64,000 bases of DNA. It comes from a filamentous cyanobacterium ESFC-1 (GTDB lineage Bacteria; Cyanobacteriota; Cyanobacteriia; Cyanobacteriales; Spirulinaceae). Positions within the stretch are counted from its first letter, which is position 1, and every line of letters starts with the position of its first letter. The notes beneath the pieces were generated by a model. That model worked only from the letters and a program-made list of their open reading frames with translations, was not told where the DNA came from and searched no databases. The stretch is taken from positions 5,278,806 to 5,342,805 of the forward strand of contig KB904821.1 in NCBI GenBank assembly GCA_000380225.1, written 5' to 3'. Positions 1-64,000 of the stretch are shown here, one piece after another. Both the position numbers and the translations under genes were made by a program.

Positions 1-149
1 TTCTAGTGTTGAGCCTTTTTTAGAGTCTGCCATCTAGGCCAAAGTTTCTGACTCACTTTCTGGGGCTTGCATCCCACCTCCCCCCCGACTGCCGACTGCC
101 GATTGCCTACTGCCCCTTAGAGACTGATAACTGATAACTGATAACTGAA
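1..149 (+). repeat. Composite intergenic repeat, copy A
   Basis: This non-coding stretch matches, almost end to end, the sequence at 55165-55304, the related block at 54958-55104 and the reverse complement of 49271-49440. It runs from a TCTAG..TTGAGCC start through a CTTGCATCCCACC segment to heptamer arrays of the CTGCCGA and TAACTGA types just downstream of the minus-strand gene. The left end is cut by the window border. No ORF or promoter is evident in it. Confidence 0.75.
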
Positions 150-1550
150 TCACCCCCTCCAACGATCCAAAATTTCACAAAGTTGTTGAGCGAACAAATT
201 ACTCTGAGTGGTGAACTTTTTGGCGGTGGCGGCTTCGGTTTGGGCAGATTCGATGATGGTATCGATTTGTTCGCTCAGGACTGCTTCTACGCGCATTTCT
301 AGGGCTTGGAGGCGATCGCGACTGCGGTAATCCTGAGCTTTGTCGAGAACTTTTTGTAAGAGTTCGGTTAACAACTGTTGGCGCACATCTGCCCGTAACG
401 CCTTAAGATTGAGGAGGCGCGTCACTTGGTATTGGGCTTTGAAGCCAAGTTGTTGCGCGATCGCGCTCATGGATTGATTTTCACAGTGAAACAGTTGTAA
501 CCCTTTGAGAAATTCCGGGCTTTTATCGAGCTTACGGCGTTGTAAGCGGTTGACACGCTGTTTCAGAGTCAAATTAATGGCATTTTTTAAACCATTTCGC
601 AATAAATCGCGATAAAATTCTAAAAATTGCTGCGTTTCTGAATCCGGTTCTGCCGTTTGAGGACTCGCTAACTGTTCTAGGGGCGATCGCGCTGTTTCCT
701 TTGCAGCATCCAAGGATTGCACCGGAAACAAGCCACTGCGAAGATGTAAGCGATATTCTCGCACCCATTTGGCTAAAGTCTGCAATTGAGACAAAACCCG
801 TTCGGGAGAAGCCCCAATTTCTGAAAGTTCGCCAATTTGCTGAAGCTGTTGTGTAGTGGGCGGTTGACAGCGACGATTAAACGAACGAGAACGGGGATTT
901 ACCTTCGCTTCTGCCCCAAAATGCTGCCGTTGTTGCAAGCGGGCTTGACGATAAACTTGATGATACCCCGATAGCAGTTGAGCAGCGCGATCGCTTTCGA
1001 GGGGGCTGAGTTGGTGAAACTCCCTTAAAATGCGTTGGAGTTGTGGCGATTGCGTATCGTTGAGCAATGCCCAATCGCTGATTAAATACACCCCATTTTC
1101 ACTTAAAAAGCGGTTAATCTCGCGATGATGCTTCACCCGTAAATGTACCCAACCCGCCAGACTGCCGCGACGAGAATCATAACTGGCGAGAATTTGCTCT
1201 CCTAACGGTTGATAAGCCCCAGTCGAAAGCCTGCCGTCGTCATCGAGGACCAAAGGCAACAAATCGGTAACCCTAAAGCCGTGATTTGTGCCAAACTGAG
1301 CCACTAAATTCTGACAAGCTTTAGCAATTTGCCACGAAATAAAGCAACGCAAGCATAATTGAGCTAGGGGTGCATCAGAACTAAGCTCAAATAGACGGGT
1401 TTGAATCTCGGTATCGCTCAAAAGCTCCAGCCGAGTTGTTTCCGGGAAAACTTGGAAAAAATACTGTTTCGCGATCGCGAGTTCTGTAACTTTCGATTGT
1501 CCCGTTGAGGCCAACCTGACAACCTGATAATAGCGAGAGACAAAATCCAT
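150..1550 (-). CDS. Conserved cyanobacterial protein with sigma-factor-like helices
   Basis: A protein of 466 residues if started at the ATG at 1550; a TTG seven codons upstream gives a longer reading, but the ATG is the more ordinary choice. I do not recognise a named gene. Around residues 122-145 there is a basic helical stretch (SRRGSLAGWVHLRVKHHREI) that resembles the way sigma-70 region 2 proteins read in cyanobacteria. Around residues 360-385 a segment beginning MSAIAQQLGF looks like a helix-turn-helix, as in sigma region 4. The rest is rich in Gln and charged residues and predicted helical, with no signal peptide or membrane span. It is transcribed away from the WD40 gene. A role in transcription is an inference from these two segments only. 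Confidence 0.55.
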   Translation of the reverse strand: MDFVSRYYQVVRLASTGQSKVTELAIAKQYFFQVFPETTRLELLSDTEIQTRLFELSSDAPLAQLCLRCFISWQIAKACQNLVAQFGTNHGFRVTDLLPLVLDDDGRLSTGAYQPLGEQILASYDSRRGSLAGWVHLRVKHHREINRFLSENGVYLISDWALLNDTQSPQLQRILREFHQLSPLESDRAAQLLSGYHQVYRQARLQQRQHFGAEAKVNPRSRSFNRRCQPPTTQQLQQIGELSEIGASPERVLSQLQTLAKWVREYRLHLRSGLFPVQSLDAAKETARSPLEQLASPQTAEPDSETQQFLEFYRDLLRNGLKNAINLTLKQRVNRLQRRKLDKSPEFLKGLQLFHCENQSMSAIAQQLGFKAQYQVTRLLNLKALRADVRQQLLTELLQKVLDKAQDYRSRDRLQALEMRVEAVLSEQIDTIIESAQTEAATAKKFTTQSNLFAQQLCEILDRWRG

Positions 1551-1799
1551 GAGTGCATCCGTGACAATCAATGAGCGATCGCGGCGGAGGGATGTAGGGG
1601 AAAGCGAATGTTTCTACACCCACTCCATCTCTAACAAAATAATGGCTTGCTGCTCTTCTTTTGAGCAGGCAAGATACAACTACCATAACTCCCTCAAGGC
1701 TCAATGTTTTGGCCCAAGCTGGATTGATGTTGCTTCGATCTTTTTTGCCTACAATGAAAATCAAGCTTGCCGCCTTCATCCCCTGAGTCCGTAAAAACC

Positions 1800-2876
1800 A
1801 TGAAACACCGTTTCAGTAAAATTCAATATCTGCCGCGATGGGCGATTGGGCTAGGGGGCGCAATTGTTGGGGTGGGCGCGATCGCAGGCGGTTATTGGTT
1901 TTTCGCTCAATCCCAGTCATCCTCTCCCCCCCCCGAAGTTCCGGCCACCTCGGTTACTCTTGCGACTGAAACCCCACCCCCTCCGGCGCTTCCCTTTCAA
2001 AATTTAGGAGAGGTTGAGATTTTTGCCACCACCACCAGTCCCATTCGCGCCCTTGCCATTAGTCCTGATAATCGTTTCCTGGCCAGCGGCCATGATGATG
2101 GTACGATTCAAATCTGGGATGTCGCTACGGCTCAACTTCGCTATACCATTACAGATCATAAATTTGCCGTATTGTCTTTAGATATTAGTCCTGACGGTCA
2201 AACCCTAGCAAGTGCCAGTCGCGATCGCACCGTGAAACTTTGGAACCTAGCCACCGGACAACTCCAAGTTTCCCTCAATCGCCATCAAGATGCCGCCAGT
2301 TCCGTTATCTTTAACCCCAACGGTCAGCAGGTCATTAGTGGCAGTCGCGATGGTACGATTAACATTTGGGATTGGCGCACAGGTCAACTCCTCAAATCCT
2401 TTGCTGAACAATCCTTTCCCATTTACTCCGTCGCCATTAGTCCCGATAATCGTTGGATTGCCAGTGGCGGCTTTCAAGCCATTAAACTCTGGGATGTGGA
2501 AACCGGGGAAATTGCTCGTACTCTAACCGGTCATTACAAAGATGTGAACTCTCTAGGATTTAGCCCAGACAGTCAATTTTTGATTAGCGGTAGTCGCGAT
2601 CGCGCCGTTAATATTTGGGAAATAGAAACCGGAACCGCCCTACACAACCTTTTTGGTCACTACCTCGAAGTCGAAACCGTTGCCATACATCCCCAAGGAA
2701 CCATTTTAGCCAGTGGCAGTGCCGATAAAACCATTAAACTCTGGCATCTCAAATCGGGAAAGCTACTCAAAACCCTCGAAGAAGCCAACGGTAAAGTCAC
2801 CGCGATCGCCATTAGCGAAGATGGCAAATATTTAGTGAGTGCCAGCCAAGACCGTAAAATCCGGATTTGGCAATAA
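1800..2876 (+). CDS. Membrane-anchored seven-repeat WD40 protein
   Basis: The ATG at 1800 gives 358 residues; an in-frame TTG at 1767 would add eleven residues with no better start signal. Residues about 13-35 form one hydrophobic span after a short basic N-terminus, so the protein is probably anchored in the membrane or secreted. A Pro/Ser/Thr-rich linker follows. From about residue 65 to the end there are seven WD repeats, each ending in an IWD, LWN or similar motif; the last ends in RIWQ at the C-terminus. Seven repeats close one complete beta-propeller. Such propellers are scaffolds for protein binding; the partner cannot be told from context. No kinase or caspase domain is attached, unlike many cyanobacterial WD40 proteins. 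Confidence 0.85.
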   Translation: MKHRFSKIQYLPRWAIGLGGAIVGVGAIAGGYWFFAQSQSSSPPPEVPATSVTLATETPPPPALPFQNLGEVEIFATTTSPIRALAISPDNRFLASGHDDGTIQIWDVATAQLRYTITDHKFAVLSLDISPDGQTLASASRDRTVKLWNLATGQLQVSLNRHQDAASSVIFNPNGQQVISGSRDGTINIWDWRTGQLLKSFAEQSFPIYSVAISPDNRWIASGGFQAIKLWDVETGEIARTLTGHYKDVNSLGFSPDSQFLISGSRDRAVNIWEIETGTALHNLFGHYLEVETVAIHPQGTILASGSADKTIKLWHLKSGKLLKTLEEANGKVTAIAISEDGKYLVSASQDRKIRIWQ

Positions 2877-3038
2877 ACCTTTCTTACCCGCTTTTTTTTC
2901 CTTGGAAGTTTAATTAGTTTTTAAGAACGACCATTCTAGTAAGAAGTTTCTGTAAAGCCTTGCGAAAACTATCGACAGACATTCGGGATTAAGGCAAAGT
3001 GAAGGTAAGCAACGGAACAAAAGAGGTTTTAAAAAGTC

Positions 3039-3848
3039 ATGTTCAACTCGAAAAAGGCTCTCCAAGCAGGTATAACAGCAGTCGCTTTGTGTGCAGGTTT
3101 AGCCTCATCTGCTCAAGCCGCGTCCTTCACAACCAACTACACCGCTACCGGAAGCAACGCGGACACAGGCGATATCTGGCTCGATTCTATCGAGTTGAAC
3201 GGTAGATTAATCACTGATTTCTCCTTCGTCACCAAAGGCACAATCAACCAAAACGATGCCTGGACTGGCGGCAATAGTGGTGCAGCCAGTGCCGATATCG
3301 GCGACAATGCCACCACTGGAGTCAAAGAAGAAGCCCTGAGCGAAGCGTCTCTCGTCACTAACTTAAGCGCTTTGGGGACTGGGGCTTACGCGGGCAAAAC
3401 CAACCTTAACAACATCATCGACACCGAAGATAGCGGTAAATTTGAACTTGATCTCAGCTTCGATAAAGCCATTGACAACATTTTGTTATGGGAACGGGGC
3501 ATGAACAGTAAAATTGGCGTTCAAGCCTTGGATACCGCCGGAAACTTAATTGGTAATTTCCTCGAATTAAGCTCCAAAAACTGGGATTACGCGGGCTATG
3601 ACATCAACACGAAAGAAATTGGGGGTTCTCAAAAAGTGGGTTCCCTGGCTGTCTCCTTAGCCGACTTGGGCTTAACCGATGCCATTAGCAGCATCCGCGT
3701 CACCAGCAAAGGCTCCTCCTACAAAGGGCCCGACTGGAAACTGGCAGGTACCACTTCTGTCCCTGAACCTGGTGCTGTGGCTGGTTTAGTCGCTTTGGGT
3801 TTGTTGGGTACTGTGGTCAAACGCAAGCGCTCTGCTAAAAACGCTTAA
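3039..3848 (+). CDS. PEP-CTERM sorting-domain exported protein
   Basis: This 269-residue protein starts with a clear signal peptide ending near AQA at residue 27. It ends with a PEP-CTERM tail: SVPEP at about 240-244, a hydrophobic stretch, and a basic end (KRKRSAKN). In the family this tail is recognised by an exosortase that cleaves and sorts the protein to the cell surface or exopolysaccharide. The body is rich in Gly, Asn, Asp, Ser and Thr, has no cysteine beyond the signal peptide, and resembles no enzyme I know. An AGAGG lies about 13 bases before the ATG. A rho-independent terminator follows the stop, so the gene is probably monocistronic. No exosortase gene is in the window. Confidence 0.85.
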   Translation: MFNSKKALQAGITAVALCAGLASSAQAASFTTNYTATGSNADTGDIWLDSIELNGRLITDFSFVTKGTINQNDAWTGGNSGAASADIGDNATTGVKEEALSEASLVTNLSALGTGAYAGKTNLNNIIDTEDSGKFELDLSFDKAIDNILLWERGMNSKIGVQALDTAGNLIGNFLELSSKNWDYAGYDINTKEIGGSQKVGSLAVSLADLGLTDAISSIRVTSKGSSYKGPDWKLAGTTSVPEPGAVAGLVALGLLGTVVKRKRSAKNA

Positions 3849-3909
3849 TGTCGGGTTTTAAAGCTTAAATTTCGCTCTTTCTGATAATTTACGGTTTGTT
3901 GTAGATAAG

Positions 3910-3944
3910 TTCTTGGTTTCTCTAGAGAAGCCAAGAATTTTTTT
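3910..3944 (+). terminator. Rho-independent terminator after PEP-CTERM gene
   Basis: A 13-bp stem (TTCTTGGTTTCTC with GAGAAGCCAAGAA, one G-T pair) with a two-base loop is followed by seven T residues. It sits 61 bases after the stop codon of the PEP-CTERM gene. Confidence 0.85.
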
Positions 3945-3990
3945 GAGTCTCAAGTCATGAACCTAGCGCCATCCCAAGAACCAATGACGA

Positions 3991-6339
3991 ATGACAAACA
4001 ACTACAATGAAATTGTCCTTCAAAACGCGATCGCCATGGCTGTAAACTCCTCTGTGTGGCAACTCCTCCCCGAAGTCGAACCGCCCCAATGGTTACTTAA
4101 TGCCGTTCAACAAGCCGTACCGCAGTCGAAGGGCAAATTTGCCGCGCAACTACTGTGGCGACGCGGGATTGAGGATTTAGAGACGCTCCAGGGCTTTCTC
4201 GATCCGGGCTGCTATCAACCCAAAAGCCCCTTTGAATTTGGTCAGGAAATGAAGCAAGCGGTACGAAGACTGCTGCAAGCCCGTGAAACTGGCGAAAAAG
4301 TCACGATTTGGGGCGATTTTGATGCCGATGGCGTAACCTCTACCAGCGTCCTTTGGGATGGCTTGGGGCAGTTTTTCCCGCAATATTTGCAACTGGATTA
4401 TTACATCCCCAATCGCTTTAAAGAGTCCCACGGCTTAAATAATGATGGCATTGAGAAGTTAGCCAATCAAGGAACCGGATTAATCGTCACTTGCGACACC
4501 GGAAGCACGAATTTAAGCGAAATTGACTATGCTCGCAGTCTGGGGGTAGACATTATCGTAACCGATCACCATACCCTACCTCCAGAACGTCCCGAAGTCG
4601 TCGCGATTATCAATCCCCGCTATTTCACCGAGTCTCATCCCCTGTATCACCTTTCCGGGGTTGCAGTGGCTTATAAACTCGTCGAGGCGTTGTATGAAAC
4701 CCTACCGGATATTCCCCAAGAACCCCGCGAAAACTTACTCGATTTAGTCGCGATTGGCTTAATTGCCGATTTAGTACAGTTAAGCGGCGATTGTCGTTAT
4801 CTCGCGCAACAAGGCATCCAAAAGCTACAACAGCAAACCCGTAACCCCACGCGGCCCGGAGTCGCCAAGTTATTGGAATTATGCCAAAGATCGGGCGATC
4901 GCCCCACGGATATTTCCTTTGGTATCGGCCCCCGGATTAACGCCGTCAGTCGCATTCATGGAGACGCGAGTTTTTGTGTAGAATTGCTCACCAGTCGCGA
5001 CCCCCAGCGCTGCGAAACCCTGGCTATGGAAACCGAATTAGCCAATACGCGCCGCAAAGAGTTACAAAAAACCGTCACCGAAGCCGTTAAACGCAGACTT
5101 GAACAAGTAGACCTTTCCACCACTAGCGTTATCGTCCTCGATGACCCGCAATGGTCGGGGGGAGTCTTGGGTTTAGTGGCGGGTCAAATCGCCCAAGAAT
5201 ACGGTCGTCCCTGCATTATATTGCAAACTGACGGCGAAATGTGCAGAGGTTCTGCCCGTTCTGCCAATAACATTGATTTATACGAATTAGTCCACTCTCA
5301 AGCCCATTTACTACACCGTTTTGGCGGACATCCCTTTGCCGCAGGATTGAGTTTGCCCATCGAAAACTTAGAGTTATTTCGAGACGGAATTAACCAACAA
5401 TTACGGCAAAAAATTGGCGACCCCAGTCAAGTTACCACGACAGTACAAGCCGATTTAAAAGTCACAGTAGCCGATTTAGGCATGAACTTATTTCGAGAAT
5501 TAAAACTCCTCGAACCCTGCGGAATGGGCAATCCAGTCCCCAAATTACTGATCGAAAATTGCTGGTTTGACCGAGTTTGGAATAAAAATATCCAAGACTT
5601 TACAGGTAGAAAAGTTAAATATATTCGCACCTTTTTTAAACTCGCAGATGACACCCATCCCCAAGGTTTTCCGGGGGTGTGGTGGGGTCATCCCCAAAAC
5701 GAGATTCCCCAAAACGAACCTTGTGATGTGGTGGTGGAATTAGATTACAATTCCTACAGTAAAGACTACGAAGTGCGGTTGCTTGCGGTGCGATCTCGTC
5801 TCGAAAATCATCAATTAGATAATATAAAACAGGAGCAATTACTCGATTTCCGAGGTCAAGAAATAGAACCCAATCACCTTCCTTCCAACTCTATTGTACT
5901 CGCTGATTGTCCCTCCCAATGGGATCAACTCCACCAAGCTTATCATCGCGCCACCAAACAAATTAAACCCCTTGCTCTAGCTTATTCTAACCCCGAAACT
6001 AGCGAAACCGAACAAACTTGGCTGACTCTCCTTGGTATCGCCAAATACCTCAGCCGTACCCAAGAAAGCGCTACTTGGGCGCAACTATGCGATAAACTCA
6101 ACCTCAGTCGTCCCACCCTCGAAGCGGGTTTAGAAGCCCTAAAAAGTTTGGGTTTTAGTATTACGACTACCGCCGAAGATATCCAGATTAAACATAATCA
6201 TATCAGCCCTAAAGGGCTTACTACGAACAGTATTCAAAGGTTTCTCGATCTCGTCACCGAAGAACAATTCCAACGCCAATATTTCTACCGTGTCCCCCTC
6301 GAAACTGTACAAGGTATCGTTGAACAAACTCGCTGGTAG
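3991..6339 (+). CDS. recJ: Single-stranded-DNA-specific exonuclease RecJ
   Basis: RecJ degrades single-stranded DNA 5' to 3' in recombination and repair. The 782-residue protein has the DHH phosphoesterase motifs: GDFDADG near residues 108-114, VTCDTGS, then TDHH at 191-194, and the DHHA1 motif GGH at 445-447. An extra domain of about 200 residues after the core, ending in a winged-helix-like segment, is usual for cyanobacterial RecJ. The start is uncertain. The ATG at 3991 lies inside a heptamer repeat (CCAATGACGAATGAC), and the first residues are read from that repeat. The ATG at 4036, just after a GCGATCGC site, begins MAVNSSVWQLLP, closer to family N-termini. No good Shine-Dalgarno sequence supports either. 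Confidence 0.92.
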   Translation: MTNNYNEIVLQNAIAMAVNSSVWQLLPEVEPPQWLLNAVQQAVPQSKGKFAAQLLWRRGIEDLETLQGFLDPGCYQPKSPFEFGQEMKQAVRRLLQARETGEKVTIWGDFDADGVTSTSVLWDGLGQFFPQYLQLDYYIPNRFKESHGLNNDGIEKLANQGTGLIVTCDTGSTNLSEIDYARSLGVDIIVTDHHTLPPERPEVVAIINPRYFTESHPLYHLSGVAVAYKLVEALYETLPDIPQEPRENLLDLVAIGLIADLVQLSGDCRYLAQQGIQKLQQQTRNPTRPGVAKLLELCQRSGDRPTDISFGIGPRINAVSRIHGDASFCVELLTSRDPQRCETLAMETELANTRRKELQKTVTEAVKRRLEQVDLSTTSVIVLDDPQWSGGVLGLVAGQIAQEYGRPCIILQTDGEMCRGSARSANNIDLYELVHSQAHLLHRFGGHPFAAGLSLPIENLELFRDGINQQLRQKIGDPSQVTTTVQADLKVTVADLGMNLFRELKLLEPCGMGNPVPKLLIENCWFDRVWNKNIQDFTGRKVKYIRTFFKLADDTHPQGFPGVWWGHPQNEIPQNEPCDVVVELDYNSYSKDYEVRLLAVRSRLENHQLDNIKQEQLLDFRGQEIEPNHLPSNSIVLADCPSQWDQLHQAYHRATKQIKPLALAYSNPETSETEQTWLTLLGIAKYLSRTQESATWAQLCDKLNLSRPTLEAGLEALKSLGFSITTTAEDIQIKHNHISPKGLTTNSIQRFLDLVTEEQFQRQYFYRVPLETVQGIVEQTRW

Positions 6340-6643
6340 TAAGTCCTTTAGGGCTTTAAATTTATGTTTTTAAGTTATATCGTAGGTTGGGTAGAACGAA
6401 GTGAAACCCAACACAACCCATTATCTTTGTTGGGTTTCGTTCCTCAACCCAACCTACAACTGGTTGACTAAATCTCCCTTTGACTTATAACATTTTTATT
6501 TCGAACGTAAACTCGAATCTACGTTTTTTTCAATAACATCTCTATCGCCCTAATCAAGGCAGAGCCTTGTTTTTTCGTTCCCAGGTATAACCTAGGAACG
6601 AGGTTCAAGAGTTTGTAAATACTAGATGATGCAGTTCTTAAAT
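6340..6643. repeat. Gene-free spacer with hairpin repeats
   Basis: The spacer between recJ and the antitoxin-like ORF holds three structured pieces. At 6382-6457 an inverted repeat (GTAGGTTGGGT with ACCCAACCTAC) encloses a second inner TGGGTTTCG copy. About 40 bases of it (6421-6461) recur at 8269-8309 after the Uma2 gene. At 6555-6575 is a terminator-like hairpin, and at 6576-6600 an imperfect palindrome beginning CGTTCC and ending GGAACG, a type common in cyanobacterial spacers. No gene was seen. Confidence 0.7.
6555..6575 (+). terminator. Terminator-like hairpin
   Basis: A perfect stem CAAGGC with GCCTTG around AGA is followed by six T residues on the plus strand. It is 215 bases past the recJ stop. 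It may serve recJ or simply be part of the dispersed repeat around it. Confidence 0.6.
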
Positions 6644-6856
6644 TCATTCTTCCAAGTCTGCCATTAATTCCTCAACTGTTACTGTTTCAGTCTGTCCAAG
6701 TTCATATTCTCGGTGAGCCGTTGCAATATTAGCAGAAATTTCTTGGCGACGCTTTTGAGCTAATCTTTTTTGGAGAATTTCTACTAAATCATTTTGCTCA
6801 GTTTCTGATAAAGATTCTGCAATTTCTAGCACTTCATGAAATTTCATTTTTTCCAT
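6644..6856 (-). CDS. Small antitoxin-like protein, no toxin alongside
   Basis: A 70-residue protein with an amphipathic N-terminal helix (EVLEIAESLSETEQNDLVEI), a basic turn (KRLAQKRRQEI) and an acidic C-terminus ending ELMADLEE. This layout matches small cyanobacterial antitoxin-like proteins normally followed by a RelE/ParE-type toxin. Here nothing downstream on the minus strand (6340-6643) encodes a toxin; that space holds repeats. It therefore looks like an orphan antitoxin or the remnant of a module. A second ATG three codons in is equally possible as the start. The function is inferred from composition and length only. Confidence 0.6.
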   Translation of the reverse strand: MEKMKFHEVLEIAESLSETEQNDLVEILQKRLAQKRRQEISANIATAHREYELGQTETVTVEELMADLEE

Positions 6857-6930
6857 AATGGTTTAGCTTGTTTCTAAATATCCCATACTTTATTATTATC
6901 AAACTTTTTAATAAGTCAGCTTGAAAACTT

Positions 6931-7623
6931 ATGACCGACGCAACGACTAAACCCAAAGACGCGAATAAAATCCTGAAACCCGCCAAAATTGCTTGGTTTC
7001 GCAGTCAACTCAGGGCTTGGGCTGTTCAAAACTTGCGGGGCTTTCCTTGGCGCAGAACAACCAACCCTTATCACATTTTCGTAGCGGAATCCTTGCTACA
7101 AAAAACCGATGCGGCGGCGGTTGTTCCTGTCTACGAAGCCTTCCTCAATCGTTATCCTACCCTCGAAACTTTAGCCACAGCCAATGTCGAAGAAGTCGCG
7201 ACGCTTTTGCAGCCTTTGGGGTTATTTTTTCGAGCCGAGCGTTTATGTCAAGCTGCGGGCATTATCCTAGAACAAGATGGGGGTAAAATTCCCAATTCGG
7301 AAAAGCGCTTGCTGCAATTACCCGGAATCGGCAAATATTCGGCTAGGGCAATCCTCGCGAATGCGTTTTCTGAGCCTGCTGCGGTACTTGATACGAACGT
7401 TGCGCGGATTTTGGAGCGTTTTTTTGGTTTCGAGGGCGATCGCGTCAAATCTCGTTGTAAGTTATTATGGCAAACAGCAGAAAAAGCCGCTCCCGATGTT
7501 AATACAGATCGGTGGAATCTGACGCTACTGGACTTGGGAGCGCTTGTTTGTACCGCGAGAAAGCCGCGCTGTACGGATTGTCCGCTTCGGGAACAATGCC
7601 ATTTTCACGCCGAACAATTATGA
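6931..7623 (+). CDS. Short MutY/MIG-type HhH-GPD DNA glycosylase
   Basis: A base-excision repair glycosylase of the HhH-GPD superfamily, 230 residues. The helix-hairpin-helix reads LPGIGKYSA at 130-138. The catalytic Asp is D154, and Tyr136 lies 18 residues before it, where endonuclease III has its lysine. A 4Fe-4S loop follows at C207-X6-C214-X2-C217-X5-C223. The C-terminal NUDIX-like domain that lets MutY read 8-oxoG is absent; the protein ends soon after the Fe-S loop. The usual MutY LQQT motif is LLQKTDA here. This fits the short mismatch glycosylases (MIG, thymine from G:T) as well as MutY. Its stop overlaps the start of the Uma2 gene (ATGA), so the two are translationally coupled. Confidence 0.8.
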   Translation: MTDATTKPKDANKILKPAKIAWFRSQLRAWAVQNLRGFPWRRTTNPYHIFVAESLLQKTDAAAVVPVYEAFLNRYPTLETLATANVEEVATLLQPLGLFFRAERLCQAAGIILEQDGGKIPNSEKRLLQLPGIGKYSARAILANAFSEPAAVLDTNVARILERFFGFEGDRVKSRCKLLWQTAEKAAPDVNTDRWNLTLLDLGALVCTARKPRCTDCPLREQCHFHAEQL

Positions 7624-8252
7624 CCGTCTCACCCACCCTCTCTCCCCCGATAAACCGCACCATCCTGTCTAATATTCGCTGGCAAACCTATCAAGCCCTA
7701 GTATTAGACCTCGCGCAAACCTCCGGTAAACGCTTAACTTACGATCGCGGTCAACTGGAAATCATGACTCCTTTACCCGAACATGAAGTCACCAAACGTT
7801 TGTTAGGGCGCTTCGTGGAAACGACTACCGACGTTTTAGGGATAGAAATTTACAGTTTGGGGTCTGCAACTTGGAGTCGAGAAGATTTACAACGGGGACT
7901 CGAACCTGACGAATGTTACTACATTACCCAAGAAGCTGTGGTGCGCGGCCAGCTAAGTTTTGACCTCAAGGTTGACCCCTCACCTGACTTAGCGATAGAA
8001 ATTGACATTACCAGTAGTTCCCTCGACCGTTTGGGTATTTATGCTTCCCTTGGGATTGCCGAGGTCTGGCGATTTGATAACCAGGATTTAACCATTTATG
8101 TGCTGCGGGGGGGTGTTTACGAAATACAGGAGCGCTCTCAGGTGTTGTCTGTGTTAACCAAGTCGGATTTACTTCAGTTTTTGCAGCGTCGCGGCTCAAT
8201 GGGGGAAAATGCGTTGTTGCGTGAGTTTAGAAGTTGGCTAACCCGCGCATAG
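7620..8252 (+). CDS. Uma2 family endonuclease-like protein (DUF820)
   Basis: A PD-(D/E)XK-fold protein of the large cyanobacterial Uma2 family. The chosen ATG at 7620 overlaps the glycosylase stop by ATGA and gives 210 residues; the open frame upstream to 7512 lies inside the glycosylase gene. PDLAIEID at 122-129 supplies the family's Asp and Glu, and a TYDRGQLEIMTP segment near the N-terminus is typical. The family is predicted to cut DNA but most members are uncharacterised. The pairing with a DNA glycosylase is a notable context, though Uma2 genes are so numerous in cyanobacteria that it may be chance. The end is followed by the same 40-base repeat found after recJ. Confidence 0.88.
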   Translation: MTVSPTLSPPINRTILSNIRWQTYQALVLDLAQTSGKRLTYDRGQLEIMTPLPEHEVTKRLLGRFVETTTDVLGIEIYSLGSATWSREDLQRGLEPDECYYITQEAVVRGQLSFDLKVDPSPDLAIEIDITSSSLDRLGIYASLGIAEVWRFDNQDLTIYVLRGGVYEIQERSQVLSVLTKSDLLQFLQRRGSMGENALLREFRSWLTRA

Positions 8253-8268
8253 AGATGTTTTAAGCCCT

Positions 8269-8309
8269 TATCTTTGTTGGGTTTCGTCCTTCAACCCAAC
8301 CTACAACTG
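8269..8309. repeat. 40-base repeat shared with recJ 3' region
   Basis: The segment TTATCTTTGTTGGGTTTCGT and the following AACCCAACCTACAACTG recur, with two or three differences, at 6421-6461. The TTGGGTT and AACCCAA halves can form a hairpin. It lies between the convergent Uma2 and futC genes. Confidence 0.7.
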
Positions 8310-8312
8310 CAA

Positions 8313-9371
8313 CTAAAGGGGAAACGATCGCAAAGTTGATGGTGCGATCGCAACTTGGACTTTACACCCCACAGGTAACGGGTTTAGGGTATTATCGAGG
8401 GCGATGATTTCTTGTCCTGATGGGGTTTGTAAAGAGTAACGATGTTCGCGACCGAGAAATTGGCGATCGCGAATCACAATCGGACTGGTTTCATCGATTT
8501 GCAACCTTAAATCTTCTTGACGAATCATCACCACCACGCGATCGCTTTCTGTATTCAAATTGAGCTTAAAACTACCGATTTCCGTTTTCCAAACATCCCC
8601 CACGCGATCGGCAGTGATAAAATTAGCTTGGGTCACAAACTCCGCTACAAATCTTGACGCAGGCTCGCGATAAATCGCCTCTGGCGTACCGAATTGCTCG
8701 ATTTTGCCTAATCGCATCACCGCCACCCAATCGGACACCGAGAGGGCTTCTTCCTGGTCGTGGGTGACGAAAATCGCCGAAGCACCTGCGGCTTTCAGGA
8801 TGTCTCGCAATTCTTGACGCAAGCGCACTCGCACCTGTACATCTAAGTTACTCAAAGGTTCATCGAGCAACACCAATGCCGGACGGGGTGCCAGCGCTCT
8901 AGCCAAAGCCACGCGCTGCTGTTGTCCTCCAGACAGTTGATGAGGATAGCGTTTTTGCAGTCCGGCTAATCCGACTAAAGTCAAGGCTTCAGCAGTGCGA
9001 TTTTTGAGGTCAGCATCACTCATTTTCGGGTCTGTATTCCGCAAACCAAAAGCAATATTATCCCCGACGGTGAGATGGGGAAATAAAGCATAATCTTGGA
9101 AAACCATACCGATGCCTCGTTTTTCCGGCGGAATCCAGCGTTTTTGTCCGGCAGCCATCTTGCCGTCGATCGTAATCGAGCCAGCATGAGGTTGCTCGAA
9201 GCCCGCAATCAAGCGTAGTAAGGTAGTTTTGCCACAACCGGAAGGGCCCAAAAGTCCTAAGAGATCGCCTCGATGTAATTTTAAATTAATCGTATCCACC
9301 GCCACAGTTTGCGACGAAAACTGTTTGGTAATGTTTTCAAGTTGCAAGATGACTGAGGAATCAGGATTCAT
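8313..9371 (-). CDS. futC: Ferric iron ABC transporter ATPase, FutC type
   Basis: ATP-binding subunit of an Fe3+ uptake ABC transporter at the cytoplasmic face of the inner membrane, 352 residues. The Walker A motif GPSGCGKTT is at 42-50, the signature LSGGQQQR near 145, and the Walker B region reads LVLLDEPLSNLD, as in the FbpC/FutC and POT-type family. The last 110 residues fit a TOBE-like domain. The gene is divergent from the matching two-domain permease (futB) with a 99-bp shared upstream region, which supports the iron assignment over sulfate or spermidine relatives. The periplasmic binding protein (FutA) is not in the window. Confidence 0.85.
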   Translation of the reverse strand: MNPDSSVILQLENITKQFSSQTVAVDTINLKLHRGDLLGLLGPSGCGKTTLLRLIAGFEQPHAGSITIDGKMAAGQKRWIPPEKRGIGMVFQDYALFPHLTVGDNIAFGLRNTDPKMSDADLKNRTAEALTLVGLAGLQKRYPHQLSGGQQQRVALARALAPRPALVLLDEPLSNLDVQVRVRLRQELRDILKAAGASAIFVTHDQEEALSVSDWVAVMRLGKIEQFGTPEAIYREPASRFVAEFVTQANFITADRVGDVWKTEIGSFKLNLNTESDRVVVMIRQEDLRLQIDETSPIVIRDRQFLGREHRYSLQTPSGQEIIALDNTLNPLPVGCKVQVAIAPSTLRSFPL

Positions 9372-9428
9372 GGCGATTTGGGGTTGGCTTTATCGATTAT
9401 TTATAGTAAAGTAATTTTTGCAAGAAAT

Positions 9429-9445
9429 TCTCATCAATTTTGAGA
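9429..9445. promoter_or_regulatory. Possible Fur-like dyad between futC and futB
   Basis: An AT-rich dyad (TCTCA, seven bases, TGAGA) lies in the short divergent promoter region of the two iron-transport genes. Iron-uptake genes are normally Fur-repressed, but this sequence is only a loose match to a Fur box, so the call rests mainly on position. Confidence 0.25.
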
Positions 9446-9470
9446 TAAATTTTGTGGAGTTACAGGCCAA

Positions 9471-11153
9471 TTGTCCGCTTTTTCTTTTAAATCTTTCGCA
9501 GCTACGGGAAAGCCAAAGCTAAAAATCAATCTTTGGATTGTGATGGTGGGGGCGATCGCGACGATTATCGCCACCCCGATTGTCATTGTGATGAGCAGCT
9601 TTTTCGCTTATGCTGGCAGCACTTGGCAACACCTCATTACCACGGTGTTACCAGGATATATTATCAATTCATTGATTTTATCAGTCGGCGTGGGGATCGG
9701 GGTTTTTGCGATCGGGACGATGAACGCCTGGCTGGTAACCATGTGTCGTTTTCGCGGTAGCAAAACCTTTGAATGGTCGTTACTACTGCCTCTGGCGGCT
9801 CCAGCTTATCTGCTGGCTTATGTCTATACCGAAATTCTAGAATACTACGGCCCGGTGCAAAGTGGGCTGCGGCAGCTTTTTGGCTGGCAAAGGGTACAGG
9901 ATTATTGGTTTCCCGATATTCGCTCGATGGGGGGCGCGATCGCGATGCTGATTTTGGTACTGTATCCCTATGTGTACCTGTTAGCCCGCGTTGCCTTTCT
10001 CGAACAAGCCGCTTGCACCCTCGAAGCCAGTCGCTCCCTCGGTTGCAATCCGTGGCAAAGCTTTCGCAAGGTAGCACTACCCTTGGCGCGGCCTGCCATT
10101 ATGGCCGGGGTTTCTTTGGCGTTAATGGAAGCCCTCAGCGATTTTGGGACGGTGGACTTTTTCGGCATTCCGACCTTTACCGTGGGGATTTATCGCTGGT
10201 TTGCTCAAGGAGGAGAATATCAAATCGGCTCCTATCAAATGGCCGCTTGTTTGCTGATTTTCGTCTTTGCTTTGATTATTTTAGAGCGGCGATCGCGCCG
10301 ACAAGCCCAATATTATCAAACCAGCAGTCAGCAACAAGCCCTCAGCAGTTATCATCTCACGGGATGGCGGGGCATTTTAGCAACTTTGAGTTGTTCGATT
10401 CCCATTTTGCTGGGCTTTTTGCTGCCGATGGGGGTCTTGCTGCACATGACCATTACCAACGCCGATCAAACCTTCGATCGCGATTTTTGGCAACTCTCCC
10501 AACACAGCTTGATTTTAGCCAGTATTACCGCCGCCTTAGCCGTAATTTTGGCCTTAGTCATGGCTTACGGTCAACGGCTTACCCCAACCCTGATGATGGG
10601 CTTTCTCACCCGAACGGCAGCCATGGGTTATGCTGTTCCCGGTACTGTGGTCGCCGTGGCCATTTTACCCGTAGCCGGTCGGGTGGATAATGGGATTGAT
10701 GGCTTAATGCGATCGCTGTTTGGCATCTCTACAGGTTTGTTGCTTAGTGGCACCATTGCCGCTTTGATTTTCGCTTATTTGGTGCGCTTTCTCACGGTTT
10801 CGTTTAATACCGTAGAATCCAGTCTAGGCAAGATTAAACCCAGTTTAGATGATGCGGCCCGTAGCTTGGGTTACAACCCCCGTAGAACCTTAATTAAAGT
10901 CCATGCACCGTTGATGTCCGGGGGCTTGTTAACCGCCGCGATGCTGGTGTTTGTGGATGTGATGAAAGAATTACCCGCCACTTATGCCATTCGTCCCTTT
11001 AATTTCGATACGCTGGCAGTACAAGTGTATCGCTATGCTGCCGATGAGCGCCTCATTGAAGCCTCAGCCCCGGCTTTGGCAATTATCGTAGTGGGGTTGA
11101 TTCCCACCATTTTCTTAAGTTGGCGTATTGCGCGATCGCGACCGTCACTTTAA
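9471..11153 (+). CDS. futB: Ferric iron ABC transporter permease, FutB type
   Basis: The membrane channel subunit of the Fe3+ transporter, 560 residues, made of two fused permease domains with about twelve membrane spans. Each half has its EAA-type cytoplasmic loop for contact with the ATPase: EASRSLGCNPWQSFRKVALP in the first and DAARSLGYNPRRTLIKVHAP in the second. The length and duplication match FbpB/FutB. Translation appears to begin at TTG at 9471: GGAG lies 11 bases upstream and no ATG occurs before the first span. It is divergent from futC, which would supply the ATPase. A strong hairpin overlaps the stop codon. Confidence 0.87.
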   Translation: MSAFSFKSFAATGKPKLKINLWIVMVGAIATIIATPIVIVMSSFFAYAGSTWQHLITTVLPGYIINSLILSVGVGIGVFAIGTMNAWLVTMCRFRGSKTFEWSLLLPLAAPAYLLAYVYTEILEYYGPVQSGLRQLFGWQRVQDYWFPDIRSMGGAIAMLILVLYPYVYLLARVAFLEQAACTLEASRSLGCNPWQSFRKVALPLARPAIMAGVSLALMEALSDFGTVDFFGIPTFTVGIYRWFAQGGEYQIGSYQMAACLLIFVFALIILERRSRRQAQYYQTSSQQQALSSYHLTGWRGILATLSCSIPILLGFLLPMGVLLHMTITNADQTFDRDFWQLSQHSLILASITAALAVILALVMAYGQRLTPTLMMGFLTRTAAMGYAVPGTVVAVAILPVAGRVDNGIDGLMRSLFGISTGLLLSGTIAALIFAYLVRFLTVSFNTVESSLGKIKPSLDDAARSLGYNPRRTLIKVHAPLMSGGLLTAAMLVFVDVMKELPATYAIRPFNFDTLAVQVYRYAADERLIEASAPALAIIVVGLIPTIFLSWRIARSRPSL

Positions 11154-11178
11154 CAAAACTTTACAATAGTTTTGTTAA
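11150..11178 (+). terminator. Stem-loop at the futB stop codon
   Basis: A perfect 11-bp AT-rich inverted repeat (TTAACAAAACT with AGTTTTGTTAA, seven-base loop) includes the stop codon of futB. It has no T-run after it, so it may protect or pause the transcript rather than terminate it. Confidence 0.5.
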
Positions 11179-11329
11179 AACTTCATCACAAAATCAGGAA
11201 ATCTAACCCAACCCAGCGTTATTAAAAAAAGAAGATGCGATCGCTCCCTTTCAGGAATTTTTAAGTTTATTCTGAAACTATGGGTTCATTCACCTTTCAT
11301 TTATTCGCGTTTGGGTAAGGAGTTAAATT

Positions 11330-11902
11330 ATGACGACATGGGTCAAGCAACTTTTCTGTATTAGTGTCGGTGCTTTTGCTTTAACCAGTGGTTTTAGTCC
11401 AGCAACAGCCCTGGCTTCTGAAACAACCAACTCAACGGAAGCCCTAGCATTTGCTTCTCCTAACCTGCCCGAAATCCCCCCCCTAGGAGACCCTTCGCTG
11501 TATCTCCCCGAAAGCGAAACCTACTTGGTGTTGCGATTAGGCGAGCGTCGGGTGTACGTTTACCAAGGTGATGAAGTCCTGGCCAGCTATCCCGTCGCCA
11601 TTGGTACATCTCAGACCCCCACCCCCACAGGGGAGTTTCAAGTATTCCAAATGATTGAAGACCCGATTTGGCAAAGTCCCTGGACCGGCGAAATTAAAGA
11701 ACCCGGCCCCAACAGCGCCCTGGGTTTGCGCTGGATTGGCTTTGCCGAAATGTCCAACGGTATTATCGGCTTCCACGGTACGCCTACAGTATCTTCGATT
11801 GGTCGTGCGGCTTCTAACGGTTGCGTGCGGATGTACAACAAAGACGTTGTAGCCATGTTCGAGCAAATCGAAATGGGAGCGAGGGTCATCGTCGAACGTT
11901 AA
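11330..11902 (+). CDS. L,D-transpeptidase (YkuD domain), secreted
   Basis: A periplasmic cell-wall enzyme of 190 residues that cross-links peptidoglycan stem peptides or attaches proteins to them. The N-terminus is a signal peptide ending near ALA-SE at about residue 30. The YkuD catalytic motif is intact: HG at 149-150 and SNGCVRM around the nucleophile C165 with R167. The protein is little more than the catalytic domain, with no LysM or other peptidoglycan-binding domain. An AAGGAG lies seven bases before the ATG. A heptamer-repeat spacer follows. Confidence 0.9.
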   Translation: MTTWVKQLFCISVGAFALTSGFSPATALASETTNSTEALAFASPNLPEIPPLGDPSLYLPESETYLVLRLGERRVYVYQGDEVLASYPVAIGTSQTPTPTGEFQVFQMIEDPIWQSPWTGEIKEPGPNSALGLRWIGFAEMSNGIIGFHGTPTVSSIGRAASNGCVRMYNKDVVAMFEQIEMGARVIVER

Positions 11903-12105
<203 letters not shown>

Positions 12106-12175
12106 CAAATTGACACTTTTGCCTAAACTGCGTCAGAATATGAAAAGAAGTAAACCTTTGTAAAGGGACTGCTGG

Positions 12176-12817
12176 ATGTCTTTTGAGCTGCTGTCACTGG
12201 AGAACATCCAGGAACTTGCCCATCAATACGGTTACTGGGTTATCTTTATCGGTATTGCTCTGGAAAATACAGGAGTTCCCCTTCCTGGCGAAACCATCAC
12301 TATTGTTGGGGGTTTCCTCGCCGGAAGTGGGGAACTATGGTACTGGTGGGTATTAGCCAGTGCGATTGGTGGTGCGGTTCTCGGTGATAATTTTGGTTAT
12401 TGGATTGGTAAATGGGGCGGTTGGCCCTTGTTGTTGCGGTTAGGTCGCTTTTTCCGTATTCCTGAAAAAAAGCTTAACGAAATTAAAGATCAGTTTAGTC
12501 AAAATGCCGCCAGAGCCGTGTTTTTTGGGCGATTTGTGGCCTTGTTACGGGTTTTCGCCGGGCCCCTCGCCGGAATTGCTGGAATGCCCTATCCTCAGTT
12601 TTTACTGTGTAATTTTGGGGGTGCGGCATTGTGGGCTTCGATTATGGTGTCTTTATCCTACTTTCTAGGACGCTTTATTCCCCTCAAAACCTTGGTGCAG
12701 ATTGTCGCGAATTTTGGGATTGCTGCGTTACTGGTTATTGTCGCCGCGATCGCGATTCCGATTTGGCTCGAAGCTCGTAAGAATCGTTTAGAGCCAGAAG
12801 AATCAGTCGGAGATTAG
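12176..12817 (+). CDS. DedA family membrane protein
   Basis: An inner-membrane protein of the DedA/SNARE-associated family, 213 residues, with about five hydrophobic segments. It carries the family signatures ENTGVPLPGETI near residues 29-40 and GRFVALLRVFAGPLAGIAGM near 120-140, including the conserved FxGRxxxxxR pattern. Members are thought to move lipid carriers such as undecaprenyl phosphate, or other phospholipids, across the membrane and to need the proton gradient. The gene lies next to the exopolysaccharide cluster but points toward it (convergent), so a link to polysaccharide export is only suggested by position. Confidence 0.88.
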   Translation: MSFELLSLENIQELAHQYGYWVIFIGIALENTGVPLPGETITIVGGFLAGSGELWYWWVLASAIGGAVLGDNFGYWIGKWGGWPLLLRLGRFFRIPEKKLNEIKDQFSQNAARAVFFGRFVALLRVFAGPLAGIAGMPYPQFLLCNFGGAALWASIMVSLSYFLGRFIPLKTLVQIVANFGIAALLVIVAAIAIPIWLEARKNRLEPEESVGD

Positions 12818-12825
12818 GGAATAAG

Positions 12826-12853
12826 AAAAACCCCTCTCCCACGCGGAGAGGGG
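12826..12853 (-). terminator. Terminator for the polysaccharide kinase transcript
   Basis: Read on the minus strand, a 9-bp stem CCCCTCTCC with GGAGAGGGG is followed by five T residues. It lies downstream of the minus-strand kinase gene. The same stem also occurs at 29331-29353 and 38233-38255, so it is a dispersed element. Confidence 0.6.
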
Positions 12854-12906
12854 CTGATTTGGGGGTAATGGGGATGATGTCCCAACGCTCTACCGTAGCG
12901 CTATAA

Positions 12907-12925
12907 AACCCCAATTTCTGGGGTT
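12907..12925. terminator. Second hairpin in the DedA/kinase convergent spacer
   Basis: AACCCCA and TGGGGTT form a seven-base stem with a five-base loop. A-rich and T-rich flanks on either side could make it work in both directions between the converging genes. Confidence 0.5.
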
Positions 12926-12973
12926 GAATTTTAACCCAACCGGGCAGACCACACTCTTTTTCGCATCAAGGGT

Positions 12974-15310
12974 TTAGAGATTATCGTTGCGATAAGCCAG
13001 AGGATTACTAGGGGCTTCTTCTTGTATCAACTGGGGTTGATAATAATTTTGATGATAAATTGCGTCGTTGTTAGAAGCATGGCCTTTCATCCCATTCGCA
13101 ACGACTCCTAACACCGATGCACCAGAAATATTTAAGCCTTCGAGGGCTTTCTTCACTAAAGCTCGGTCGGTTTTGGCCAAACGAGCAACAAGAATAATGC
13201 CATCCGAGTTAGACGCGAGTAAATTAGCATCCGCTAAACCCACCAAAGGCGGCGTGTTATAAATCACTAAATCAAAAAACCCTTGGAATTGTTCCATCAA
13301 GTGAGCCATTTTTTGGGAAGACAGTAACTTGATAGGGTCGAAGGGAATCTGACCGCCACTGAGAACAAATAAGTTGCTTTGGGTGGGGGATTGTTGAATC
13401 ACATCATTCAGGCTGAGGTCGCTTTGTAAGGCATCACTCAAGCCTCGTTCGTTGGTAAGGCCGAGACGGTAGTGCATTTGCGGACGACGTAAATCAGCAT
13501 CGACTAAGAGAACACGCTGACCGATATTAGCGGCAGTTTTAGCGAGTTCGAGGGCGATAGTCGATTTGCCATCGTCCGGGGTAGCTGAACCCACAACCAG
13601 CGATCGCACCGGCCGCTGCTTCGAGCCGAGTAAACTAATGTTGGTATAAAGTGAACGGAAAGCTTCTAAAAAGCTGGCGGTTTGTTCCGGTTGGGGTAAA
13701 GCCAAAAACGGATTGTCGCCGTGACGGGCATTCGCGGCCAGTTTGCGGATTTGTTTTTCCTGCTGGCGAAGGGCTTTAGAAAAGGGAATCGCCCCTAACA
13801 AGGGGAGTTTCGTGCCGTTTTTCAGTTCGTCGGGGGTGTGATAAACCGTGTGGGTAATTTCGGTAATAAAGCCAATCCCTACGCCGAGCAGTAAACTTAA
13901 AACAATCGCGATCGCCAGTTGTCGTTTCAAATCCACTTCTGACGATTGTAGCGGTATGCCGCGAGGATTCCGCCACAAATCCGGGGGAGAAATTAGTTCC
14001 CAAGGAATTTCTCGTTGAGATGCGTCTAGTTTGAGGGCTTCCCGCTTTTCGAGAAAGGCTTTTAAACTATCGGTCGCCACTAAAACATTACGCTCTAAAT
14101 CCGAGTAACGCCGTAAAACACTGGGAAAGCGGGCGAGTTTTTGGTCGAGTTCCTGTTCTTGACGAGAAAGGTATTGCTCGCGGGCTTCGAGGTCGCGAAT
14201 TTGAATTTCTAAGTTCTCTTGTGCTTTGAGGGCTTGCTCTTGGAGAACTTGCTCTAAGTTCGCTTGTTTTTCCCGCAACACTTGGAGAGGAGGACTATCT
14301 TCTAAAAAGGTGCTGCTTTGGTTAGCGATTTGGGCTTCGACGTTGTAAAGCTGGTTAACAATACCGTTGTAAATGTTATTCGGATCGCGAGATAAGATGG
14401 CAACAGGATTGCCGCTTTCAACGGCACGACGCAGGTTTTCGTAGTTAGCCTGGGCTTCGGTGAGTCGGGCCTGCACATCAATACGCTGGCGTTCAATGTA
14501 GTTGTGTTGTCCCGCTAAGGTTTCGGCGCTGAGTTGGGGAAAATTCATGTCGTATTCTTCCCGCAAATTTTGCAGTTGACCTTGAAAGGTATCAACCCGT
14601 TGTTGCAATTCCGGGAGTTGTTCGTCAATGAATTGAATCCCTTGGCGCAAACTGGTAAGGCGCTCTTGTAAAGAATATTGAAGATAAGCTTTAGCCAAAA
14701 CATCCAAAACAAACTCAAGCTGTTCGGGATTATCGCTGCGATAGTGGACTTCTAAGATTTTGGTTCCGACTTCTTTCCCGTCTTTGACATAGTTAATGCG
14801 GTTGAGTTGCAAGCTACCGACTAGGTTGGTATAGCTTATATCGGGGTATTTGGCTTGTAACTCTTTCAAGACGGGGTTGATAATCTTCGGACTGGTTAAA
14901 ACGCGGATTTGGGTTTCGTAGTCTACCAAGTCGGCTTGGTCTACCCCCACTTTAGTCAGTTCTGCCGGCCCAATACTTGTACCACTTTGAGCCAGCAAAG
15001 AGAGTTTCGCCAAACGACCTTCGGCGGTGACAGGTTCGACGAGGACTTGAAACGAGCCATCATAAAAGACATCGGCATCTTTGGCTTTCCAGACAATTAA
15101 ACTACCAATGGCCCCACTTAAAAGGATGGTTGATAAGGCCATAACCCCGATGCGACGGCGAACAACAGCGACCAGCCAAGCAAAATCCAAGGTTTGTCCG
15201 TCCGTAGGGGCGGGAACTTGATTCGTCTGAGTTGGCGTTGCGATCGCGTCTTCTTGGTATTGGGCGGGTCGATGGCTAAGATAAGTGGGATAATTGCGTT
15301 CAGTGTCCAT
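12974..15310 (-). CDS. Polysaccharide tyrosine autokinase (Wzc-like)
   Basis: Inner-membrane co-polymerase and bacterial tyrosine kinase that controls chain length in polysaccharide export, 778 residues. A Wzz-type domain with one span sits near residues 45-75; a long coiled-coil periplasmic region runs to about 440; a second span near 460-480 is followed by the cytoplasmic BY-kinase domain. Walker A is SATPDDGKST near 574-583, and Walker A' is LLVDADLRRP near 600. The C-terminal tail has clustered tyrosines (about Y752, Y756, Y757, Y773) that would be autophosphorylated. It is followed on the same strand order by the Wza-like export gene upstream, the usual pairing, separated by only 59 bases. 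Confidence 0.9.
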   Translation of the reverse strand: MDTERNYPTYLSHRPAQYQEDAIATPTQTNQVPAPTDGQTLDFAWLVAVVRRRIGVMALSTILLSGAIGSLIVWKAKDADVFYDGSFQVLVEPVTAEGRLAKLSLLAQSGTSIGPAELTKVGVDQADLVDYETQIRVLTSPKIINPVLKELQAKYPDISYTNLVGSLQLNRINYVKDGKEVGTKILEVHYRSDNPEQLEFVLDVLAKAYLQYSLQERLTSLRQGIQFIDEQLPELQQRVDTFQGQLQNLREEYDMNFPQLSAETLAGQHNYIERQRIDVQARLTEAQANYENLRRAVESGNPVAILSRDPNNIYNGIVNQLYNVEAQIANQSSTFLEDSPPLQVLREKQANLEQVLQEQALKAQENLEIQIRDLEAREQYLSRQEQELDQKLARFPSVLRRYSDLERNVLVATDSLKAFLEKREALKLDASQREIPWELISPPDLWRNPRGIPLQSSEVDLKRQLAIAIVLSLLLGVGIGFITEITHTVYHTPDELKNGTKLPLLGAIPFSKALRQQEKQIRKLAANARHGDNPFLALPQPEQTASFLEAFRSLYTNISLLGSKQRPVRSLVVGSATPDDGKSTIALELAKTAANIGQRVLLVDADLRRPQMHYRLGLTNERGLSDALQSDLSLNDVIQQSPTQSNLFVLSGGQIPFDPIKLLSSQKMAHLMEQFQGFFDLVIYNTPPLVGLADANLLASNSDGIILVARLAKTDRALVKKALEGLNISGASVLGVVANGMKGHASNNDAIYHQNYYQPQLIQEEAPSNPLAYRNDNL

Positions 15311-15369
15311 GCCTTTTCTGTCGTCTCGTAAAAATTGTGAGCAAATCCGGTGAAATTTAAGAGCGAGAA

Positions 15370-16965
15370 TTAATCATCAGTCAAGTCAAGAATACCCAGT
15401 ACCTCTAGTATGCCAAAGATACGATTGGGAACTGAAAACCAAGCTAATGCACTTGCACCCGAAGATAAAAGATTGTTGAGCGTGTCGTTAAATTCGGTAC
15501 CGCGATTACGACCCACCACAATAATGTCATTATTACGAAGTAACGGGTTACTTTGTTCGTTAATCCCTTGGGTGATGTCGAATGGGACTTCTCGACTCAC
15601 CACCGAACCGTCAGGGTTTAAACGAATCAGGCGCACCACATCGCTATCTGCCCGCGCACCTTCAAAACCGCCTGCCGTCATCAAGGCTTGATTCATGGGG
15701 GTATTGGGGGGTAAGTTCACCAAACCCGGATCGTCAACTTCCCCGATCACGCTAACTTGAATCGCATCGGGGGAAAAGCGGGCTGTGGCCAGTTCTGTGG
15801 CTTCGGCAGTAGAAATTTCGTTGTTTTCGGGAATAATAATCGTGTCGCCGTCTTGTAAAACCGTATCTTGGGTAATATCTCCGGTTTGCAGGAGTTCCCA
15901 TAAGTTAATGGCGATCAGTTGTTCGGTTCCCGATTTGGTGGGACGGCGAATTTGGACATTTTGTACGTCGGCAAGGGAGGTAATACCACCCGCTTCTTCT
16001 AAAGCACGGGTTACAGTCGGTAAGGTCGATTGCACCCCAGGGGAGGATAGTTGAATGTAGTAAGAACCGGGGCGGTTGACTTCTCCTACTACCGAAACGG
16101 TTCGTCCGGCGGCAGTATCGGCAGCAAAGTCTAGGGTAGCCAGTCGGCGCAGGTTTCTCAAGTCTGTGTCGGTGGCGGCGGGGACATAAATCGAGTCACC
16201 GTCTCGCAACGCCAGGTTTTGTCCTTGTGCGCCATTTTGCAGGATTTGTTCGAGGTCAACGGTATAAGTGGCTGTGTCACCTCGGGCTAAACGTCGGGTA
16301 ACTTCAATACTGCTCAAGTCGGCGGTGAGAATCACGCCCCCGGCTTCTTTGAGGGCTTGGCCGAGGGTGGGAAACTGAACGCCTGGGTTGTCTCCTGCGC
16401 CACCGATGAGGTCAATGGTGAAGGTTCCGGCGTTGGCGACTTCTCCGGAAACAAAAATGTTGAGGGGACGGGTATTGAGCAGACGAATGGTGACGAGGGG
16501 CCGTTTGAGAAATTCGCTGTATTGGGCGGAGATGGCTTCGGAAGCTTGTTGAATGGTCAGGCCGCCGACTTGTACGCCTCCGATCAGGGGGAAGTAAATT
16601 ACACCATCAACGGGGACTTGGTAAACGCCGCTATATTGCGGGACTTCAAATATATCGATGGATAGGCGATCGCCCCCACCCAACAGATATACATTATCGA
16701 GGGGGGTTTCGGGGGAAGGAGAAACGAAATCAGGCGGTTCGGTAAAGGGGACGGTTTCGATTTGTGGGGGCAGAAAAGGCTGATTAAGGGGTTGAGGTGG
16801 GGAAAGGGGTGTTTCGGGGGCAGGAGGGGGGAAATTAGGCAACTGAGCGATGCTGGCTAAAGGATGTCCTAACGCGATCGCGACACTTAAAACTGTACTA
16901 TTGGCTACCCATCTTTTACATTTCTTCATAGAACGCAGAACCAAGCCCTTCGCATTGTGATTCAT
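15370..16965 (-). CDS. Polysaccharide export outer-membrane protein (Wza-like, SLBB)
   Basis: The outer-membrane exit channel for exopolysaccharide, 531 residues from the ATG at 16965 (a TTG two codons earlier opens the same frame). A basic start and hydrophobic stretch ending near SIAQ form the signal sequence, and a Pro-rich linker follows. The poly-export domain begins at GGGDRLSIDIFEVPQYSG near residue 95 and is followed by three SLBB-type repeats (segments with SGEVANAGT, VGEVNRPGS and IGEVDDPGL). No lipobox cysteine was seen, so it may not be a lipoprotein as Wza of E. coli is. It lies upstream of, and is probably cotranscribed with, the autokinase. Confidence 0.9.
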   Translation of the reverse strand: MNHNAKGLVLRSMKKCKRWVANSTVLSVAIALGHPLASIAQLPNFPPPAPETPLSPPQPLNQPFLPPQIETVPFTEPPDFVSPSPETPLDNVYLLGGGDRLSIDIFEVPQYSGVYQVPVDGVIYFPLIGGVQVGGLTIQQASEAISAQYSEFLKRPLVTIRLLNTRPLNIFVSGEVANAGTFTIDLIGGAGDNPGVQFPTLGQALKEAGGVILTADLSSIEVTRRLARGDTATYTVDLEQILQNGAQGQNLALRDGDSIYVPAATDTDLRNLRRLATLDFAADTAAGRTVSVVGEVNRPGSYYIQLSSPGVQSTLPTVTRALEEAGGITSLADVQNVQIRRPTKSGTEQLIAINLWELLQTGDITQDTVLQDGDTIIIPENNEISTAEATELATARFSPDAIQVSVIGEVDDPGLVNLPPNTPMNQALMTAGGFEGARADSDVVRLIRLNPDGSVVSREVPFDITQGINEQSNPLLRNNDIIVVGRNRGTEFNDTLNNLLSSGASALAWFSVPNRIFGILEVLGILDLTDD

Positions 16966-17155
16966 TGCCAATTTAGCAAATTGTCAGAGTAATTCGCGTT
17001 GTAGCGTTTGGGGATAAGCCAGAATTAAGCGGGATTTTTCGGTCAATAGGGGGAATCTTGCTTAAATTTTAACCTGGCGATCGCGAAATTTACGGAGGCG
17101 ATCGCCCCTAAAGACTGCGTTACACTTTGGCTAATTGCGTTGTGCTTCCCTAACC

Positions 17156-18556
17156 ATGAAAGCTTTACTCAAAGACCCCTTAGTTTTAGCTCTTTTATTT
17201 GCCGCCGGAGTTATTTATTTCTTAGTGGCTTTCAATTATCTCGGTAAAAACAACAAATACACCGATTTACTTGAAAAACTTTATATTTGTACTTTTTTGA
17301 TTATTATTGCCGGGGAATCGGGCGTTGCGATTAATGCCTTAACGAAGCTCCATCCCAGAACTATTTTAGTTCATCATGTTACACCACCCACTGTTGTTGG
17401 ACAACTCGGCATCTATGCCTTCGCCTTACTCTTACTTGCACCCCGCTTTCGCTATACCTTACGCAACCTTATTCAGAACTTCTCAGCCTTAATTATTCGC
17501 GATCCTTTTATTTCAATCTTTTTACTTTTAATTCTCATTTCCGCTTTTTGGTCAGACACCCCTAAAATCACCTTAAAATATGCTGTTGTTTACTTAGAAA
17601 TAGCCTTTTTTGCTTTCTATGTTGGTCAACAATATACCTGGAAAGGAATTTTCCAACTGGCCCGTTGGTCGGGATTCGCTTTAGCAGTTCTGAGTTTTTT
17701 AATGAATAAGAAAGATGGTAATGGTGCTTGGATTGGGATTCTAGGTCATAAAAATCATTTTTGCTTTCAAATGTTATTTGTTGCTTTACTTTGGTTTATT
17801 TATTCTCTCTATAATCCCAAGCAGCGCCGCTTATCTTTATTCATTGTTTGCTTGAGTTTATTTATGATGAATATGGGCGGAAGTGGTGCTGCAAAAGTTA
17901 TTTTTATCTGCTTATTTTCCTTATGGTTTTATTTAGGTTTTGCCAAAATATTGCCAGCACAATGGGCTTTTGTTTCAGTGGTACTATTTTTAATTTTTAG
18001 TATCTGTTTGACCATCGTTGTTACAGAAAACCTCGAATTCATTGTCGTTGACACCCTCAATAAAGACTTAACTTTAACCGGACGAACAGACTTTTGGCCG
18101 CTCATCATCAAAGAAATTAACAAACGGCCTTTACTCGGTTATGGTATTGGGGGATTTTGGCAAGCGTGGCGAGGTGCAAACGACCCAGCCAGTCAAGTTA
18201 TTGTGCTAAAAAGCCAATTTCGTCCACCCCATTCTCATAACGGTTTCATGGACATTGCTTGCGATTTAGGTTACTTAGGTTTGATCCTGTTTATCTTATC
18301 TTTTATCATTAGTGTCGCCAAAGCTGTCACCTACTTGAATCAAGCTAAAATGCCAGAAGCTGGCTTGCCCTTATTGATTCTGTCGTTTATCCTGATGACC
18401 AACCTCACTGAAACTGGGTTACTTGGGGTTACAAGTATTTGGTTTTGGTATATGGTAGTGGCAGTACGAACCAGCTTAGATGCATCTACGATAGCTTCTC
18501 AAAACAAAGTATCAAGTTATCCGATAAAACCAAAACTTCCTGCTCCCTATCGATAA
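17156..18556 (+). CDS. O-antigen ligase / Wzy polymerase family membrane protein
   Basis: A 466-residue integral membrane protein with about 11-12 spans, read from the ATG at 17156 rather than the in-frame TTG at 17135. The large periplasmic loop near residues 320-375 carries LTGRTDFW and PPHSHNGFMD, the conserved Arg and His features of the WaaL/Wzy_C family, which joins oligosaccharide repeat units or ligates glycans. In this neighbourhood, between Wza/Wzc and a Wzx flippase, a Wzy polymerase role is most likely. It starts an apparent plus-strand operon with the flippase, 39 bases downstream, divergent from the export genes. Confidence 0.85.
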   Translation: MKALLKDPLVLALLFAAGVIYFLVAFNYLGKNNKYTDLLEKLYICTFLIIIAGESGVAINALTKLHPRTILVHHVTPPTVVGQLGIYAFALLLLAPRFRYTLRNLIQNFSALIIRDPFISIFLLLILISAFWSDTPKITLKYAVVYLEIAFFAFYVGQQYTWKGIFQLARWSGFALAVLSFLMNKKDGNGAWIGILGHKNHFCFQMLFVALLWFIYSLYNPKQRRLSLFIVCLSLFMMNMGGSGAAKVIFICLFSLWFYLGFAKILPAQWAFVSVVLFLIFSICLTIVVTENLEFIVVDTLNKDLTLTGRTDFWPLIIKEINKRPLLGYGIGGFWQAWRGANDPASQVIVLKSQFRPPHSHNGFMDIACDLGYLGLILFILSFIISVAKAVTYLNQAKMPEAGLPLLILSFILMTNLTETGLLGVTSIWFWYMVVAVRTSLDASTIASQNKVSSYPIKPKLPAPYR

Positions 18557-18595
18557 TTTATTATTCAACTTTCCAAGTTAAAAACTGAGGCTTAA

Positions 18596-19915
18596 ATGCT
18601 CAAAAAAATTATTGATTTGCCCAAGCGTATTAGTCCTAATCTGCGTAAGATTATCGGGAATACCGCCTGGTTATTTGCAGAAAAAATCTTTCAAATGGGC
18701 TTTGGCTTTTTGGTCGGGGCCTGGGTAGCTCGCTACCTTGCTCCCGAACGCTATGGTGTTATTAATTATGCTTGGGCAATGATGGGGTTGTTTGGCCCCA
18801 TTGCCCAACTCGGCCTCGAACAAATTGTTGTCCGAGATTTAGCTAAAAATACAGATAATAAAGAAGAAACTCTAGGAACTTCTTTTATTTTAAAAGCAAT
18901 TTCTAGTGTGACAACCTACCTGATAGTCATTACTGCGGTTTACTTTCTCAATCCCGGAAAACCTGAAATTCTATGGGTCACAGCAATTCTGAGTGCTGGC
19001 GTAAGCTTCAAAGCTTTTGATTCTATTAATTATTGGTTTCAGTCCCAAGTTCAATCGAAATATACCGTTTGGGCGCGGACTTCTGCTTATATATTTATCA
19101 ATGTTGTTAAAATTATTTTAATTCAAATTCAAGCCCCTTTACTGGCCTTTGCAATTGCCCTTGCAGTCGAACAAGCCATTACTTCAGTTAGCTTGATTTT
19201 TGTGTATCAAAAAAGCACCGGGTCTGTGTGGGCTTGGCGGGTGAGATGGGAACGAGCTAAGACTTTATTAAAAGATAGTTGGCCGCTAATTTTATCGGGA
19301 ATTGTTATTATGATTTATATGCGAATCGATCAAGTTATGCTCGGTCAAATGAAAGGAACTGAAGCGGTTGGCGTATATTCCGTTGCCGTAAAAATTTCAG
19401 AATTATGGTACTTTGTTCCCCAAGCGATTATTAACTCGGTCTTTCCTTCCATTGTACAAGCTAAAGAAATTAGCGAAGAACTATACTATAAGCGACTGCA
19501 AAAAATATTTAACTTTGTCGCCACCACAGGTTATATTTTTGCCATTGGCATTACCCTGACTGCTCCTTACTTCATTAACTTATTTTACGGGCCGCAATAT
19601 GCCGAAGCTGCCGGGGTTTTAACGATTAGTATTTGGGCGGGAATTTTTGTCGCATTAGGGTTAGCCCGTGAAACCTGGCTGACGACAGAAGGATTGATGA
19701 AGTTTTCTGCGGCTACTACCTCTGTTGGTGCTGTGGTTAATGTTGTTTTAAATCTTTTATTCATTGAGAAATATGGTGCAACAGGGGCGGCAGTTGCTAC
19801 TGTTATTTCTCAAGCCGTTGCTTCTTATATTGCCGGGGCTTTTTACCCCCAAACCTGGCCAATCTTTGTGCGTCAAACCAAGGCTTTAACCCTGGTGGGT
19901 TGGTTCAAATCTTAA
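18596..19915 (+). CDS. Polysaccharide flippase (Wzx family)
   Basis: A 439-residue membrane protein of the MOP superfamily with about 12-14 spans. It moves lipid-linked sugar repeat units across the inner membrane. The N-terminus (NTAWLFAEKIFQMGFGFLVG) and the region LGLEQIVVRDLAKN are typical of Wzx/RfbX proteins of cyanobacteria and Firmicutes. It lies between the Wzy-like gene and a glycosyltransferase in the same direction, completing the Wzx/Wzy set of this cluster. Confidence 0.9.
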   Translation: MLKKIIDLPKRISPNLRKIIGNTAWLFAEKIFQMGFGFLVGAWVARYLAPERYGVINYAWAMMGLFGPIAQLGLEQIVVRDLAKNTDNKEETLGTSFILKAISSVTTYLIVITAVYFLNPGKPEILWVTAILSAGVSFKAFDSINYWFQSQVQSKYTVWARTSAYIFINVVKIILIQIQAPLLAFAIALAVEQAITSVSLIFVYQKSTGSVWAWRVRWERAKTLLKDSWPLILSGIVIMIYMRIDQVMLGQMKGTEAVGVYSVAVKISELWYFVPQAIINSVFPSIVQAKEISEELYYKRLQKIFNFVATTGYIFAIGITLTAPYFINLFYGPQYAEAAGVLTISIWAGIFVALGLARETWLTTEGLMKFSAATTSVGAVVNVVLNLLFIEKYGATGAAVATVISQAVASYIAGAFYPQTWPIFVRQTKALTLVGWFKS

Positions 19916-19977
19916 AAGCTTTGACGCAGTTTCTCGAATAAGCCAAACTAGAAAAAACATCGTTACTTCAACCACCC

Positions 19978-20925
19978 ATGACCCATTGGCAGTTAAATAC
20001 TCCGGTTGCTTTAATTATTTTTAATCGTCCCGACCCCACTCAAAAGGTTTTTGAGGCGATTCGGGAAGCCAAACCCCCCAAACTGTTTATTATTGCCGAC
20101 GGGCCGCGACCCGATAAGCCCGGAGAAGCGGAAAAATGTGCTAAAACAAGAGCGATCGCGTCACAAGTAGATTGGGATTGTGAAGTCTATACCAACTATG
20201 CTGAGAAAAACTTGGGGTGTGGTTTGCGGCCCGCATCTGGGCTAGATTGGGTGTTTTCTCAAGTGGAAGAAGCCATTGTTTTAGAGGATGATTGTTTACC
20301 CCATCCGAGCTTTTTCCGCTTTTGTGAGGAGTTATTACAGCGTTACCGCGATGACGAGCGAGTTGCGACGATTTGCGGCACAAACTTGTTATTTGGTCAA
20401 GAGCAAATTGATGATAGTTATTATTTCTCTCGCTACAGTATATGTTGGGGTTGGGCCAGTTGGCGACGAGCTTGGCAATGGTTTGATTTTGAGTTGAAAG
20501 ATTGGGCGGAAATCAAACAGAAAAACTTGCTTAAAGATGTTTTAATTGATGACTATTCGATTAAAATTTGGAGCTTGTTAGCTCAAGAAACAGTAGATAA
20601 AACGCAAGATGGCGGCGTTCCCGATTGGTGGGATTATCAATGGACATTCTGTAATTTTATTAATAATGGTTTGTCGATTATTCCGAAAGTTAATTTAATT
20701 ACCAACTTGGGTCATACCGAAGAAGCAACCCATACTTTTAACGAAGAAAGTCGCTTTAACGAAGTCGGTGCAGAAGCCATAGAATTTCCCCTACAACACC
20801 CTCCTTATCTGATTCGTAATGTTGCCGCCGATTTAATCGTGCAGCATAGTTTTTACGATTATCGTCCGTCGTTTCAAAAGCGGTTTATGCGGAAATTCAA
20901 AAAGTTATTATCCGTTCCGTCGTAA
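19978..20925 (+). CDS. Glycosyltransferase family 2-like protein (HlpA-like)
   Basis: A 315-residue soluble protein with a GT-A glycosyltransferase start: TPVALIIFNRPDPT at the N-terminus, then ADGPRPDKPGE near residue 40. The acidic LEDDC near residue 103 stands where the metal-binding DXD would be. A WGWASWRRAW motif near 160 is shared with the group annotated as hemolytic protein HlpA-like, which are glycosyltransferases by sequence. It probably adds a sugar to the exopolysaccharide repeat unit. It is 62 bases after the flippase and on the same strand. Confidence 0.82.
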   Translation: MTHWQLNTPVALIIFNRPDPTQKVFEAIREAKPPKLFIIADGPRPDKPGEAEKCAKTRAIASQVDWDCEVYTNYAEKNLGCGLRPASGLDWVFSQVEEAIVLEDDCLPHPSFFRFCEELLQRYRDDERVATICGTNLLFGQEQIDDSYYFSRYSICWGWASWRRAWQWFDFELKDWAEIKQKNLLKDVLIDDYSIKIWSLLAQETVDKTQDGGVPDWWDYQWTFCNFINNGLSIIPKVNLITNLGHTEEATHTFNEESRFNEVGAEAIEFPLQHPPYLIRNVAADLIVQHSFYDYRPSFQKRFMRKFKKLLSVPS

Positions 20926-20930
20926 GGGCT

Positions 20931-21092
20931 TTAGCTTTGACTGGGAATACTGACGAATTGATGCACAGCAACAGCAACATCAGGAAATGCAACGGGATGG
21001 ATAATACCTTGATTCACCGTTGTTTGCGTGACAAATTCGATACGCCCCCACTGTCGTTTCTGACAATTAATCGGTATTACAATAACGAGTGC
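20931..21092 (-). pseudogene. Decayed coding remnant
   Basis: On the minus strand a 53-codon open stretch, bounded upstream by a stop and lacking a start codon, reads like the end of a real protein (WGRIEFVTQTTVNQGII, then HPVAFPDVAVAVHQF). A second short protein-like stretch in another frame lies just upstream (ANLIVDKIRLSTRY), suggesting a frameshift. The WG..then FPxAF pattern recalls C-termini of phage tail-fibre-like proteins, but I cannot assign it. It may also be chance. It sits between the glycosyltransferase and the next small gene. Confidence 0.3.
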
Positions 21093-21159
21093 TTAAACGG
21101 ATTTTATCAACAATTAAGTTGGCGTTTAGTTTAGAAAAAATTTGAGACTAAACAAGAGA

Positions 21160-21417
21160 TTACCATTTTAAGGTTGCGGCTTCTATGCCTTGTTCGCGGC
21201 GAATTTTACCGTCTTTTTCAAACCAAGCAATAATTTGTTCGTGGGTTAAGTTTTCGATGGGGACTTCGTATTCTTTGGCGATGATTTGGAGTAATCGTAA
21301 AGAAGAAACGGTTAGACGGGTTAAAAATTTTTCGGGAGACGACAACAACGCTTTATCCACATCCGCCGATTCTTCAGCCGTTAAAAATTGTGCGCCGGGT
21401 TGTTGCGGTTGAGTCAT
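21160..21417 (-). CDS. Small conserved cyanobacterial hypothetical protein
   Basis: An 85-residue soluble protein, acidic, with two predicted helical segments (EKFLTRLTVSSLRLLQIIAK and NLTHEQIIAWFEKDGKI) and no cysteine. I recognise the type as a conserved cyanobacterial hypothetical but know no function. It is downstream of sufR on the same strand, separated from it by a heptamer-repeat spacer of about 120 bases. Confidence 0.7.
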   Translation of the reverse strand: MTQPQQPGAQFLTAEESADVDKALLSSPEKFLTRLTVSSLRLLQIIAKEYEVPIENLTHEQIIAWFEKDGKIRREQGIEAATLKW

Positions 21418-21420
21418 TTC

Positions 21421-21542
21421 AGTTATGAGTTATTAGTTGTTTGTTATTGGTTGTTAGTTGTTTGTTATTAGTTATTGGTTATTTGTGGTTTGTCACCCTA
21501 TAAAGTCTGACTAATTTCCCAATTGGTAATTGGTAATTGGTC
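21421..21542. repeat. Heptamer-period tandem repeats (STRR)
   Basis: Imperfect TTAGTTG/TTATTGG-type units with 7-bp period fill 21421-21487, and TAATTGG units fill 21519-21540, up to the stop codon of sufR. Confidence 0.8.
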
Positions 21543-22191
21543 ATTGAATTTGCTGCCGAATCAAATAACCACAGCGATGTTCGCCATTGTTGAGCCAATT
21601 GGTGCGTTCTACGGTGCAATCGGGTAATATGGCATCAAACATTTCTAATTCGTGGCCGCATACGGTGGGGAAGGACTCTGCGACTTCGGAAATGGCACAG
21701 TTATGTTCGGTGAAAATAAATTGTGCTGTGGTATCGTCCGACTCGACGGGATGCACCTCGGCCATATAGCCTTCGTCTTGGCGCAGTTTAACTAATTTTG
21801 CCACGCGATCGCGCAACGATCCATCCCCCAGGCGATCGCGATAAACTTGAGCTTTACGTTCCCATTGTTTTCGCAACACCTCCCCGACTTGTTCCTCTCC
21901 CACGGTTTCGACCAAGGTATCGAGAAAAGAAACCGTAAACTCGCTGTAACGATGGGGGAAGCGATCGCGCCCTTTACGACTAAGCTTATAAAAGTGCTGG
22001 GGCCGTCCCATACCCACTTGCAGGGATTCGTGTTCGATTAAATTTTCAGCTTCTAAATCCTTGAGATGTCGCCTCGTCGCTTGAGGGCTAATCTCCAAGG
22101 CTTCGGCTAACTCTTGCGCCGTGGCTCGATCCTGCTTTAATAAATGTTGCAGAATATCTTGTTTAGTGGAAGTTTGCGGGGTCGTTGTCAT
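21541..22191 (-). CDS. sufR: Iron-sulfur biogenesis repressor SufR
   Basis: DNA-binding repressor of the suf operon in cyanobacteria, itself holding an Fe-S cluster. From the ATG at 22191 it has 216 residues, the usual length; an upstream in-frame TTG is less likely. A winged helix-turn-helix occupies about 15-65 (ATAQELAEALEISPQATRRH). The C-terminal half has the cluster cysteines in the family spacing C165-X12-C178-X13-C192-X14-C207. It is divergent from sufB, and the spacer contains two exact CAAC-N6-GTTG sites, the known SufR target, so autoregulation and repression of sufBCD are expected. Confidence 0.95.
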   Translation of the reverse strand: MTTTPQTSTKQDILQHLLKQDRATAQELAEALEISPQATRRHLKDLEAENLIEHESLQVGMGRPQHFYKLSRKGRDRFPHRYSEFTVSFLDTLVETVGEEQVGEVLRKQWERKAQVYRDRLGDGSLRDRVAKLVKLRQDEGYMAEVHPVESDDTTAQFIFTEHNCAISEVAESFPTVCGHELEMFDAILPDCTVERTNWLNNGEHRCGYLIRQQIQ

Positions 22192-22255
22192 GGCTTTGGG
22201 GTCAGTCGGATTTCTCAAGCGGGACAAATAAAAATAATTTCTTAATGTACTTTGA

Positions 22256-22269
22256 CAACAACTTTGTTG
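22256..22269. promoter_or_regulatory. SufR operator site, sufR-proximal
   Basis: CAACAACTTTGTTG matches CAAC-N6-GTTG exactly, and lies in a larger perfect dyad (22255-22270). CAAC-N6-GTTG is the published type of SufR recognition sequence in Synechocystis. Confidence 0.88.
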
Positions 22270-22295
22270 TTAATGTAGCCTAAAATAGAATTAAG

Positions 22296-22309
22296 CAACA
22301 CCGTTGTTG
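22296..22309. promoter_or_regulatory. SufR operator site, sufB-proximal
   Basis: CAACACCGTTGTTG again matches CAAC-N6-GTTG exactly. Its centre is 40 bases from that of the other site, about four helical turns, so both dimers would sit on the same DNA face. Confidence 0.87.
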
Positions 22310-22435
22310 TTTTACTTGATTACTTACTATAGTAGCCCAAAGCTCGACTCGCGATCGGCATTTATCGCTGACCTCCTGCGACAGCCTCGGCCAAAAACCA
22401 TACAAAAACAATCAGCATTAACCCCCTAAAGCCTC

Positions 22436-23878
22436 ATGAGTTCTACATCCGTCAAAACCTTAGTCAATCAGCCTTACAAATACGGTTTCATCACCGATAT
22501 TGAAAAAGATACCCTGCCCCGCGGCCTCAGCGAAGACGTAATCCGCCTGATTTCCGCCAAGAAAAAAGAGCCAGAATTTATGCTCGAATTTCGGCTGCGG
22601 GCTTATCGTCGTTGGCTCGAAATGGCCGAACCCGCTTGGCCTCATGTCGAATATCCCCCCATCGATTATCAAAACATCGTCTACTACTCCGCCCCCAAGC
22701 AAAAAGACGAAAAGCTCAACAGCTTGGACGAAGTAGACCCCACCCTTCTCGAAACCTTTGAAAAACTCGGCATTCCCCTTTCCGAGCAAAAACGCCTTAG
22801 CAACGTTGCCGTAGACGCAATTTTCGACAGCGTTTCCATTGGCACAACTTTCAAAGAAAAACTCGCCGAAGATGGCGTAATTTTCTGCTCAATTTCCGAA
22901 GCCGTCCACGACTATCCCGAACTCATCGAGAAATACCTCGGTAGCGTCGTTCCCGTTGGAGATAACTACTTCACCGCCCTCAACTCCGCCGTATTCAGCG
23001 ATGGTTCTTTCGTGTACATTCCCAAAGGCGTAACCTGCCCCATGGAATTGTCCACCTATTTCCGCATCAACGACGGGGATACCGGGCAGTTTGAGCGCAC
23101 CCTCATTGTTGCCGAAGAAGGGGCATCCGTGAGCTACCTCGAAGGCTGTACCGCCCCCATGTACGACACCAACCAACTCCACGCCGCCGTCGTCGAATTA
23201 GTCGCCCTCGACAACGCCGACATCAAATATTCCACGGTGCAAAACTGGTTTGCTGGCGATGAAAACGGCAAAGGCGGGATTTACAACTTCGTCACCAAAA
23301 GAGGATTATGCAAAGGCGTAAACTCCAAAATCTCTTGGACACAAGTCGAAACGGGTTCTGCGATTACCTGGAAATATCCCAGTTGCGTATTAGTGGGGGA
23401 TAACTCCGTGGGTGAGTTTTACTCCATTGCCCTAACCAACAACAAGCAACAAGCCGACACCGGAACTAAAATGGTGCATATCGGGCGCAACACCAAAAGC
23501 ACGATTATTTCCAAAGGGATTTCGGCGGGTGGCTCGAAAAATAGCTATCGCGGCTTAGTGAAAATGGGGCCAAAAGCCAAAGGTGCGCGGAACTACTCTC
23601 AGTGTGATTCGATGCTGATTGGCGACACTGCCGAAGCCAACACCTTCCCCTATATCCAAGCGGAAAATAATACTGCCAAAGTCGAACACGAAGCCTCTAC
23701 TTCTAAAATCGGTGAAGACCAACTGTTTTTCTTCGCCCAACGGGGGATTTCGGCAGAAGACGCAATCTCGATGTTGATTAGTGGTTTCTGTAAAGATGTC
23801 TTCAATCAACTGCCGATGGAATTCGCCGCCGAAGCCGATAAGCTTCTCAGCCTCAAACTCGAAGGCACTGTCGGATAG
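22436..23878 (+). CDS. sufB: Fe-S cluster assembly scaffold SufB
   Basis: Core scaffold of the SUF system, 480 residues, normal length. With SufC and SufD it forms the complex on which new Fe-S clusters are built. The conserved C-terminal cysteine that accepts sulfur or ligates the cluster is C390 in RNYSQCDSM, and the beta-helix core and [16 protein letters not shown] segment are present. No intein is inserted, unlike sufB of some cyanobacteria. It is the first gene of the suf run, divergent from sufR. A 304-bp spacer of repeats separates it from sufC. Confidence 0.97.
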
Positions 23879-23927
23879 TCAATGACCAATGACCAATTAC
23901 TAATTACCCATTGAGGTAATTAGAGAT

Positions 23928-24129
23928 GTAGGGTGGGTTAGGCGGCTAAAACTTGTGCTGTGACAGCAATCTACGAATCCGCCGTAACCCGCCATTTAGG
24001 GTGTGTCACGGCAGCAGCCGAGGCCGCTAAAACTGATACTCTCGACAGCAATAAGCGCAAAATCGTAACCCACCGTTTAAGATGTGTCGCAGCAGCATTT
24101 CGGTGCGTTACGCTTCGCGCTCACCCTAC
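23928..24129. mobile_element. 202-bp inverted-end element in the sufB-sufC spacer
   Basis: This stretch begins GTAGGGTGGGTTA and ends GCTCACCCTAC, so its ends are inverted repeats (GTAGGGTG with CACCCTAC). Inside are two related CGTAACCC blocks and repeated GTGTC-CAGCAGC pieces. It has no convincing gene. The form is that of a small non-autonomous element, or of a composite repeat, lying inside an operon. Confidence 0.5.
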
Positions 24130-24142
24130 TAACTGCGGTGAA

Positions 24143-24181
24143 TAACTAACAACCAACAACCAACAACCAATAACCAACAAG
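24143..24181. repeat. Heptamer repeat immediately before sufC
   Basis: About five units of the AACAACC/AATAACC heptamer run to within two bases of the sufC start codon. No Shine-Dalgarno sequence remains visible between the array and the ATG. Confidence 0.8.
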
Positions 24182-24182
24182 C

Positions 24183-24977
24183 ATGATTAAAGAGAACAGT
24201 CCCGTTATTTTATCGGTTCGCAACTTAACCGCTAATGTAGATGGTACGCCCATTCTCAAAGGCATTAACTTAGAGATTAAAGCCGGAGAAATTCACGCCA
24301 TTATGGGGCGGAATGGTTCGGGTAAAAGTACCTTTTCTAAAGTTTTAGCCGGACACCCCGATTATGAAGTGACGGGGGGCGAAATTATTTATCAAGGCGA
24401 AAATATTTTAGAACTCGAACCCGAAGAAAGAGCGCTTAAAGGCATTTTCCTGGCGTTTCAATATCCTCTCGAAATTCCGGGGGTGAGCAATCTTGACTTT
24501 TTGCGCGTGGCGTATAATTCCCGCCGCAAACATTCGGGATTAGAAGAATTAGACGCTTTTGATTTTGAAGACTTAGTAGAAGAAAAGCTGGATGTGGTGC
24601 AAATGAAAGCCAGCTTTTTGAATCGTAGCGTCAACGAGGGCTTTTCGGGCGGGGAGAAAAAGCGCAACGAAATCCTGCAAATGGCACTCCTCGAACCGAC
24701 TCTAGGTATCCTCGACGAAACCGACTCCGGTTTAGACATCGACGCGCTGAAAATAGTGGCCAACGGTGTAAACCAGCTTGCAACTGAGGAGAATGCTATG
24801 GTGATGATCACCCACTATCAACGCTTGCTCAACTATATTGAACCGGATTATGTTCATGTAATGCGCGATGGAACCATTGCTACCAGTGGTGGGAAAGAAC
24901 TTGCCCTCGAACTGGAAAATCGCGGTTACGAATTTTTAGATGAAGAAAGCCCCGAAACGGCGGAGGTGAGCGCCTAA
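24183..24977 (+). CDS. sufC: SufC ATPase of the SufBCD complex
   Basis: Soluble ABC-type ATPase that drives conformational change in SufBCD, 264 residues. Walker A is GRNGSGKST at 42-50, the signature is [10 protein letters not shown], and Walker B reads [14 protein letters not shown], the characteristic SufC version. It abuts sufD directly: the sufD ATG follows the sufC stop with no gap. The heptamer array just before its start means its translation signal is atypical. Confidence 0.97.
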
Positions 24978-26360
24978 ATGGTTGTTGAAGCTGCCTTAAA
25001 TCCTATCTTACCTTCTACCGGAGAGGGCGATCGCGGCAATGCCTATCTCAAGGACTTGCTGCGTCTTCTCGAAGGCCAAAAAGTTCGCTCTCACTCCGAA
25101 ATCGCAGGCTGGTTACAAGAATTGCGCCAACGGGCCGCCTATAACGTCACCAAACAGCGAATGCCGATTCGTAAAGACGAAGAATGGCGATTTACTAACC
25201 TTTCTGACTTACAGCAACATACCTTTACTGCTGCCCCTACCGTCCAGCTTAATGCCCCAGATATCGAACTCTTAACTATACCCGAAGCCGCCACCAGCCA
25301 GGCTGTTTTTGTCAATGGCCGCTTTACACCAGAGTTGTCTAATCTCACGGCATTACCTGAAGGTATTTTTGTGGGCAATTTGGCACAACTCCCCGTCGAA
25401 CAAAGCCTCAAATTAGTTAAATATTTTGCTCATATTGAAGGGGCGAATGAAGTCTTTACCGCCCTCAATACGGTGGGTTTTCCTGATGTTGCCATGGTTT
25501 GGTTAGCTCAGGATGTCATTGTCGAGCAACCCTTACATCTACTCTTTGTCACAGTCGTTGAAGATGAGGTTATTTTAACTTCACCGAGAGCCGCGATAAT
25601 TGCCGAACCCAGCTCTAGCTTAGAAATCGTCGAACACTACGCCGCCGTTACCCCCGGCTGTCCCGACCAAACCGGCAATACGCCTTACTGGACGAATGCC
25701 GTCACCGAGATTTGGCTCGAAGAAAACGCCCAAATTAACCATACCCGCAACCAACGAGAAAGCGGCGACGGTTTCCACATTGGTAAAACGGCGGTTGCCC
25801 AACATCGCAGCAGTCGTTATACCTGTAATGCTTTGTCTTTGGGGGCAAAACTGTCGCGGCATAACTTGGAAGTGTGGCAACAAGGAGAGCAAACCGAAAC
25901 GACTCTCAACGGTTTAACTATTGCCGGACGAGAGCAAACTGCCGATACTCACAGCCTGATTGCCCTTGATTTTCCCCACGGCAAAACCGACCAGTTGCAT
26001 AAGTGCGTTATTGACGATACAGCCCATGCCATCTTTAACGGTAAGGTGTACGTCCCCCAAAACGCCCAACTGACCAATGCGGCCCAACTCAACCGTAACC
26101 TCCTCCTTTCCCCGAAGGCGCGAGTAGACACCAAACCGCAACTACAAATCACCGCCGATAACGTCAAATGTACCCACGGCGCAACCATCAGCCAAATTGA
26201 AGCTGACGAGTTATTTTATCTACAAAGTCGCGGGATTAATGCTGATAGCGCTCGTAGTCTGCTTTTAGATGCTTTTGCCGCCGAAATTCTCAACCGCGTT
26301 CCCATTCTCTCTTTGCGGAAGCGATTGGCTCAATGTGTGGCTTGTCGGACGTATGAGTAA
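24978..26360 (+). CDS. sufD: Fe-S assembly protein SufD
   Basis: Partner of SufB in the SufBC2D scaffold, 460 residues. The C-terminal core carries KCTHGATISQIEADELFYLQ, with H400 equal to the conserved histidine implicated in cluster formation at the SufB-SufD interface. The N-terminal helical domain contains the RKDEEWRFTNLSDL signature. It starts at the base after the sufC stop, so translation is coupled. The frame is intact to the stop. The 537-bp repeat spacer behind it separates it from sufS. Confidence 0.95.
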   Translation: MVVEAALNPILPSTGEGDRGNAYLKDLLRLLEGQKVRSHSEIAGWLQELRQRAAYNVTKQRMPIRKDEEWRFTNLSDLQQHTFTAAPTVQLNAPDIELLTIPEAATSQAVFVNGRFTPELSNLTALPEGIFVGNLAQLPVEQSLKLVKYFAHIEGANEVFTALNTVGFPDVAMVWLAQDVIVEQPLHLLFVTVVEDEVILTSPRAAIIAEPSSSLEIVEHYAAVTPGCPDQTGNTPYWTNAVTEIWLEENAQINHTRNQRESGDGFHIGKTAVAQHRSSRYTCNALSLGAKLSRHNLEVWQQGEQTETTLNGLTIAGREQTADTHSLIALDFPHGKTDQLHKCVIDDTAHAIFNGKVYVPQNAQLTNAAQLNRNLLLSPKARVDTKPQLQITADNVKCTHGATISQIEADELFYLQSRGINADSARSLLLDAFAAEILNRVPILSLRKRLAQCVACRTYE

Positions 26361-26897
26361 GAGGCAGTAGGCTTTTTCAGTTATCAGTCAACAGTCATCA
26401 GTCATCAGTTTTTTAGGCAGTAGGTCTTAGGCAGTGGGCAGTAGGTTTTTGGGCAGTGGGCAATCGGCAATCGGTTTGTAGGGGCGGGGTTTCCCCGTCC
26501 AATATTAAGCCGGGAGAGGAGTGAGAAGGGGGAAAAATTATCAATGACCAATGACCAATTACCAATTGAGGGAGATGTAGGGTGGGCAATGCCTACCATC
26601 TCAATTGTTGAATCTTGTAGATTAAGTTGAGAGATATAGCTTCAGTCTTCAATATTTTGGTTTCAAGATATCAGGTAAAAATTCAGATGTTAGAAATGGT
26701 GGGCGATGCCCTTTTTCAGTCATCAGTCAACAGTCATCAGTCATCAGTTTTTTGGGCAGTAGGCAGTGACCAGTGACCAATTGAGGGAATAAAAGCGACA
26801 ACCCAAAACAATTCATAATTCATCACTCCAAATTCATAATTCCTCTGACCAACAACAAATAACCAATAACTAATAACAAATAACAAACAACCAAGCT
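26361..26897. repeat. Repeat-filled spacer between sufD and sufS
   Basis: This 537-bp space has no gene. It contains two direct copies of a CAGTCAT-type heptamer block with a GGCAGT-rich tail (about 26375-26485 and 26718-26790), a GTAGGGGCGGGG/CCCCG hairpin near 26478-26501, TGACCAA and CAATTGAGG units, and finally a CAATAAC/CAAATAA array (about 26845-26894) that runs up to the sufS start. Between the copies (about 26600-26715) is an AT-rich stretch without obvious repeats, a possible place for a sufS promoter. Confidence 0.8.
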
Positions 26898-28160
26898 ATG
26901 ACTCTTACGCAAACTATTTCTCTTGCTAATCAGGTGCGTCAAGACTTTCCGATTCTGAGTCAAAACGTCCATGAGAAACCTTTAATTTACTTTGATAGCG
27001 CGGCAACTTCCCAAAAGCCGTTAGCTGTCCTCAATGCCCTGCGGGATTATTACCAGCAGGACAACGCCAATGTGCATCGCGGCGCACATAGCCTCAGTGT
27101 CCGGGCGACAGAGGCGTATGAAGGGGCGCGAGATAAGGTTGCTCGGTTTGTCAATGCGGCTTCGCGGGATGAGATTGTGTTTACCCGCAATGCCAGTGAA
27201 GCGATTAATCTGGTGGCGTATAGTTGGGGTTTGCACAATCTCCACGCGGGGGATGAGATTATTCTATCGGTGATGGAACACCACAGCAATTTAGTTCCCT
27301 GGCAGATGATTGCCCAGAAAACGGGCGCAATTATTAAGCACGTTCAAATCAGTGAAGATGAGGACTTAGATTTCGAGCATTTTCAGTCTTTACTCTCGAA
27401 TCGTACCAAATTAGTTGCTTTGGTTCATGTGTCGAATACTTTGGGCTGTGTTAATCCGGTTGAGCAGATTATCCCCCTTGCTCACCAATATGGCGCGAAA
27501 GTTTTAGTGGATGCTTGTCAAAGTGTGCCGCATTTGCCGATTGATGTCCAGGCGATGGATTGTGATTGGTTGGTGGCTTCGGGCCATAAGATGTGTGCGC
27601 CGACGGGAATCGGCTTTTTATACGGCAAATTGGAAATTTTACAGGAAATGCCGCCGTTTATGGGGGGTGGTGAGATGATTCAGGATGTCTTTCTTGACCA
27701 TTCTACCTATGCGGAGTTGCCTCACAAGTTTGAAGCGGGGACTCCGGCCATCGGGGAGGCGATCGCCCTCGGTGCTGCTGTCGATTATCTTAGTAATATC
27801 GGCATGGACAAGATTCACGCCTACGAAGTGGAATTGACTCGTTATTTGTTCGCGAAGTTGGCAGATGTACCGAAACTGCGCTTATATGGCCCTAAACCCA
27901 ACGCAACCGGGGATAATCGCGCCGCCCTCGCTGCTTTCAATGTTGAAGGACTCGCCGCCAGTGACGTTTCTACCCTCTTGGACAGCGAAGGGGTAGCGAT
28001 TCGGTCTGGACACCATTGTACGCAGCCTCTACACCGCATTTTGGACGTTTCCGGGAGTGCGAGGGCAAGTTTGTATTTTTACAACTCCACCGAAGAAATT
28101 GATAATTTTGTGGCGGCGTTGAAGGAGACGATTGATTTCTTTAGCAGTATGCTGGCTTAA
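26898..28160 (+). CDS. sufS: Cysteine desulfurase SufS
   Basis: Group II PLP-dependent cysteine desulfurase that provides sulfur to SufBCD, 420 residues. K231 in [11 protein letters not shown] binds PLP, and the persulfide cysteine is C374 in [11 protein letters not shown]. The short loop after that cysteine is the SufS/CsdA type rather than IscS. It is the last gene of the suf run. Because of the long spacer it may have its own promoter. It ends 25 bases from the convergent rsmI gene. Confidence 0.95.
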
Positions 28161-28185
28161 TCGTTTGTCGTAAAATTTGTCGGCT

Positions 28186-29028
28186 TTATTCCTCAATTGC
28201 TAAGGCCAACTGATACAATTCACGGCGAGGAATGGCGGTGACTTGAGCGAGGTGACGACTGGCTTGCGATCGCGACATTCCTTCTGCTATTAATTTCTGT
28301 AGTTCTAACTTCAGTTGGTCTTCAGTGAGTGCCATTTGTGTTGCTGCATCCCCTCCGGCAACAATTAGGGTAAATTCGCCTTTGGGAGTGTTTTCTTGAT
28401 AATAAGAAATAGCTTCTCCGATTGTGCCTCGCCAGAATTGTTCGTGCATTTTTGTCAATTCTCTGGCTAAAACTATGGGTCTATTTTGACCGAAAATGTC
28501 TACAAAATCGGTTAAAGTTTGTAAGACGCGGTGGGGGGCTTCGTAGAAAATGAGCGATCGCGTCTCTCTTTGGATTTGTTGTAAACGGGCTTTTCTTTCT
28601 TTATTTTTTGTGGGTAAAAAGCCTTCAAAAATAAAGCGATCGCTCTCAATTCCAGAAGCCGCTAAAGCCGTCATCGCGGCAGTTGCACCGGGAATGGGAA
28701 TGACATTAATTTGGGCTGCTGCACAGGCTTTGACTAACTCATAACCGGGGTCAGAAATAGCGGGCATTCCTGCATCGGTTACGAGGGCGATCGCGTCTCC
28801 TTTTTCGAGTTTTTGAATTAGCTCTGGTGTGCGTCTATTCGCATTATGTTCGTAATAGCTGATTTGGGGAGTTTCGATTTGGAAATGTTGTAAAAGTTTC
28901 CCGGTGTGACGGGTATCTTCAGCAGCAATAATATCGACTTCTTTTAATATCCGAATAGCACGAAAGGTCATATCTTCAAGGTTTCCCAAGGGTGTACCTA
29001 CGATATACAAAGTTTTTGAATCGGTCAT
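28186..29028 (-). CDS. rsmI: 16S rRNA 2'-O-methyltransferase RsmI
   Basis: SAM-dependent enzyme that methylates the 2'-OH of C1402 in 16S rRNA, 280 residues. The N-terminus has the family signature YIVGTPLGNLEDMTFRAI, followed by AAEDTRHTGKLL and the TDAGMPAISDPG segment that binds SAM in the tetrapyrrole-methylase fold. A C-terminal helical domain ends at YQLALAIEE. Convergent with sufS. Confidence 0.95.
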   Translation of the reverse strand: MTDSKTLYIVGTPLGNLEDMTFRAIRILKEVDIIAAEDTRHTGKLLQHFQIETPQISYYEHNANRRTPELIQKLEKGDAIALVTDAGMPAISDPGYELVKACAAAQINVIPIPGATAAMTALAASGIESDRFIFEGFLPTKNKERKARLQQIQRETRSLIFYEAPHRVLQTLTDFVDIFGQNRPIVLARELTKMHEQFWRGTIGEAISYYQENTPKGEFTLIVAGGDAATQMALTEDQLKLELQKLIAEGMSRSQASRHLAQVTAIPRRELYQLALAIEE

Positions 29029-29457
29029 TGTTTTGTTAGTGGTTATTGGTTATTGGTAACAATTCAATATCATGTTTTTTGCTAAGTAGGGGCTGGGTTT
29101 CCCTGCCCAATCTCCCGTTGATGTTTTGTCAATTTCATAGTCAATCCAATTAAATTTCAGACATTAACTTGATGAGTTGAGTCTGTGAAAGCGGACTTGG
29201 TTACTGTTAGCCCCAGATTTTAATCTGCGGGCGGGCTATATTTCAAGTAATATAGTCATTACAATTAGTTTCCGTACAGTCATCTCCCAATAAAGGTATT
29301 GTATTCTCCCTGAACCGCCCTCACCCCAAACCCCTCTCCCACTCCGAGAGGGGCTGCTGGTTTTTATTTGGAATTGCTATATCAATTCATCACTCATAAT
29401 TTAAAAATCTCTGATAGCATCAATTCGTAATTCATCACTCATAACTCATAATTCTAA
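29029..29457. repeat. Repeat-filled spacer, rsmI to PfkB gene
   Basis: No gene was seen in these 429 bases. They hold a GGTTATT array (about 29038-29055), a TAGGGGCTGGGTTTCCC hairpin (about 29086-29110), a degenerate copy of the TATAGTCATT element (core about 29180-29236, with a displaced end at 29251-29278), a CCCCTCTC/GAGAGGGG hairpin (29331-29353), and CATAATT/CATCACT heptamers running up to the next start codon. Confidence 0.75.
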
Positions 29458-30303
29458 ATGTCTCCCAACGGATTATTTATTGGTTTATCGACTCTAGATA
29501 TAATTTACTTAGTCGAAGGTTTACCGCAACCCAACGAGAAGATTACGGCGCTCGATGAGACAAGTGCAGCCGGAGGCCCAGCGACCAATGCAGCCGTTAC
29601 CTTTTCCCGCTTGGGAGGGACAGCCCAACTTTGTGCGGCCATGGGACAACACCCTAACAGTAGCTTGATTCGCAACGATTTAAGCCTTCAGGGGGTGCAA
29701 ATTACCGATTTAACGCCAGATGCGACGGAATCCCCTTCTGTTTCCTCGATTATGGTCACTGCGGCCACGGGCGATCGCGCCTTGGTGTGTATTAATGCTA
29801 AAAAGTTACAAGCAACCGTCGATTTATCTCCCGATTTACTTGACAAAATCGACATTTTGCTCATTGACGGTCATCAAATGGCTGCGAGTCACGAAATTGC
29901 TCAACACGCCAAAAAACGCCAAATTCCCATTGTGATTGATGGGGGAAGCTGGAAACCGGGTTTCGAGACGGTGCTGACTTATGCTGATTATGCCTTATGT
30001 TCGGCGAATTTCTACCCCCCAGACTGCACTACAAGCGAGCAAGTTTTTGACTATCTCGCATCTCTGGGGATTCCTAATTTAGCCATTACCCAAGGCGGAA
30101 AACCTATCCTCTACCGCACGAAAAATGGCGCTGGCCGGGTCGAAGTAGCGGCGGTTGAGGTGGTAGATACTTTGGGTGCGGGAGACATCTTCCACGGCGC
30201 TTTTTGTTATTTTATCCTGCAACAAGATTTTATCGCGGCGTTGCAGTCTGCGAGTCAAGTTGCAGCGAAGGCTTGTCAGGTTTTTGGGACAAGGAGGTGG
30301 TGA
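29458..30303 (+). CDS. PfkB family carbohydrate kinase
   Basis: A ribokinase-type sugar kinase of 281 residues. The N-terminal PfkB pattern is present (SAAGGPATNAAVTFSRLGG), and the C-terminal signature reads VVDTLGAGDIFHGAF, whose Asp is the catalytic base and whose GAGD forms the anion hole. The substrate cannot be told from sequence; ribokinase, fructokinase and adenosine kinase relatives all share these motifs. The reading frame opens directly after a heptamer-repeat tract, with no clear ribosome binding site. Confidence 0.88.
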   Translation: MSPNGLFIGLSTLDIIYLVEGLPQPNEKITALDETSAAGGPATNAAVTFSRLGGTAQLCAAMGQHPNSSLIRNDLSLQGVQITDLTPDATESPSVSSIMVTAATGDRALVCINAKKLQATVDLSPDLLDKIDILLIDGHQMAASHEIAQHAKKRQIPIVIDGGSWKPGFETVLTYADYALCSANFYPPDCTTSEQVFDYLASLGIPNLAITQGGKPILYRTKNGAGRVEVAAVEVVDTLGAGDIFHGAFCYFILQQDFIAALQSASQVAAKACQVFGTRRW

Positions 30304-30397
30304 GAGTGGTGAGCTTTTGAGGACAAATGACGAATGACAAAAGACTAATGACTAACTTACAGTAATATAAAATATTGCTTTATTTATTCTGAGTCCC

Positions 30398-31273
30398 ATG
30401 GTTAAATTATTAGCAGAAAATCAAATAGAAGCCTTAAATGAAATCCTCGTAGTAACTAAACAAGTCGGTTGGGGTGCGGCGGATATTCTTCATACTTATT
30501 ATCGCGGCGATATTGAAGTTACAGATAAAAAAGATGGCCCGGTTACTTCGGCGGATTTAGCGGCTAATCATTATATTCTCGAACAATTACAAAGCCAACT
30601 CAGTCACGAAGACTTTGGCTATTTGAGCGAAGAAACTTATAAGCAAGCTCAGAAAGCAATTGCTAAAGATTGGGTGTGGATTATTGACCCCCTTGACGGG
30701 ACGCGGGATTTTATTGAAAAGACGGGAGAGTATGCAATTCACCTGGCTTTAACTTATCAAAAACGCCCGATGTTAACGGTGGTTGTGATTCCTGAAGCCG
30801 GGAAGCTTTATTATGCGGTGAAAGGTCAGGGCTGCTATGTAGAAACTCGCGAGGGAGAGATTAAAAAAATACAGGTTTCTGCTCGCGATAAAATTGAGGA
30901 TTTAAGTTTAGTTGCGAGTCGTAGTCACCGGGATAAACGCCTCAATGAAATGTTAAGTCGTATCCCGTTTAAAGAGCGTAATTATATGGGCAGCGTTGGG
31001 GGGAAAATCACGACGATTGTTGAGCAGCAATGTGATGTTTATATCTCGCTTTCGGGTAAATCTGCCCCGAAAGATTGGGATTTTGCTGCACCGGAATTAA
31101 TCCTCACCGAAGCCGGGGGAAGTTTTACCAGTTTTGAGGGTGAAAACTTAACTTACAATAATGACGATGTATCCCAATGGGGTGGTTTAATGGCAAGTAA
31201 CGGCCATTGTCATCAAGAACTTTATACCCTGGCTACTTCTTTATTAAAGGAAATTGACGCAGAAAATAGCTAG
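30398..31273 (+). CDS. cysQ: 3'(2'),5'-bisphosphate nucleotidase / CysQ-like phosphatase
   Basis: A lithium-sensitive-type Mg2+ phosphatase of the inositol monophosphatase superfamily, 291 residues. It has the metal-binding motifs SEE near 85, DPLDGTRDF near 99-107, and WDFAAPELILTEAGG in the C-terminal half. The overall sequence is closest to CysQ, which removes the 3' phosphate from PAP (and PAPS) formed in sulfate assimilation; a plain inositol monophosphatase cannot be excluded. A sulfate-family transporter gene lies about 2 kb further on. Confidence 0.85.
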   Translation: MVKLLAENQIEALNEILVVTKQVGWGAADILHTYYRGDIEVTDKKDGPVTSADLAANHYILEQLQSQLSHEDFGYLSEETYKQAQKAIAKDWVWIIDPLDGTRDFIEKTGEYAIHLALTYQKRPMLTVVVIPEAGKLYYAVKGQGCYVETREGEIKKIQVSARDKIEDLSLVASRSHRDKRLNEMLSRIPFKERNYMGSVGGKITTIVEQQCDVYISLSGKSAPKDWDFAAPELILTEAGGSFTSFEGENLTYNNDDVSQWGGLMASNGHCHQELYTLATSLLKEIDAENS

Positions 31274-31330
31274 GGTGTGTTGTTAAATGAAAGCTTAATC
31301 TTTGGGGCGACTTATACTAATGATACACTG

Positions 31331-32104
31331 ATGTTTGATAATGTTTGTCGCTATCTCAGCGAGCGTTTTAGTGCTGATATTGCGTCTTGGCTGTTGGGTG
31401 AATCTATTACACTGACTCGCTTGAGTCCCACGGAATTATCCCTACAGCCTTTACGGGCTGATGCGTTGATTTTACTTCAGTCGGAAAGGGTGGTATTGCA
31501 CGTCGAATTTCAGACGCAACCCGACGCAGAAATTCCTTTTCGTATGGCTGATTATCGTTTGCGGGTGTATCGTCGTTTTCCCCAAAAAACGATGCGTCAA
31601 GTGGTCGTTTATTTGCGACAATCTACTTCGCCATTAGTGTATCAAACCCTGTTTGAATTGCCGAATCTGCGTCATCATTTTGAGGTGATTCGTTTGTGGG
31701 AGCAACCTGTGGATTTGTTTCTCAATACACCGGGATTACTCCCTTTTGCAGTGTTGGCTCAAACGAGCGATCGCGCTACTACATTACAAACTGTAGCAGA
31801 ACGAGTGGAAATGATTGGCGATCGCACCCAAAAAAACGATATATTTGCCTCTACGGGGATATTGGCTGGGTTAGTATTAGAGAGAGCCTTGATTCAACAA
31901 GTATTGAGGACAGGAATAATGAGAGAATCTGTAATTTATCAAGACATTTTCCAGCAAGGAGAAGCCAGAGGTAAAGCCGAAGGTAAATCTGAAGTTGCTA
32001 GAAACTTGCTGAAACTGGGGATGGAAATCGCTCAAATTGCCGAAGTGACGGGTTTAACGATTGAGCAAATATCGCAGTTACAGTCAGAGTTGGAAGAGGA
32101 TTAA
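31331..32104 (+). CDS. Rpn / PD-(D/E)XK nuclease-like protein
   Basis: From the ATG at 31331 the protein has 257 residues and begins MFDNVCRYLSERFSADIASW, like other members of this cyanobacterial family; the GTG at 31277 would add 18 residues. The nuclease-type core is ADALILLQSERVVLHVEFQT, with Asp and HxEFQ in the PD-(D/E)XK positions. A charged Gly/Lys/Glu hinge (EARGKAEGKSEVA) and a C-terminal segment ending TGLTIEQISQLQ follow, the arrangement of Rpn (recombination-promoting nuclease) and DUF4351 proteins. It ends four bases into the convergent hydrolase gene. Confidence 0.82.
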   Translation: MFDNVCRYLSERFSADIASWLLGESITLTRLSPTELSLQPLRADALILLQSERVVLHVEFQTQPDAEIPFRMADYRLRVYRRFPQKTMRQVVVYLRQSTSPLVYQTLFELPNLRHHFEVIRLWEQPVDLFLNTPGLLPFAVLAQTSDRATTLQTVAERVEMIGDRTQKNDIFASTGILAGLVLERALIQQVLRTGIMRESVIYQDIFQQGEARGKAEGKSEVARNLLKLGMEIAQIAEVTGLTIEQISQLQSELEED

Positions 32105-33078
32105 TCTGTCTGAAGCAAACGACGTACAAATTCGCGCGATCGCCCATTGGCTTGTTTCGCGATCGCCAAAGGCAGTAAAGTAAAACCATGGGGTAATTCT
32201 GGATACACTACCAACTCGGCTTCACTTCCCGCAGCAGCCCAGCGAGTTGCAATGAATAAGCTATCATCTCGCAGAATGTCAGTGTCGCTTACAGTAAAGA
32301 GAGCAGGCGGCATTTGGTGTAAGTCGGCGTAAAGGGGAGAATAAGACCCATTGCGGCGCATTTGAGGGGGTATTCCTTCTAAAAACGTCGAAACATACCA
32401 TTCCATCTTGGTTGGGGTGAGGTCAAAATTATCCTTATCGTTGCCTTGTCGCCAACTGGGACTACCGGATAAGTCGTAAACGCCGTAAAATAAGTTAGCG
32501 CCGAGAATGCGATCTAAGGCAGAATGGCGATCGCGCAGACGCAACAACGTCATAACGGCTAAATGCGCTCCAGCCGATTCTCCCCCAATAATAAGCTTTT
32601 CTGTGCCAAACTCCGATCGCGCGTTGTTGATTAACCACAGCGCAGCCGCCTCACAATCGTCTATAGGGGTAGGATAGGGGTATTCTGGAGCGAGACGATA
32701 TTCAATGCTCACAACAGCAACTTGGGCGGTTTTTGCCATTTCTAGTTTAATGCGATCGCTCATGGTTGCGTTACCCACCACCCAGCCTCCTCCGTGGATA
32801 TCGAGGTAAATGCCCTTAACCGTTTCGGGGGTGATAATGTGGAGGTTAATTTCCCCGTTACCCGTCGAAATGAGGCGATTTTGGGCTTCGGGGTGAGGAG
32901 GAGAGACAAACGGGGCTTTACTCAAATTATGCCGCAACGCGATCGCCCTGGCTAGGGTTTCGTCGGGAAGTGGGGGTGCATTTTGAATGGCTTTGTGGAG
33001 GGATTGTTTATAAGCCTGGACTTCGGCTAAATCTTCGGGGTTGATTTGCGGTTGGGTAATAATCAACGGGAAACTCAT
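32101..33078 (-). CDS. Alpha/beta hydrolase, HSL (acetyl-esterase) family
   Basis: A 325-residue serine hydrolase of the hormone-sensitive-lipase group. The oxyanion motif is HGGGW, the nucleophile elbow is GESAGAH, the acid is in SDTDILRDD, and the base is in LPHGF. Such enzymes cleave short-chain esters or lactones; the substrate is unknown. The start chosen (MSFPL) overlaps the stop of the upstream SulP gene by ATGA on the minus strand, so the two are coupled. Confidence 0.87.
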   Translation of the reverse strand: MSFPLIITQPQINPEDLAEVQAYKQSLHKAIQNAPPLPDETLARAIALRHNLSKAPFVSPPHPEAQNRLISTGNGEINLHIITPETVKGIYLDIHGGGWVVGNATMSDRIKLEMAKTAQVAVVSIEYRLAPEYPYPTPIDDCEAAALWLINNARSEFGTEKLIIGGESAGAHLAVMTLLRLRDRHSALDRILGANLFYGVYDLSGSPSWRQGNDKDNFDLTPTKMEWYVSTFLEGIPPQMRRNGSYSPLYADLHQMPPALFTVSDTDILRDDSLFIATRWAAAGSEAELVVYPELPHGFTLLPLAIAKQANGRSREFVRRLLQTD

Positions 33079-34811
33079 CAGACGCATTCTAATGCTTTCA
33101 TCGCGCAATCTGTCGATAAAAAGACGCGATCGCTTCCTAAATATTCCACAAATCCGCCCCGTTGTAAACCATCCATCACCGGGCCTTTCACTTCTGCTAA
33201 ATAAAACTTGATATTGCGGCTTTCTAAATCTGCAATTAGCTTTTTCAGGGTAGACAAGGCACTCCCATCGATAAAGTTAATACCGCTACAGATTAATAAT
33301 AAATGCTCGATTTCGGGATTTTTCGCAACAGCTTGAATTAAATAGGTTTCTAACGCCTTCGTATTGGCAAAATATAAACTCTCATCTACCCGAATTGCCA
33401 AAACATGAGGGCAAGTTTGTACCTCATGGCGGTTAATATTCCGAAAATGCTCGCTTTCTCCAATCCGTCCAACGACGGCAAAATGCGGCTGACTGGTTTG
33501 CAATAAATACAAGCCAATTGAAACCATAACTCCCACTAAAATACCCGTTTCAATGCCAGCGACTAAGACAACAATCAAAGTTGCTAAAAATGAAATTGCG
33601 TCTGGTTTATAATACTGCCATAAAGACTTCACCGTTTCAAGGGTCACCAACTTAGAAATTGCCACGATAATCATTGCAGCCAAACAAGCTTGGGGTAAAT
33701 AATATAACAACGGCGTTAAGAAAATAATCGTAATTGCAATTAAAACCGCCGTAATTATCGAAGATAAATTCGTTTTCGCACCCGCCGAAAAATTCACTAC
33801 CGAGCGACTCAAACCCCCTGCTACCGGGTATCCTCCCGTTACAGATGACCCTAAATTCGCCATTCCCAAAGCCATTAATTCTTGGTTTGCGTCTACATCT
33901 TGACCCCGTTTACTCGCTAAAGATTTAGCCGTCGCAATACATTCAACAAAGCCGACTAAACTTAAAATTAAAGCTAAAGGAAACAACTCGCGGATAATTT
34001 CTACAGACAAATTCGGCAATCCTAAAGCGGGTAAACCCTGGGGAATATCTCCCACAACTTTCACCCCTGCAACTTGGTCTAATTTGAATAGCCAAGCTGT
34101 TAGTGTCCCCAAAATTACGATTGCTAATGGCCCCGCTTTGGTAATGGGAAGAATAACCGATGGGCTGAAATTGCGACGTTGTAAAATATTCGCTAAGTTT
34201 TGTTGAAACCATAACAATAAACCTATACTGGCTAAACCGAGCAGAAATGTGACTAGGTTGGTTTGACCTAGACTTTGAATTAAATTATAAATCCCGATAA
34301 AAAAGTTATCGCTACGGGGCAACTGTACGCCAAAAATATGTTTAATTTGACTTAAAATAATCGTCAAAGCCGCCGCATTGAGAAACCCGGAAAGCACCGG
34401 ATAGCTTAAGAAGTTAACAATAAAACCTAGTCGCAATACTCCCATGATAATTTGGAGTAAACCCACCAACATCGCCAAGCTAATGGCTAACATGAAAAAC
34501 TCTAGCGTGTCGCGGGTTGCAAACTGAAGTAACCCGACTCCCACAATCAAAGAATCTACAGCCGCAGGGCCCACTGCTAACCCTTTGCTACTGCCAAAAA
34601 TACCATATAACAACAATGGTAAAATGCTGGCATATAAGCCCATTTGAGGTGGCAAATTAGCCAGCATTGCATAAGCCATACTTTGGGGAATGAGTAAGCT
34701 AGTGACGATAATTCCGGCTGTTATATCTCCGACTAAATCGGCGGCTTGGTAATGCAATCCCCATTGCAAAATCGGGATATAGCGAGAGAGTTTTAGGCGT
34801 TTTTGTACCAT
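33078..34811 (-). CDS. SulP family anion transporter with STAS domain
   Basis: An inner-membrane anion carrier, 577 residues, with about 12-14 spans and a C-terminal cytoplasmic STAS domain (about residues 450-560). The SulP signature near residue 40 (QSMAYAMLANLPPQMGLYAS) and GGYPVAGGLSRSVVNFSAGA near 335 are typical of the sulfate-permease branch, distinct from BicA, which is also in this window. Sulfate, bicarbonate or another anion could be the substrate. The hydrolase behind it is coupled by a four-base overlap. Confidence 0.88.
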   Translation of the reverse strand: MVQKRLKLSRYIPILQWGLHYQAADLVGDITAGIIVTSLLIPQSMAYAMLANLPPQMGLYASILPLLLYGIFGSSKGLAVGPAAVDSLIVGVGLLQFATRDTLEFFMLAISLAMLVGLLQIIMGVLRLGFIVNFLSYPVLSGFLNAAALTIILSQIKHIFGVQLPRSDNFFIGIYNLIQSLGQTNLVTFLLGLASIGLLLWFQQNLANILQRRNFSPSVILPITKAGPLAIVILGTLTAWLFKLDQVAGVKVVGDIPQGLPALGLPNLSVEIIRELFPLALILSLVGFVECIATAKSLASKRGQDVDANQELMALGMANLGSSVTGGYPVAGGLSRSVVNFSAGAKTNLSSIITAVLIAITIIFLTPLLYYLPQACLAAMIIVAISKLVTLETVKSLWQYYKPDAISFLATLIVVLVAGIETGILVGVMVSIGLYLLQTSQPHFAVVGRIGESEHFRNINRHEVQTCPHVLAIRVDESLYFANTKALETYLIQAVAKNPEIEHLLLICSGINFIDGSALSTLKKLIADLESRNIKFYLAEVKGPVMDGLQRGGFVEYLGSDRVFLSTDCAMKALECV

Positions 34812-34988
34812 GCTGCGATTTAATAAATTTAGCTTTTTAGTAAGTTAAAAATATAGCGTTATTGATGAAACAAGGTTTTGAGATTAAATATGGTGGCTGA
34901 TATCCACTACAAATATTAACTTTTCCTATTTTGTAATGACAAAAAAGTTACATTTTACGCTTTAGAATGGTGGGTATTACCCACCCAG

Positions 34989-35255
34989 CCCTGTCAAGGT
35001 GTACTCAAGTGTCTAAAACCCCGATTCTACCGTTAAGATACTCACTTGTAACCCCCGTGCGCCCTTACGCGAGGGGTCTGGGGGCGGCGTAACGCCCCCA
35101 GTGGCAGTGTGACCCCGCGCCGCCGTAAGGCGCAAGGGAACGCGCACTGTTGGGGGCGTGGGGGGGCTAGTCCCCCCACACAACCATCGGGATAAACCAA
35201 CTAATTTCAAACAACGATCCCAATAGACTCAATACAAATTATCACCTTGACAGGG
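34989..35255. mobile_element. 267-bp element with perfect 13-bp terminal inverted repeats
   Basis: CCCTGTCAAGGTG at 34989-35001 and CACCTTGACAGGG at 35243-35255 are exact inverted copies. Both sides are flanked by the direct repeat TATTACCCACCC (34975-34986 and 35260-35271), two and four bases away. The interior is GC-rich and folded: hairpins at 35079-35100 (TGGGGGCG/CGCCCCCA), 35117-35133 (GCGCC/GGCGC) and about 35158-35180. It has no credible gene. The structure fits a non-autonomous transposable element. Confidence 0.6.
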
Positions 35256-35342
35256 GTAGTATTACCCACCCTACAAGTATTGACTTTAATCTTAAGAGTC
35301 TGCGACGGCAGACTTTGTAAGTTTAACCCTAGATTTTTAATC

Positions 35343-35471
35343 TATAGTCATTCCAATTAAGTTCCGTACATTCATGCTTAATTTTCTGAGTCCGTGAAAA
35401 CGGACTTTGTTACATTAGCCCCGGATTTCAATCCGCGGGCGGGCTGTCGGTTCTTATTTAAAATTACTATA
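35343..35471 (+). mobile_element. TATAGTCATT inverted-repeat element (MITE-like), copy 1
   Basis: A 129-bp unit with ends TATAGTCATTCCAA and TTAAAATTACTATA. Inside are two palindromes: GTCCGTGAAAACGGAC and CGGATTTCAATCCG. The reverse complement of the whole unit recurs at 61497-61627. A related partial unit (GTCTGCGACGGCAGAC and TAGATTTTTAATCTA) lies directly to its left at about 35298-35343. The TA at each end suggests the TA target duplication of IS630/Tc1-type elements. Confidence 0.7.
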
Positions 35472-35591
35472 TAGGCAGTTGATACTATAAATATCTGCCC
35501 TAAAAAAGCAGTAGGATAAAATTTAATTTTACCCCTACTGCTGCTGAACTAGACTTTATCAAATAACCAGAAACATTATGAACAATACAGA

Positions 35592-36134
35592 CTAAATGCG
35601 TTGATTGTAGGGCAGTTTAGCCAATAAACGCGCCATTAAGCAAGTATCGGTAATCCCGGCTATGGTCAAACCGCCACCCACAAAGCCACTGAGAATGAGA
35701 AACCAAGGGGAAACAAATGCACCTAATAAAGTTCCGGTTAAAACCAAACTTCCCGCGACAATTTGCACCTGGCGCATTAAACTAATCGGCGCATTTTTGT
35801 TGACAATGGTTTCAAAACCTGCTTCTTTCCAAGACCCAATACCGCATTGTAGATGAGTTACTTCAGAATAGCCAGAAGCCAGTAATTTCTGAGCCGCTTG
35901 CGCTGAACGATTGCCACTACGACAATATAAAATAACCTGTTTGTTACCGCGATGGGGAATCTTTTTTGGGTCAAACTTTGAGAGGGGAACTAACTTTGCA
36001 CCGGGAATATGTTCCCCTGCATATTCTCCGGGTTCTCGCACATCAATCACTTCGGCTTTATTGCGCTCGATCAGGGTTTTGAGAGTACGGGCATCAATGA
36101 GGTTGATTTGAGCAGATTGTTTTGTTGTGGTCAT
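35592..36134 (-). CDS. Rhodanese domain fused to a DUF2892-type membrane domain
   Basis: A 180-residue protein. Residues about 10-110 form a rhodanese domain with the active cysteine C71 in YCRSGNRS and VREPGEYAGEHIPGA upstream; it would carry or transfer persulfide sulfur. Two membrane spans of the DUF2892 type follow (about 120-165). This is the YgaP-like layout. The gene is 39 bases downstream of an ETHE1-type persulfide dioxygenase on the same strand, so the pair likely handles sulfide-derived persulfide. Confidence 0.88.
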   Translation of the reverse strand: MTTTKQSAQINLIDARTLKTLIERNKAEVIDVREPGEYAGEHIPGAKLVPLSKFDPKKIPHRGNKQVILYCRSGNRSAQAAQKLLASGYSEVTHLQCGIGSWKEAGFETIVNKNAPISLMRQVQIVAGSLVLTGTLLGAFVSPWFLILSGFVGGGLTIAGITDTCLMARLLAKLPYNQRI

Positions 36135-36173
36135 AATTTCCCTTAGCTAATGTTAGAAGATAGTCGAACGAGT

Positions 36174-36881
36174 CTAAGATGCAGAAGTAGATTTGGCAAC
36201 TTTACCGCAAACCGAATTAGCGGGAACTGCTTCCATGATTTTCTTCGGATTGGGGAGGTTTAAATTATTCATTAATTCAATAAATTGTTCTCGCGTATGA
36301 CCTGCAAAACGGGGATTTAATTGTTTTTCTTCCCCAATGGTAGAAACGGTGTGGCCGCGATAATCGTGACCGGGATAAACTAAGGTTGCGTCGGGAAGGG
36401 TGAATAATCGTTGGGTAATCGAGTCATACTGTACCCCCGGATTACCGAGTTGGAAGTCTGTGCGTCCACAACCGCGAATAAAGAGTGCATCCCCGGTTAA
36501 TAGGTGATTTCCGTTGACGAGATAAGCGGTGTGACAGGAGGTGTGACCCGGTGTTGCGATCGCCTCAATTTCAATATTCCCAACTTTCACGACTTCGCGA
36601 TCGCGAATCTTGCGATCGGCACATTCAGCCGTTGCTTGTTCGGGTACAATGCCCTGACAAGCGGTTAGCTCGCGTAATTTGCCCGTTCCCGTGATATGAT
36701 CGGCGTGAATATGGGTTTCTAGGCAATATTTCAGGTTTAAGCCCAATTCTTGGATTAATTTCCAGTCTCTTTCGACTTGTTCGATCACCGGATCGACTAA
36801 AGCCGCTTCTTTCGTTTCGGGGTCAGCGATTAAATAAGTATAAGTCCAGGTGTCTTGGTCGAAGAGTTGACGAAAAATCAT
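36174..36881 (-). CDS. ETHE1-type persulfide dioxygenase (metallo-beta-lactamase fold)
   Basis: A 235-residue metallo-beta-lactamase-fold enzyme. The metal ligands are H57, H59, D61 and H62 (THIHADH), H113 (TPGHTSCH), D131 and H172 (YPGHDY). The RGCGRTDFQ stretch at 136-144 is the mark of ETHE1/PDO proteins, which use a single iron to oxidise glutathione persulfide to sulfite, and separates it from glyoxalase II. It heads a two-gene unit with the rhodanese protein. A perfect AT-rich palindrome lies in its upstream region. Confidence 0.88.
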   Translation of the reverse strand: MIFRQLFDQDTWTYTYLIADPETKEAALVDPVIEQVERDWKLIQELGLNLKYCLETHIHADHITGTGKLRELTACQGIVPEQATAECADRKIRDREVVKVGNIEIEAIATPGHTSCHTAYLVNGNHLLTGDALFIRGCGRTDFQLGNPGVQYDSITQRLFTLPDATLVYPGHDYRGHTVSTIGEEKQLNPRFAGHTREQFIELMNNLNLPNPKKIMEAVPANSVCGKVAKSTSAS

Positions 36882-36918
36882 AAGAGTTCTCTGGGGTAAA
36901 TTTCTTTATATCAATAAT

Positions 36919-36932
36919 TTACTATATAGTAA
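36919..36932. promoter_or_regulatory. Perfect palindrome upstream of the persulfide dioxygenase
   Basis: TTACTATATAGTAA is an exact 14-bp palindrome 38 bases before the dioxygenase start. Such operons elsewhere are controlled by ArsR-type sulfide sensors (BigR/SqrR) that bind AT-rich dyads. No such regulator is in the window, so the assignment is positional. Confidence 0.5.
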
Positions 36933-36989
36933 TATAAAATGTCAAGTATTTTGTGAAAGGCTGGTTTCATGCAGCTTACAGCGATTTCG

Positions 36990-38123
36990 TCAAGTTTTCG
37001 TAGCTGTATCTTTAACCGAAACGAGACGCAACAGCCCCAATTGCCAGACGCGACGATAGCGATATACTCCCCAAGTCACGATGATCGACAAACCGCAAAT
37101 CAGGGCAAAATATACCATCATTGCAGTTAATCCAATTCCGAAATAATCCCTGGCTAACCGGACAAAATCACTATCGATTAACCCACCTTTCCCTGTTTCA
37201 TAAAGCGATCGCATTTCCGGGTCAAAGATAACCAACCAAGCTAATTCGAGATTGGTCAAAAAGGTAAAAAAGGACAGCATTGCGTACAATAATCGCTCGA
37301 TATCATAGCGACAGCCATAACCACTCATGGCACGATAACCAAAGATACCCGCGAAAACCAATTCGCAACCATGACCCATAAAAATAATGAAAATGGTATG
37401 CAAATTTGTGACTAGACAAAAGGTATAAAGGAAAGTCAAAGCCAAGCAAAACTTAATCGTAAAAGGGTTGTGACGATAGCGATAAAAAAGCCAGGCGATC
37501 GCGAGATAAATGATAATAATCAAACTGCTGGCTTGTTCGCTGCGTAAAGTAACCCCACCACCAAACATAAAATCAAAACTCGGAATCGAAGGATAGGCAA
37601 ACAGCCAACCTGCGGCAGCGTGACCCAACTCATGAATAATAGTGGTAAGATAACTAAAAATAAAATGAGTTTGGGCAAAACTCATGAGTAAAATTGCTAA
37701 AAGCAACCCTGCACTTAAATTTTTATAGGCTTCAGCATCAAGGGAATTTACAGGAAACTGGTTTAAAAATTGCCAAAAACCTAACTTATCTTGAGAAGTT
37801 GAAGCAATAGCCTTACTTTTAGATTGAGTTAATGTGGGTCGTTGACCAGTATAATCACCCGGCTTGAAAATAACTTGCCATTCAGAAGTAGACAAGCGTA
37901 TTTTGAGTATAGAAAGCTGGAGTTTAAGTAAAGCGCGATCGCACAAAATTAGAATCGTCTCGCGATCGCATCCTCCCGCAGATTCTACCGCAATATCTAA
38001 AAACTCTGGGTGCGATCGCACCCTTACTGTAATCTGTTTATGAGCGAGAAAACGATTCAAGAGAGTCGCGATCGCCTGTTCATCTCCCTGTTGCGCTAAA
38101 GTAATCAAACGAGGCTCTTTCAT
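36990..38123 (-). CDS. HELGH-motif membrane protein (M50-like) with N-terminal domain
   Basis: A 377-residue protein with an unusual build. Residues 1-95 form a soluble domain beginning EPRLITLAQQGDEQAIATLL. After a Ser/Lys/Thr-rich linker there are about six membrane spans. The first spans enclose IIHELGHAAAGW, with HELGH at 164-168, the zinc-binding motif of membrane-embedded M50-type peptidases. I did not find a clear second metal motif (NPDG or similar), so activity is uncertain. The N-terminal domain recurs in cyanobacterial proteins of unknown role. It lies between the persulfide operon and dapL, same strand, without close coupling. Confidence 0.7.
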   Translation of the reverse strand: MKEPRLITLAQQGDEQAIATLLNRFLAHKQITVRVRSHPEFLDIAVESAGGCDRETILILCDRALLKLQLSILKIRLSTSEWQVIFKPGDYTGQRPTLTQSKSKAIASTSQDKLGFWQFLNQFPVNSLDAEAYKNLSAGLLLAILLMSFAQTHFIFSYLTTIIHELGHAAAGWLFAYPSIPSFDFMFGGGVTLRSEQASSLIIIIYLAIAWLFYRYRHNPFTIKFCLALTFLYTFCLVTNLHTIFIIFMGHGCELVFAGIFGYRAMSGYGCRYDIERLLYAMLSFFTFLTNLELAWLVIFDPEMRSLYETGKGGLIDSDFVRLARDYFGIGLTAMMVYFALICGLSIIVTWGVYRYRRVWQLGLLRLVSVKDTATKT

Positions 38124-38232
38124 TTTGTCCTCTGCAATTTTAACCCGACTATCAATAGTTTACTTGTAGGCAATTAGGATGATAACGCTACAGTAAAACA
38201 TGGTTACATTTCATTTCACTTTCAACAATAAG

Positions 38233-38255
38233 CCCCTCTCCCTGTGGGAGAGGGG
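38233..38255. repeat. Dispersed CCCCTCTCCC hairpin
   Basis: CCCCTCTCCC and GGGAGAGGGG form a perfect 10-bp stem. Similar hairpins occur at 12831-12853 and 29331-29353, so this is a dispersed element rather than a gene-specific signal. Confidence 0.65.
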
Positions 38256-38302
38256 TTTGGGGTGAGGGCTAACAACCCGCTAAATATCCTAACCCATGAC
38301 CC

Positions 38303-38334
38303 AAAACCCCAGTTTTTCCAGAAAACCGGGGTTT
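38303..38334 (-). terminator. Probable dapL terminator
   Basis: On the minus strand AAACCCCGGTTTTC pairs with GAAAAACTGGGGTTTT, ending in a short T-run, 27 bases past the dapL stop. Confidence 0.65.
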
Positions 38335-38360
38335 AGTTGTTTAACTTCTAAAACAATAAA

Positions 38361-39596
38361 TTACACCTGAAACTTAGCCGTAATGCGCTTCATCGCTTCT
38401 TCTACATTAGCACGACTATTAAACGCCGAAATGCGGAAATAGCCCTCTCCCGCAGCCCCAAAACCAGACCCAGGAGTGCCGACAACATTACAAGTATGTA
38501 ATAATTTATCAAAAAAGTCCCAACTCGATAAATTATGAGGTGTTTGCACCCAAATATAGGGGGCATTTTTACCACCATAAACCGTAAAACCTGCCGCCGT
38601 TAATTGTTCGCGAATAATCTTGGCATTTTCTAAATAAAAACTAACCAAATCCTGCACTTGGGCTTGTCCGGCTTCAGAATAAACCGCCTCTGCACCCCGT
38701 TGAATAACATAAGAAACCCCGTTAAACTTCGTTGATTGGCGGCGATTCCAGAGTTTCCATAAGTCCACATCTGAGCCATCGGCAGCCTTAGCCATCAAGG
38801 TTTTAGGAACCACCGTCAACGCGCAACGAGTCCCGGTAAAGCCCGCATTTTTCGAGAAAGAACGAAACTCAATCGCACAATTTTTTGCCCCTTCAATTTC
38901 ATAAATGGAATGAGGCAGACTTTCATCCGTAATAAATGCCTCATACGCCGCATCAAAGAGAATAATAGCATTATTTTCTTGAGCGTAATTCACCCACTTT
39001 TGTAAGTCTTCCTTCGTCGCAGTAGCCCCCGTGGGATTATTCGGAAAACAAAGATAAATTAAATCAACTTTTTCCCCCGGAAGTTGCGCCGAAAAATCGT
39101 TTTCTGCTGAGATGGGAAGATAAACCAACCCCTCATATTCGCCCTTTTCGTTAACTTCCCCTGTGTTACCTGCCATCACATTCGTATCCACATAAACGGG
39201 ATATACGGGGTCTGTTACCGCAATTTTGTTATTTTTGCCAAAAATATCGAGAATGTTGCCTGTATCGCACTTAGACCCATCGGAGATGAAGATTTCCGAG
39301 GCATCAATATCACAACCTCTGGCTTGAAAATCCTGTTGAGCAATTTTTTCGCGCAACCAGAGATAACCCTGTTCGGGGCCATAGCCTTTGAAGGTTTCCC
39401 GGTTGCCCATATCCTCTACTGCGTCAACCATTGCCTGACGACAAGCTTTCGGTAGGGGTTCAGTGACATCCCCAATGCCCAGTTTAATAATCGGTGCGTC
39501 AGGATTCGCATCTACAAAAGCCTTAACGCGACGGGCAATTTCGGGAAACAGGTAGCCCGCTTTCAGTTTCAAATAATTGTCGTTAATCGTTGCCAT
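38361..39596 (-). CDS. dapL: LL-diaminopimelate aminotransferase DapL
   Basis: PLP enzyme that converts tetrahydrodipicolinate directly to LL-diaminopimelate for lysine and peptidoglycan, the route used by cyanobacteria and plants. The 411-residue protein begins with the family signature [20 protein letters not shown]. It has the PLP-binding lysine in [12 protein letters not shown] and the [14 protein letters not shown] stretch of class I aminotransferases. Length and both ends match the family. A hairpin terminator follows. Confidence 0.96.
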
Positions 39597-39719
39597 GATT
39601 CATTTAAGTTTACGAACGCCTTAAACTAGCTTACGGCCAACTGTGTACTTATTGGGGGGTTAGGGGTTGCTCGCCCTTCAGCCTTCGTTGAGGGGTTTGT
39701 GGCGATCGCAAATTAAAGA

Positions 39720-40658
39720 TCAAGCGCTAATGGCCATCGGATAATCCGAAGCTTTTGTCGCTACGGGAATGTTTTGACTCTCGACCAAGAGATAATCGAG
39801 AAACGCCTGAGCCACCACAGACAACTGTTTACCGTTGAGATAAGTCGCATACCAGCGTCGGCGGATCGGGAAGCCCTGGACATCGAGAATGGTTAACTCG
39901 CCGTTACTGACTTCCCCGGTCAGGGCGTGGGTAGAAATTACCGATAAACCCAAACCCCCCGCGATCGCTTGCTTAATCGCTTCATTACTGCCCAACTCCA
40001 AACGAACCCGCACCGCAATTTTATGTTGGTCAAATAATAGCTCCATCGCTTGACGAGTCCCAGACCCCGGTTCGCGCATAATAAAGGTTTCGCCGTCTAA
40101 GGCTTGAATCGAAATATTCTTTTGTTGAGCTAACGGGTGGTCCGTCGGAGCGAGGAGAACCAGAGGATTTTCGAGAAAACTCTGAGCCTGTAAATCGAGA
40201 TCGGCGGGGGGTTGACTCAATACATATAAGTCATCCTGATTATTTTGCATCCGGCGGTTGAGTTTGCGGTGATTCGTCACTGCCAGGGAAATATCAATAC
40301 CGGGATATTTTTGACAAAACTTGCCCAAAAGCTTCGGAATAAAATATTTTGCCGTGGTCACCACACACAACCGCAGATTGCCTTGTTTTGTCCCTTTAAA
40401 ATCGGCAATCTTCATCTCAAAATGATCGAGTCGTTCAAAGATATCTCTACAAGTAGTCAGGAGTTCTTGGCCTGCATCGGTGAGATACAGTTGTTTGCTA
40501 ATCTGCTCAAACAAAGGCATTCCCACCGCATTCGCGAGTTGCTTAATTTGACTAGAAACCGTAGGCTGAGTAATCTCTAGTTCTTCTGCCGCTCGCGTAA
40601 AGCTACCGTGTCGAGCGACAGTCTTAAAGACTTTGAGTTGATGTAACGTTACCTGCAT
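39720..40658 (-). CDS. LysR-type regulator of inorganic-carbon uptake (CmpR/CcmR/RbcR group)
   Basis: A 312-residue LysR-type transcription factor. The winged helix-turn-helix is at about 1-65 (HGSFTRAAEELEITQPTVSS) and the effector-binding domain at 90-295. The sequence belongs to the cyanobacterial CmpR/CcmR(NdhR)/RbcR/CbbR group, whose members sense 2-phosphoglycolate, ribulose bisphosphate or 2-oxoglutarate. Its position, divergent from bicA with a 162-bp spacer holding a LysR-type box, suggests that it controls bicA and itself. Which of CmpR or CcmR it is cannot be settled here. Confidence 0.87.
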   Translation of the reverse strand: MQVTLHQLKVFKTVARHGSFTRAAEELEITQPTVSSQIKQLANAVGMPLFEQISKQLYLTDAGQELLTTCRDIFERLDHFEMKIADFKGTKQGNLRLCVVTTAKYFIPKLLGKFCQKYPGIDISLAVTNHRKLNRRMQNNQDDLYVLSQPPADLDLQAQSFLENPLVLLAPTDHPLAQQKNISIQALDGETFIMREPGSGTRQAMELLFDQHKIAVRVRLELGSNEAIKQAIAGGLGLSVISTHALTGEVSNGELTILDVQGFPIRRRWYATYLNGKQLSVVAQAFLDYLLVESQNIPVATKASDYPMAISA

Positions 40659-40756
40659 AGCGCCTTTGTATGACTCTGATAAGTAAATTTAATGGCAGTT
40701 AACGCGATCGCGTTCCCTATCGACATGGTAATCTACATATTGGTTGAAATCTATGG

Positions 40757-40769
40757 TTATCAAGATTAA
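40757..40769. promoter_or_regulatory. LysR-type operator (TTA-N7-TAA) upstream of bicA
   Basis: TTATCAAGATTAA fits TTA-N7/8-TAA, the motif described for CmpR. It is flanked by ATTGGTTGAAAT and ATTGGTTTTCAT, two near copies of an ATTGGTT motif, which may mark further contacts. It is 51 bases before the bicA start. Confidence 0.55.
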
Positions 40770-40820
40770 CATTGGTTTTCATCAATAAAAATAAGCCAGA
40801 TCAAACGTCCGCATTTATCC

Positions 40821-42581
40821 ATGCCAGCCACAAATGTCTTTAACCACATACATTTTCGGAATCTTAGAGGCGACTTATTTGGCGGTCTGACTGCCGCGAT
40901 TATCGCCCTTCCCATGGCTCTTGCTTTCGGGACACTTGCCTTTGGAGATTACGCAGAAGGAGGCGCTGCTGCGGGTTTATATGGTGCTGTTCTGGTTGGT
41001 TTATTCGCTGCCTTATTTGGCGGTACACCCACATTAATTTCTGAACCCACCGGCCCCATGACCGTGGTCATGACCGCCGTAATTGCTAATCTCGTCACCA
41101 CCAATCCCGAAAACGGGATGGCCATGGCCTTTACCGTGGTAATGATGGCAGGGGTTCTACAAATTCTATTTGGGGTGTTGCGTCTCGGAAAATACATCAC
41201 CCTTATGCCCTACACGGTAATTTCGGGGTTTATGTCGGGAATTGGCATTATTCTGGTCATTCTCCAGGTTGCGCCTTTCCTCGGTCAGTCTTCCCCGAAA
41301 GGCGGTGTGATGGGAACAGTCACCAATTTGCCGGATTTAATGGCAAATATAAATTCCGCCAAAACCATCCTGGCCCTTATTACTGTGGCGATTTTGGTAT
41401 TCTATCCCCGCATCTTCAAGCGTTATATTCCCCCGCAACTAGCAGCTTTAATCGTTGGTACAGTCGTTTCTCTCATCTTCTTTGGTGATGTGGATATTCG
41501 TCGCATTGGCGAAATTCCCACCGGCTTACCTCAAATGCAAGTTCCCACCTTTAGCGCCGAACAATTCCGCTTAATGGCTTTTAATGCGGTCATGCTGGCG
41601 ATGTTGGGTTGTATTGATGCTTTGTTAACCTCGGTGGTGGCCGATAGCTTAACTCGTACCCAACACGACTCCGACAAAGAATTAATCGGTCAAGGTCTCG
41701 GTAACTTAGCATCCGGTTTGTTCGGCGGTATTGCGGGGGCAGGGGCCACCATGGGGACTGTGGTCAACATTCAAACAGGCGCTCGCACGGCTTTATCCGG
41801 TTTAACCCGTGCAGGTGTCTTGTTAGTCGTGGTTTTAGGGGCAGGTAGTTTAACCGCAACCATTCCCATGGCGGTTTTAGCCGGGATTGCTTTAATTGTC
41901 GGGGTCAATATTATTGACTGGGATTTCTTAAAGCGGGCCCACAAAGTCTCGATCAAAGCCGCCCTAATTATGTATAGCGTGATTGCGCTGACGGTCTTTG
42001 TAGATTTGGTGGTTGCGGTTGGAGTGGGGGTCTTTGTGGCCAACATCCTCACCATCGAACGCATGAGCAAGCTGCAATCTAAAGATGTCAGAGCCATTAG
42101 TGACGCAGATGACGCAGTTCAACTCGAACCGGAAGAAAAGCAAATTCTCGATCGCGCCCATGGCCGTATCATTCTGTTTTACCTTAGTGGGCCGATGATC
42201 TTTGGGGTTGCTAAAGCAATTTCTCGCGAACACGATGCGGTCGAAGATTGTGATGCGTTGATTTTTGACTTGAGCGATGTGCCTTTACTCGGTGTTACTT
42301 CTTCTCTGGCGTTGGAAAATGCCATTAAAGAAGCGATTGAAAAAGGTCGTCAAGTCTTTATCGTCGGGGCAACGGGTTCGATCAAGCGCCGCTTGCAGAA
42401 GTTTGGCATCTTTGATTTATTACCGACGAGTCACTTGACAATCGACCGCACCCAGGCATTGCGCCAAGCTTTAGAAGTCGTAGCGTTGAGCAACGAGTCT
42501 TTCCAACTCAACAACCCCAACCAACCGTCTAGCTACGACCCAGCGTTGGAGGGAACGGGAAACCCAGGGACAGAGTGGTGA
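40821..42581 (+). CDS. bicA: Na+-dependent bicarbonate transporter BicA
   Basis: SulP-family high-flux HCO3- importer of the inner membrane, 586 residues. It starts FRNLRGDLFGGLTAAIIALP, and has the GGTPTLISEPTGPMTVVMTA segment typical of the BicA branch, with 14 expected spans and a STAS domain at about 440-555. A Na+/H+ antiporter gene follows 106 bases later, and a LysR carbon regulator is divergent upstream; this trio is known from other cyanobacteria and supports BicA over a sulfate carrier. It would raise internal bicarbonate for the carboxysome. Confidence 0.92.
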   Translation: MPATNVFNHIHFRNLRGDLFGGLTAAIIALPMALAFGTLAFGDYAEGGAAAGLYGAVLVGLFAALFGGTPTLISEPTGPMTVVMTAVIANLVTTNPENGMAMAFTVVMMAGVLQILFGVLRLGKYITLMPYTVISGFMSGIGIILVILQVAPFLGQSSPKGGVMGTVTNLPDLMANINSAKTILALITVAILVFYPRIFKRYIPPQLAALIVGTVVSLIFFGDVDIRRIGEIPTGLPQMQVPTFSAEQFRLMAFNAVMLAMLGCIDALLTSVVADSLTRTQHDSDKELIGQGLGNLASGLFGGIAGAGATMGTVVNIQTGARTALSGLTRAGVLLVVVLGAGSLTATIPMAVLAGIALIVGVNIIDWDFLKRAHKVSIKAALIMYSVIALTVFVDLVVAVGVGVFVANILTIERMSKLQSKDVRAISDADDAVQLEPEEKQILDRAHGRIILFYLSGPMIFGVAKAISREHDAVEDCDALIFDLSDVPLLGVTSSLALENAIKEAIEKGRQVFIVGATGSIKRRLQKFGIFDLLPTSHLTIDRTQALRQALEVVALSNESFQLNNPNQPSSYDPALEGTGNPGTEW

Positions 42582-42687
42582 GTTGAGCAGGTTTTTTCCT
42601 TTCTTTGGGGTCTAGAAGCCTACTATAGGGAAATGCTCTCTATTTTTTTGGCAATTTTTCTAGAAAATTATTCAAATCAGGCAGTTT

Positions 42688-44103
42688 ATGGGATTAACAA
42701 TGATAAATGAAACGCTTTGGAGTGGGATTTTGCCCCTCTTAGGAACCGCCTCAGAAGCCAAGGTTGAGATTGATACCGGGCCGATGGTACTCGCTGGAGT
42801 TTTGCTCAGTTTGGTGGTGATTTATTTAGCCAGTAAACTCGGCGGTGAACTCTCAAGAAAGGTCGATTTACCCCCAGTTTTAGGGGAGTTGGTCGGTGGT
42901 GTGATTGTCGGGGTTTCGGTGTTGCACTTGTTGGTGTTCCCGGAAGGGGGCGCAACCGCCAGCGACTCGCTGATTATGTCGGTTTTGCAACAGTTGGGTC
43001 AGTTGAGTCCCCAGGCGTTGGAGTCGGTGTATGAGACCCAAGGGGAAGTGCTGTCGGTATTGGCAGAACTCGGCGTGATTATTCTGTTGTTTGAAATCGG
43101 CTTAGAGTCCGACCTTAGAGAGTTACAAAAAGTCGGCTATCAAGCCGCAATTGTAGCCATTGTGGGGGTTGCGGCTCCTTTCGCGGCGGGAACTCTGGGT
43201 TTGATGTATTTCTTTGGTACGCCTGCGATTCCGGCGATTTTCGCAGGGGCAGCGTTGACGGCGACCAGTATCGGGATTACCTCAAAGGTCTTGGCCGAGT
43301 TAGGCCGTCTCAAAACCCGCGAGGGTCAGATGATTGTCGGTGCGGCGGTGATTGACGATGTGTTGGGGATTATCGTTTTAGCGGTGGTCGCGAGTTTAGC
43401 GAAAACCGGGGAAGTGGATATTCTCAATGTGGTGTATTTGATTATTAGTGCCACCACCTTTTTGCTCGGTTCAGTGTTGTTGGGTAAATTCTTTAATAAG
43501 TCGTTTGTGGCGATCGCGGATAAACTGCAAACTCGCGGTAATTTGGTCATTCCGGCGTTTACGTTTGCCTTTTTCATGGCGTTTTTAGCCAATATTATTC
43601 AACTCGAAGCAATTTTAGGGGCGTTTGCGGCAGGTTTGGTATTAGACGAAACCGACAAGCGCAAGGAGTTGGATAAACAGGTGATGCCGATTGCGGATAT
43701 CTTAGTCCCGATTTTCTTTGTGTCCGTGGGGGCCCAAGCGGATTTACGGGTGTTGAATCCTTTTGTGGCCGAAAATCGCGCCGGTTTGGTCATTTCGGTC
43801 TTCTTGCTGGTGGTCGCGATCGCGGGCAAATTGGTTACAGGTTGGATGGTATTTGATAAGAAACCTGTGAATCGTTTCGCGATTGGTGTGGGGATGATTC
43901 CTCGCGGTGAAGTCGGTTTGGTCTTTGCCGGAATTGGTGCGGCCAGTGGCGTACTTTCTAAGCCTCTAGAAGCGGCGATTATTATCATGGTTATTCTGAC
44001 TACTTTCCTCGCACCGCCTTTCCTGCGTGTGGCGTTTAAAGGCAGTCCAGAAGAAATTTTGGATACTTCGGAAACCATGGAAGATTTACCTGCAAATTCC
44101 TAA
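42688..44103 (+). CDS. Na+/H+ antiporter, NhaS3-like (CPA2 family)
   Basis: A 471-residue membrane antiporter of the monovalent cation:proton antiporter-2 family, about 12-13 spans. The N-terminus after a short leader has LPPVLGELVGGVIVGVS, and the core has GAALTATSIGITSKVLAELG and AAVIDDVLGIIVLAV with the paired-Asp/Glu type ion site. It resembles NhaS3 of Synechocystis. It is in the same direction as bicA, 106 bases behind, and a terminator follows it, suggesting one operon in which it exports the sodium that BicA brings in. Confidence 0.88.
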   Translation: MGLTMINETLWSGILPLLGTASEAKVEIDTGPMVLAGVLLSLVVIYLASKLGGELSRKVDLPPVLGELVGGVIVGVSVLHLLVFPEGGATASDSLIMSVLQQLGQLSPQALESVYETQGEVLSVLAELGVIILLFEIGLESDLRELQKVGYQAAIVAIVGVAAPFAAGTLGLMYFFGTPAIPAIFAGAALTATSIGITSKVLAELGRLKTREGQMIVGAAVIDDVLGIIVLAVVASLAKTGEVDILNVVYLIISATTFLLGSVLLGKFFNKSFVAIADKLQTRGNLVIPAFTFAFFMAFLANIIQLEAILGAFAAGLVLDETDKRKELDKQVMPIADILVPIFFVSVGAQADLRVLNPFVAENRAGLVISVFLLVVAIAGKLVTGWMVFDKKPVNRFAIGVGMIPRGEVGLVFAGIGAASGVLSKPLEAAIIIMVILTTFLAPPFLRVAFKGSPEEILDTSETMEDLPANS

Positions 44104-44154
44104 AAAACCGTGACTTAAGATTCATTATTTCTTGAACCCAAGATTACTCCTCAT

Positions 44155-44188
44155 TCCCCCCGATTAAAGTTGGGGGGGATTTTATTTT
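44155..44188 (+). terminator. Terminator of the bicA-antiporter operon
   Basis: TCCCCCC and GGGGGGGA form the stem around a ten-base loop, followed by TTTTATTTT, 51 bases after the antiporter stop. Confidence 0.75.
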
Positions 44189-44296
44189 GCGGGCATCAAA
44201 ATTAAATCAAATTAGAAAATCTCTCGTTTGAGGGAATTAATATAGTTCGGATGTTCTTATACTAAAAGTAATTGAAATATTTGTGAGTTTAAATTT

Positions 44297-44821
44297 ATGA
44301 ATTTTGGGAAAACAACAATGACGGCAACGGCGATCGCGGCTTTAGGGGCAACTATTCCGACAGTTTCAGCAGAGGCGCAAATGGATAGTCCAATGAGATA
44401 TGGTAACGACTGTCGCCGTATTGTCGGGGCTAGGGGTGGCTTAAATATTCGCGAAGAACCCTCAATTTATAGCCCGGTTGTCGAACAAGTCGAAAGTGGC
44501 GATCGCGTCGCGATTTATAATCGTGGTGAAGATGGTTGGGTTCCAGTATTCTCGCCTCAAAATGGTTACGTTTCAGCCAACTATTTAGCATACTGTAATG
44601 AAAATCCTGCCATTAGCGTGAATAATGAATGTCGCGAAGTCGCAACCCCTGATGGCTTGAGTGTTCGCCAACAACCGAGAGGTAATAGCGAAGTGGTCGA
44701 GACTTTAGAAAATAACACCCAAATCGCGATCGAAACGCTAGGAAATGATGGTTGGGTTCCCATGTATGCCCCTGAAAATGGCTTTGTTTCGGCTCGTTAT
44801 TTGAGTTATTGCGGTCAGTAA
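44297..44821 (+). CDS. Secreted protein with two SH3b domains
   Basis: A 174-residue exported protein: signal peptide to about residue 28 (ending SAEAQ), then two bacterial SH3 domains at about 35-100 and 105-174. Each has the same features: a Cys near the start (DCRRIV, ECREVA), GLNIREEPS or GLSVRQQPR, then GDDGWVP-like text and a closing YLxYC. The cysteines at the start and end of each repeat probably form a disulfide. SH3b domains bind peptidoglycan or proteins in the periplasm; no enzyme domain is attached. Confidence 0.85.
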   Translation: MNFGKTTMTATAIAALGATIPTVSAEAQMDSPMRYGNDCRRIVGARGGLNIREEPSIYSPVVEQVESGDRVAIYNRGEDGWVPVFSPQNGYVSANYLAYCNENPAISVNNECREVATPDGLSVRQQPRGNSEVVETLENNTQIAIETLGNDGWVPMYAPENGFVSARYLSYCGQ

Positions 44822-44838
44822 TTTAGGCTTGATGTTTC

Positions 44839-44870
44839 AAACTCTGGTTTTAAAAAGAAACTGGGGTTTT
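44839..44870 (+). terminator. Weak hairpin after the SH3b gene
   Basis: AAACTCTGGTTT and AAACTGGGGTTT pair with several G-T pairs and end in four T residues. It lies between two converging genes. Confidence 0.4.
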
Positions 44871-44878
44871 GCTGACTA

Positions 44879-46288
44879 TTATCGTTTTTTAATTAATAAA
44901 TACGTCCGCATCTTACCTTTGCCTTTGATCGTGAGGCAACCTCTTTCCTCAAAAATATAAGTTTCTTTGAGAATTTTATAAGTGGTTTCTGTGACTTGGA
45001 TACAACCGGGGATGCCGTGGGATTCCATACGGCTGGCCGTATTTACCGCATCTCCCCAGAGGTCATAAATAAACTTTTTCTTACCAATTACGCCAGCGAC
45101 AACGGGCCCGGTATTAATGCCAATGCGAATATTTGTATCTAGATTAAACTGCTGTTGAAACTTTTTGATTTCGCTTAACATATCCAAAGCCATAGACGCG
45201 ATCGCGTCAGCGTGATTAGGATGGTAAATCGGCAGTCCCCCTGCCACCATATAACTATCACCAATCGTCTTAATTTTTTCTAAACTATATTTTTCAGTTA
45301 AGCTATCAAAGCGAGAAAAAATATCGTTGAGAAGTTCAACTAACTTTTCAGGATTAATGGTCGAAGAAAGCTGTGTAAAACCAACAATATCGGCAAACAG
45401 AATGGTAACTTCAGAAAATTCCTGAGCGATAGTTCCTTCTTTTTCTTTGAGGCGGTCTGCAATAGTTTTAGGCAGAATATTGAGCAGGAGTTTTTCGGAT
45501 TTTTTCTTTTCACTTCTGAGGTTATTTTCGGTTTGTTTGCGAGTGGCAATTTCTTGAGAAACCCGATCGAACATATCGCCAAATGCCTGCATCACTTGAC
45601 CCAGTTCATCATTCCGTTTATTGGCGATCGCATAAAAGATTACATTAGTTTGATCTTGACTAAGGGCTTCTCCCGCTTTGAATAAATCATTACGAATTTG
45701 TAGAATAGGGTCAATTACAATAACCCCTAAAACCATCATGGTTGCAGCAGTAACAAAAATAGAAATAATTAAAACTAAGCCAGCAATGCGGAGGGTAAAG
45801 TTGCGTAACTCTTGCTTGACATTACTGGCATCGTGACGACTAATTAAAACATAGGGAAGACCTAAAGATGCTGACGACCAAGCCACATCATAACGATTAC
45901 CATCCCGACTGCGTAAACGGTTCATTACTTGTCCGTTGAGATCGTCAAAACTGAGTTGAGATATTTCACCCGTTTGAGCAACTTGTTGACCCTGTAAGTT
46001 ATAAATCGTAATACCAGTTAAAACTTCAGAGTTGTTGGTAATAACCGTGACAGTTTCTTTAAAATTATCTGCTTCCATCTGACTATCGGTAAAAGCAATG
46101 ATCGCTTTCACCGCAGCTTTAGAGTCAATTTCGAGTTTTTCGAGTTGCCGTTGTTGTTCTAGCCAATAAGAAGGAATAAGAATGGCAACTTCAACGCCGA
46201 TAATACTGAGAAATACCCAAAAAACAATTTTGCGAGATAACCTTGCTTGATAACAGCGTAGCAAGGAAAAAAGCCGATTAATTACCAT
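44879..46288 (-). CDS. Membrane class III adenylate cyclase with HAMP domain
   Basis: A 469-residue signalling protein. One span near 20-42, a periplasmic sensor region of about 125 residues, a second span near 170-195, a HAMP-type linker and coiled coil, then the cyclase domain from about 285. The metal-binding DIVGFTQLSS is present. The purine-specificity residues are Lys in EKIKTIGDSYM (about 338) and Asp in YDLWGDAVNTASRM (about 408). The Lys/Asp pair indicates ATP, so cAMP rather than cGMP is the expected product. It is not near other signalling genes. Confidence 0.88.
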   Translation of the reverse strand: MVINRLFSLLRCYQARLSRKIVFWVFLSIIGVEVAILIPSYWLEQQRQLEKLEIDSKAAVKAIIAFTDSQMEADNFKETVTVITNNSEVLTGITIYNLQGQQVAQTGEISQLSFDDLNGQVMNRLRSRDGNRYDVAWSSASLGLPYVLISRHDASNVKQELRNFTLRIAGLVLIISIFVTAATMMVLGVIVIDPILQIRNDLFKAGEALSQDQTNVIFYAIANKRNDELGQVMQAFGDMFDRVSQEIATRKQTENNLRSEKKKSEKLLLNILPKTIADRLKEKEGTIAQEFSEVTILFADIVGFTQLSSTINPEKLVELLNDIFSRFDSLTEKYSLEKIKTIGDSYMVAGGLPIYHPNHADAIASMALDMLSEIKKFQQQFNLDTNIRIGINTGPVVAGVIGKKKFIYDLWGDAVNTASRMESHGIPGCIQVTETTYKILKETYIFEERGCLTIKGKGKMRTYLLIKKR

Positions 46289-46504
46289 TACAAAAGCCTC
46301 ACGACCGTTCGTTATGATGCAGTTGATTCAATAAACGTTTTTTGCAACTTCAACGTACCCTGAGTTCGATCGATTATTTTCTTGATTCCCTAGACTCACC
46401 CCAAATTCCCCATGATTGGAATCGGTAAAAACCGCGATCGCGCCCTTAAAATTACGTCAAAACGGGGAAAATTTTGTAATAATCTTAAAAATAATAATAA
46501 TAAT

Positions 46505-47143
46505 ATGCACTATATTTATTTACACGGCTTTGCTTCTAGCCCCCAATCGACAAAAGCTCAATATATTCGCGATCGCTTGGCTGAACGTAATATTCCCCTC
46601 CACATTCTCGACCTCAACCAAGGAGACTTCTCTCACCTCACCATTACGCGCCAACTCCAGCAAGCCCGGCAAGCCTTTCCTTTAGATAATACCCCGGTAA
46701 CTCTCATTGGGTCGAGTTTAGGGGGCTTAACGGCAGCATATCTAGCAGCAGAATCGCCTCAAGTGAAACGATTGGTTTGCCTTGCGCCTGCCTTTGATTT
46801 TCTAAGTCATTGGCTACCTCAAATTGGCGACGTGCAAATGCAACAATGGCAAACTTCGGGTTATTTGTCCGTATATCATTACGGCGAAAAACGCCTGTTA
46901 CCCCTGCATTATCAGTTTGTTCTAGATGCCAAACAGTATGACAGCACTTCCTTAAAAACGCCTGTGCCGACGCTGATTTTACACGGAAAAGAAGATGGGG
47001 TTATTCCGATTCAAGCATCCGAAAATTACGCCAGTTCGCGAGATTGGGTGCAGTTTACCCCCTTACAGAGCGATCACGCTTTAGCGAATGCTTTACCAGA
47101 AGTTTGGCAGTATATTACTAATTTTTGTCAGATTGGTTGTTAG
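46505..47143 (+). CDS. YqiA/YcfP-type alpha/beta hydrolase
   Basis: A 212-residue esterase-like protein from the ATG at 46505; the open frame upstream to 46412 is AT-rich and unlikely to be translated. It has YLHGFASSPQSTKAQ at the start, the nucleophile motif GSSLGG, an Asp in HGKEDGVIP and a His in SDHALAN, a full catalytic triad. The family includes YqiA of E. coli, active on short acyl esters. The physiological substrate is unknown. Confidence 0.85.
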   Translation: MHYIYLHGFASSPQSTKAQYIRDRLAERNIPLHILDLNQGDFSHLTITRQLQQARQAFPLDNTPVTLIGSSLGGLTAAYLAAESPQVKRLVCLAPAFDFLSHWLPQIGDVQMQQWQTSGYLSVYHYGEKRLLPLHYQFVLDAKQYDSTSLKTPVPTLILHGKEDGVIPIQASENYASSRDWVQFTPLQSDHALANALPEVWQYITNFCQIGC

Positions 47144-47299
47144 TTGTTGGTTAATGGTTATTGGTTGTTTGCGACAAGTTAAGGCTTTGTCTTCATTGTC
47201 AAGTCCTGCGTAGGGGTGCTATGCCCCCGTCCAATCTCCACCCATTTACCCCATCAATACGGTAGGATATAGCACTACTTTTCTTTATTTTGACAGAAT

Positions 47300-48244
47300 A
47301 TGAGTAAAAAAGCCGATATTGGCGGTAAACGTCTGATTAGCCTCAGCCCAAATCGATGGCTACAGTGGATTACTAACATTCCCAACGTCGAAGCAGTCGA
47401 AATTCTCGATTCAGAATTTCAGTGGTTGAGTCGGGAAAGCGATGTCCTGCTGCGGGGGATGAGTCCTGAATGCGGGGAGTTTCTGTTGCTGAACGAATTA
47501 CAACTGCGCTATAACAATACTCTTCCCCGTCGAATGTTGGCTTACAGCGCCCTCGCCCTCGAAAAGTACAACCTTCCGGTGTATCCTGTTTTGATCAATA
47601 TTCTTCCCCCCAGCCAAAATCCTGAGATTCCCAGTTCCTACACTGCCGAATTTCAGGGACTACAAACCCGCCAAGATTACCGCGTCATCAATCTTTGGGA
47701 AATTGAGGCTGAACAGGTATTTGAGCAATCTCTCCTAACGCTGATTCCTTTTATACCCATTCTGCGCGGGGGAAATAACGAAACCTCTGTGCGCGAGGCG
47801 GTACGGGTTTTGCGGACAGATAATCAATTCAGCGAATTAGAGAATCTTTTGGCCTTCTTCGCAACCTTCGTGCTAGAAACAGAAGTAGTCCAACAAATTA
47901 TGAGGTGGGATATGGCTGTATTAATGGAGTCGCCTTGGTATCGTCAGATCGTTGAAGAAAGCGAGAAACGTGGCGAAAAGCGCGGCGAAAAACGCGGCGA
48001 GAAACGCGGCGAAAAACGTGGCGAGAAACGCGGCGAGAAACGTGGCGAAGAAAGGGGTCTACGTTCGGCCATCGAATTAGGGTTAGACCTCAAGTTTGGC
48101 GAAGAAGGATTGGCTTTGATGCCCGAAATCCAACAAATTGAAGATATTGAGACGTTACGAGGTTTGCGGAATGCGCTGAAAGAAGTGCGATCGCTCCCTG
48201 AATTTCAGGATTTTTATCGCCACTCATCTCCCCCTCAAACCTAA
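47300..48244 (+). CDS. Rpn/DUF4351-like protein with EKRG tandem repeat
   Basis: A 314-residue protein of the cyanobacterial PD-(D/E)XK-like group. The N-terminal 215 residues contain a degenerate nuclease-type core (EILDSEFQWLSRESDVLLRG and GEFLLLNELQLRY). A tract at about residues 222-253 consists of seven copies of Glu-Lys-Arg-Gly and one Glu-Glu-Arg-Gly, encoded by 12-bp direct repeats. A C-terminal segment with ERGLRSAIELGLDLKFG follows, as in related proteins. The repeat sits where relatives have a short charged linker and should be length-variable. Function is unknown. Confidence 0.75.
   Translation: MSKKADIGGKRLISLSPNRWLQWITNIPNVEAVEILDSEFQWLSRESDVLLRGMSPECGEFLLLNELQLRYNNTLPRRMLAYSALALEKYNLPVYPVLINILPPSQNPEIPSSYTAEFQGLQTRQDYRVINLWEIEAEQVFEQSLLTLIPFIPILRGGNNETSVREAVRVLRTDNQFSELENLLAFFATFVLETEVVQQIMRWDMAVLMESPWYRQIVEESEKRGEKRGEKRGEKRGEKRGEKRGEKRGEERGLRSAIELGLDLKFGEEGLALMPEIQQIEDIETLRGLRNALKEVRSLPEFQDFYRHSSPPQT
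47963..48058 (+). repeat. In-frame 12-bp minisatellite (EKRG)8
   Basis: Eight consecutive 12-bp units, GARAAACGYGGC in general form, all in frame, encode EKRG (the last EERG). Third positions vary between units, so most copies are not brand new. Confidence 0.9.
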
Positions 48245-48334
48245 AACAAAATCAAATTTTCTATCTTTAGACAGAATGCGGCTTTAGACAAGTGGCTTAT
48301 TTTTGGATCAGGATAGCAAGGAAGTAAAAGATTT

Positions 48335-48559
48335 GTGTCTATAACTAAGCAAGTTCAAGTCATTGATAAGGCGCGATCGCTGCGTCAACAACTGAATCTG
48401 TCTCAAGCCAGTTTCGCTGCCAAACTCGGCGTGTCTGTTCGTACCGTGAATCGGTGGGAAAATGGCCACGCTCATCCATCTAAGATGGCTCTCAAGCTAC
48501 TCGAAGAAATGTTGAATCAAATGCAACTCGAACAGATGCAATCGACCAATTCCCGATAA
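48335..48559 (+). CDS. Small XRE-type helix-turn-helix protein
   Basis: A 74-residue DNA-binding protein with a Cro/C1-type helix-turn-helix: LRQQLNLSQASFAAKLGVSV then RTVNRWENGHAHPS. It starts at GTG, with AAGGAA about 11 bases upstream. Its target is unknown; it follows the EKRG-repeat gene by 90 bases and is closed by a strong terminator, so the two may be cotranscribed. It has no toxin partner. Confidence 0.8.
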   Translation: MSITKQVQVIDKARSLRQQLNLSQASFAAKLGVSVRTVNRWENGHAHPSKMALKLLEEMLNQMQLEQMQSTNSR

Positions 48560-48573
48560 ATCTACCCACAGAC

Positions 48574-48601
48574 AAAGGGCGTGGTGACTGCGCCCTTTTT
48601 T
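48574..48601 (+). terminator. Rho-independent terminator after the XRE gene
   Basis: AAAGGGCG and CGCCCTTT form the stem around a nine-base loop, with further T residues to 48601. Confidence 0.88.
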
Positions 48602-48617
48602 GTTTCTTTTTCAGATT

Positions 48618-49202
48618 TTATGCCCCAAAATAAGGGGGTTCGTTGCCGGGTTTCCACTTGATGTTACAGCCAATACTAGGCTTTTGATCGGGGTCGGGGG
48701 TGCGATCGCTCAATACACTCTCTAAGGCAGTTCGTAAGTCTTTCCCGGTCACTGGAACATCGCTACTGGGGCGACTATCATCGAGTTGGCCGCGATAAAC
48801 CAGGGTGCGATCGCGATCGAAGACGAAAAAATCTGGCGTACAAGCGGCGGTGTAAGTCTTAGCCACTTCTTGGGTTGCGTCGTAACACAAAGGGAAATTA
48901 AACTCTAACATCGCCGCCATTTCCTTGAGTTTAGCAGGGGCATCGTCAGGATAATTTTCGATATCATTGGCACTAATCGCTACAATGCCTAAGCTGCGAT
49001 CGGCGTAGTCTTTGCCAATTTGCGCCAATTCTGCTTGAACGTGCTTGACAAATGGACAATGACGGCAAATAAACATTACCAATAAAGCTTTTTTATCCGC
49101 AAAAATATCTAAGGAAATCATATCCTCGGTGACGGCATCCGGCAGTACAAAAGCTGGGGCTTTCGTACCGAGGGACAACATCGTTGAGGGAGTAAGAACC
49201 AT
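48618..49202 (-). CDS. Thioredoxin-family redoxin (PRX-like)
   Basis: A 194-residue soluble protein with a thioredoxin/AhpC-TSA fold. The redox motif is CRHC at 46-49, in MFICRHCPFVKHVQ, followed by the FFVFDRDRTLVYRGQLDD strand-turn that is typical of redoxins. The C-terminus carries SIGCNIKWKPGNEPPYFG, conserved in the group often annotated as thioredoxin family or PRX-like proteins. A role in thiol reduction or peroxide handling is likely; the partner is unknown. Confidence 0.85.
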   Translation of the reverse strand: MVLTPSTMLSLGTKAPAFVLPDAVTEDMISLDIFADKKALLVMFICRHCPFVKHVQAELAQIGKDYADRSLGIVAISANDIENYPDDAPAKLKEMAAMLEFNFPLCYDATQEVAKTYTAACTPDFFVFDRDRTLVYRGQLDDSRPSSDVPVTGKDLRTALESVLSDRTPDPDQKPSIGCNIKWKPGNEPPYFGA

Positions 49203-49270
49203 GATTGCTCCTGAAAAACACAGTAGGTCAACTACTCATAATTTAGCTAATTTTGGGTCGTTGGCGGGTT

Positions 49271-49480
49271 ATTTCAGTTATCAGCTTCTAAGGGGCAGTC
49301 GGCAATCGGCAATCGGCTTGTAGGGGCGGGGTTTCCCCGCCCAAGGGGGAGGTGGGATGCAAGCCCCTCCAAAGGGGGTCAGAAACTTTGGCCTACAGGA
49401 CAGACTCTAGAAAAAGGCTAAAAGCTAGACTAGATGAACATTTCAGCCTAAAAAAGCGAATTCTAAGTTTCACCGAGAGT
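49271..49480 (-). repeat. Composite intergenic repeat, copy B (inverted)
   Basis: The reverse complement matches the units at 54900-55104 and 55105-55304 and the start of the window: TCTAGTCTAGC, then AGAGTCTG, CTTGCATCCCACC, a GGCGGGGAAACCCCGCCCC hairpin and CCGATTG heptamers. It occupies most of the gene-free 49203-49631 interval. Confidence 0.75.
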
Positions 49481-49631
49481 TAATAGTAATCAGTTATCAG
49501 TGGCTACCGCAGCCAAGTCGGTTTGTTGGAATTTAGGGAGATTATTCTTTTGTATCGAGTCGAAAAGGGAGGAGGTTTGTTACCCATAATTCTGGGTTGA
49601 GACGGGTTTTTTGGCGATATTGGGAAAAACC

Positions 49632-49660
49632 TTGACAGAATAATACAAGTGTACTAATAT
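49632..49660 (+). promoter_or_regulatory. Consensus sigma-70 promoter
   Basis: TTGACA at 49632-49637 and TAATAT at 49655-49660, separated by exactly 17 bases. It lies directly before the 147-residue hypothetical gene and predicts a transcript start near 49667. Confidence 0.8.
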
Positions 49661-49693
49661 TAGAGACAAATTGTGATTTTCCCCGCGATCGCC

Positions 49694-50137
49694 ATGAAAC
49701 AGCCTATTTCTCGCGCCAGTCAGCATCTTGTTTGTCTTCCTGGCGGTACAGCCAAAACCGCCCCAGGTATTCAGTCTTATGCTCGTATTACCGCAGCCCA
49801 ACGCCGTCGGGACACTCCCCAACAGCACTTTCAAACCACTCTCAAAGGCTTGAAAACCCAAGGCGATCGCATCAATCAGTTAGCGACAGAATTAGAAGAC
49901 GCGATCGCGCAATTCAAAGAAATTGCCCTGCAAGCCAATCAAATCCACCGCCATTTACAAGCCCAAGGTCAAAATCGTCATTATCCTCATAAAATCTGCG
50001 ATTATCAGGCCGTAACGGTTCCCGTTATCCATCAAACTTCCGGAAAGCATTGGCGATTGGCAGCCCGTCGGGTAGACTTATGCAAGGCAGAACGAGAAGC
50101 AGCCCGCCTTGCTCAATGTCTGCGTCGTCGGCAATAG
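49694..50137 (+). CDS. Hypothetical basic coiled-coil protein
   Basis: I do not recognise this protein. From the ATG at 49694 it has 147 residues. A GTG at 49673 is in frame, but the promoter at 49632-49660 would leave only about six bases of leader there, so the ATG is preferred. The middle (about 45-90) is a Gln-rich coiled coil (QGDRINQLATELEDAIAQFK). The ends are basic, with Arg-rich stretches (AAQRRRDTP and QCLRRRQ). No membrane span is present. It may bind nucleic acid or act as a small structural protein. Confidence 0.65.
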   Translation: MKQPISRASQHLVCLPGGTAKTAPGIQSYARITAAQRRRDTPQQHFQTTLKGLKTQGDRINQLATELEDAIAQFKEIALQANQIHRHLQAQGQNRHYPHKICDYQAVTVPVIHQTSGKHWRLAARRVDLCKAEREAARLAQCLRRRQ

Positions 50138-50138
50138 T

Positions 50139-50215
50139 TGTTGGTTGTTCGTTATTGGTTGTTCGTGGCAACTTTAACAAAGGACAAATGACTAAGGACA
50201 AATGACAAACGACCA
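50139..50215. repeat. Heptamer repeats leading into xseA
   Basis: GGTTGTT/CGTTATT units are followed by GGACAAA, TGACTAA, TGACAAA and CGACCAA units, in 7-bp register, which run directly into the ATGAC of the xseA start. Confidence 0.75.
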
Positions 50216-51355
50216 ATGACTGAAATCGCCTTATCCGTTACTGAAGTCACCGAGAGAATTAAAACCCTGCTGACAGAAGACGAAATCTTGCAGCAGGTAT
50301 GGGTGGTAGGGGAAGTGACTGAGTTGAAAACCTATCGGAATAACACCTACTTAACTCTTGGCGATCCTGACAGCAATGCCACGATTAGCTGTGTTATTTG
50401 GGGCAATTTAAGCCGAAAGTTAGTACATTTTCCCCAAGCAGGCGAAAAAATCTTGGTTTTGGGGAGCGTGCGGATTTATGCAGCGCGGAGCAACTACCAG
50501 CTTAATTTATATCAAGTTTTCCCGGCGGGTGAGGGATTGCAGGCGTTGCGGTATCAACAGTTGCGATCGCGCCTCGAAGCAGCAGGATTATTCGCTCGCG
50601 ATCGCAAACAACCCTTACCCAGTTACCCCCAAACCCTGGCTGTCGTCACTTCTGCCAATGCTGCGGCTTGGGGAGATATTCAACGGACTTTAGGACAGCG
50701 ATCGCCCCAAATTACCGTGTTACTTTCCCCGGCGGTAGTTCAGGGTAAACTTGCGCCCTCATCCATTGTCAAAGCCCTAGAACGGGTCAAAAACGACAAT
50801 CGCGCCGAAATCATCATTTTAGCCAGAGGCGGCGGTTCTAAAGAAGATTTAGAATGTTTTGACGACGAAAGAATCGTGCAGGCGATCGCGGCTTGTCCGA
50901 TTCCAATTATTACCGGAATTGGCCATCAAAGAGACGAATCTCTCGCCGATCTGGCCGCCGATGCGATCGCCCACACCCCCACCGCCGCCGCAGAAATGGC
51001 AGTCCCCGATTATCAGCAGATGTATCGACAACATCAACTGCGCCGCATCGATCTGATCGAAGCATTACAATTTCGCTTAAAAGTGGAAAGCGATCGCGTA
51101 GCCCGACTCAAACAACGCCTGCGCCAATTCCCCCAAACCTCGCGACGAATGCAAAGTGCGATCGCTCAGTGCCATCTCTTACAGCAAAAACTCGCTGCCC
51201 TCGATCCCAAAAGTGTTTTATCGCGGGGGTACGCGATCGCCCGTCGCCAGAATGGTCAGTTATTGCGCCATAGCCAGGATGTGATGCCCGGCGAAGAAAT
51301 CATTATCGAACTGCAAAACGGGCGCTTGCGGGTCAAAATTGTGGACACCGATTGA
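50216..51355 (+). CDS. xseA: Exodeoxyribonuclease VII large subunit
   Basis: Catalytic subunit of the exonuclease that trims single-stranded DNA from both ends in mismatch repair, 379 residues. An OB-fold domain covers about 1-100 (VWVVGEVTELKTYRNNTYLT), and the nuclease core has GDIQRTLGQRSP, ILARGGGSKEDLECFDDE and TGIGHQRDESLADLAADA. The C-terminal coiled coil is shorter than in E. coli, as in other cyanobacteria. The small subunit xseB is not adjacent. The start codon is formed by a heptamer repeat unit. Confidence 0.94.
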   Translation: MTEIALSVTEVTERIKTLLTEDEILQQVWVVGEVTELKTYRNNTYLTLGDPDSNATISCVIWGNLSRKLVHFPQAGEKILVLGSVRIYAARSNYQLNLYQVFPAGEGLQALRYQQLRSRLEAAGLFARDRKQPLPSYPQTLAVVTSANAAAWGDIQRTLGQRSPQITVLLSPAVVQGKLAPSSIVKALERVKNDNRAEIIILARGGGSKEDLECFDDERIVQAIAACPIPIITGIGHQRDESLADLAADAIAHTPTAAAEMAVPDYQQMYRQHQLRRIDLIEALQFRLKVESDRVARLKQRLRQFPQTSRRMQSAIAQCHLLQQKLAALDPKSVLSRGYAIARRQNGQLLRHSQDVMPGEEIIIELQNGRLRVKIVDTD

Positions 51356-51530
51356 CAACTCCCACCCAGTTCTTTCAAGCGGCTAGACTTCGCGCTCGGT
51401 CTTACTTGTTTGAGAGGGGGGTGTTAACAGTTATCAGTCATCGCCTCATCAGTTTTGGGGAGGAGGGGGAGGAAATGACCAATTACCAATTAAGGGATTC
51501 TGCCAACAACCAATAACCAGTAACAAACAA

Positions 51531-51611
51531 CAAAGGACAAAGGACAAAGGACAAAGGACAAAGGACAAAGGACAAAGGACAAAGGACAAAGGACAAAGGA
51601 CAAAGGACAAA
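51531..51611. repeat. (CAAAGGA)11.6 heptamer array
   Basis: An almost perfect array of 11.6 copies of CAAAGGA, the most homogeneous repeat in the window, lies in the convergent space between xseA and ycf45. The whole 51356-51660 spacer is gene-free; it also holds CAGTCAT and CAATAAC units before the array and an ACGGTTTTACGGT-type dyad near 51618-51634. Confidence 0.92.
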
Positions 51612-51660
51612 CCCCCACCCTAACCGTAAAACCGTCAGCGTGGGGTTTGACTCAACTCAA

Positions 51661-53475
51661 CTATGCCGGATAAATCCGTAAGCGGCGATTGGGTTCTTCA
51701 CCAAAACTATCCGACTGTAGGCGATAATGTTCGACGAGTTCGTGTTGCATTTTGCGGACTTGGGGCGATCGCGGTAACAACTCCACAGGCTGTCCCTTCG
51801 GTAAAACAATCTGTTCAACCGCCAAACGCGCCTCCTCTAAAGCTTCGAGTTCGTCGTCGTTGCCGTTGTGGGAAAATAACGCCAAATTCGCCGTTTCCGG
51901 GGTGTTGGGGTCATCCATCCCCGCCAAACGAATCAGCGATCGCGAAATCTGCGACATCGAAGCCGACTTGACCGCATGAATCGGTAACTGTCGTGCCTTG
52001 GCAATACCCCGCAACTTAGAATGACCCTTCAGTTGCGATCGCATCGCCAAAATCGCATCGGCGCTATCCATATCCTTCGTCAACACAATCGGCAAATTCA
52101 GCACATCAATCGCTTGCTTGAGTTGCGATCGCCCAATGCCATAAGGATACACATACACCGGCCAATCCTCCCCATTCGGCCCCGGAGTCCGCACCTTCCC
52201 CTTCGGTTCCGGTTGCTGCCAAGATTGCGCCAACATCCGGTCAAACTCAGAATGAGACTGCTTAGAAGCCGGACTCGGTAACGGTCGCATCCGCCCAGAA
52301 GCCCGCCATCCCCCCGGTTGAACCGGAGTGGTCGCCGTCGTCCGCGAATTGGACAACATCGGCGGTAACGGGCGTTCTGGAGTTTGCTGAGACACAATCA
52401 CCTCCCCCTCATCATCAACGCTCCGCATCTCAGGTTCCGGCAGACGACCCCGCAGCAATAAATCCACCGTTTCCGCCACATCGGGATGCACCACCCAAGA
52501 CTGCCGTTCTTGCATTTCCACGGCAATCTCAAAGGTTGGCGGCGCTTTGCGTTCGAGTACCGTTTTTTGCGAACCCCGTCGTCGGGCTTCATCATCACCG
52601 AGAGTAACCGCTTGAATCCCCCCCACCAAATCCGAGAGAGTGGGGTTTTTAATCAAGTTTTCGATTTGATTCCCGTGAGCCGTTCCCACCAACTGAACCC
52701 CCCGTTCGGCAATGGTACGGGCGGCTAGGGCTTCTAACTCTGTGCCAATTTCATCGATGACAATCACTTCAGGAGTATGGTTTTCCACCGCCTCGATCAT
52801 GATTTTATGTTGTAACTCTGGGTGAGCCACTTGCATCCGCCGAGCGCGACCAATCGCCGGGTGCGGAATATCGCCATCGCCAGCAATTTCGTTAGAGGTG
52901 TCGATAATTACCACCCGTTTTTGCAAGTCGTCAGCGAGAACCCGCGCAATTTCCCGTAAAGCGGTGGTTTTGCCCACCCCAGGACGACCGAGCAGTAAGA
53001 TCGATTGTCCGGTTTCGACCAGATCGCGGATCATGCCAATCGTACCAAAGACCGCCCGACCGACGCGACAGGTTAAGCCAACAACTTCTCCTTGGCGGTT
53101 TCGCATAGCACTAATGCGGTGTAGGGTGCGTTCAATGCCGGCCCGATTATCGCCACTAAATGCCCCGACTCGCGCAATGCTATATTGTAAATCTTCTTGA
53201 GTAATCGGGGTTTCGCTGAGATATTCGACTTGACCGGGAAAGCGTACTTCAGGATAGCGCCCCAAGTCCATGATCACTTCGATGGCTTTGTTTTTGAGGT
53301 CGTGTCCTTGGAGTTGCTGGCGAATTTCACCCGGAAAGATGTCGAGTAATTTATTGAGGTCGTCGGCGATTTCTTGGCGATGTGGATGATTGAAGTTTTG
53401 CGCCATTGGGGTAACGGTTGCTGTGTTATCTTGAGTGGGTTTTGAACTGGATGTGTTATGAGTTGGGTTGACCAT
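51661..53475 (-). CDS. ycf45: Ycf45 homologue: AAA-type ATPase with R3H domain
   Basis: A 604-residue protein conserved in cyanobacteria and some algal plastids. The AAA-type ATPase core resembles SpoIIIAA: Walker A GRPGVGKTT at 163-171, then VVIIDTSNEIAGDGDIPHP and the Walker B region VIVIDEIGTELEA. The C-terminal 70 residues form an R3H domain that binds single-stranded nucleic acid. The middle linker (about 380-440) is Pro/Arg/Gln-rich. The biochemical role is unknown. It is 129 bases downstream of ldpA on the same strand and may be cotranscribed with it. Confidence 0.92.
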   Translation of the reverse strand: MVNPTHNTSSSKPTQDNTATVTPMAQNFNHPHRQEIADDLNKLLDIFPGEIRQQLQGHDLKNKAIEVIMDLGRYPEVRFPGQVEYLSETPITQEDLQYSIARVGAFSGDNRAGIERTLHRISAMRNRQGEVVGLTCRVGRAVFGTIGMIRDLVETGQSILLLGRPGVGKTTALREIARVLADDLQKRVVIIDTSNEIAGDGDIPHPAIGRARRMQVAHPELQHKIMIEAVENHTPEVIVIDEIGTELEALAARTIAERGVQLVGTAHGNQIENLIKNPTLSDLVGGIQAVTLGDDEARRRGSQKTVLERKAPPTFEIAVEMQERQSWVVHPDVAETVDLLLRGRLPEPEMRSVDDEGEVIVSQQTPERPLPPMLSNSRTTATTPVQPGGWRASGRMRPLPSPASKQSHSEFDRMLAQSWQQPEPKGKVRTPGPNGEDWPVYVYPYGIGRSQLKQAIDVLNLPIVLTKDMDSADAILAMRSQLKGHSKLRGIAKARQLPIHAVKSASMSQISRSLIRLAGMDDPNTPETANLALFSHNGNDDELEALEEARLAVEQIVLPKGQPVELLPRSPQVRKMQHELVEHYRLQSDSFGEEPNRRLRIYPA

Positions 53476-53604
53476 AATGGTTCTTATGGTGTCAATGCGT
53501 AAATTAATAAATTGAGTCAGAAAAGGTTGAGCTTACCGAGAATCGGGGTTGAATTGCCATGATTTTGTCTAAATCTGGCTTAATTTTAAACGATGGATAG
53601 ATTT

Positions 53605-54717
53605 TTAAGCCCCGAATGACGGGTGCGAAACCCTTTTCTGGGAAGAAAGGGGTAGGGCCGATTTGAGTGGGCTGACCAACTGATAAGCTCGGTCTACCGC
53701 TTGCCAAAGTAGATGGGAATCATTTTCTAAATAGGGGGTTGAGTACGGGAGATTGTCAGAAAGACTGTTTTGCTCGATCTGCTCTAAAATCGGTGCGAGT
53801 TGACGACGGGCATAACTGCCATAAGCAATTCCCGCCCATTGACGGTAATTTTGCCGAAAGTTCAGTTTTTGCAGTTTGAGCGCAGTGTATTGGTTTGTAC
53901 CGCCCGCAAGCTGCACGAAGCCAGGTAATCCGGCGTTTAGCACTTTTTGGGCAAATTTAATCGTCGCGTGGGTCGTGCCTTTGCCAATATCGCCACTCAT
54001 GGGCCGGCCATCGGTTTGCCACAGTAAATGGCACGAAAGCGGTGTAATCATCTCGGCCAAAGCCTTGAGATAGGGGATTACTTCGTCACCGTCAGGACAA
54101 CTAATGGCGAGTAATTGTAGTTGCTGATGATGGGGCGCGATCGCCCTCCATAAACGCTGAAAACCGCCTAAGTTACCCGGACGGGTGTGAATTTCGATCG
54201 CATCGATGGCTTGTTCTTCTAGCAAAGGCGCGATCGCGTCGGGAGTAGATACATAAGACCGCGTGGTAATCGCCTCTACCGGACAAACGGGCAGACAGCG
54301 ACCGCAACCATAGCAACGCTCGTCCATAATTCCTTGGGGAAACGCGATCGCCCCTGCCGGACAAATCGCCTCACAAGGTCGCGGACAATCCACCGGACAA
54401 AGCTGCGGATCGAATTGGGCTTTGCGAAAATGGGGGTCTTCGCCATCATTTAAGCTCACCATCAGCCAAGGATCGTCCGGGGTGGGATAGCCTCGCTGAC
54501 GGGCTGTTGAAGCCAGCGATCGCGCCCTCGACCGAGCGATTTGAGCCGACGCGATCGCCGCCGGGTCTGCGGCCACATCAATGCAATCTGCACCCGCAAG
54601 GATGTATGCCAGCGTCAGATTGCGGACAGCCGGAAGGTGTTGGTAGCTGGCTCCGCAAATTAACTTGAACCAGCGACCGGAGTTTAAAGACTGTAACGGT
54701 GAGTAGATTAAGTTCAC
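53605..54717 (-). CDS. ldpA: Circadian input Fe-S protein LdpA
   Basis: LdpA (light-dependent period) senses the redox state and affects the KaiABC clock in Synechococcus. The 370-residue protein starts at GTG. The N-terminal part has GRWFKLICGASYQHLPAVRN, and two 4Fe-4S clusters are bound by C107, C111, C115, C119 and by C135, C138, C141, C145 (CYGCGRCLPVCP). The LdpA C-terminal domain begins near residue 170. All eight cluster cysteines are present. No kai gene is in the window. Confidence 0.92.
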   Translation of the reverse strand: MNLIYSPLQSLNSGRWFKLICGASYQHLPAVRNLTLAYILAGADCIDVAADPAAIASAQIARSRARSLASTARQRGYPTPDDPWLMVSLNDGEDPHFRKAQFDPQLCPVDCPRPCEAICPAGAIAFPQGIMDERCYGCGRCLPVCPVEAITTRSYVSTPDAIAPLLEEQAIDAIEIHTRPGNLGGFQRLWRAIAPHHQQLQLLAISCPDGDEVIPYLKALAEMITPLSCHLLWQTDGRPMSGDIGKGTTHATIKFAQKVLNAGLPGFVQLAGGTNQYTALKLQKLNFRQNYRQWAGIAYGSYARRQLAPILEQIEQNSLSDNLPYSTPYLENDSHLLWQAVDRAYQLVSPLKSALPLSSQKRVSHPSFGA

Positions 54718-54839
54718 CCTTCTATGCTAATGCGTTGTCTGCAAAAAAGGGAGGAGGCGATGGTGCAAATTTCCCCAAGAATGGGTTAGGGATCGCCCCC
54801 ACAGATAGGATCGTTCATTATTCGGTTAGCTTCTTAAGC

Positions 54840-54872
54840 TTGTATTACAATATGTAGCTTATTGTAATACAA
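54840..54872. promoter_or_regulatory. Perfect 13-bp AT-rich dyad
   Basis: TTGTATTACAATA and TATTGTAATACAA are exact inverted copies around a seven-base loop. No T-run follows. TTGTATTACAA-type dyads often serve as operators of small ribbon-helix-helix antitoxins; no such gene lies here. Confidence 0.5.
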
Positions 54873-54899
54873 TGTGGATTCTTTGTCATTGGTTGTTGG

Positions 54900-55304
54900 T
54901 GATGAAGCGATGACTCTCTTTGAAACGTTAATTTTACTTTTTTGGGCTGTAACGCCCATCTAGTCTAGCTTTTAGACTTTTTATAGAGTCTACCCTACAG
55001 CAAGAAGTTTCCGATCTTCTTTCTAGGGCTTGCATCCCACCTCCCCCTTGGGCGGGGAAAAGAGCGCCCCTACAAGCCGACTGCCGAGGAGCCCCTTAAT
55101 CGCTGATGAGGCGATGACTCTCCAGAAACTTAAACTTGCTTTTTGAGGCTGAAACCCAGATATATTCTAGCGTTGAGCCTTTTCTAGAGTCTGCCCTACA
55201 GCAAGAAGTTTCTGACTCACTTTGGAGGGGCATTCATCCCCACTCCCCCCCGACTGCCGATTGCCGATTGCCGATTGCCCCTTAGAAGCTGACAACTGAA
55301 TAAC
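54900..55304 (+). repeat. Composite intergenic repeat, two tandem copies (C and D)
   Basis: Two units of about 200 bases stand head to tail: 54900-55104 and 55105-55304. Both begin GATGAxGCGATGACTCT and go through TCTAG, AGAGTCTxCCCTACAGCAAG and a hinge with (in the first) a GGGCGGGGAAAAGAGCGCCCC hairpin, then CCGATTG heptamers. They are diverged, so the duplication is not recent. The full gene-free interval is 54718-55638; its last 330 bases are AT-rich and would hold the promoter of the next gene. Confidence 0.75.
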
Positions 55305-55638
55305 CCTTGCCTAAGTTTTTCTTAAGAAATGCCAGATAAACTTCCAGATTATGTTAAGAAGCACTCTGGCATAAATTTTAGGGAATTTAATTTAGCAAAT
55401 GCTATGAATTGTTACAAACCATTAGAATAAAATCGTTAAAATTGAGTAGCAGAATTGCAGAAAATCTCGAAGTGTTGCCTAGACTACAAATTACTCAAAG
55501 AGTAGCTAAAACCTAAGCAAAATGCTTCTTTCCTGATTTCCGATTCTTTCTAAAAAAGACAATTGCTTTTAAAAGTTGCCATGCTGAGAAAGCAATTCCG
55601 CTAGAAAATTTAAAGCAAGCGATATTGAAAGGTAAACT

Positions 55639-58398
55639 ATGCAAACCACAATCCGGCAAACCCCCGATCCTGCTCATAATGTTCTGCGTTATCAATCGCA
55701 ACCCCTCGATGCCTTTTTTGCCCCGCGTAACATTGCCGTTATTGGGGCCAGTGAAAAAGCAGGCAGTGTCGGTCGCACCCTACTGTGGAATCTAATCAGC
55801 AACCCCTTCGGCGGCACTGTTTTTCCCATCAACCCCAAGCGGCCTAGTGTTTTAGGCATCAAAGCCTATCCTAATATTGCCGCAGTCCCCGAACCCATAG
55901 ATTTAGTCGCGATCGCCACTCCTGCCGCCACCGTCCCCAGCATTATCAGTGAATGTATCGCAGCCAACGTCAAAGCCGCCATTATTATCTCCGCCGGATT
56001 CAAAGAAATCGGCCCCGAAGGCATCGAACTCGAAAAACAAATCCTCGAAAAAGCCAGAGCCGGTAATTTACGAATTATCGGGCCGAACTGCCTAGGGGTA
56101 ATGAGTCCGGTAAACAATCTCAATGCTACCTTTGCCAGCGCGATCGCGGCTCCGGGTAACGTTGGCTTTATCTCTCAAAGCGGCGCACTCTGTACCTCCA
56201 TCCTCGATTGGAGCTTTCGCGAAAACGTCGGTTTTAGCGCCTTTATCTCCATTGGCTCCATGCTCGATGTCGATTGGGGCGACCTTATTTATTATCTCGG
56301 TGACGACCCCAACACCGAAAGCATTGTCATCTACATGGAATCCATTGGCGATGCGCGATCGTTTCTCTCCGCCGCGCGAGAAGTCGCCCTCACCAAACCC
56401 ATTATCGTCATCAAATCGGGACGGACAGAAGCCGCCGCCGCCGCCGCCGCTTCCCACACCGGAGCCTTAGCAGGCAGCGATGAAGTCCTCAACGCCGCTT
56501 TTCGTCGCTGTGGCGTATTGCGAGTAGACACCATCGACGAACTGTTTAACATGGCAGAAGTCCTAGCCAAACAACCCCGTCCGAAAGGCAACCGCCTTAC
56601 CATCCTCACCAACGCGGGCGGCCCCGGAGTCCTCACCACCGACGCTTTAATTAGTCACGGCGGCGAACTCGCCCCCCTCTCCGACGAAACCCTCACCGCC
56701 CTCGATGACCTCTTACCGACTCACTGGAGCCATCACAACCCCATCGACATCCTAGGGGATGCCGACCCAGAACGTTATGCTAAATCCATCGAAATCGCCT
56801 TAAAAGACCCCAACAGCGACGGTTTACTGGCCATCCTCACCCCCCAAGCCATGACCGACCCCACCCGCACCGCCCAACGGTTTGTGGAAATTGTCCAAAA
56901 TCAGACTTTGCCCTCAAAACCGATTTTGGCCAGTTGGATGGGGGGAACTGGGATAACGCCAGGGGAAGAAATCCTCAATCGCGCCAGTATTTTTACCCTG
57001 CCCTTTCCCGATACCGCCGCCCATGTTTTTAACGATATGTGGCGCTACAGCTACAATCTCAAAAGCTTGTATGAAACCCCCATTCTCGCCGATGAAGAAG
57101 ACCAAAAACAAGGACGCACGGCTATTGTACAGCGCATTTTAGCCGAAGCCAGAGAACAAAAGCGGGACTTGTTGACTGAATTTGAATCCAAGCAAGTTTT
57201 AGCTGCTTACGACATTCCCACCGTCAACACGCAATCTGCCCACAGTGAAGATGAAGCGGTTGAGCAAGCCGAAAAGATGAGCTATCCCGTGGTTCTCAAA
57301 TTGCACTCGACCACCATCACCCACAAAAGCGATGTGGGGGGCGTGAAGTTACACCTCCACGACGCAGATATGGTGCGACAGGCTTATCGAGAGATACAAG
57401 AATCGGTAACTGCCAAAGTGGGGGCCGAACATTTCCAAGGGGTGACGGTTCAGACTATGGTGAAAATGTCTCAAGGAGATTATGAAATCATTATCGGCAG
57501 TAGCCTAGACCCGCAATTTGGCCCGGTGTTGTTGTTTGGGACAGGGGGATCGTTGGTGGAAGTGTTCAAAGACCGTTCTTTGGGCTTGCCGCCGTTGAAT
57601 ACCACCCTGGCTCGGCGTATGATGGAGCAAACCAAGATTTATAAAGCCCTCAAAGGGGTTCGCGGTCAAACAGAAGCGAATTTAAAAGGCATTGAACAGT
57701 TACTTGTGCGCTTTAGCCATCTCGTTGTCGAACAACCTTGGATCAAGGAAATTGACATTAATCCTTTGTTGGTGTCTTCAGAGCGCCTCATTGCCTTAGA
57801 TGCGCGGGTGGTCTTACATTCCCCTGAAACCCAAGTTCAGGATTTATCGAAACCGGCGATTCGACCTTATCCGACCCAGTATGTCCAATCTTGGCAAACC
57901 AAAGAAGGTATCCCCGTCACCATTCGCCCAATTCGCCCCGAAGACGAGCCACGGGTGGTTAAATTCCACGAACCGTTATCGGAAGAAAGTATTTATTTGC
58001 GCTATTTCCACTTGATGAAGCTGAAAACCCGCGTGGCGCACGATCGCCTCTCGCGGATTTGCTTTATCGACTATAACCGAGAAATTGCCTTGGTGATCGA
58101 AGGGGAAAACCCCGAAACCCAAGAAACGGATTTTTTGGGAATTGGTCGCCTGAGTAAGCTACACGGCACGAATGAAGCGGAATTTTCGATGATTGTGAGC
58201 GATCGCTACCAAAAACAAGGGGTTGGTTCCGAGTTACTGCGAAATCTCATCGAAATTGGCAAGGATGAGCAGCTTAAGGCGATTACAGCCGATATTTTGC
58301 TACAAAATAAAGGAATGCAACGGGTTTGTGAAAAACTCGGCTTTAAGCTCACGGTAAACCACGAAGATGAAGTGGTGAATGCTCGCAAGGAGCTTTAA
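55639..58398 (+). CDS. ADP-forming acyl-CoA synthetase fused to GNAT acetyltransferase
   Basis: A 919-residue fusion. Residues about 25-150 form the CoA-binding domain, 150-470 the succinyl-CoA-ligase-like domains with [11 protein letters not shown], 490-710 the ATP-grasp subdomain ([20 protein letters not shown]), and 745-919 a GNAT domain with the acetyl-CoA loop [12 protein letters not shown]. This is the layout of protein lysine acetyltransferases Pat/YfiQ. Here H273 of the SHTG motif, the phosphorylated His of active ADP-forming synthetases, is present, so the synthetase half may be active. An AAAGG stands before the ATG. Confidence 0.9.
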
Positions 58399-58550
58399 TT
58401 CAGTTATCAGCGATTAAGGGGCTCCTCGGCAATCGGCTCCTCGGCAGTCGGGGGGTTTCTTCAGTCATCAGTTATCAGTAAACAGCCTCTAAGGGGCTCC
58501 TCGGCAATCGGCAATCGGCAGTCGGTGTGTAGGGGCGGGGTTTCCCCGCC
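58399..58550. repeat. Partial composite-repeat ends after the acyl-CoA synthetase gene
   Basis: Two pieces beginning CAGTTATCAG and continuing TAAGGGGCTCCTCGGCAATCG match, in inverted orientation, the 3' end of the composite repeat. The second carries the GTAGGGGCGGGGTTTCCCC hairpin (about 58530-58552). Confidence 0.65.
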
Positions 58551-58731
58551 CAATAACCAATAACCAACAACCAATAACCAACAACCAACAACCAATAACC
58601 AACAACCAATAACCAACAACCAACAACCAACAACCAATAACCAATAACCAATAACCAATAACCAATAACCAACAACCAACAACCAATAACCAACAACAAA
58701 TGACCAATGACTAATGACTAATGACCAACCA
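58551..58731. repeat. Long AATAACC/AACAACC heptamer array
   Basis: About 20 units of AATAACC or AACAACC in perfect 7-bp register, followed by ATGACCA/ATGACTA units. It ends some 50 bases before the CBS-CP12 start. Long open frames on the opposite strand are this repeat read as Trp-Leu-Leu-Val-Ile-Gly-Tyr, not genes. Confidence 0.93.
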
Positions 58732-58780
58732 CACTGATACTCTAAAAAACAGCCATCGACATCCAATGTAATTATCAGAC

Positions 58781-59392
58781 ATGAAAGCATCCGAGATTAT
58801 GACCAAAGATGTCGTCACGATTCGCGGTGCTGCGACCGTGGCCGACGCTGTTAAACTCATGAAAGAAAAAGGGTTGCGATCGCTTGTGGTGAAGCGTCGT
58901 AGCGCAGATGATGCTTATGGCATTGTCACCGAAACGGATATCGTCTACAAAGTCACCGCTTACGGCCTCGACCCCAAAACCGTCCGGGTCTACGAAGTGA
59001 TGACCAAGCCCTGTATTGTGGTCAACCCTGACTTAGAAGTTGAATATGTAGCCCGCTTATTTGCCAATACCAAAATCCGCCGGGCCCCGGTGATTAAAGA
59101 CACCTTACTCGGTGTCATTTCGATTACCGATATTCTCACCAAGAGCGATTTTGTCGAACAACCCAAGTCCGTAATCCTCCAAGAAAAAATCATCGAAGCC
59201 CGCGATAGCGCTCGTCAAATCTGTGCGGAGAAAGGGCCGACCTCTCCTGAATGCGCCGCCGCTTGGGATGTGGTTGAAGAATTGCAAGCCGAAGCTGCCC
59301 ATCGTCGCGACCAAAGACTCGAAAAAACCCATTTCGAGGAATATTGCGAAGAATACCCCGATGCTCTCGAAGCTCGGATGTACGACAGTTGA
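58781..59392 (+). CDS. CBS-CP12 fusion protein
   Basis: A 203-residue regulator: two CBS motifs (about 1-60 and 70-125) that would bind adenylates, then a CP12 domain (about 130-203). CP12 inhibits phosphoribulokinase and GAPDH of the Calvin cycle. The CP12 core AWDVVEEL is at 161-168, and the first cysteine pair is C148 and C158. In the C-terminal pair C189 is present, but the second position, expected nine residues on, is Ala198. The usual C-terminal disulfide therefore cannot form, so redox control must differ from stand-alone CP12. It is monocistronic by context. Confidence 0.93.
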   Translation: MKASEIMTKDVVTIRGAATVADAVKLMKEKGLRSLVVKRRSADDAYGIVTETDIVYKVTAYGLDPKTVRVYEVMTKPCIVVNPDLEVEYVARLFANTKIRRAPVIKDTLLGVISITDILTKSDFVEQPKSVILQEKIIEARDSARQICAEKGPTSPECAAAWDVVEELQAEAAHRRDQRLEKTHFEEYCEEYPDALEARMYDS

Positions 59393-59649
59393 ATCCTGCC
59401 AATCGGGACAGTTAATGTTAATCAAGGCAAAAGGCGGATTAGAGTTGCGCCTTTTGCTCATTTCTTTAAGAAATCTTCCAAAACGGCGCGATCGCGCTTC
59501 CCTTCTTCTTTTCTAAGCCATCATGGGGTCACCACCACCCATTGCCATTCGTTTAAAATCGAGTAGGATAAGGAATACTTTTAAGTAAGAACATCGCTCT
59601 CCCCATACGGCAAACTCAACGGCGAAGTAGTAATCAAGGATCATTGTTC

Positions 59650-61371
59650 ATGCAGCCTCCTGACCATCGCTCAGACACCACCAGGGTTAATTCTCCTCGG
59701 AGTACCGAAGAAGCCTTACAAGCACTGACTCACGAAATTGAATCACTGCGTCAGGACATCAGCGTTCAACTTGACCGCGATGTCCGCTGGCTGCAAGGGG
59801 AAAAAGGACGGCTCATGCAAGAAATCGACCAACTGCGCCGCCAACACCAAAGCCTCCAGAATAATTATCAAACCACTTTATCTCAGCAACAAATCGCGCA
59901 ACAGCAACTCTGGGCCAAACAACTCGCTCACGCCCTCGCCACTCAGTTTCAAGAGCAGTTAATGGCGCGATTGAATGGGGTAGCCCCCTCTCCGAATCGC
60001 AGCGCCAATTCCCCCAATTTAGACGGCTACAGCGAAAATGTACAACGGTTGCTGGTGTCCCTCGACTCGACCATGAGTCAAACCTTTGCAACCCTGCAAC
60101 AAGACCTCACCAGCTATCAAAGCACCTTGTCGCAGCAGTTGAACCGGATGTATAGCATCGAGTCCCAAGGTGAAGTCATCCTCGAAACGCTGGTAAATCG
60201 TCTGATTGAGCGTTTACAAGAATCTGATTCGATCGAGGCTCCCCTTCCGAGTGCCACCAATCCGGCTTCTTTACCCCAAGTCACCCTCGAAAAACCCGAA
60301 CCGCAACCCACCCCACCCCCCCAACCTGCGCCCCCGAGTCCCTCAGCCAAACCCAAAGCGCCCCCGGCTTCTCAGTGGCGTACAGGCATTATTTTCGCAT
60401 TGTTGGCTTCTTTTGCCTTTTCTCTACAAAATGTCGTCACCCGCATTATTTTATTGCCCAGTACCTTGTTTGGCTTGGTTAATATTGGCGGGATTGTGGC
60501 TCCGAGTTTAGGTAATTCTATTTTTATTCTGTGGTTGCGGATGTTAGTGGTGGTTCCTTTGGTGTCGTTGCTCGGCACAAATGGCTATCAAGTGGATAAT
60601 CAACCGTTTTGGCTTGATGTTCAAAAATTATTCAGCCGGGGCGATTTAAAGCTGAAGTTAATCGTTTTAGCAAGCGGTTTCTTTCTTTTTGCTTCCCAAA
60701 CCCTGGCTTATATCGCCTTTGGTAATATGGCGGCGGGGGTGGTGACTACGTTGATTTTGACTTATCCGATTATTACCATTTTCTTAGCTAGTGTTTTGTT
60801 CAACGATCGCCTCACTTCCTTTCGTATTATCGCCAGTGGGGTGGTGTTTCTAGGGATTGTCTTGATCGCGATTCCCTTTGGAGCCGAGATTAATTTTTCT
60901 CTGGTTGGTATTCTGACGGGTTTGGGGTCTGGGGTGGCTTTAGCGATTTGCGTGATTTTCTCGCAGATGGCATTTCGCCAAATTAATCCAATTCCCTTCA
61001 CTTTGGTGCAGTTTGGCGTGATTTTCGTCTTTTCTTCCGTATTTAGCCTGATTGGTACGATCATTAATCCTGAATTTATCGAAATTCCGCCAGGAACGTT
61101 CTCAATTTTGTTGTTAGCGGGGATTGTTTTGGGTCTTACCACGCTCATGAGTTATTTGTTCCAGAATTTGGGGATTCGCTTTGCTGGAGCAGCTTCTTAT
61201 TCGATTGTGGCGAATACGGGCCCGGTGATGACTTCGATTTTGGCGTTTTTGATGATTGGTGAAGTGTTGACCTTTGTACAAGTGTTAGGAATGCTGATTG
61301 TCACGGCAGGGGTGATTGCTTTGGGCGTTAAGCGCTTGCGGGATGAAACGCAAGCGGCTAAAGCGGGTTGA
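59650..61371 (+). CDS. DMT/EamA transporter with long coiled-coil N-terminal domain
   Basis: A 573-residue protein from the ATG at 59650, nine bases after AAGGA; a TTG two codons earlier is also in frame. Residues about 15-105 are a Gln-rich coiled coil (RRQHQSLQNNYQTTLSQQQI), 105-200 a second helical part, and about 200-240 a Pro-rich linker. From about 245 there are ten membrane spans in two EamA halves, as in drug/metabolite transporters. The usual EamA protein is only about 300 residues. The coiled coil should lie in the cytoplasm and may oligomerise or bind a partner. The substrate is unknown. Confidence 0.83.
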   Translation: MQPPDHRSDTTRVNSPRSTEEALQALTHEIESLRQDISVQLDRDVRWLQGEKGRLMQEIDQLRRQHQSLQNNYQTTLSQQQIAQQQLWAKQLAHALATQFQEQLMARLNGVAPSPNRSANSPNLDGYSENVQRLLVSLDSTMSQTFATLQQDLTSYQSTLSQQLNRMYSIESQGEVILETLVNRLIERLQESDSIEAPLPSATNPASLPQVTLEKPEPQPTPPPQPAPPSPSAKPKAPPASQWRTGIIFALLASFAFSLQNVVTRIILLPSTLFGLVNIGGIVAPSLGNSIFILWLRMLVVVPLVSLLGTNGYQVDNQPFWLDVQKLFSRGDLKLKLIVLASGFFLFASQTLAYIAFGNMAAGVVTTLILTYPIITIFLASVLFNDRLTSFRIIASGVVFLGIVLIAIPFGAEINFSLVGILTGLGSGVALAICVIFSQMAFRQINPIPFTLVQFGVIFVFSSVFSLIGTIINPEFIEIPPGTFSILLLAGIVLGLTTLMSYLFQNLGIRFAGAASYSIVANTGPVMTSILAFLMIGEVLTFVQVLGMLIVTAGVIALGVKRLRDETQAAKAG

Positions 61372-61462
61372 AGTATTTGAGGGAGAGGGGGTGATTGAGT
61401 TGTCAGCGATTAAGGGGCTGTGGGGTGCGTTAACGAAATGTAACGCACCTTCTTCTAATAGA

Positions 61463-61828
61463 GTTGACAACTCCCTATTACCAAAAATTCTGGGTCTATA
61501 GTCATTCTAAATAAAAACCGACAGCCCGCCCGCAGATTAAAATCTGGGGAACCAACACGGCAAAGTCCGCTTTTACGGACTCAGAAAATTAAGCATGAAT
61601 GTACGGAACTTAATTGGAATGACTATAAAGCCCCGTCCTGTCTTGCCGAGCTACCAGGTGCTACTCGCGCTACAAGGTGCGCCTGTCTTGTCGAGGGTAA
61701 GAGGGGCTGTGTCCGCCACCTGCGGGCGGACTTTATATGCCCCGTATCGGGGTAGGAGTTTATACGCCTGCGCTTAGTCTCCCTATGACGCGAGAATCCC
61801 CGACCGTTCACGGCGGGGAGTTGTCAAC
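61463..61828. mobile_element. 366-bp element with 13-bp terminal inverted repeats, IS200/IS605-like right end
   Basis: GTTGACAACTCCC at 61463-61475 and GGGAGTTGTCAAC at 61816-61828 are exact inverted copies. The right end (GAATCCCCG, loop, CGGCGGGGAGTTGTCAAC, about 61793-61828) resembles the subterminal hairpin and TCAAC-type end that follow tnpB in IS200/IS605 elements. The interior right part (61628-61790) is GC-rich and structured but has no transposase or TnpB ORF. A second element (61497-61627) is inserted in its left half. It may be a tnpB-less derivative. Confidence 0.5.
61497..61627 (-). mobile_element. TATAGTCATT inverted-repeat element (MITE-like), copy 2
   Basis: A 131-bp unit with ends TATAGTCATTCTAA and TTGGAATGACTATA (13 of 14 matching). 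It is the reverse complement of the unit at 35343-35471, including the GTCCGCTTTTACGGAC and CAGATTAAAATCTG palindromes and the GTACGGAACTTAATTGGAAT end. It lies inside the 366-bp element. Confidence 0.75.
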
Positions 61829-61843
61829 TTCATATCCCAGAAA

Positions 61844-63334
61844 CTATTGCATCAACGCCGCACCCCGCCGATATAACTCCTCAGCATAATCCGTCCAAGT
61901 CCCTTGTCCCCAATAGCGGAAACAACTGGTTTCGAGCAACAGTAGATACAGTAAGGCTTCTTGGTAATCTGCTTGTTGGGTCACGCTGTTGTCTTGTTGC
62001 ACTAAGGGGTCATATTTTTGGTGGAAAGCCGCACTCAGTTGTGTCATGGGGCCTAAAACGTTTTCGTAGCCTTTCACCCAACTCAGGTCATTTGTCCAGG
62101 ATGCACCGTCTACATGAAATTGATGGTCGGTTTCGCTTAACGTTTGGATGGTTTGGTTAACCACTTCTGGGGTGACGTTGTTGAGGTCTACTCGCTGCCA
62201 AATTTTATGCTGTCCCACCCCTTGACATTGGGGGTAATCTTCGGGCTGGACTCCGGCAGCTTCGAGCATTTCCAGGTATTCTGTGCCGTTGAGTCCGACA
62301 ACTCCTGTCGTATTAATGCCGTTGTCCTTGAGGTCGTACCAAACCGGGGAGAAGTCGCGGGGAAATTCGTTCATCATTACGCCACCATTTTCCCCGTCGG
62401 CAATTTGACTAACGCAGGAGGGAACAGAAACATCGCCAATTTGCTGTTTACCGCGGCCTTTGGCTTCGTGATAGGGTTGCATTTGGGCAACTAATTTCGT
62501 ATCAGAACCTTGGGTTTTAATCAGGGCGGTAATGCTGATGGTTTCGCCGTTACTATTACGCGCGACAAGGCGATTGGGGATGTATTTATCGTCGTGGTGA
62601 AGTCCTGACCCATCAAGTCGTTCAACGGAGTGTTCCTGGACGAGTAACCAACGATAGCCGCATTCTTTCAGGGCTTTGATGTATTCAAAAAGGGTGTCGG
62701 GATGGTTGGGAAGGGCCATTTCTGGGGGAGAAAAGCCTTTGACGCGACGTAAGGCTTCGGGGCCAAAAATAGATGCAAAATAATGTTGCCAGGCTTGGAT
62801 ATGCAGTTTCAAGTCGGGAATGGGAGTGGAGGGGATGACGGCGTGACTCCACATCGTTCCGAGCCATTCTACATGGGAATAGTATTTTTCGTCACAGGTG
62901 ATTTTTTTAAGGTTGTCGAGAACATCATGGCGGTTCATTTGCAACAAGCCCCAGAGGAGATTACCGGAGTAATCGAGCATAATGCGGGGATTGCAGCCGT
63001 TCGCGACGAGTTCGGGGATAAATTCACCCATACGACTGTAACACCAAGCAAAAACGCTGGCGTTGTGGTTGTCGCCTTCCCCTTGATGTTCAAACATATA
63101 TTGCAGGTTACAGATTAATTCGCCGTTGTTTCCTGCGGGGACGGTGGGTTGGTGCATGTGTAATGCACAGGCAAATCCGGCGGAGATTTGGTCTAGGTTG
63201 AGGTTGCTGTAGGGTAGAAAAACGGGGTCGTTATGATTGGTAATTTGCTGAATTTGGGCATCTTCTCCGCAGATGTTGGGCATTCCGTTGCGGATGGCTT
63301 CTAAGTTACTGCTGTTGAGTGTTGTGGCAGTCAT
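61844..63334 (-). CDS. Glycoside hydrolase family 57 protein
   Basis: A 496-residue protein from the ATG at 63334, which has AGGGA nine bases before it; the frame extends 20 codons further but without a better start. The GH57 first motif is ALHMHQPTVPAG near residue 57, and GFSPPEMALPNHPD near 205 fits a later conserved region. GH57 enzymes act on alpha-glucans (amylase, branching, 4-alpha-glucanotransferase). This branch is common in cyanobacteria, where the exact activity is not established. It may act in glycogen metabolism. It is divergent from speA. Confidence 0.85.
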   Translation of the reverse strand: MTATTLNSSNLEAIRNGMPNICGEDAQIQQITNHNDPVFLPYSNLNLDQISAGFACALHMHQPTVPAGNNGELICNLQYMFEHQGEGDNHNASVFAWCYSRMGEFIPELVANGCNPRIMLDYSGNLLWGLLQMNRHDVLDNLKKITCDEKYYSHVEWLGTMWSHAVIPSTPIPDLKLHIQAWQHYFASIFGPEALRRVKGFSPPEMALPNHPDTLFEYIKALKECGYRWLLVQEHSVERLDGSGLHHDDKYIPNRLVARNSNGETISITALIKTQGSDTKLVAQMQPYHEAKGRGKQQIGDVSVPSCVSQIADGENGGVMMNEFPRDFSPVWYDLKDNGINTTGVVGLNGTEYLEMLEAAGVQPEDYPQCQGVGQHKIWQRVDLNNVTPEVVNQTIQTLSETDHQFHVDGASWTNDLSWVKGYENVLGPMTQLSAAFHQKYDPLVQQDNSVTQQADYQEALLYLLLLETSCFRYWGQGTWTDYAEELYRRGAALMQ

Positions 63335-63536
63335 AAATATTTTCCCTAGGGTGAGTGGGTGCGATTGAGTTTTAGAGGACTCCTCAGCACGCACGTTGTT
63401 GCGATCTTACCGATAGATGTTGTCGGACTTGGAGATTTGAAGGAATCCTAAAGGTTCTCCGGGGTTTCCACGGTTAAAAATTTGTACCAAATCGTTACCA
63501 TTGATGGGTATAAGCTATTGAGGAATGCCGTTAGTT

Positions 63537-64000
63537 ATGGGGATTCACACAAGGGTAAAGGGCGATCGCGATTCCGATCCAACACCGTTATCGGTTGATT
63601 TATCTCAAGCCACCTCCGCAGAGGCTTGGGGAGTTGAAGACAGCGAAAAGTTATATCGGGTTGAGGGGTGGGGAGACCCCTATTTTTCAATTAATGCTGC
63701 GGGGAATGTGATGGTGTCTCCCCGTGGGGATTTGGGGGGGTCTTTGGATTTGTACGAGTTGGTACAGGCGTTACGCAAGCGTAATCTTCAGTTACCATTG
63801 TTAATCCGGTTTTCGGATATTTTGGGCGATCGCATCGAACGGTTGAATGCTTGTTTTGCTAAGGCGATCGCCCGCTACAATTACGGGGGGACTTATCGCG
63901 GCGTTTATCCGGTAAAGTGCAATCAACATCGCCATTTGGTTGAGACGTTGGTGCAGTTTGGTCAGCCGTATCAGTTTGGTTTGGAAGCGGGGTCAAAACC
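63537..64000 (+). CDS. speA: Biosynthetic arginine decarboxylase SpeA, 5' part
   Basis: The gene runs off the window after about 154 codons without a stop. The reading MGIHTRVKG continues into AWGVEDSEKLYRVEGWGDPY, the SpeA N-terminal signature, and YRGVYPVKCNQHRHLVE, in which K127 is the PLP-binding lysine. SpeA turns arginine into agmatine for polyamine synthesis. Of two in-frame ATGs the one at 63537 is preferred, since GAGGA stands 12 bases before it; 63525 would leave no room for that signal. Confidence 0.92.
   Translation, partial: MGIHTRVKGDRDSDPTPLSVDLSQATSAEAWGVEDSEKLYRVEGWGDPYFSINAAGNVMVSPRGDLGGSLDLYELVQALRKRNLQLPLLIRFSDILGDRIERLNACFAKAIARYNYGGTYRGVYPVKCNQHRHLVETLVQFGQPYQFGLEAGSK

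Follow-up and report, generated by a model that had tools for sequence, protein, structure and literature searches.

IS608 TnpA requires just the hairpins at the ends of the element, and IS608 itself terminates on the right in TCAA and carries AAAG/GAAT guide motifs. Guide RNAs encoded apart from their nuclease are also on record: stand-alone omegaRNA loci for IscB were reportedly found in Ktedonobacter by Altae-Tran in 2021, and a related report by Meers in 2023 is said to concern IS605 elements of Geobacillus. The Ktedonobacter loci are like the units described below in being guide-RNA loci without an adjacent nuclease gene, but reportedly serve IscB rather than TnpB; unlike them, our units are defined transposable units with ends of the IS608 type.

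The target of IS608 is TTAC (PMC8612924). The palindrome-associated transposable elements (PATEs) of Haloquadratum walsbyi (PMC3119063) and Halanaerobium (PMC7290912) are IS605-derived. PATEs are like the unit studied here in their gene-less derivation from IS605, in the deletion of the core at repeats, in the lack of terminal inverted repeats and in the frequent insertion of MITEs or other small elements (PMC3119063, PMC7290912). In one Halanaerobium PATE-like unit described there, the final 58 nt of tnpB remain together with the entire right end. What sets our family apart from PATEs as described there is the retention, in dozens of sibling units, of an omegaRNA scaffold that is complete and covarying and stands shortly behind a promoter-like box.

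The unit lies in the window, that is, the whole stretch of 64,000 nt of the filamentous cyanobacterium ESFC-1 that was analysed. Its family resembles IS608 and ISDra2 with their TnpB-omegaRNA systems in the TTAC site (as in IS608), TCAA, GAAT, the right-end hairpin, stem 1 with its pseudoknot and a guide read from the flank; the window unit differs from both in having neither tnpA nor tnpB and a scaffold truncated at its 5' side. With a probability of roughly 0.85 we consider this unit to be a dead PATE, an IS608-like tnpB element whose core was lost at a TCGAG microhomology before a MITE inserted into it; we expect that intact siblings without tnpB would be moved by TnpA in trans and would borrow TnpB in trans, their guide being encoded in cis.

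Results

Ends and target site of the element

When the ESFC-1 genome (5.63 Mb) was searched with the 366 bp of 61463-61828, the matches formed two separate sets, one over query positions 35-165 (the MITE) and one over 225-366 (the right end). A left-end motif (TTACCAAAAATTCTGGGTC) was present at 66 sites with at most 3 mismatches, versus 2 for a reversed-pattern control. Left and right family ends were then paired, which resolved 62 separate insertion sites in this genome, with TTAC upstream of 56, TCAA at the end of 60 and GAAT within the last 60 nt of 60 copies; the motif used in this search itself contained TTAC, with up to 5 substitutions tolerated, and N stretches in several copies limit the counts. 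Since family sites follow TTAC and end in TCAA, the window copy runs from 61482 to 61827 (Table 1). It is IS608-like in having TTAC at 61478-61481, TCAA at 61824-61827 and no target duplication. The empty site predicted from these boundaries is CTCCCTATTAC-CTTCATATCC. In the empty-site comparison the best match on the GH57 side of the insertion was 74%, there being no close relative, and a scan of genome contigs through the GH57 protein returned cyanobacteria, none of them a near relative.

The earlier note had described the 366 bp as enclosed by exact 13-bp inverted ends. The repeat is real, and exact even over 14 bp (61462-61475 with 61816-61829), but its absence at other copies and the TTAC/TCAA boundaries led us to reject its arms as element ends. 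The left arm stops 2 bp upstream of the TTAC target. Its sequence (AGTTGACAACTCCCTATTAC) has no second occurrence in the ESFC-1 genome at up to 3 mismatches, and the inverted repeat is therefore private to the window copy. That the 366 bp are a single MITE, with these repeats as its true ends and an inverted-repeat-recognising transposase as its mover, would suit the exactness of the 14-bp repeat; it is hardly credible given that the left arm is missing from all other copies and that comparable copies begin at CAAAAATTC after TTAC and finish at TCAA. By our own rough estimate, the chance of finding 12 bp that match the reversed tip of the right end next to a left end is about 1e-4 over all copies, and the left arm may be what is left of a neighbouring copy in inverted orientation. 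Next to the element, at 61419-61453 of the window, lies a short palindromic repeat (GTGCGTTAACGAAATGTAACGCACC), similar copies of which number dozens in the relatives G013 and G002.

The 131-bp element that had been read as nested in the left half proved to be a MITE at 61497-61627. It is gene-less and multicopy, is flanked by a TA duplication, and has terminal inverted repeats of 23 bp that are 83% complementary. It sits between the TTAC cleavage site and the 5' arm of the left-end hairpin. A copy at G000:C1:3990841-3990971 is 100% identical to it, and because of this identity the MITE probably arrived late. Plasmid records held no match to the MITE or to a stretch of a second contig. A second, diverged member of the TATAGTCATT MITE family is found at 35343-35471 of the window.

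Table 1. Features of the element and its borders (window positions).
Feature	Position	Strand	Basis
Left arm of the 13-bp inverted repeat, outside the element; reversed copy of the right-end tip	61463..61475	-	private to this site
TTAC target site and predicted TAM; host DNA outside the element	61478..61481	+	TTAC before 56/62 family sites
Element proper, tnpB-less, internally deleted IS200/IS605 (IS608-like), 346 bp	61482..61827	+	comparison with genomic copies
Left-end tip CAAAAATTCTGGGTC	61482..61496	+	left-end motif search, ESFC-1 genome
Nested MITE, 131 bp, TA...TA ends, inverted repeats	61497..61627	.	about 30 genomic copies, one 100% identical
5' arm of left-end hairpin (AAGCCCCGTCC) and part of variable repeat array	61628..61695	+	identity over 68 bp with L130 and L145, units lacking tnpB
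TCGAG microhomology at the deletion junction	61691..61695	+	GTCGAG shared by the array and the 3' end of tnpB
3' part of omegaRNA scaffold and right end, tnpB-linked subtype with extra internal hairpin	61691..61827	+	84-89% identity to tnpB-linked right ends; R2 74.5 bits
Right-end hairpin (stem 4), with GAAT upstream at 61794-61797 as in IS608	61797..61819	+	
Terminal TTGTCAA: TCAA cleavage motif and 3' strand of predicted pseudoknot	61821..61827	+	TCAA ends 60/62 copies
Flank, would-be guide	61828..61847	+	TTAC-preceded match search

A covarying scaffold shared with tnpB copies

The right end had been assigned to the tnpB type of IS200/IS605 elements, and the lack of any tnpB-linked match to it had been named as a refutation. 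The ATCCCCG...CGGGGAG..TCAA hairpin is present in the window unit, and tnpB-linked copies exist: about 20 were found in the ESFC-1 genome, with this right end placed 3' of tnpB. The reading frame is intact in 8-10 of these roughly 20 linked copies, at 88-100% identity, one of them being the copy at C1:5388855-5390000. The family TnpB has OrfB_IS605, Cas12f1-like TNB and HTH_OrfB domains and matches the structure of ISDra2 TnpB (8bf8, E 2e-32). Only one full-length intact TnpA (Y1) gene in this genome scored above the family cut-off, a point against the mobilisation in trans proposed below; it is no more than a candidate for acting on this family. A locus at C1:2521-2523 kb with intact TnpA and TnpB was rejected as parent, its TnpB being merely 34% identical. 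The right-end pattern did not occur in viral contigs.

We aligned 26 right-end regions, taken from copies carrying tnpB (B) and from two sets without it, S (187-384 bp) and M (360-516 bp), and wrote the structure by analogy with the ISDra2 omegaRNA (PMC10097598) after a consensus fold of the alignment. The predicted fold consists of stem 1 with a GGGCA loop, stem 2 (CUCG/CGAG near -35), stem 3 and the right-end hairpin. It has in common with the ISDra2 omegaRNA a pseudoknot strand borne in the loop of stem 1, a stem 2 near -35 and the hairpin at the right end (PMC10097598). The GGGCA loop is predicted to pair with the terminal UGUC (GGCA/UGUC) as a pseudoknot; this pairing scarcely varies, its position and invariance being all that argues for it, and at L273, in a relative, GGACA with UGUCC replaces GGCA/UGUC.

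Over the 36 pairs of the scaffold, 93.5% of the cells are paired and 17 pairs have changed on both sides. None of 500 shuffles equalled this, and slid versions were 39-49% paired. Double changes affect 7 pairs when just the 12 S units are considered; some of the S-type compensatory changes may be older than the loss of tnpB, because S-like scaffolds are linked to tnpB in relatives G002 and G014. Within the scaffold, CCCTTG/GTCGAG-like alternatives swap, GTCGGGCAG to GCCCTTGCAG and CTCGTCGAG to CACGCCCTTG. An array of short repeats, CTTGTCGAGCTACAAGGTGCGCC and the palindromic GCGCCTTTCGGCGGCGCGGGG, which varies from 0 to several copies, occupies the loop of the left-end hairpin in many family copies (L130, L111 and L079, for example) and 61637-61690 of the window.

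Rfam gave no match in the window at its thresholds. A permissive search returned sub-threshold matches only, including HgcC at 12.8 bits over the right end (gathering score 50), which is a lead and no more; it is the 3' hairpin of HgcC that resembles the family right end. The known sotRNAs overlap the 3' end of tnpB.

Units without tnpB

The covariance model of the scaffold (R2) finds 94 places in the ESFC-1 genome, 66 of them at 60 bits or more. Of these strong matches 21 abut TnpB and 45, the window copy counted, are free of tnpB. In nearly all linked copies of this genome TnpB homology extends 18 nt into the match. R2 also finds the right ends of TnpBs that are 33-35% identical and were absent from model building, which provides an independent check of the model. 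In the relatives G003 and G009, 16 matches, nearly all of the linked ones, begin 18 bp after the zinc-ribbon domain of TnpB; those without this domain number 16/23 and 10/21, respectively, both upper bounds as the domain matches were chosen by eye near model matches. One unlinked match in the relatives, L318, retains a recognisable tnpB-like stretch upstream, by which it is a deletion derivative.

The compact units without tnpB measure 187-516 bp and consist of a left end, a promoter-like box, a complete covarying scaffold and a right end. Examples are G000 C1:2069790-2069977, 3090600-3090790 and 4892225-4892415, with about 40 further sites. With a whole scaffold and no adjacent tnpB they have the make-up of stand-alone omegaRNA loci, so that the locus type which the earlier note had conjectured for the window copy is represented among its siblings (45/66 strong matches) and not by that copy. 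The near-identical units L313-L315 of G003 comprise TTAC, the left-end hairpin, the promoter-like box, a spacer, the scaffold and the right end. In these three, as in the M units (L071 and L074, for example), the promoter-like box is separated from the scaffold by an extra conserved segment of about 150-250 bp.

Among the tnpB-free units of the ESFC-1 genome there are four pairs (188-468 bp) whose two members are identical in sequence and lie at different TTAC sites, which indicates recent movement without a tnpB of their own. For such movement the end hairpins alone would suffice, going by IS608 TnpA. The units might accordingly be plain PATEs, kept for recognition by the transposase, with the scaffold a passenger devoid of RNA function; the Haloquadratum PATEs can be ends only and appear mobile (PMC3119063). 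We regard this as rather unlikely, though a serious alternative: stems distant from the ends covary within the tnpB-less units, a promoter-like box stands shortly upstream of the scaffold, and core deletions have repeatedly spared the whole scaffold in two genera. We incline instead, at somewhat better than even odds, to the view that the approximately 45 units are mobile stand-alone omegaRNA elements of promoter, scaffold and ends only, which would parasitise TnpB and TnpA made elsewhere: guide-directed retention would stay in cis, and the nuclease would be supplied in trans. On this view the window copy is a decayed member.

The window copy

The window unit lies between the convergent genes for an EamA-like membrane protein (59644-61371, + strand) and GH57 (61844-63394, - strand), the stop of the latter being about 16 bp away. 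An ORF check found no tnpB reading frame in it. Over the 68 bp following the MITE it is identical to both L130 and L145, which are S units, and from the TCGAG at 61691 onward it resembles B right ends, including their extra internal hairpin. The core would have been lost at TCGAG, either through a deletion or through recombination with a sibling that has no tnpB, and the MITE would have inserted afterwards. Being gene-less, with IS605 ends and its core lost at a short repeat, the unit is a PATE. Elsewhere in the window, a degenerate tandem repeat at 58475-58790 produces spurious ORFs (LLVVGYWLLVIGYW) that overlap one another on the minus strand.

The core deletion took tnpB together with the promoter-like box, which in other copies comes after the left-end hairpin; it also removed the arm that closes the left hairpin, and stem 1 with its GGGCA. 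The scaffold is thus incomplete, lacking stem 1 and the GGGCA strand of the pseudoknot, and the ends are unequal: the right hairpin and GAAT are there, and the left hairpin has no closing arm. R2 scores the copy at 74.5 bits (E 5e-15), compared with 89-145 bits for complete B and S copies, and even this match relies on non-complementary array sequence forced into stem 1. Because stem 1, GGGCA, the promoter-like box and the hairpin arm are lost and the MITE separates TTAC from the hairpin, the guide and transposition functions are very probably gone, which would leave the copy dead in either role.

The same figures bear on the idea of a stand-alone guide-RNA locus still working at this site. 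Stems 3 and 4 are retained along with the right end, R2 matches at 74.5 bits (E 5e-15), and the right half, which still folds, might in principle be read by transcription entering from outside. We nevertheless consider such a locus very improbable, as the match reaches 74.5 bits only, stem 1 and GGGCA are missing and the promoter-like segment is deleted, whereas the ordered 116-nt scaffold of ISDra2 comprises stem 1 and the pseudoknot (PMC10097598). The would-be guide at 61828-61847 matches its own empty site alone; a guide aimed at another site of the ESFC-1 genome was rejected, since a search that tolerated 3 mismatches found no second matching site preceded by TTAC.

Discussion

The window copy is a case of ordinary decay, of the known PATE kind, in a family that is still alive. 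An intact unit of its family is made up of the left end, the promoter-like box, an omegaRNA scaffold of about 124 nt and the right end, and would draw its guide from the flanking DNA. We propose that TnpA acting in trans shifts the tnpB-less siblings among TTAC sites. The RNA transcribed from the sibling itself, in which the 3' flank serves as guide, would then be bound by TnpB from an intact copy. Once the unit has excised, this complex would cleave the TTAC donor site left empty, and repair would bring the unit back. Transcription of the siblings, binding by TnpB in trans and re-cutting of donor sites would together explain why tnpB was lost while the scaffold was kept: the nuclease can be borrowed, and the guide is needed in cis.

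In our incomplete coverage of the literature we met no statement that PATE-type units retain whole omegaRNA scaffolds, with covariation, downstream of a promoter. The siblings suggest that PATEs are often complete guide-RNA units, beyond end-fragments, and that one TnpB could serve many scattered guides. If this is true, the split between a guide in cis and a nuclease in trans in TnpB-driven retention would be directly testable in a cyanobacterium.
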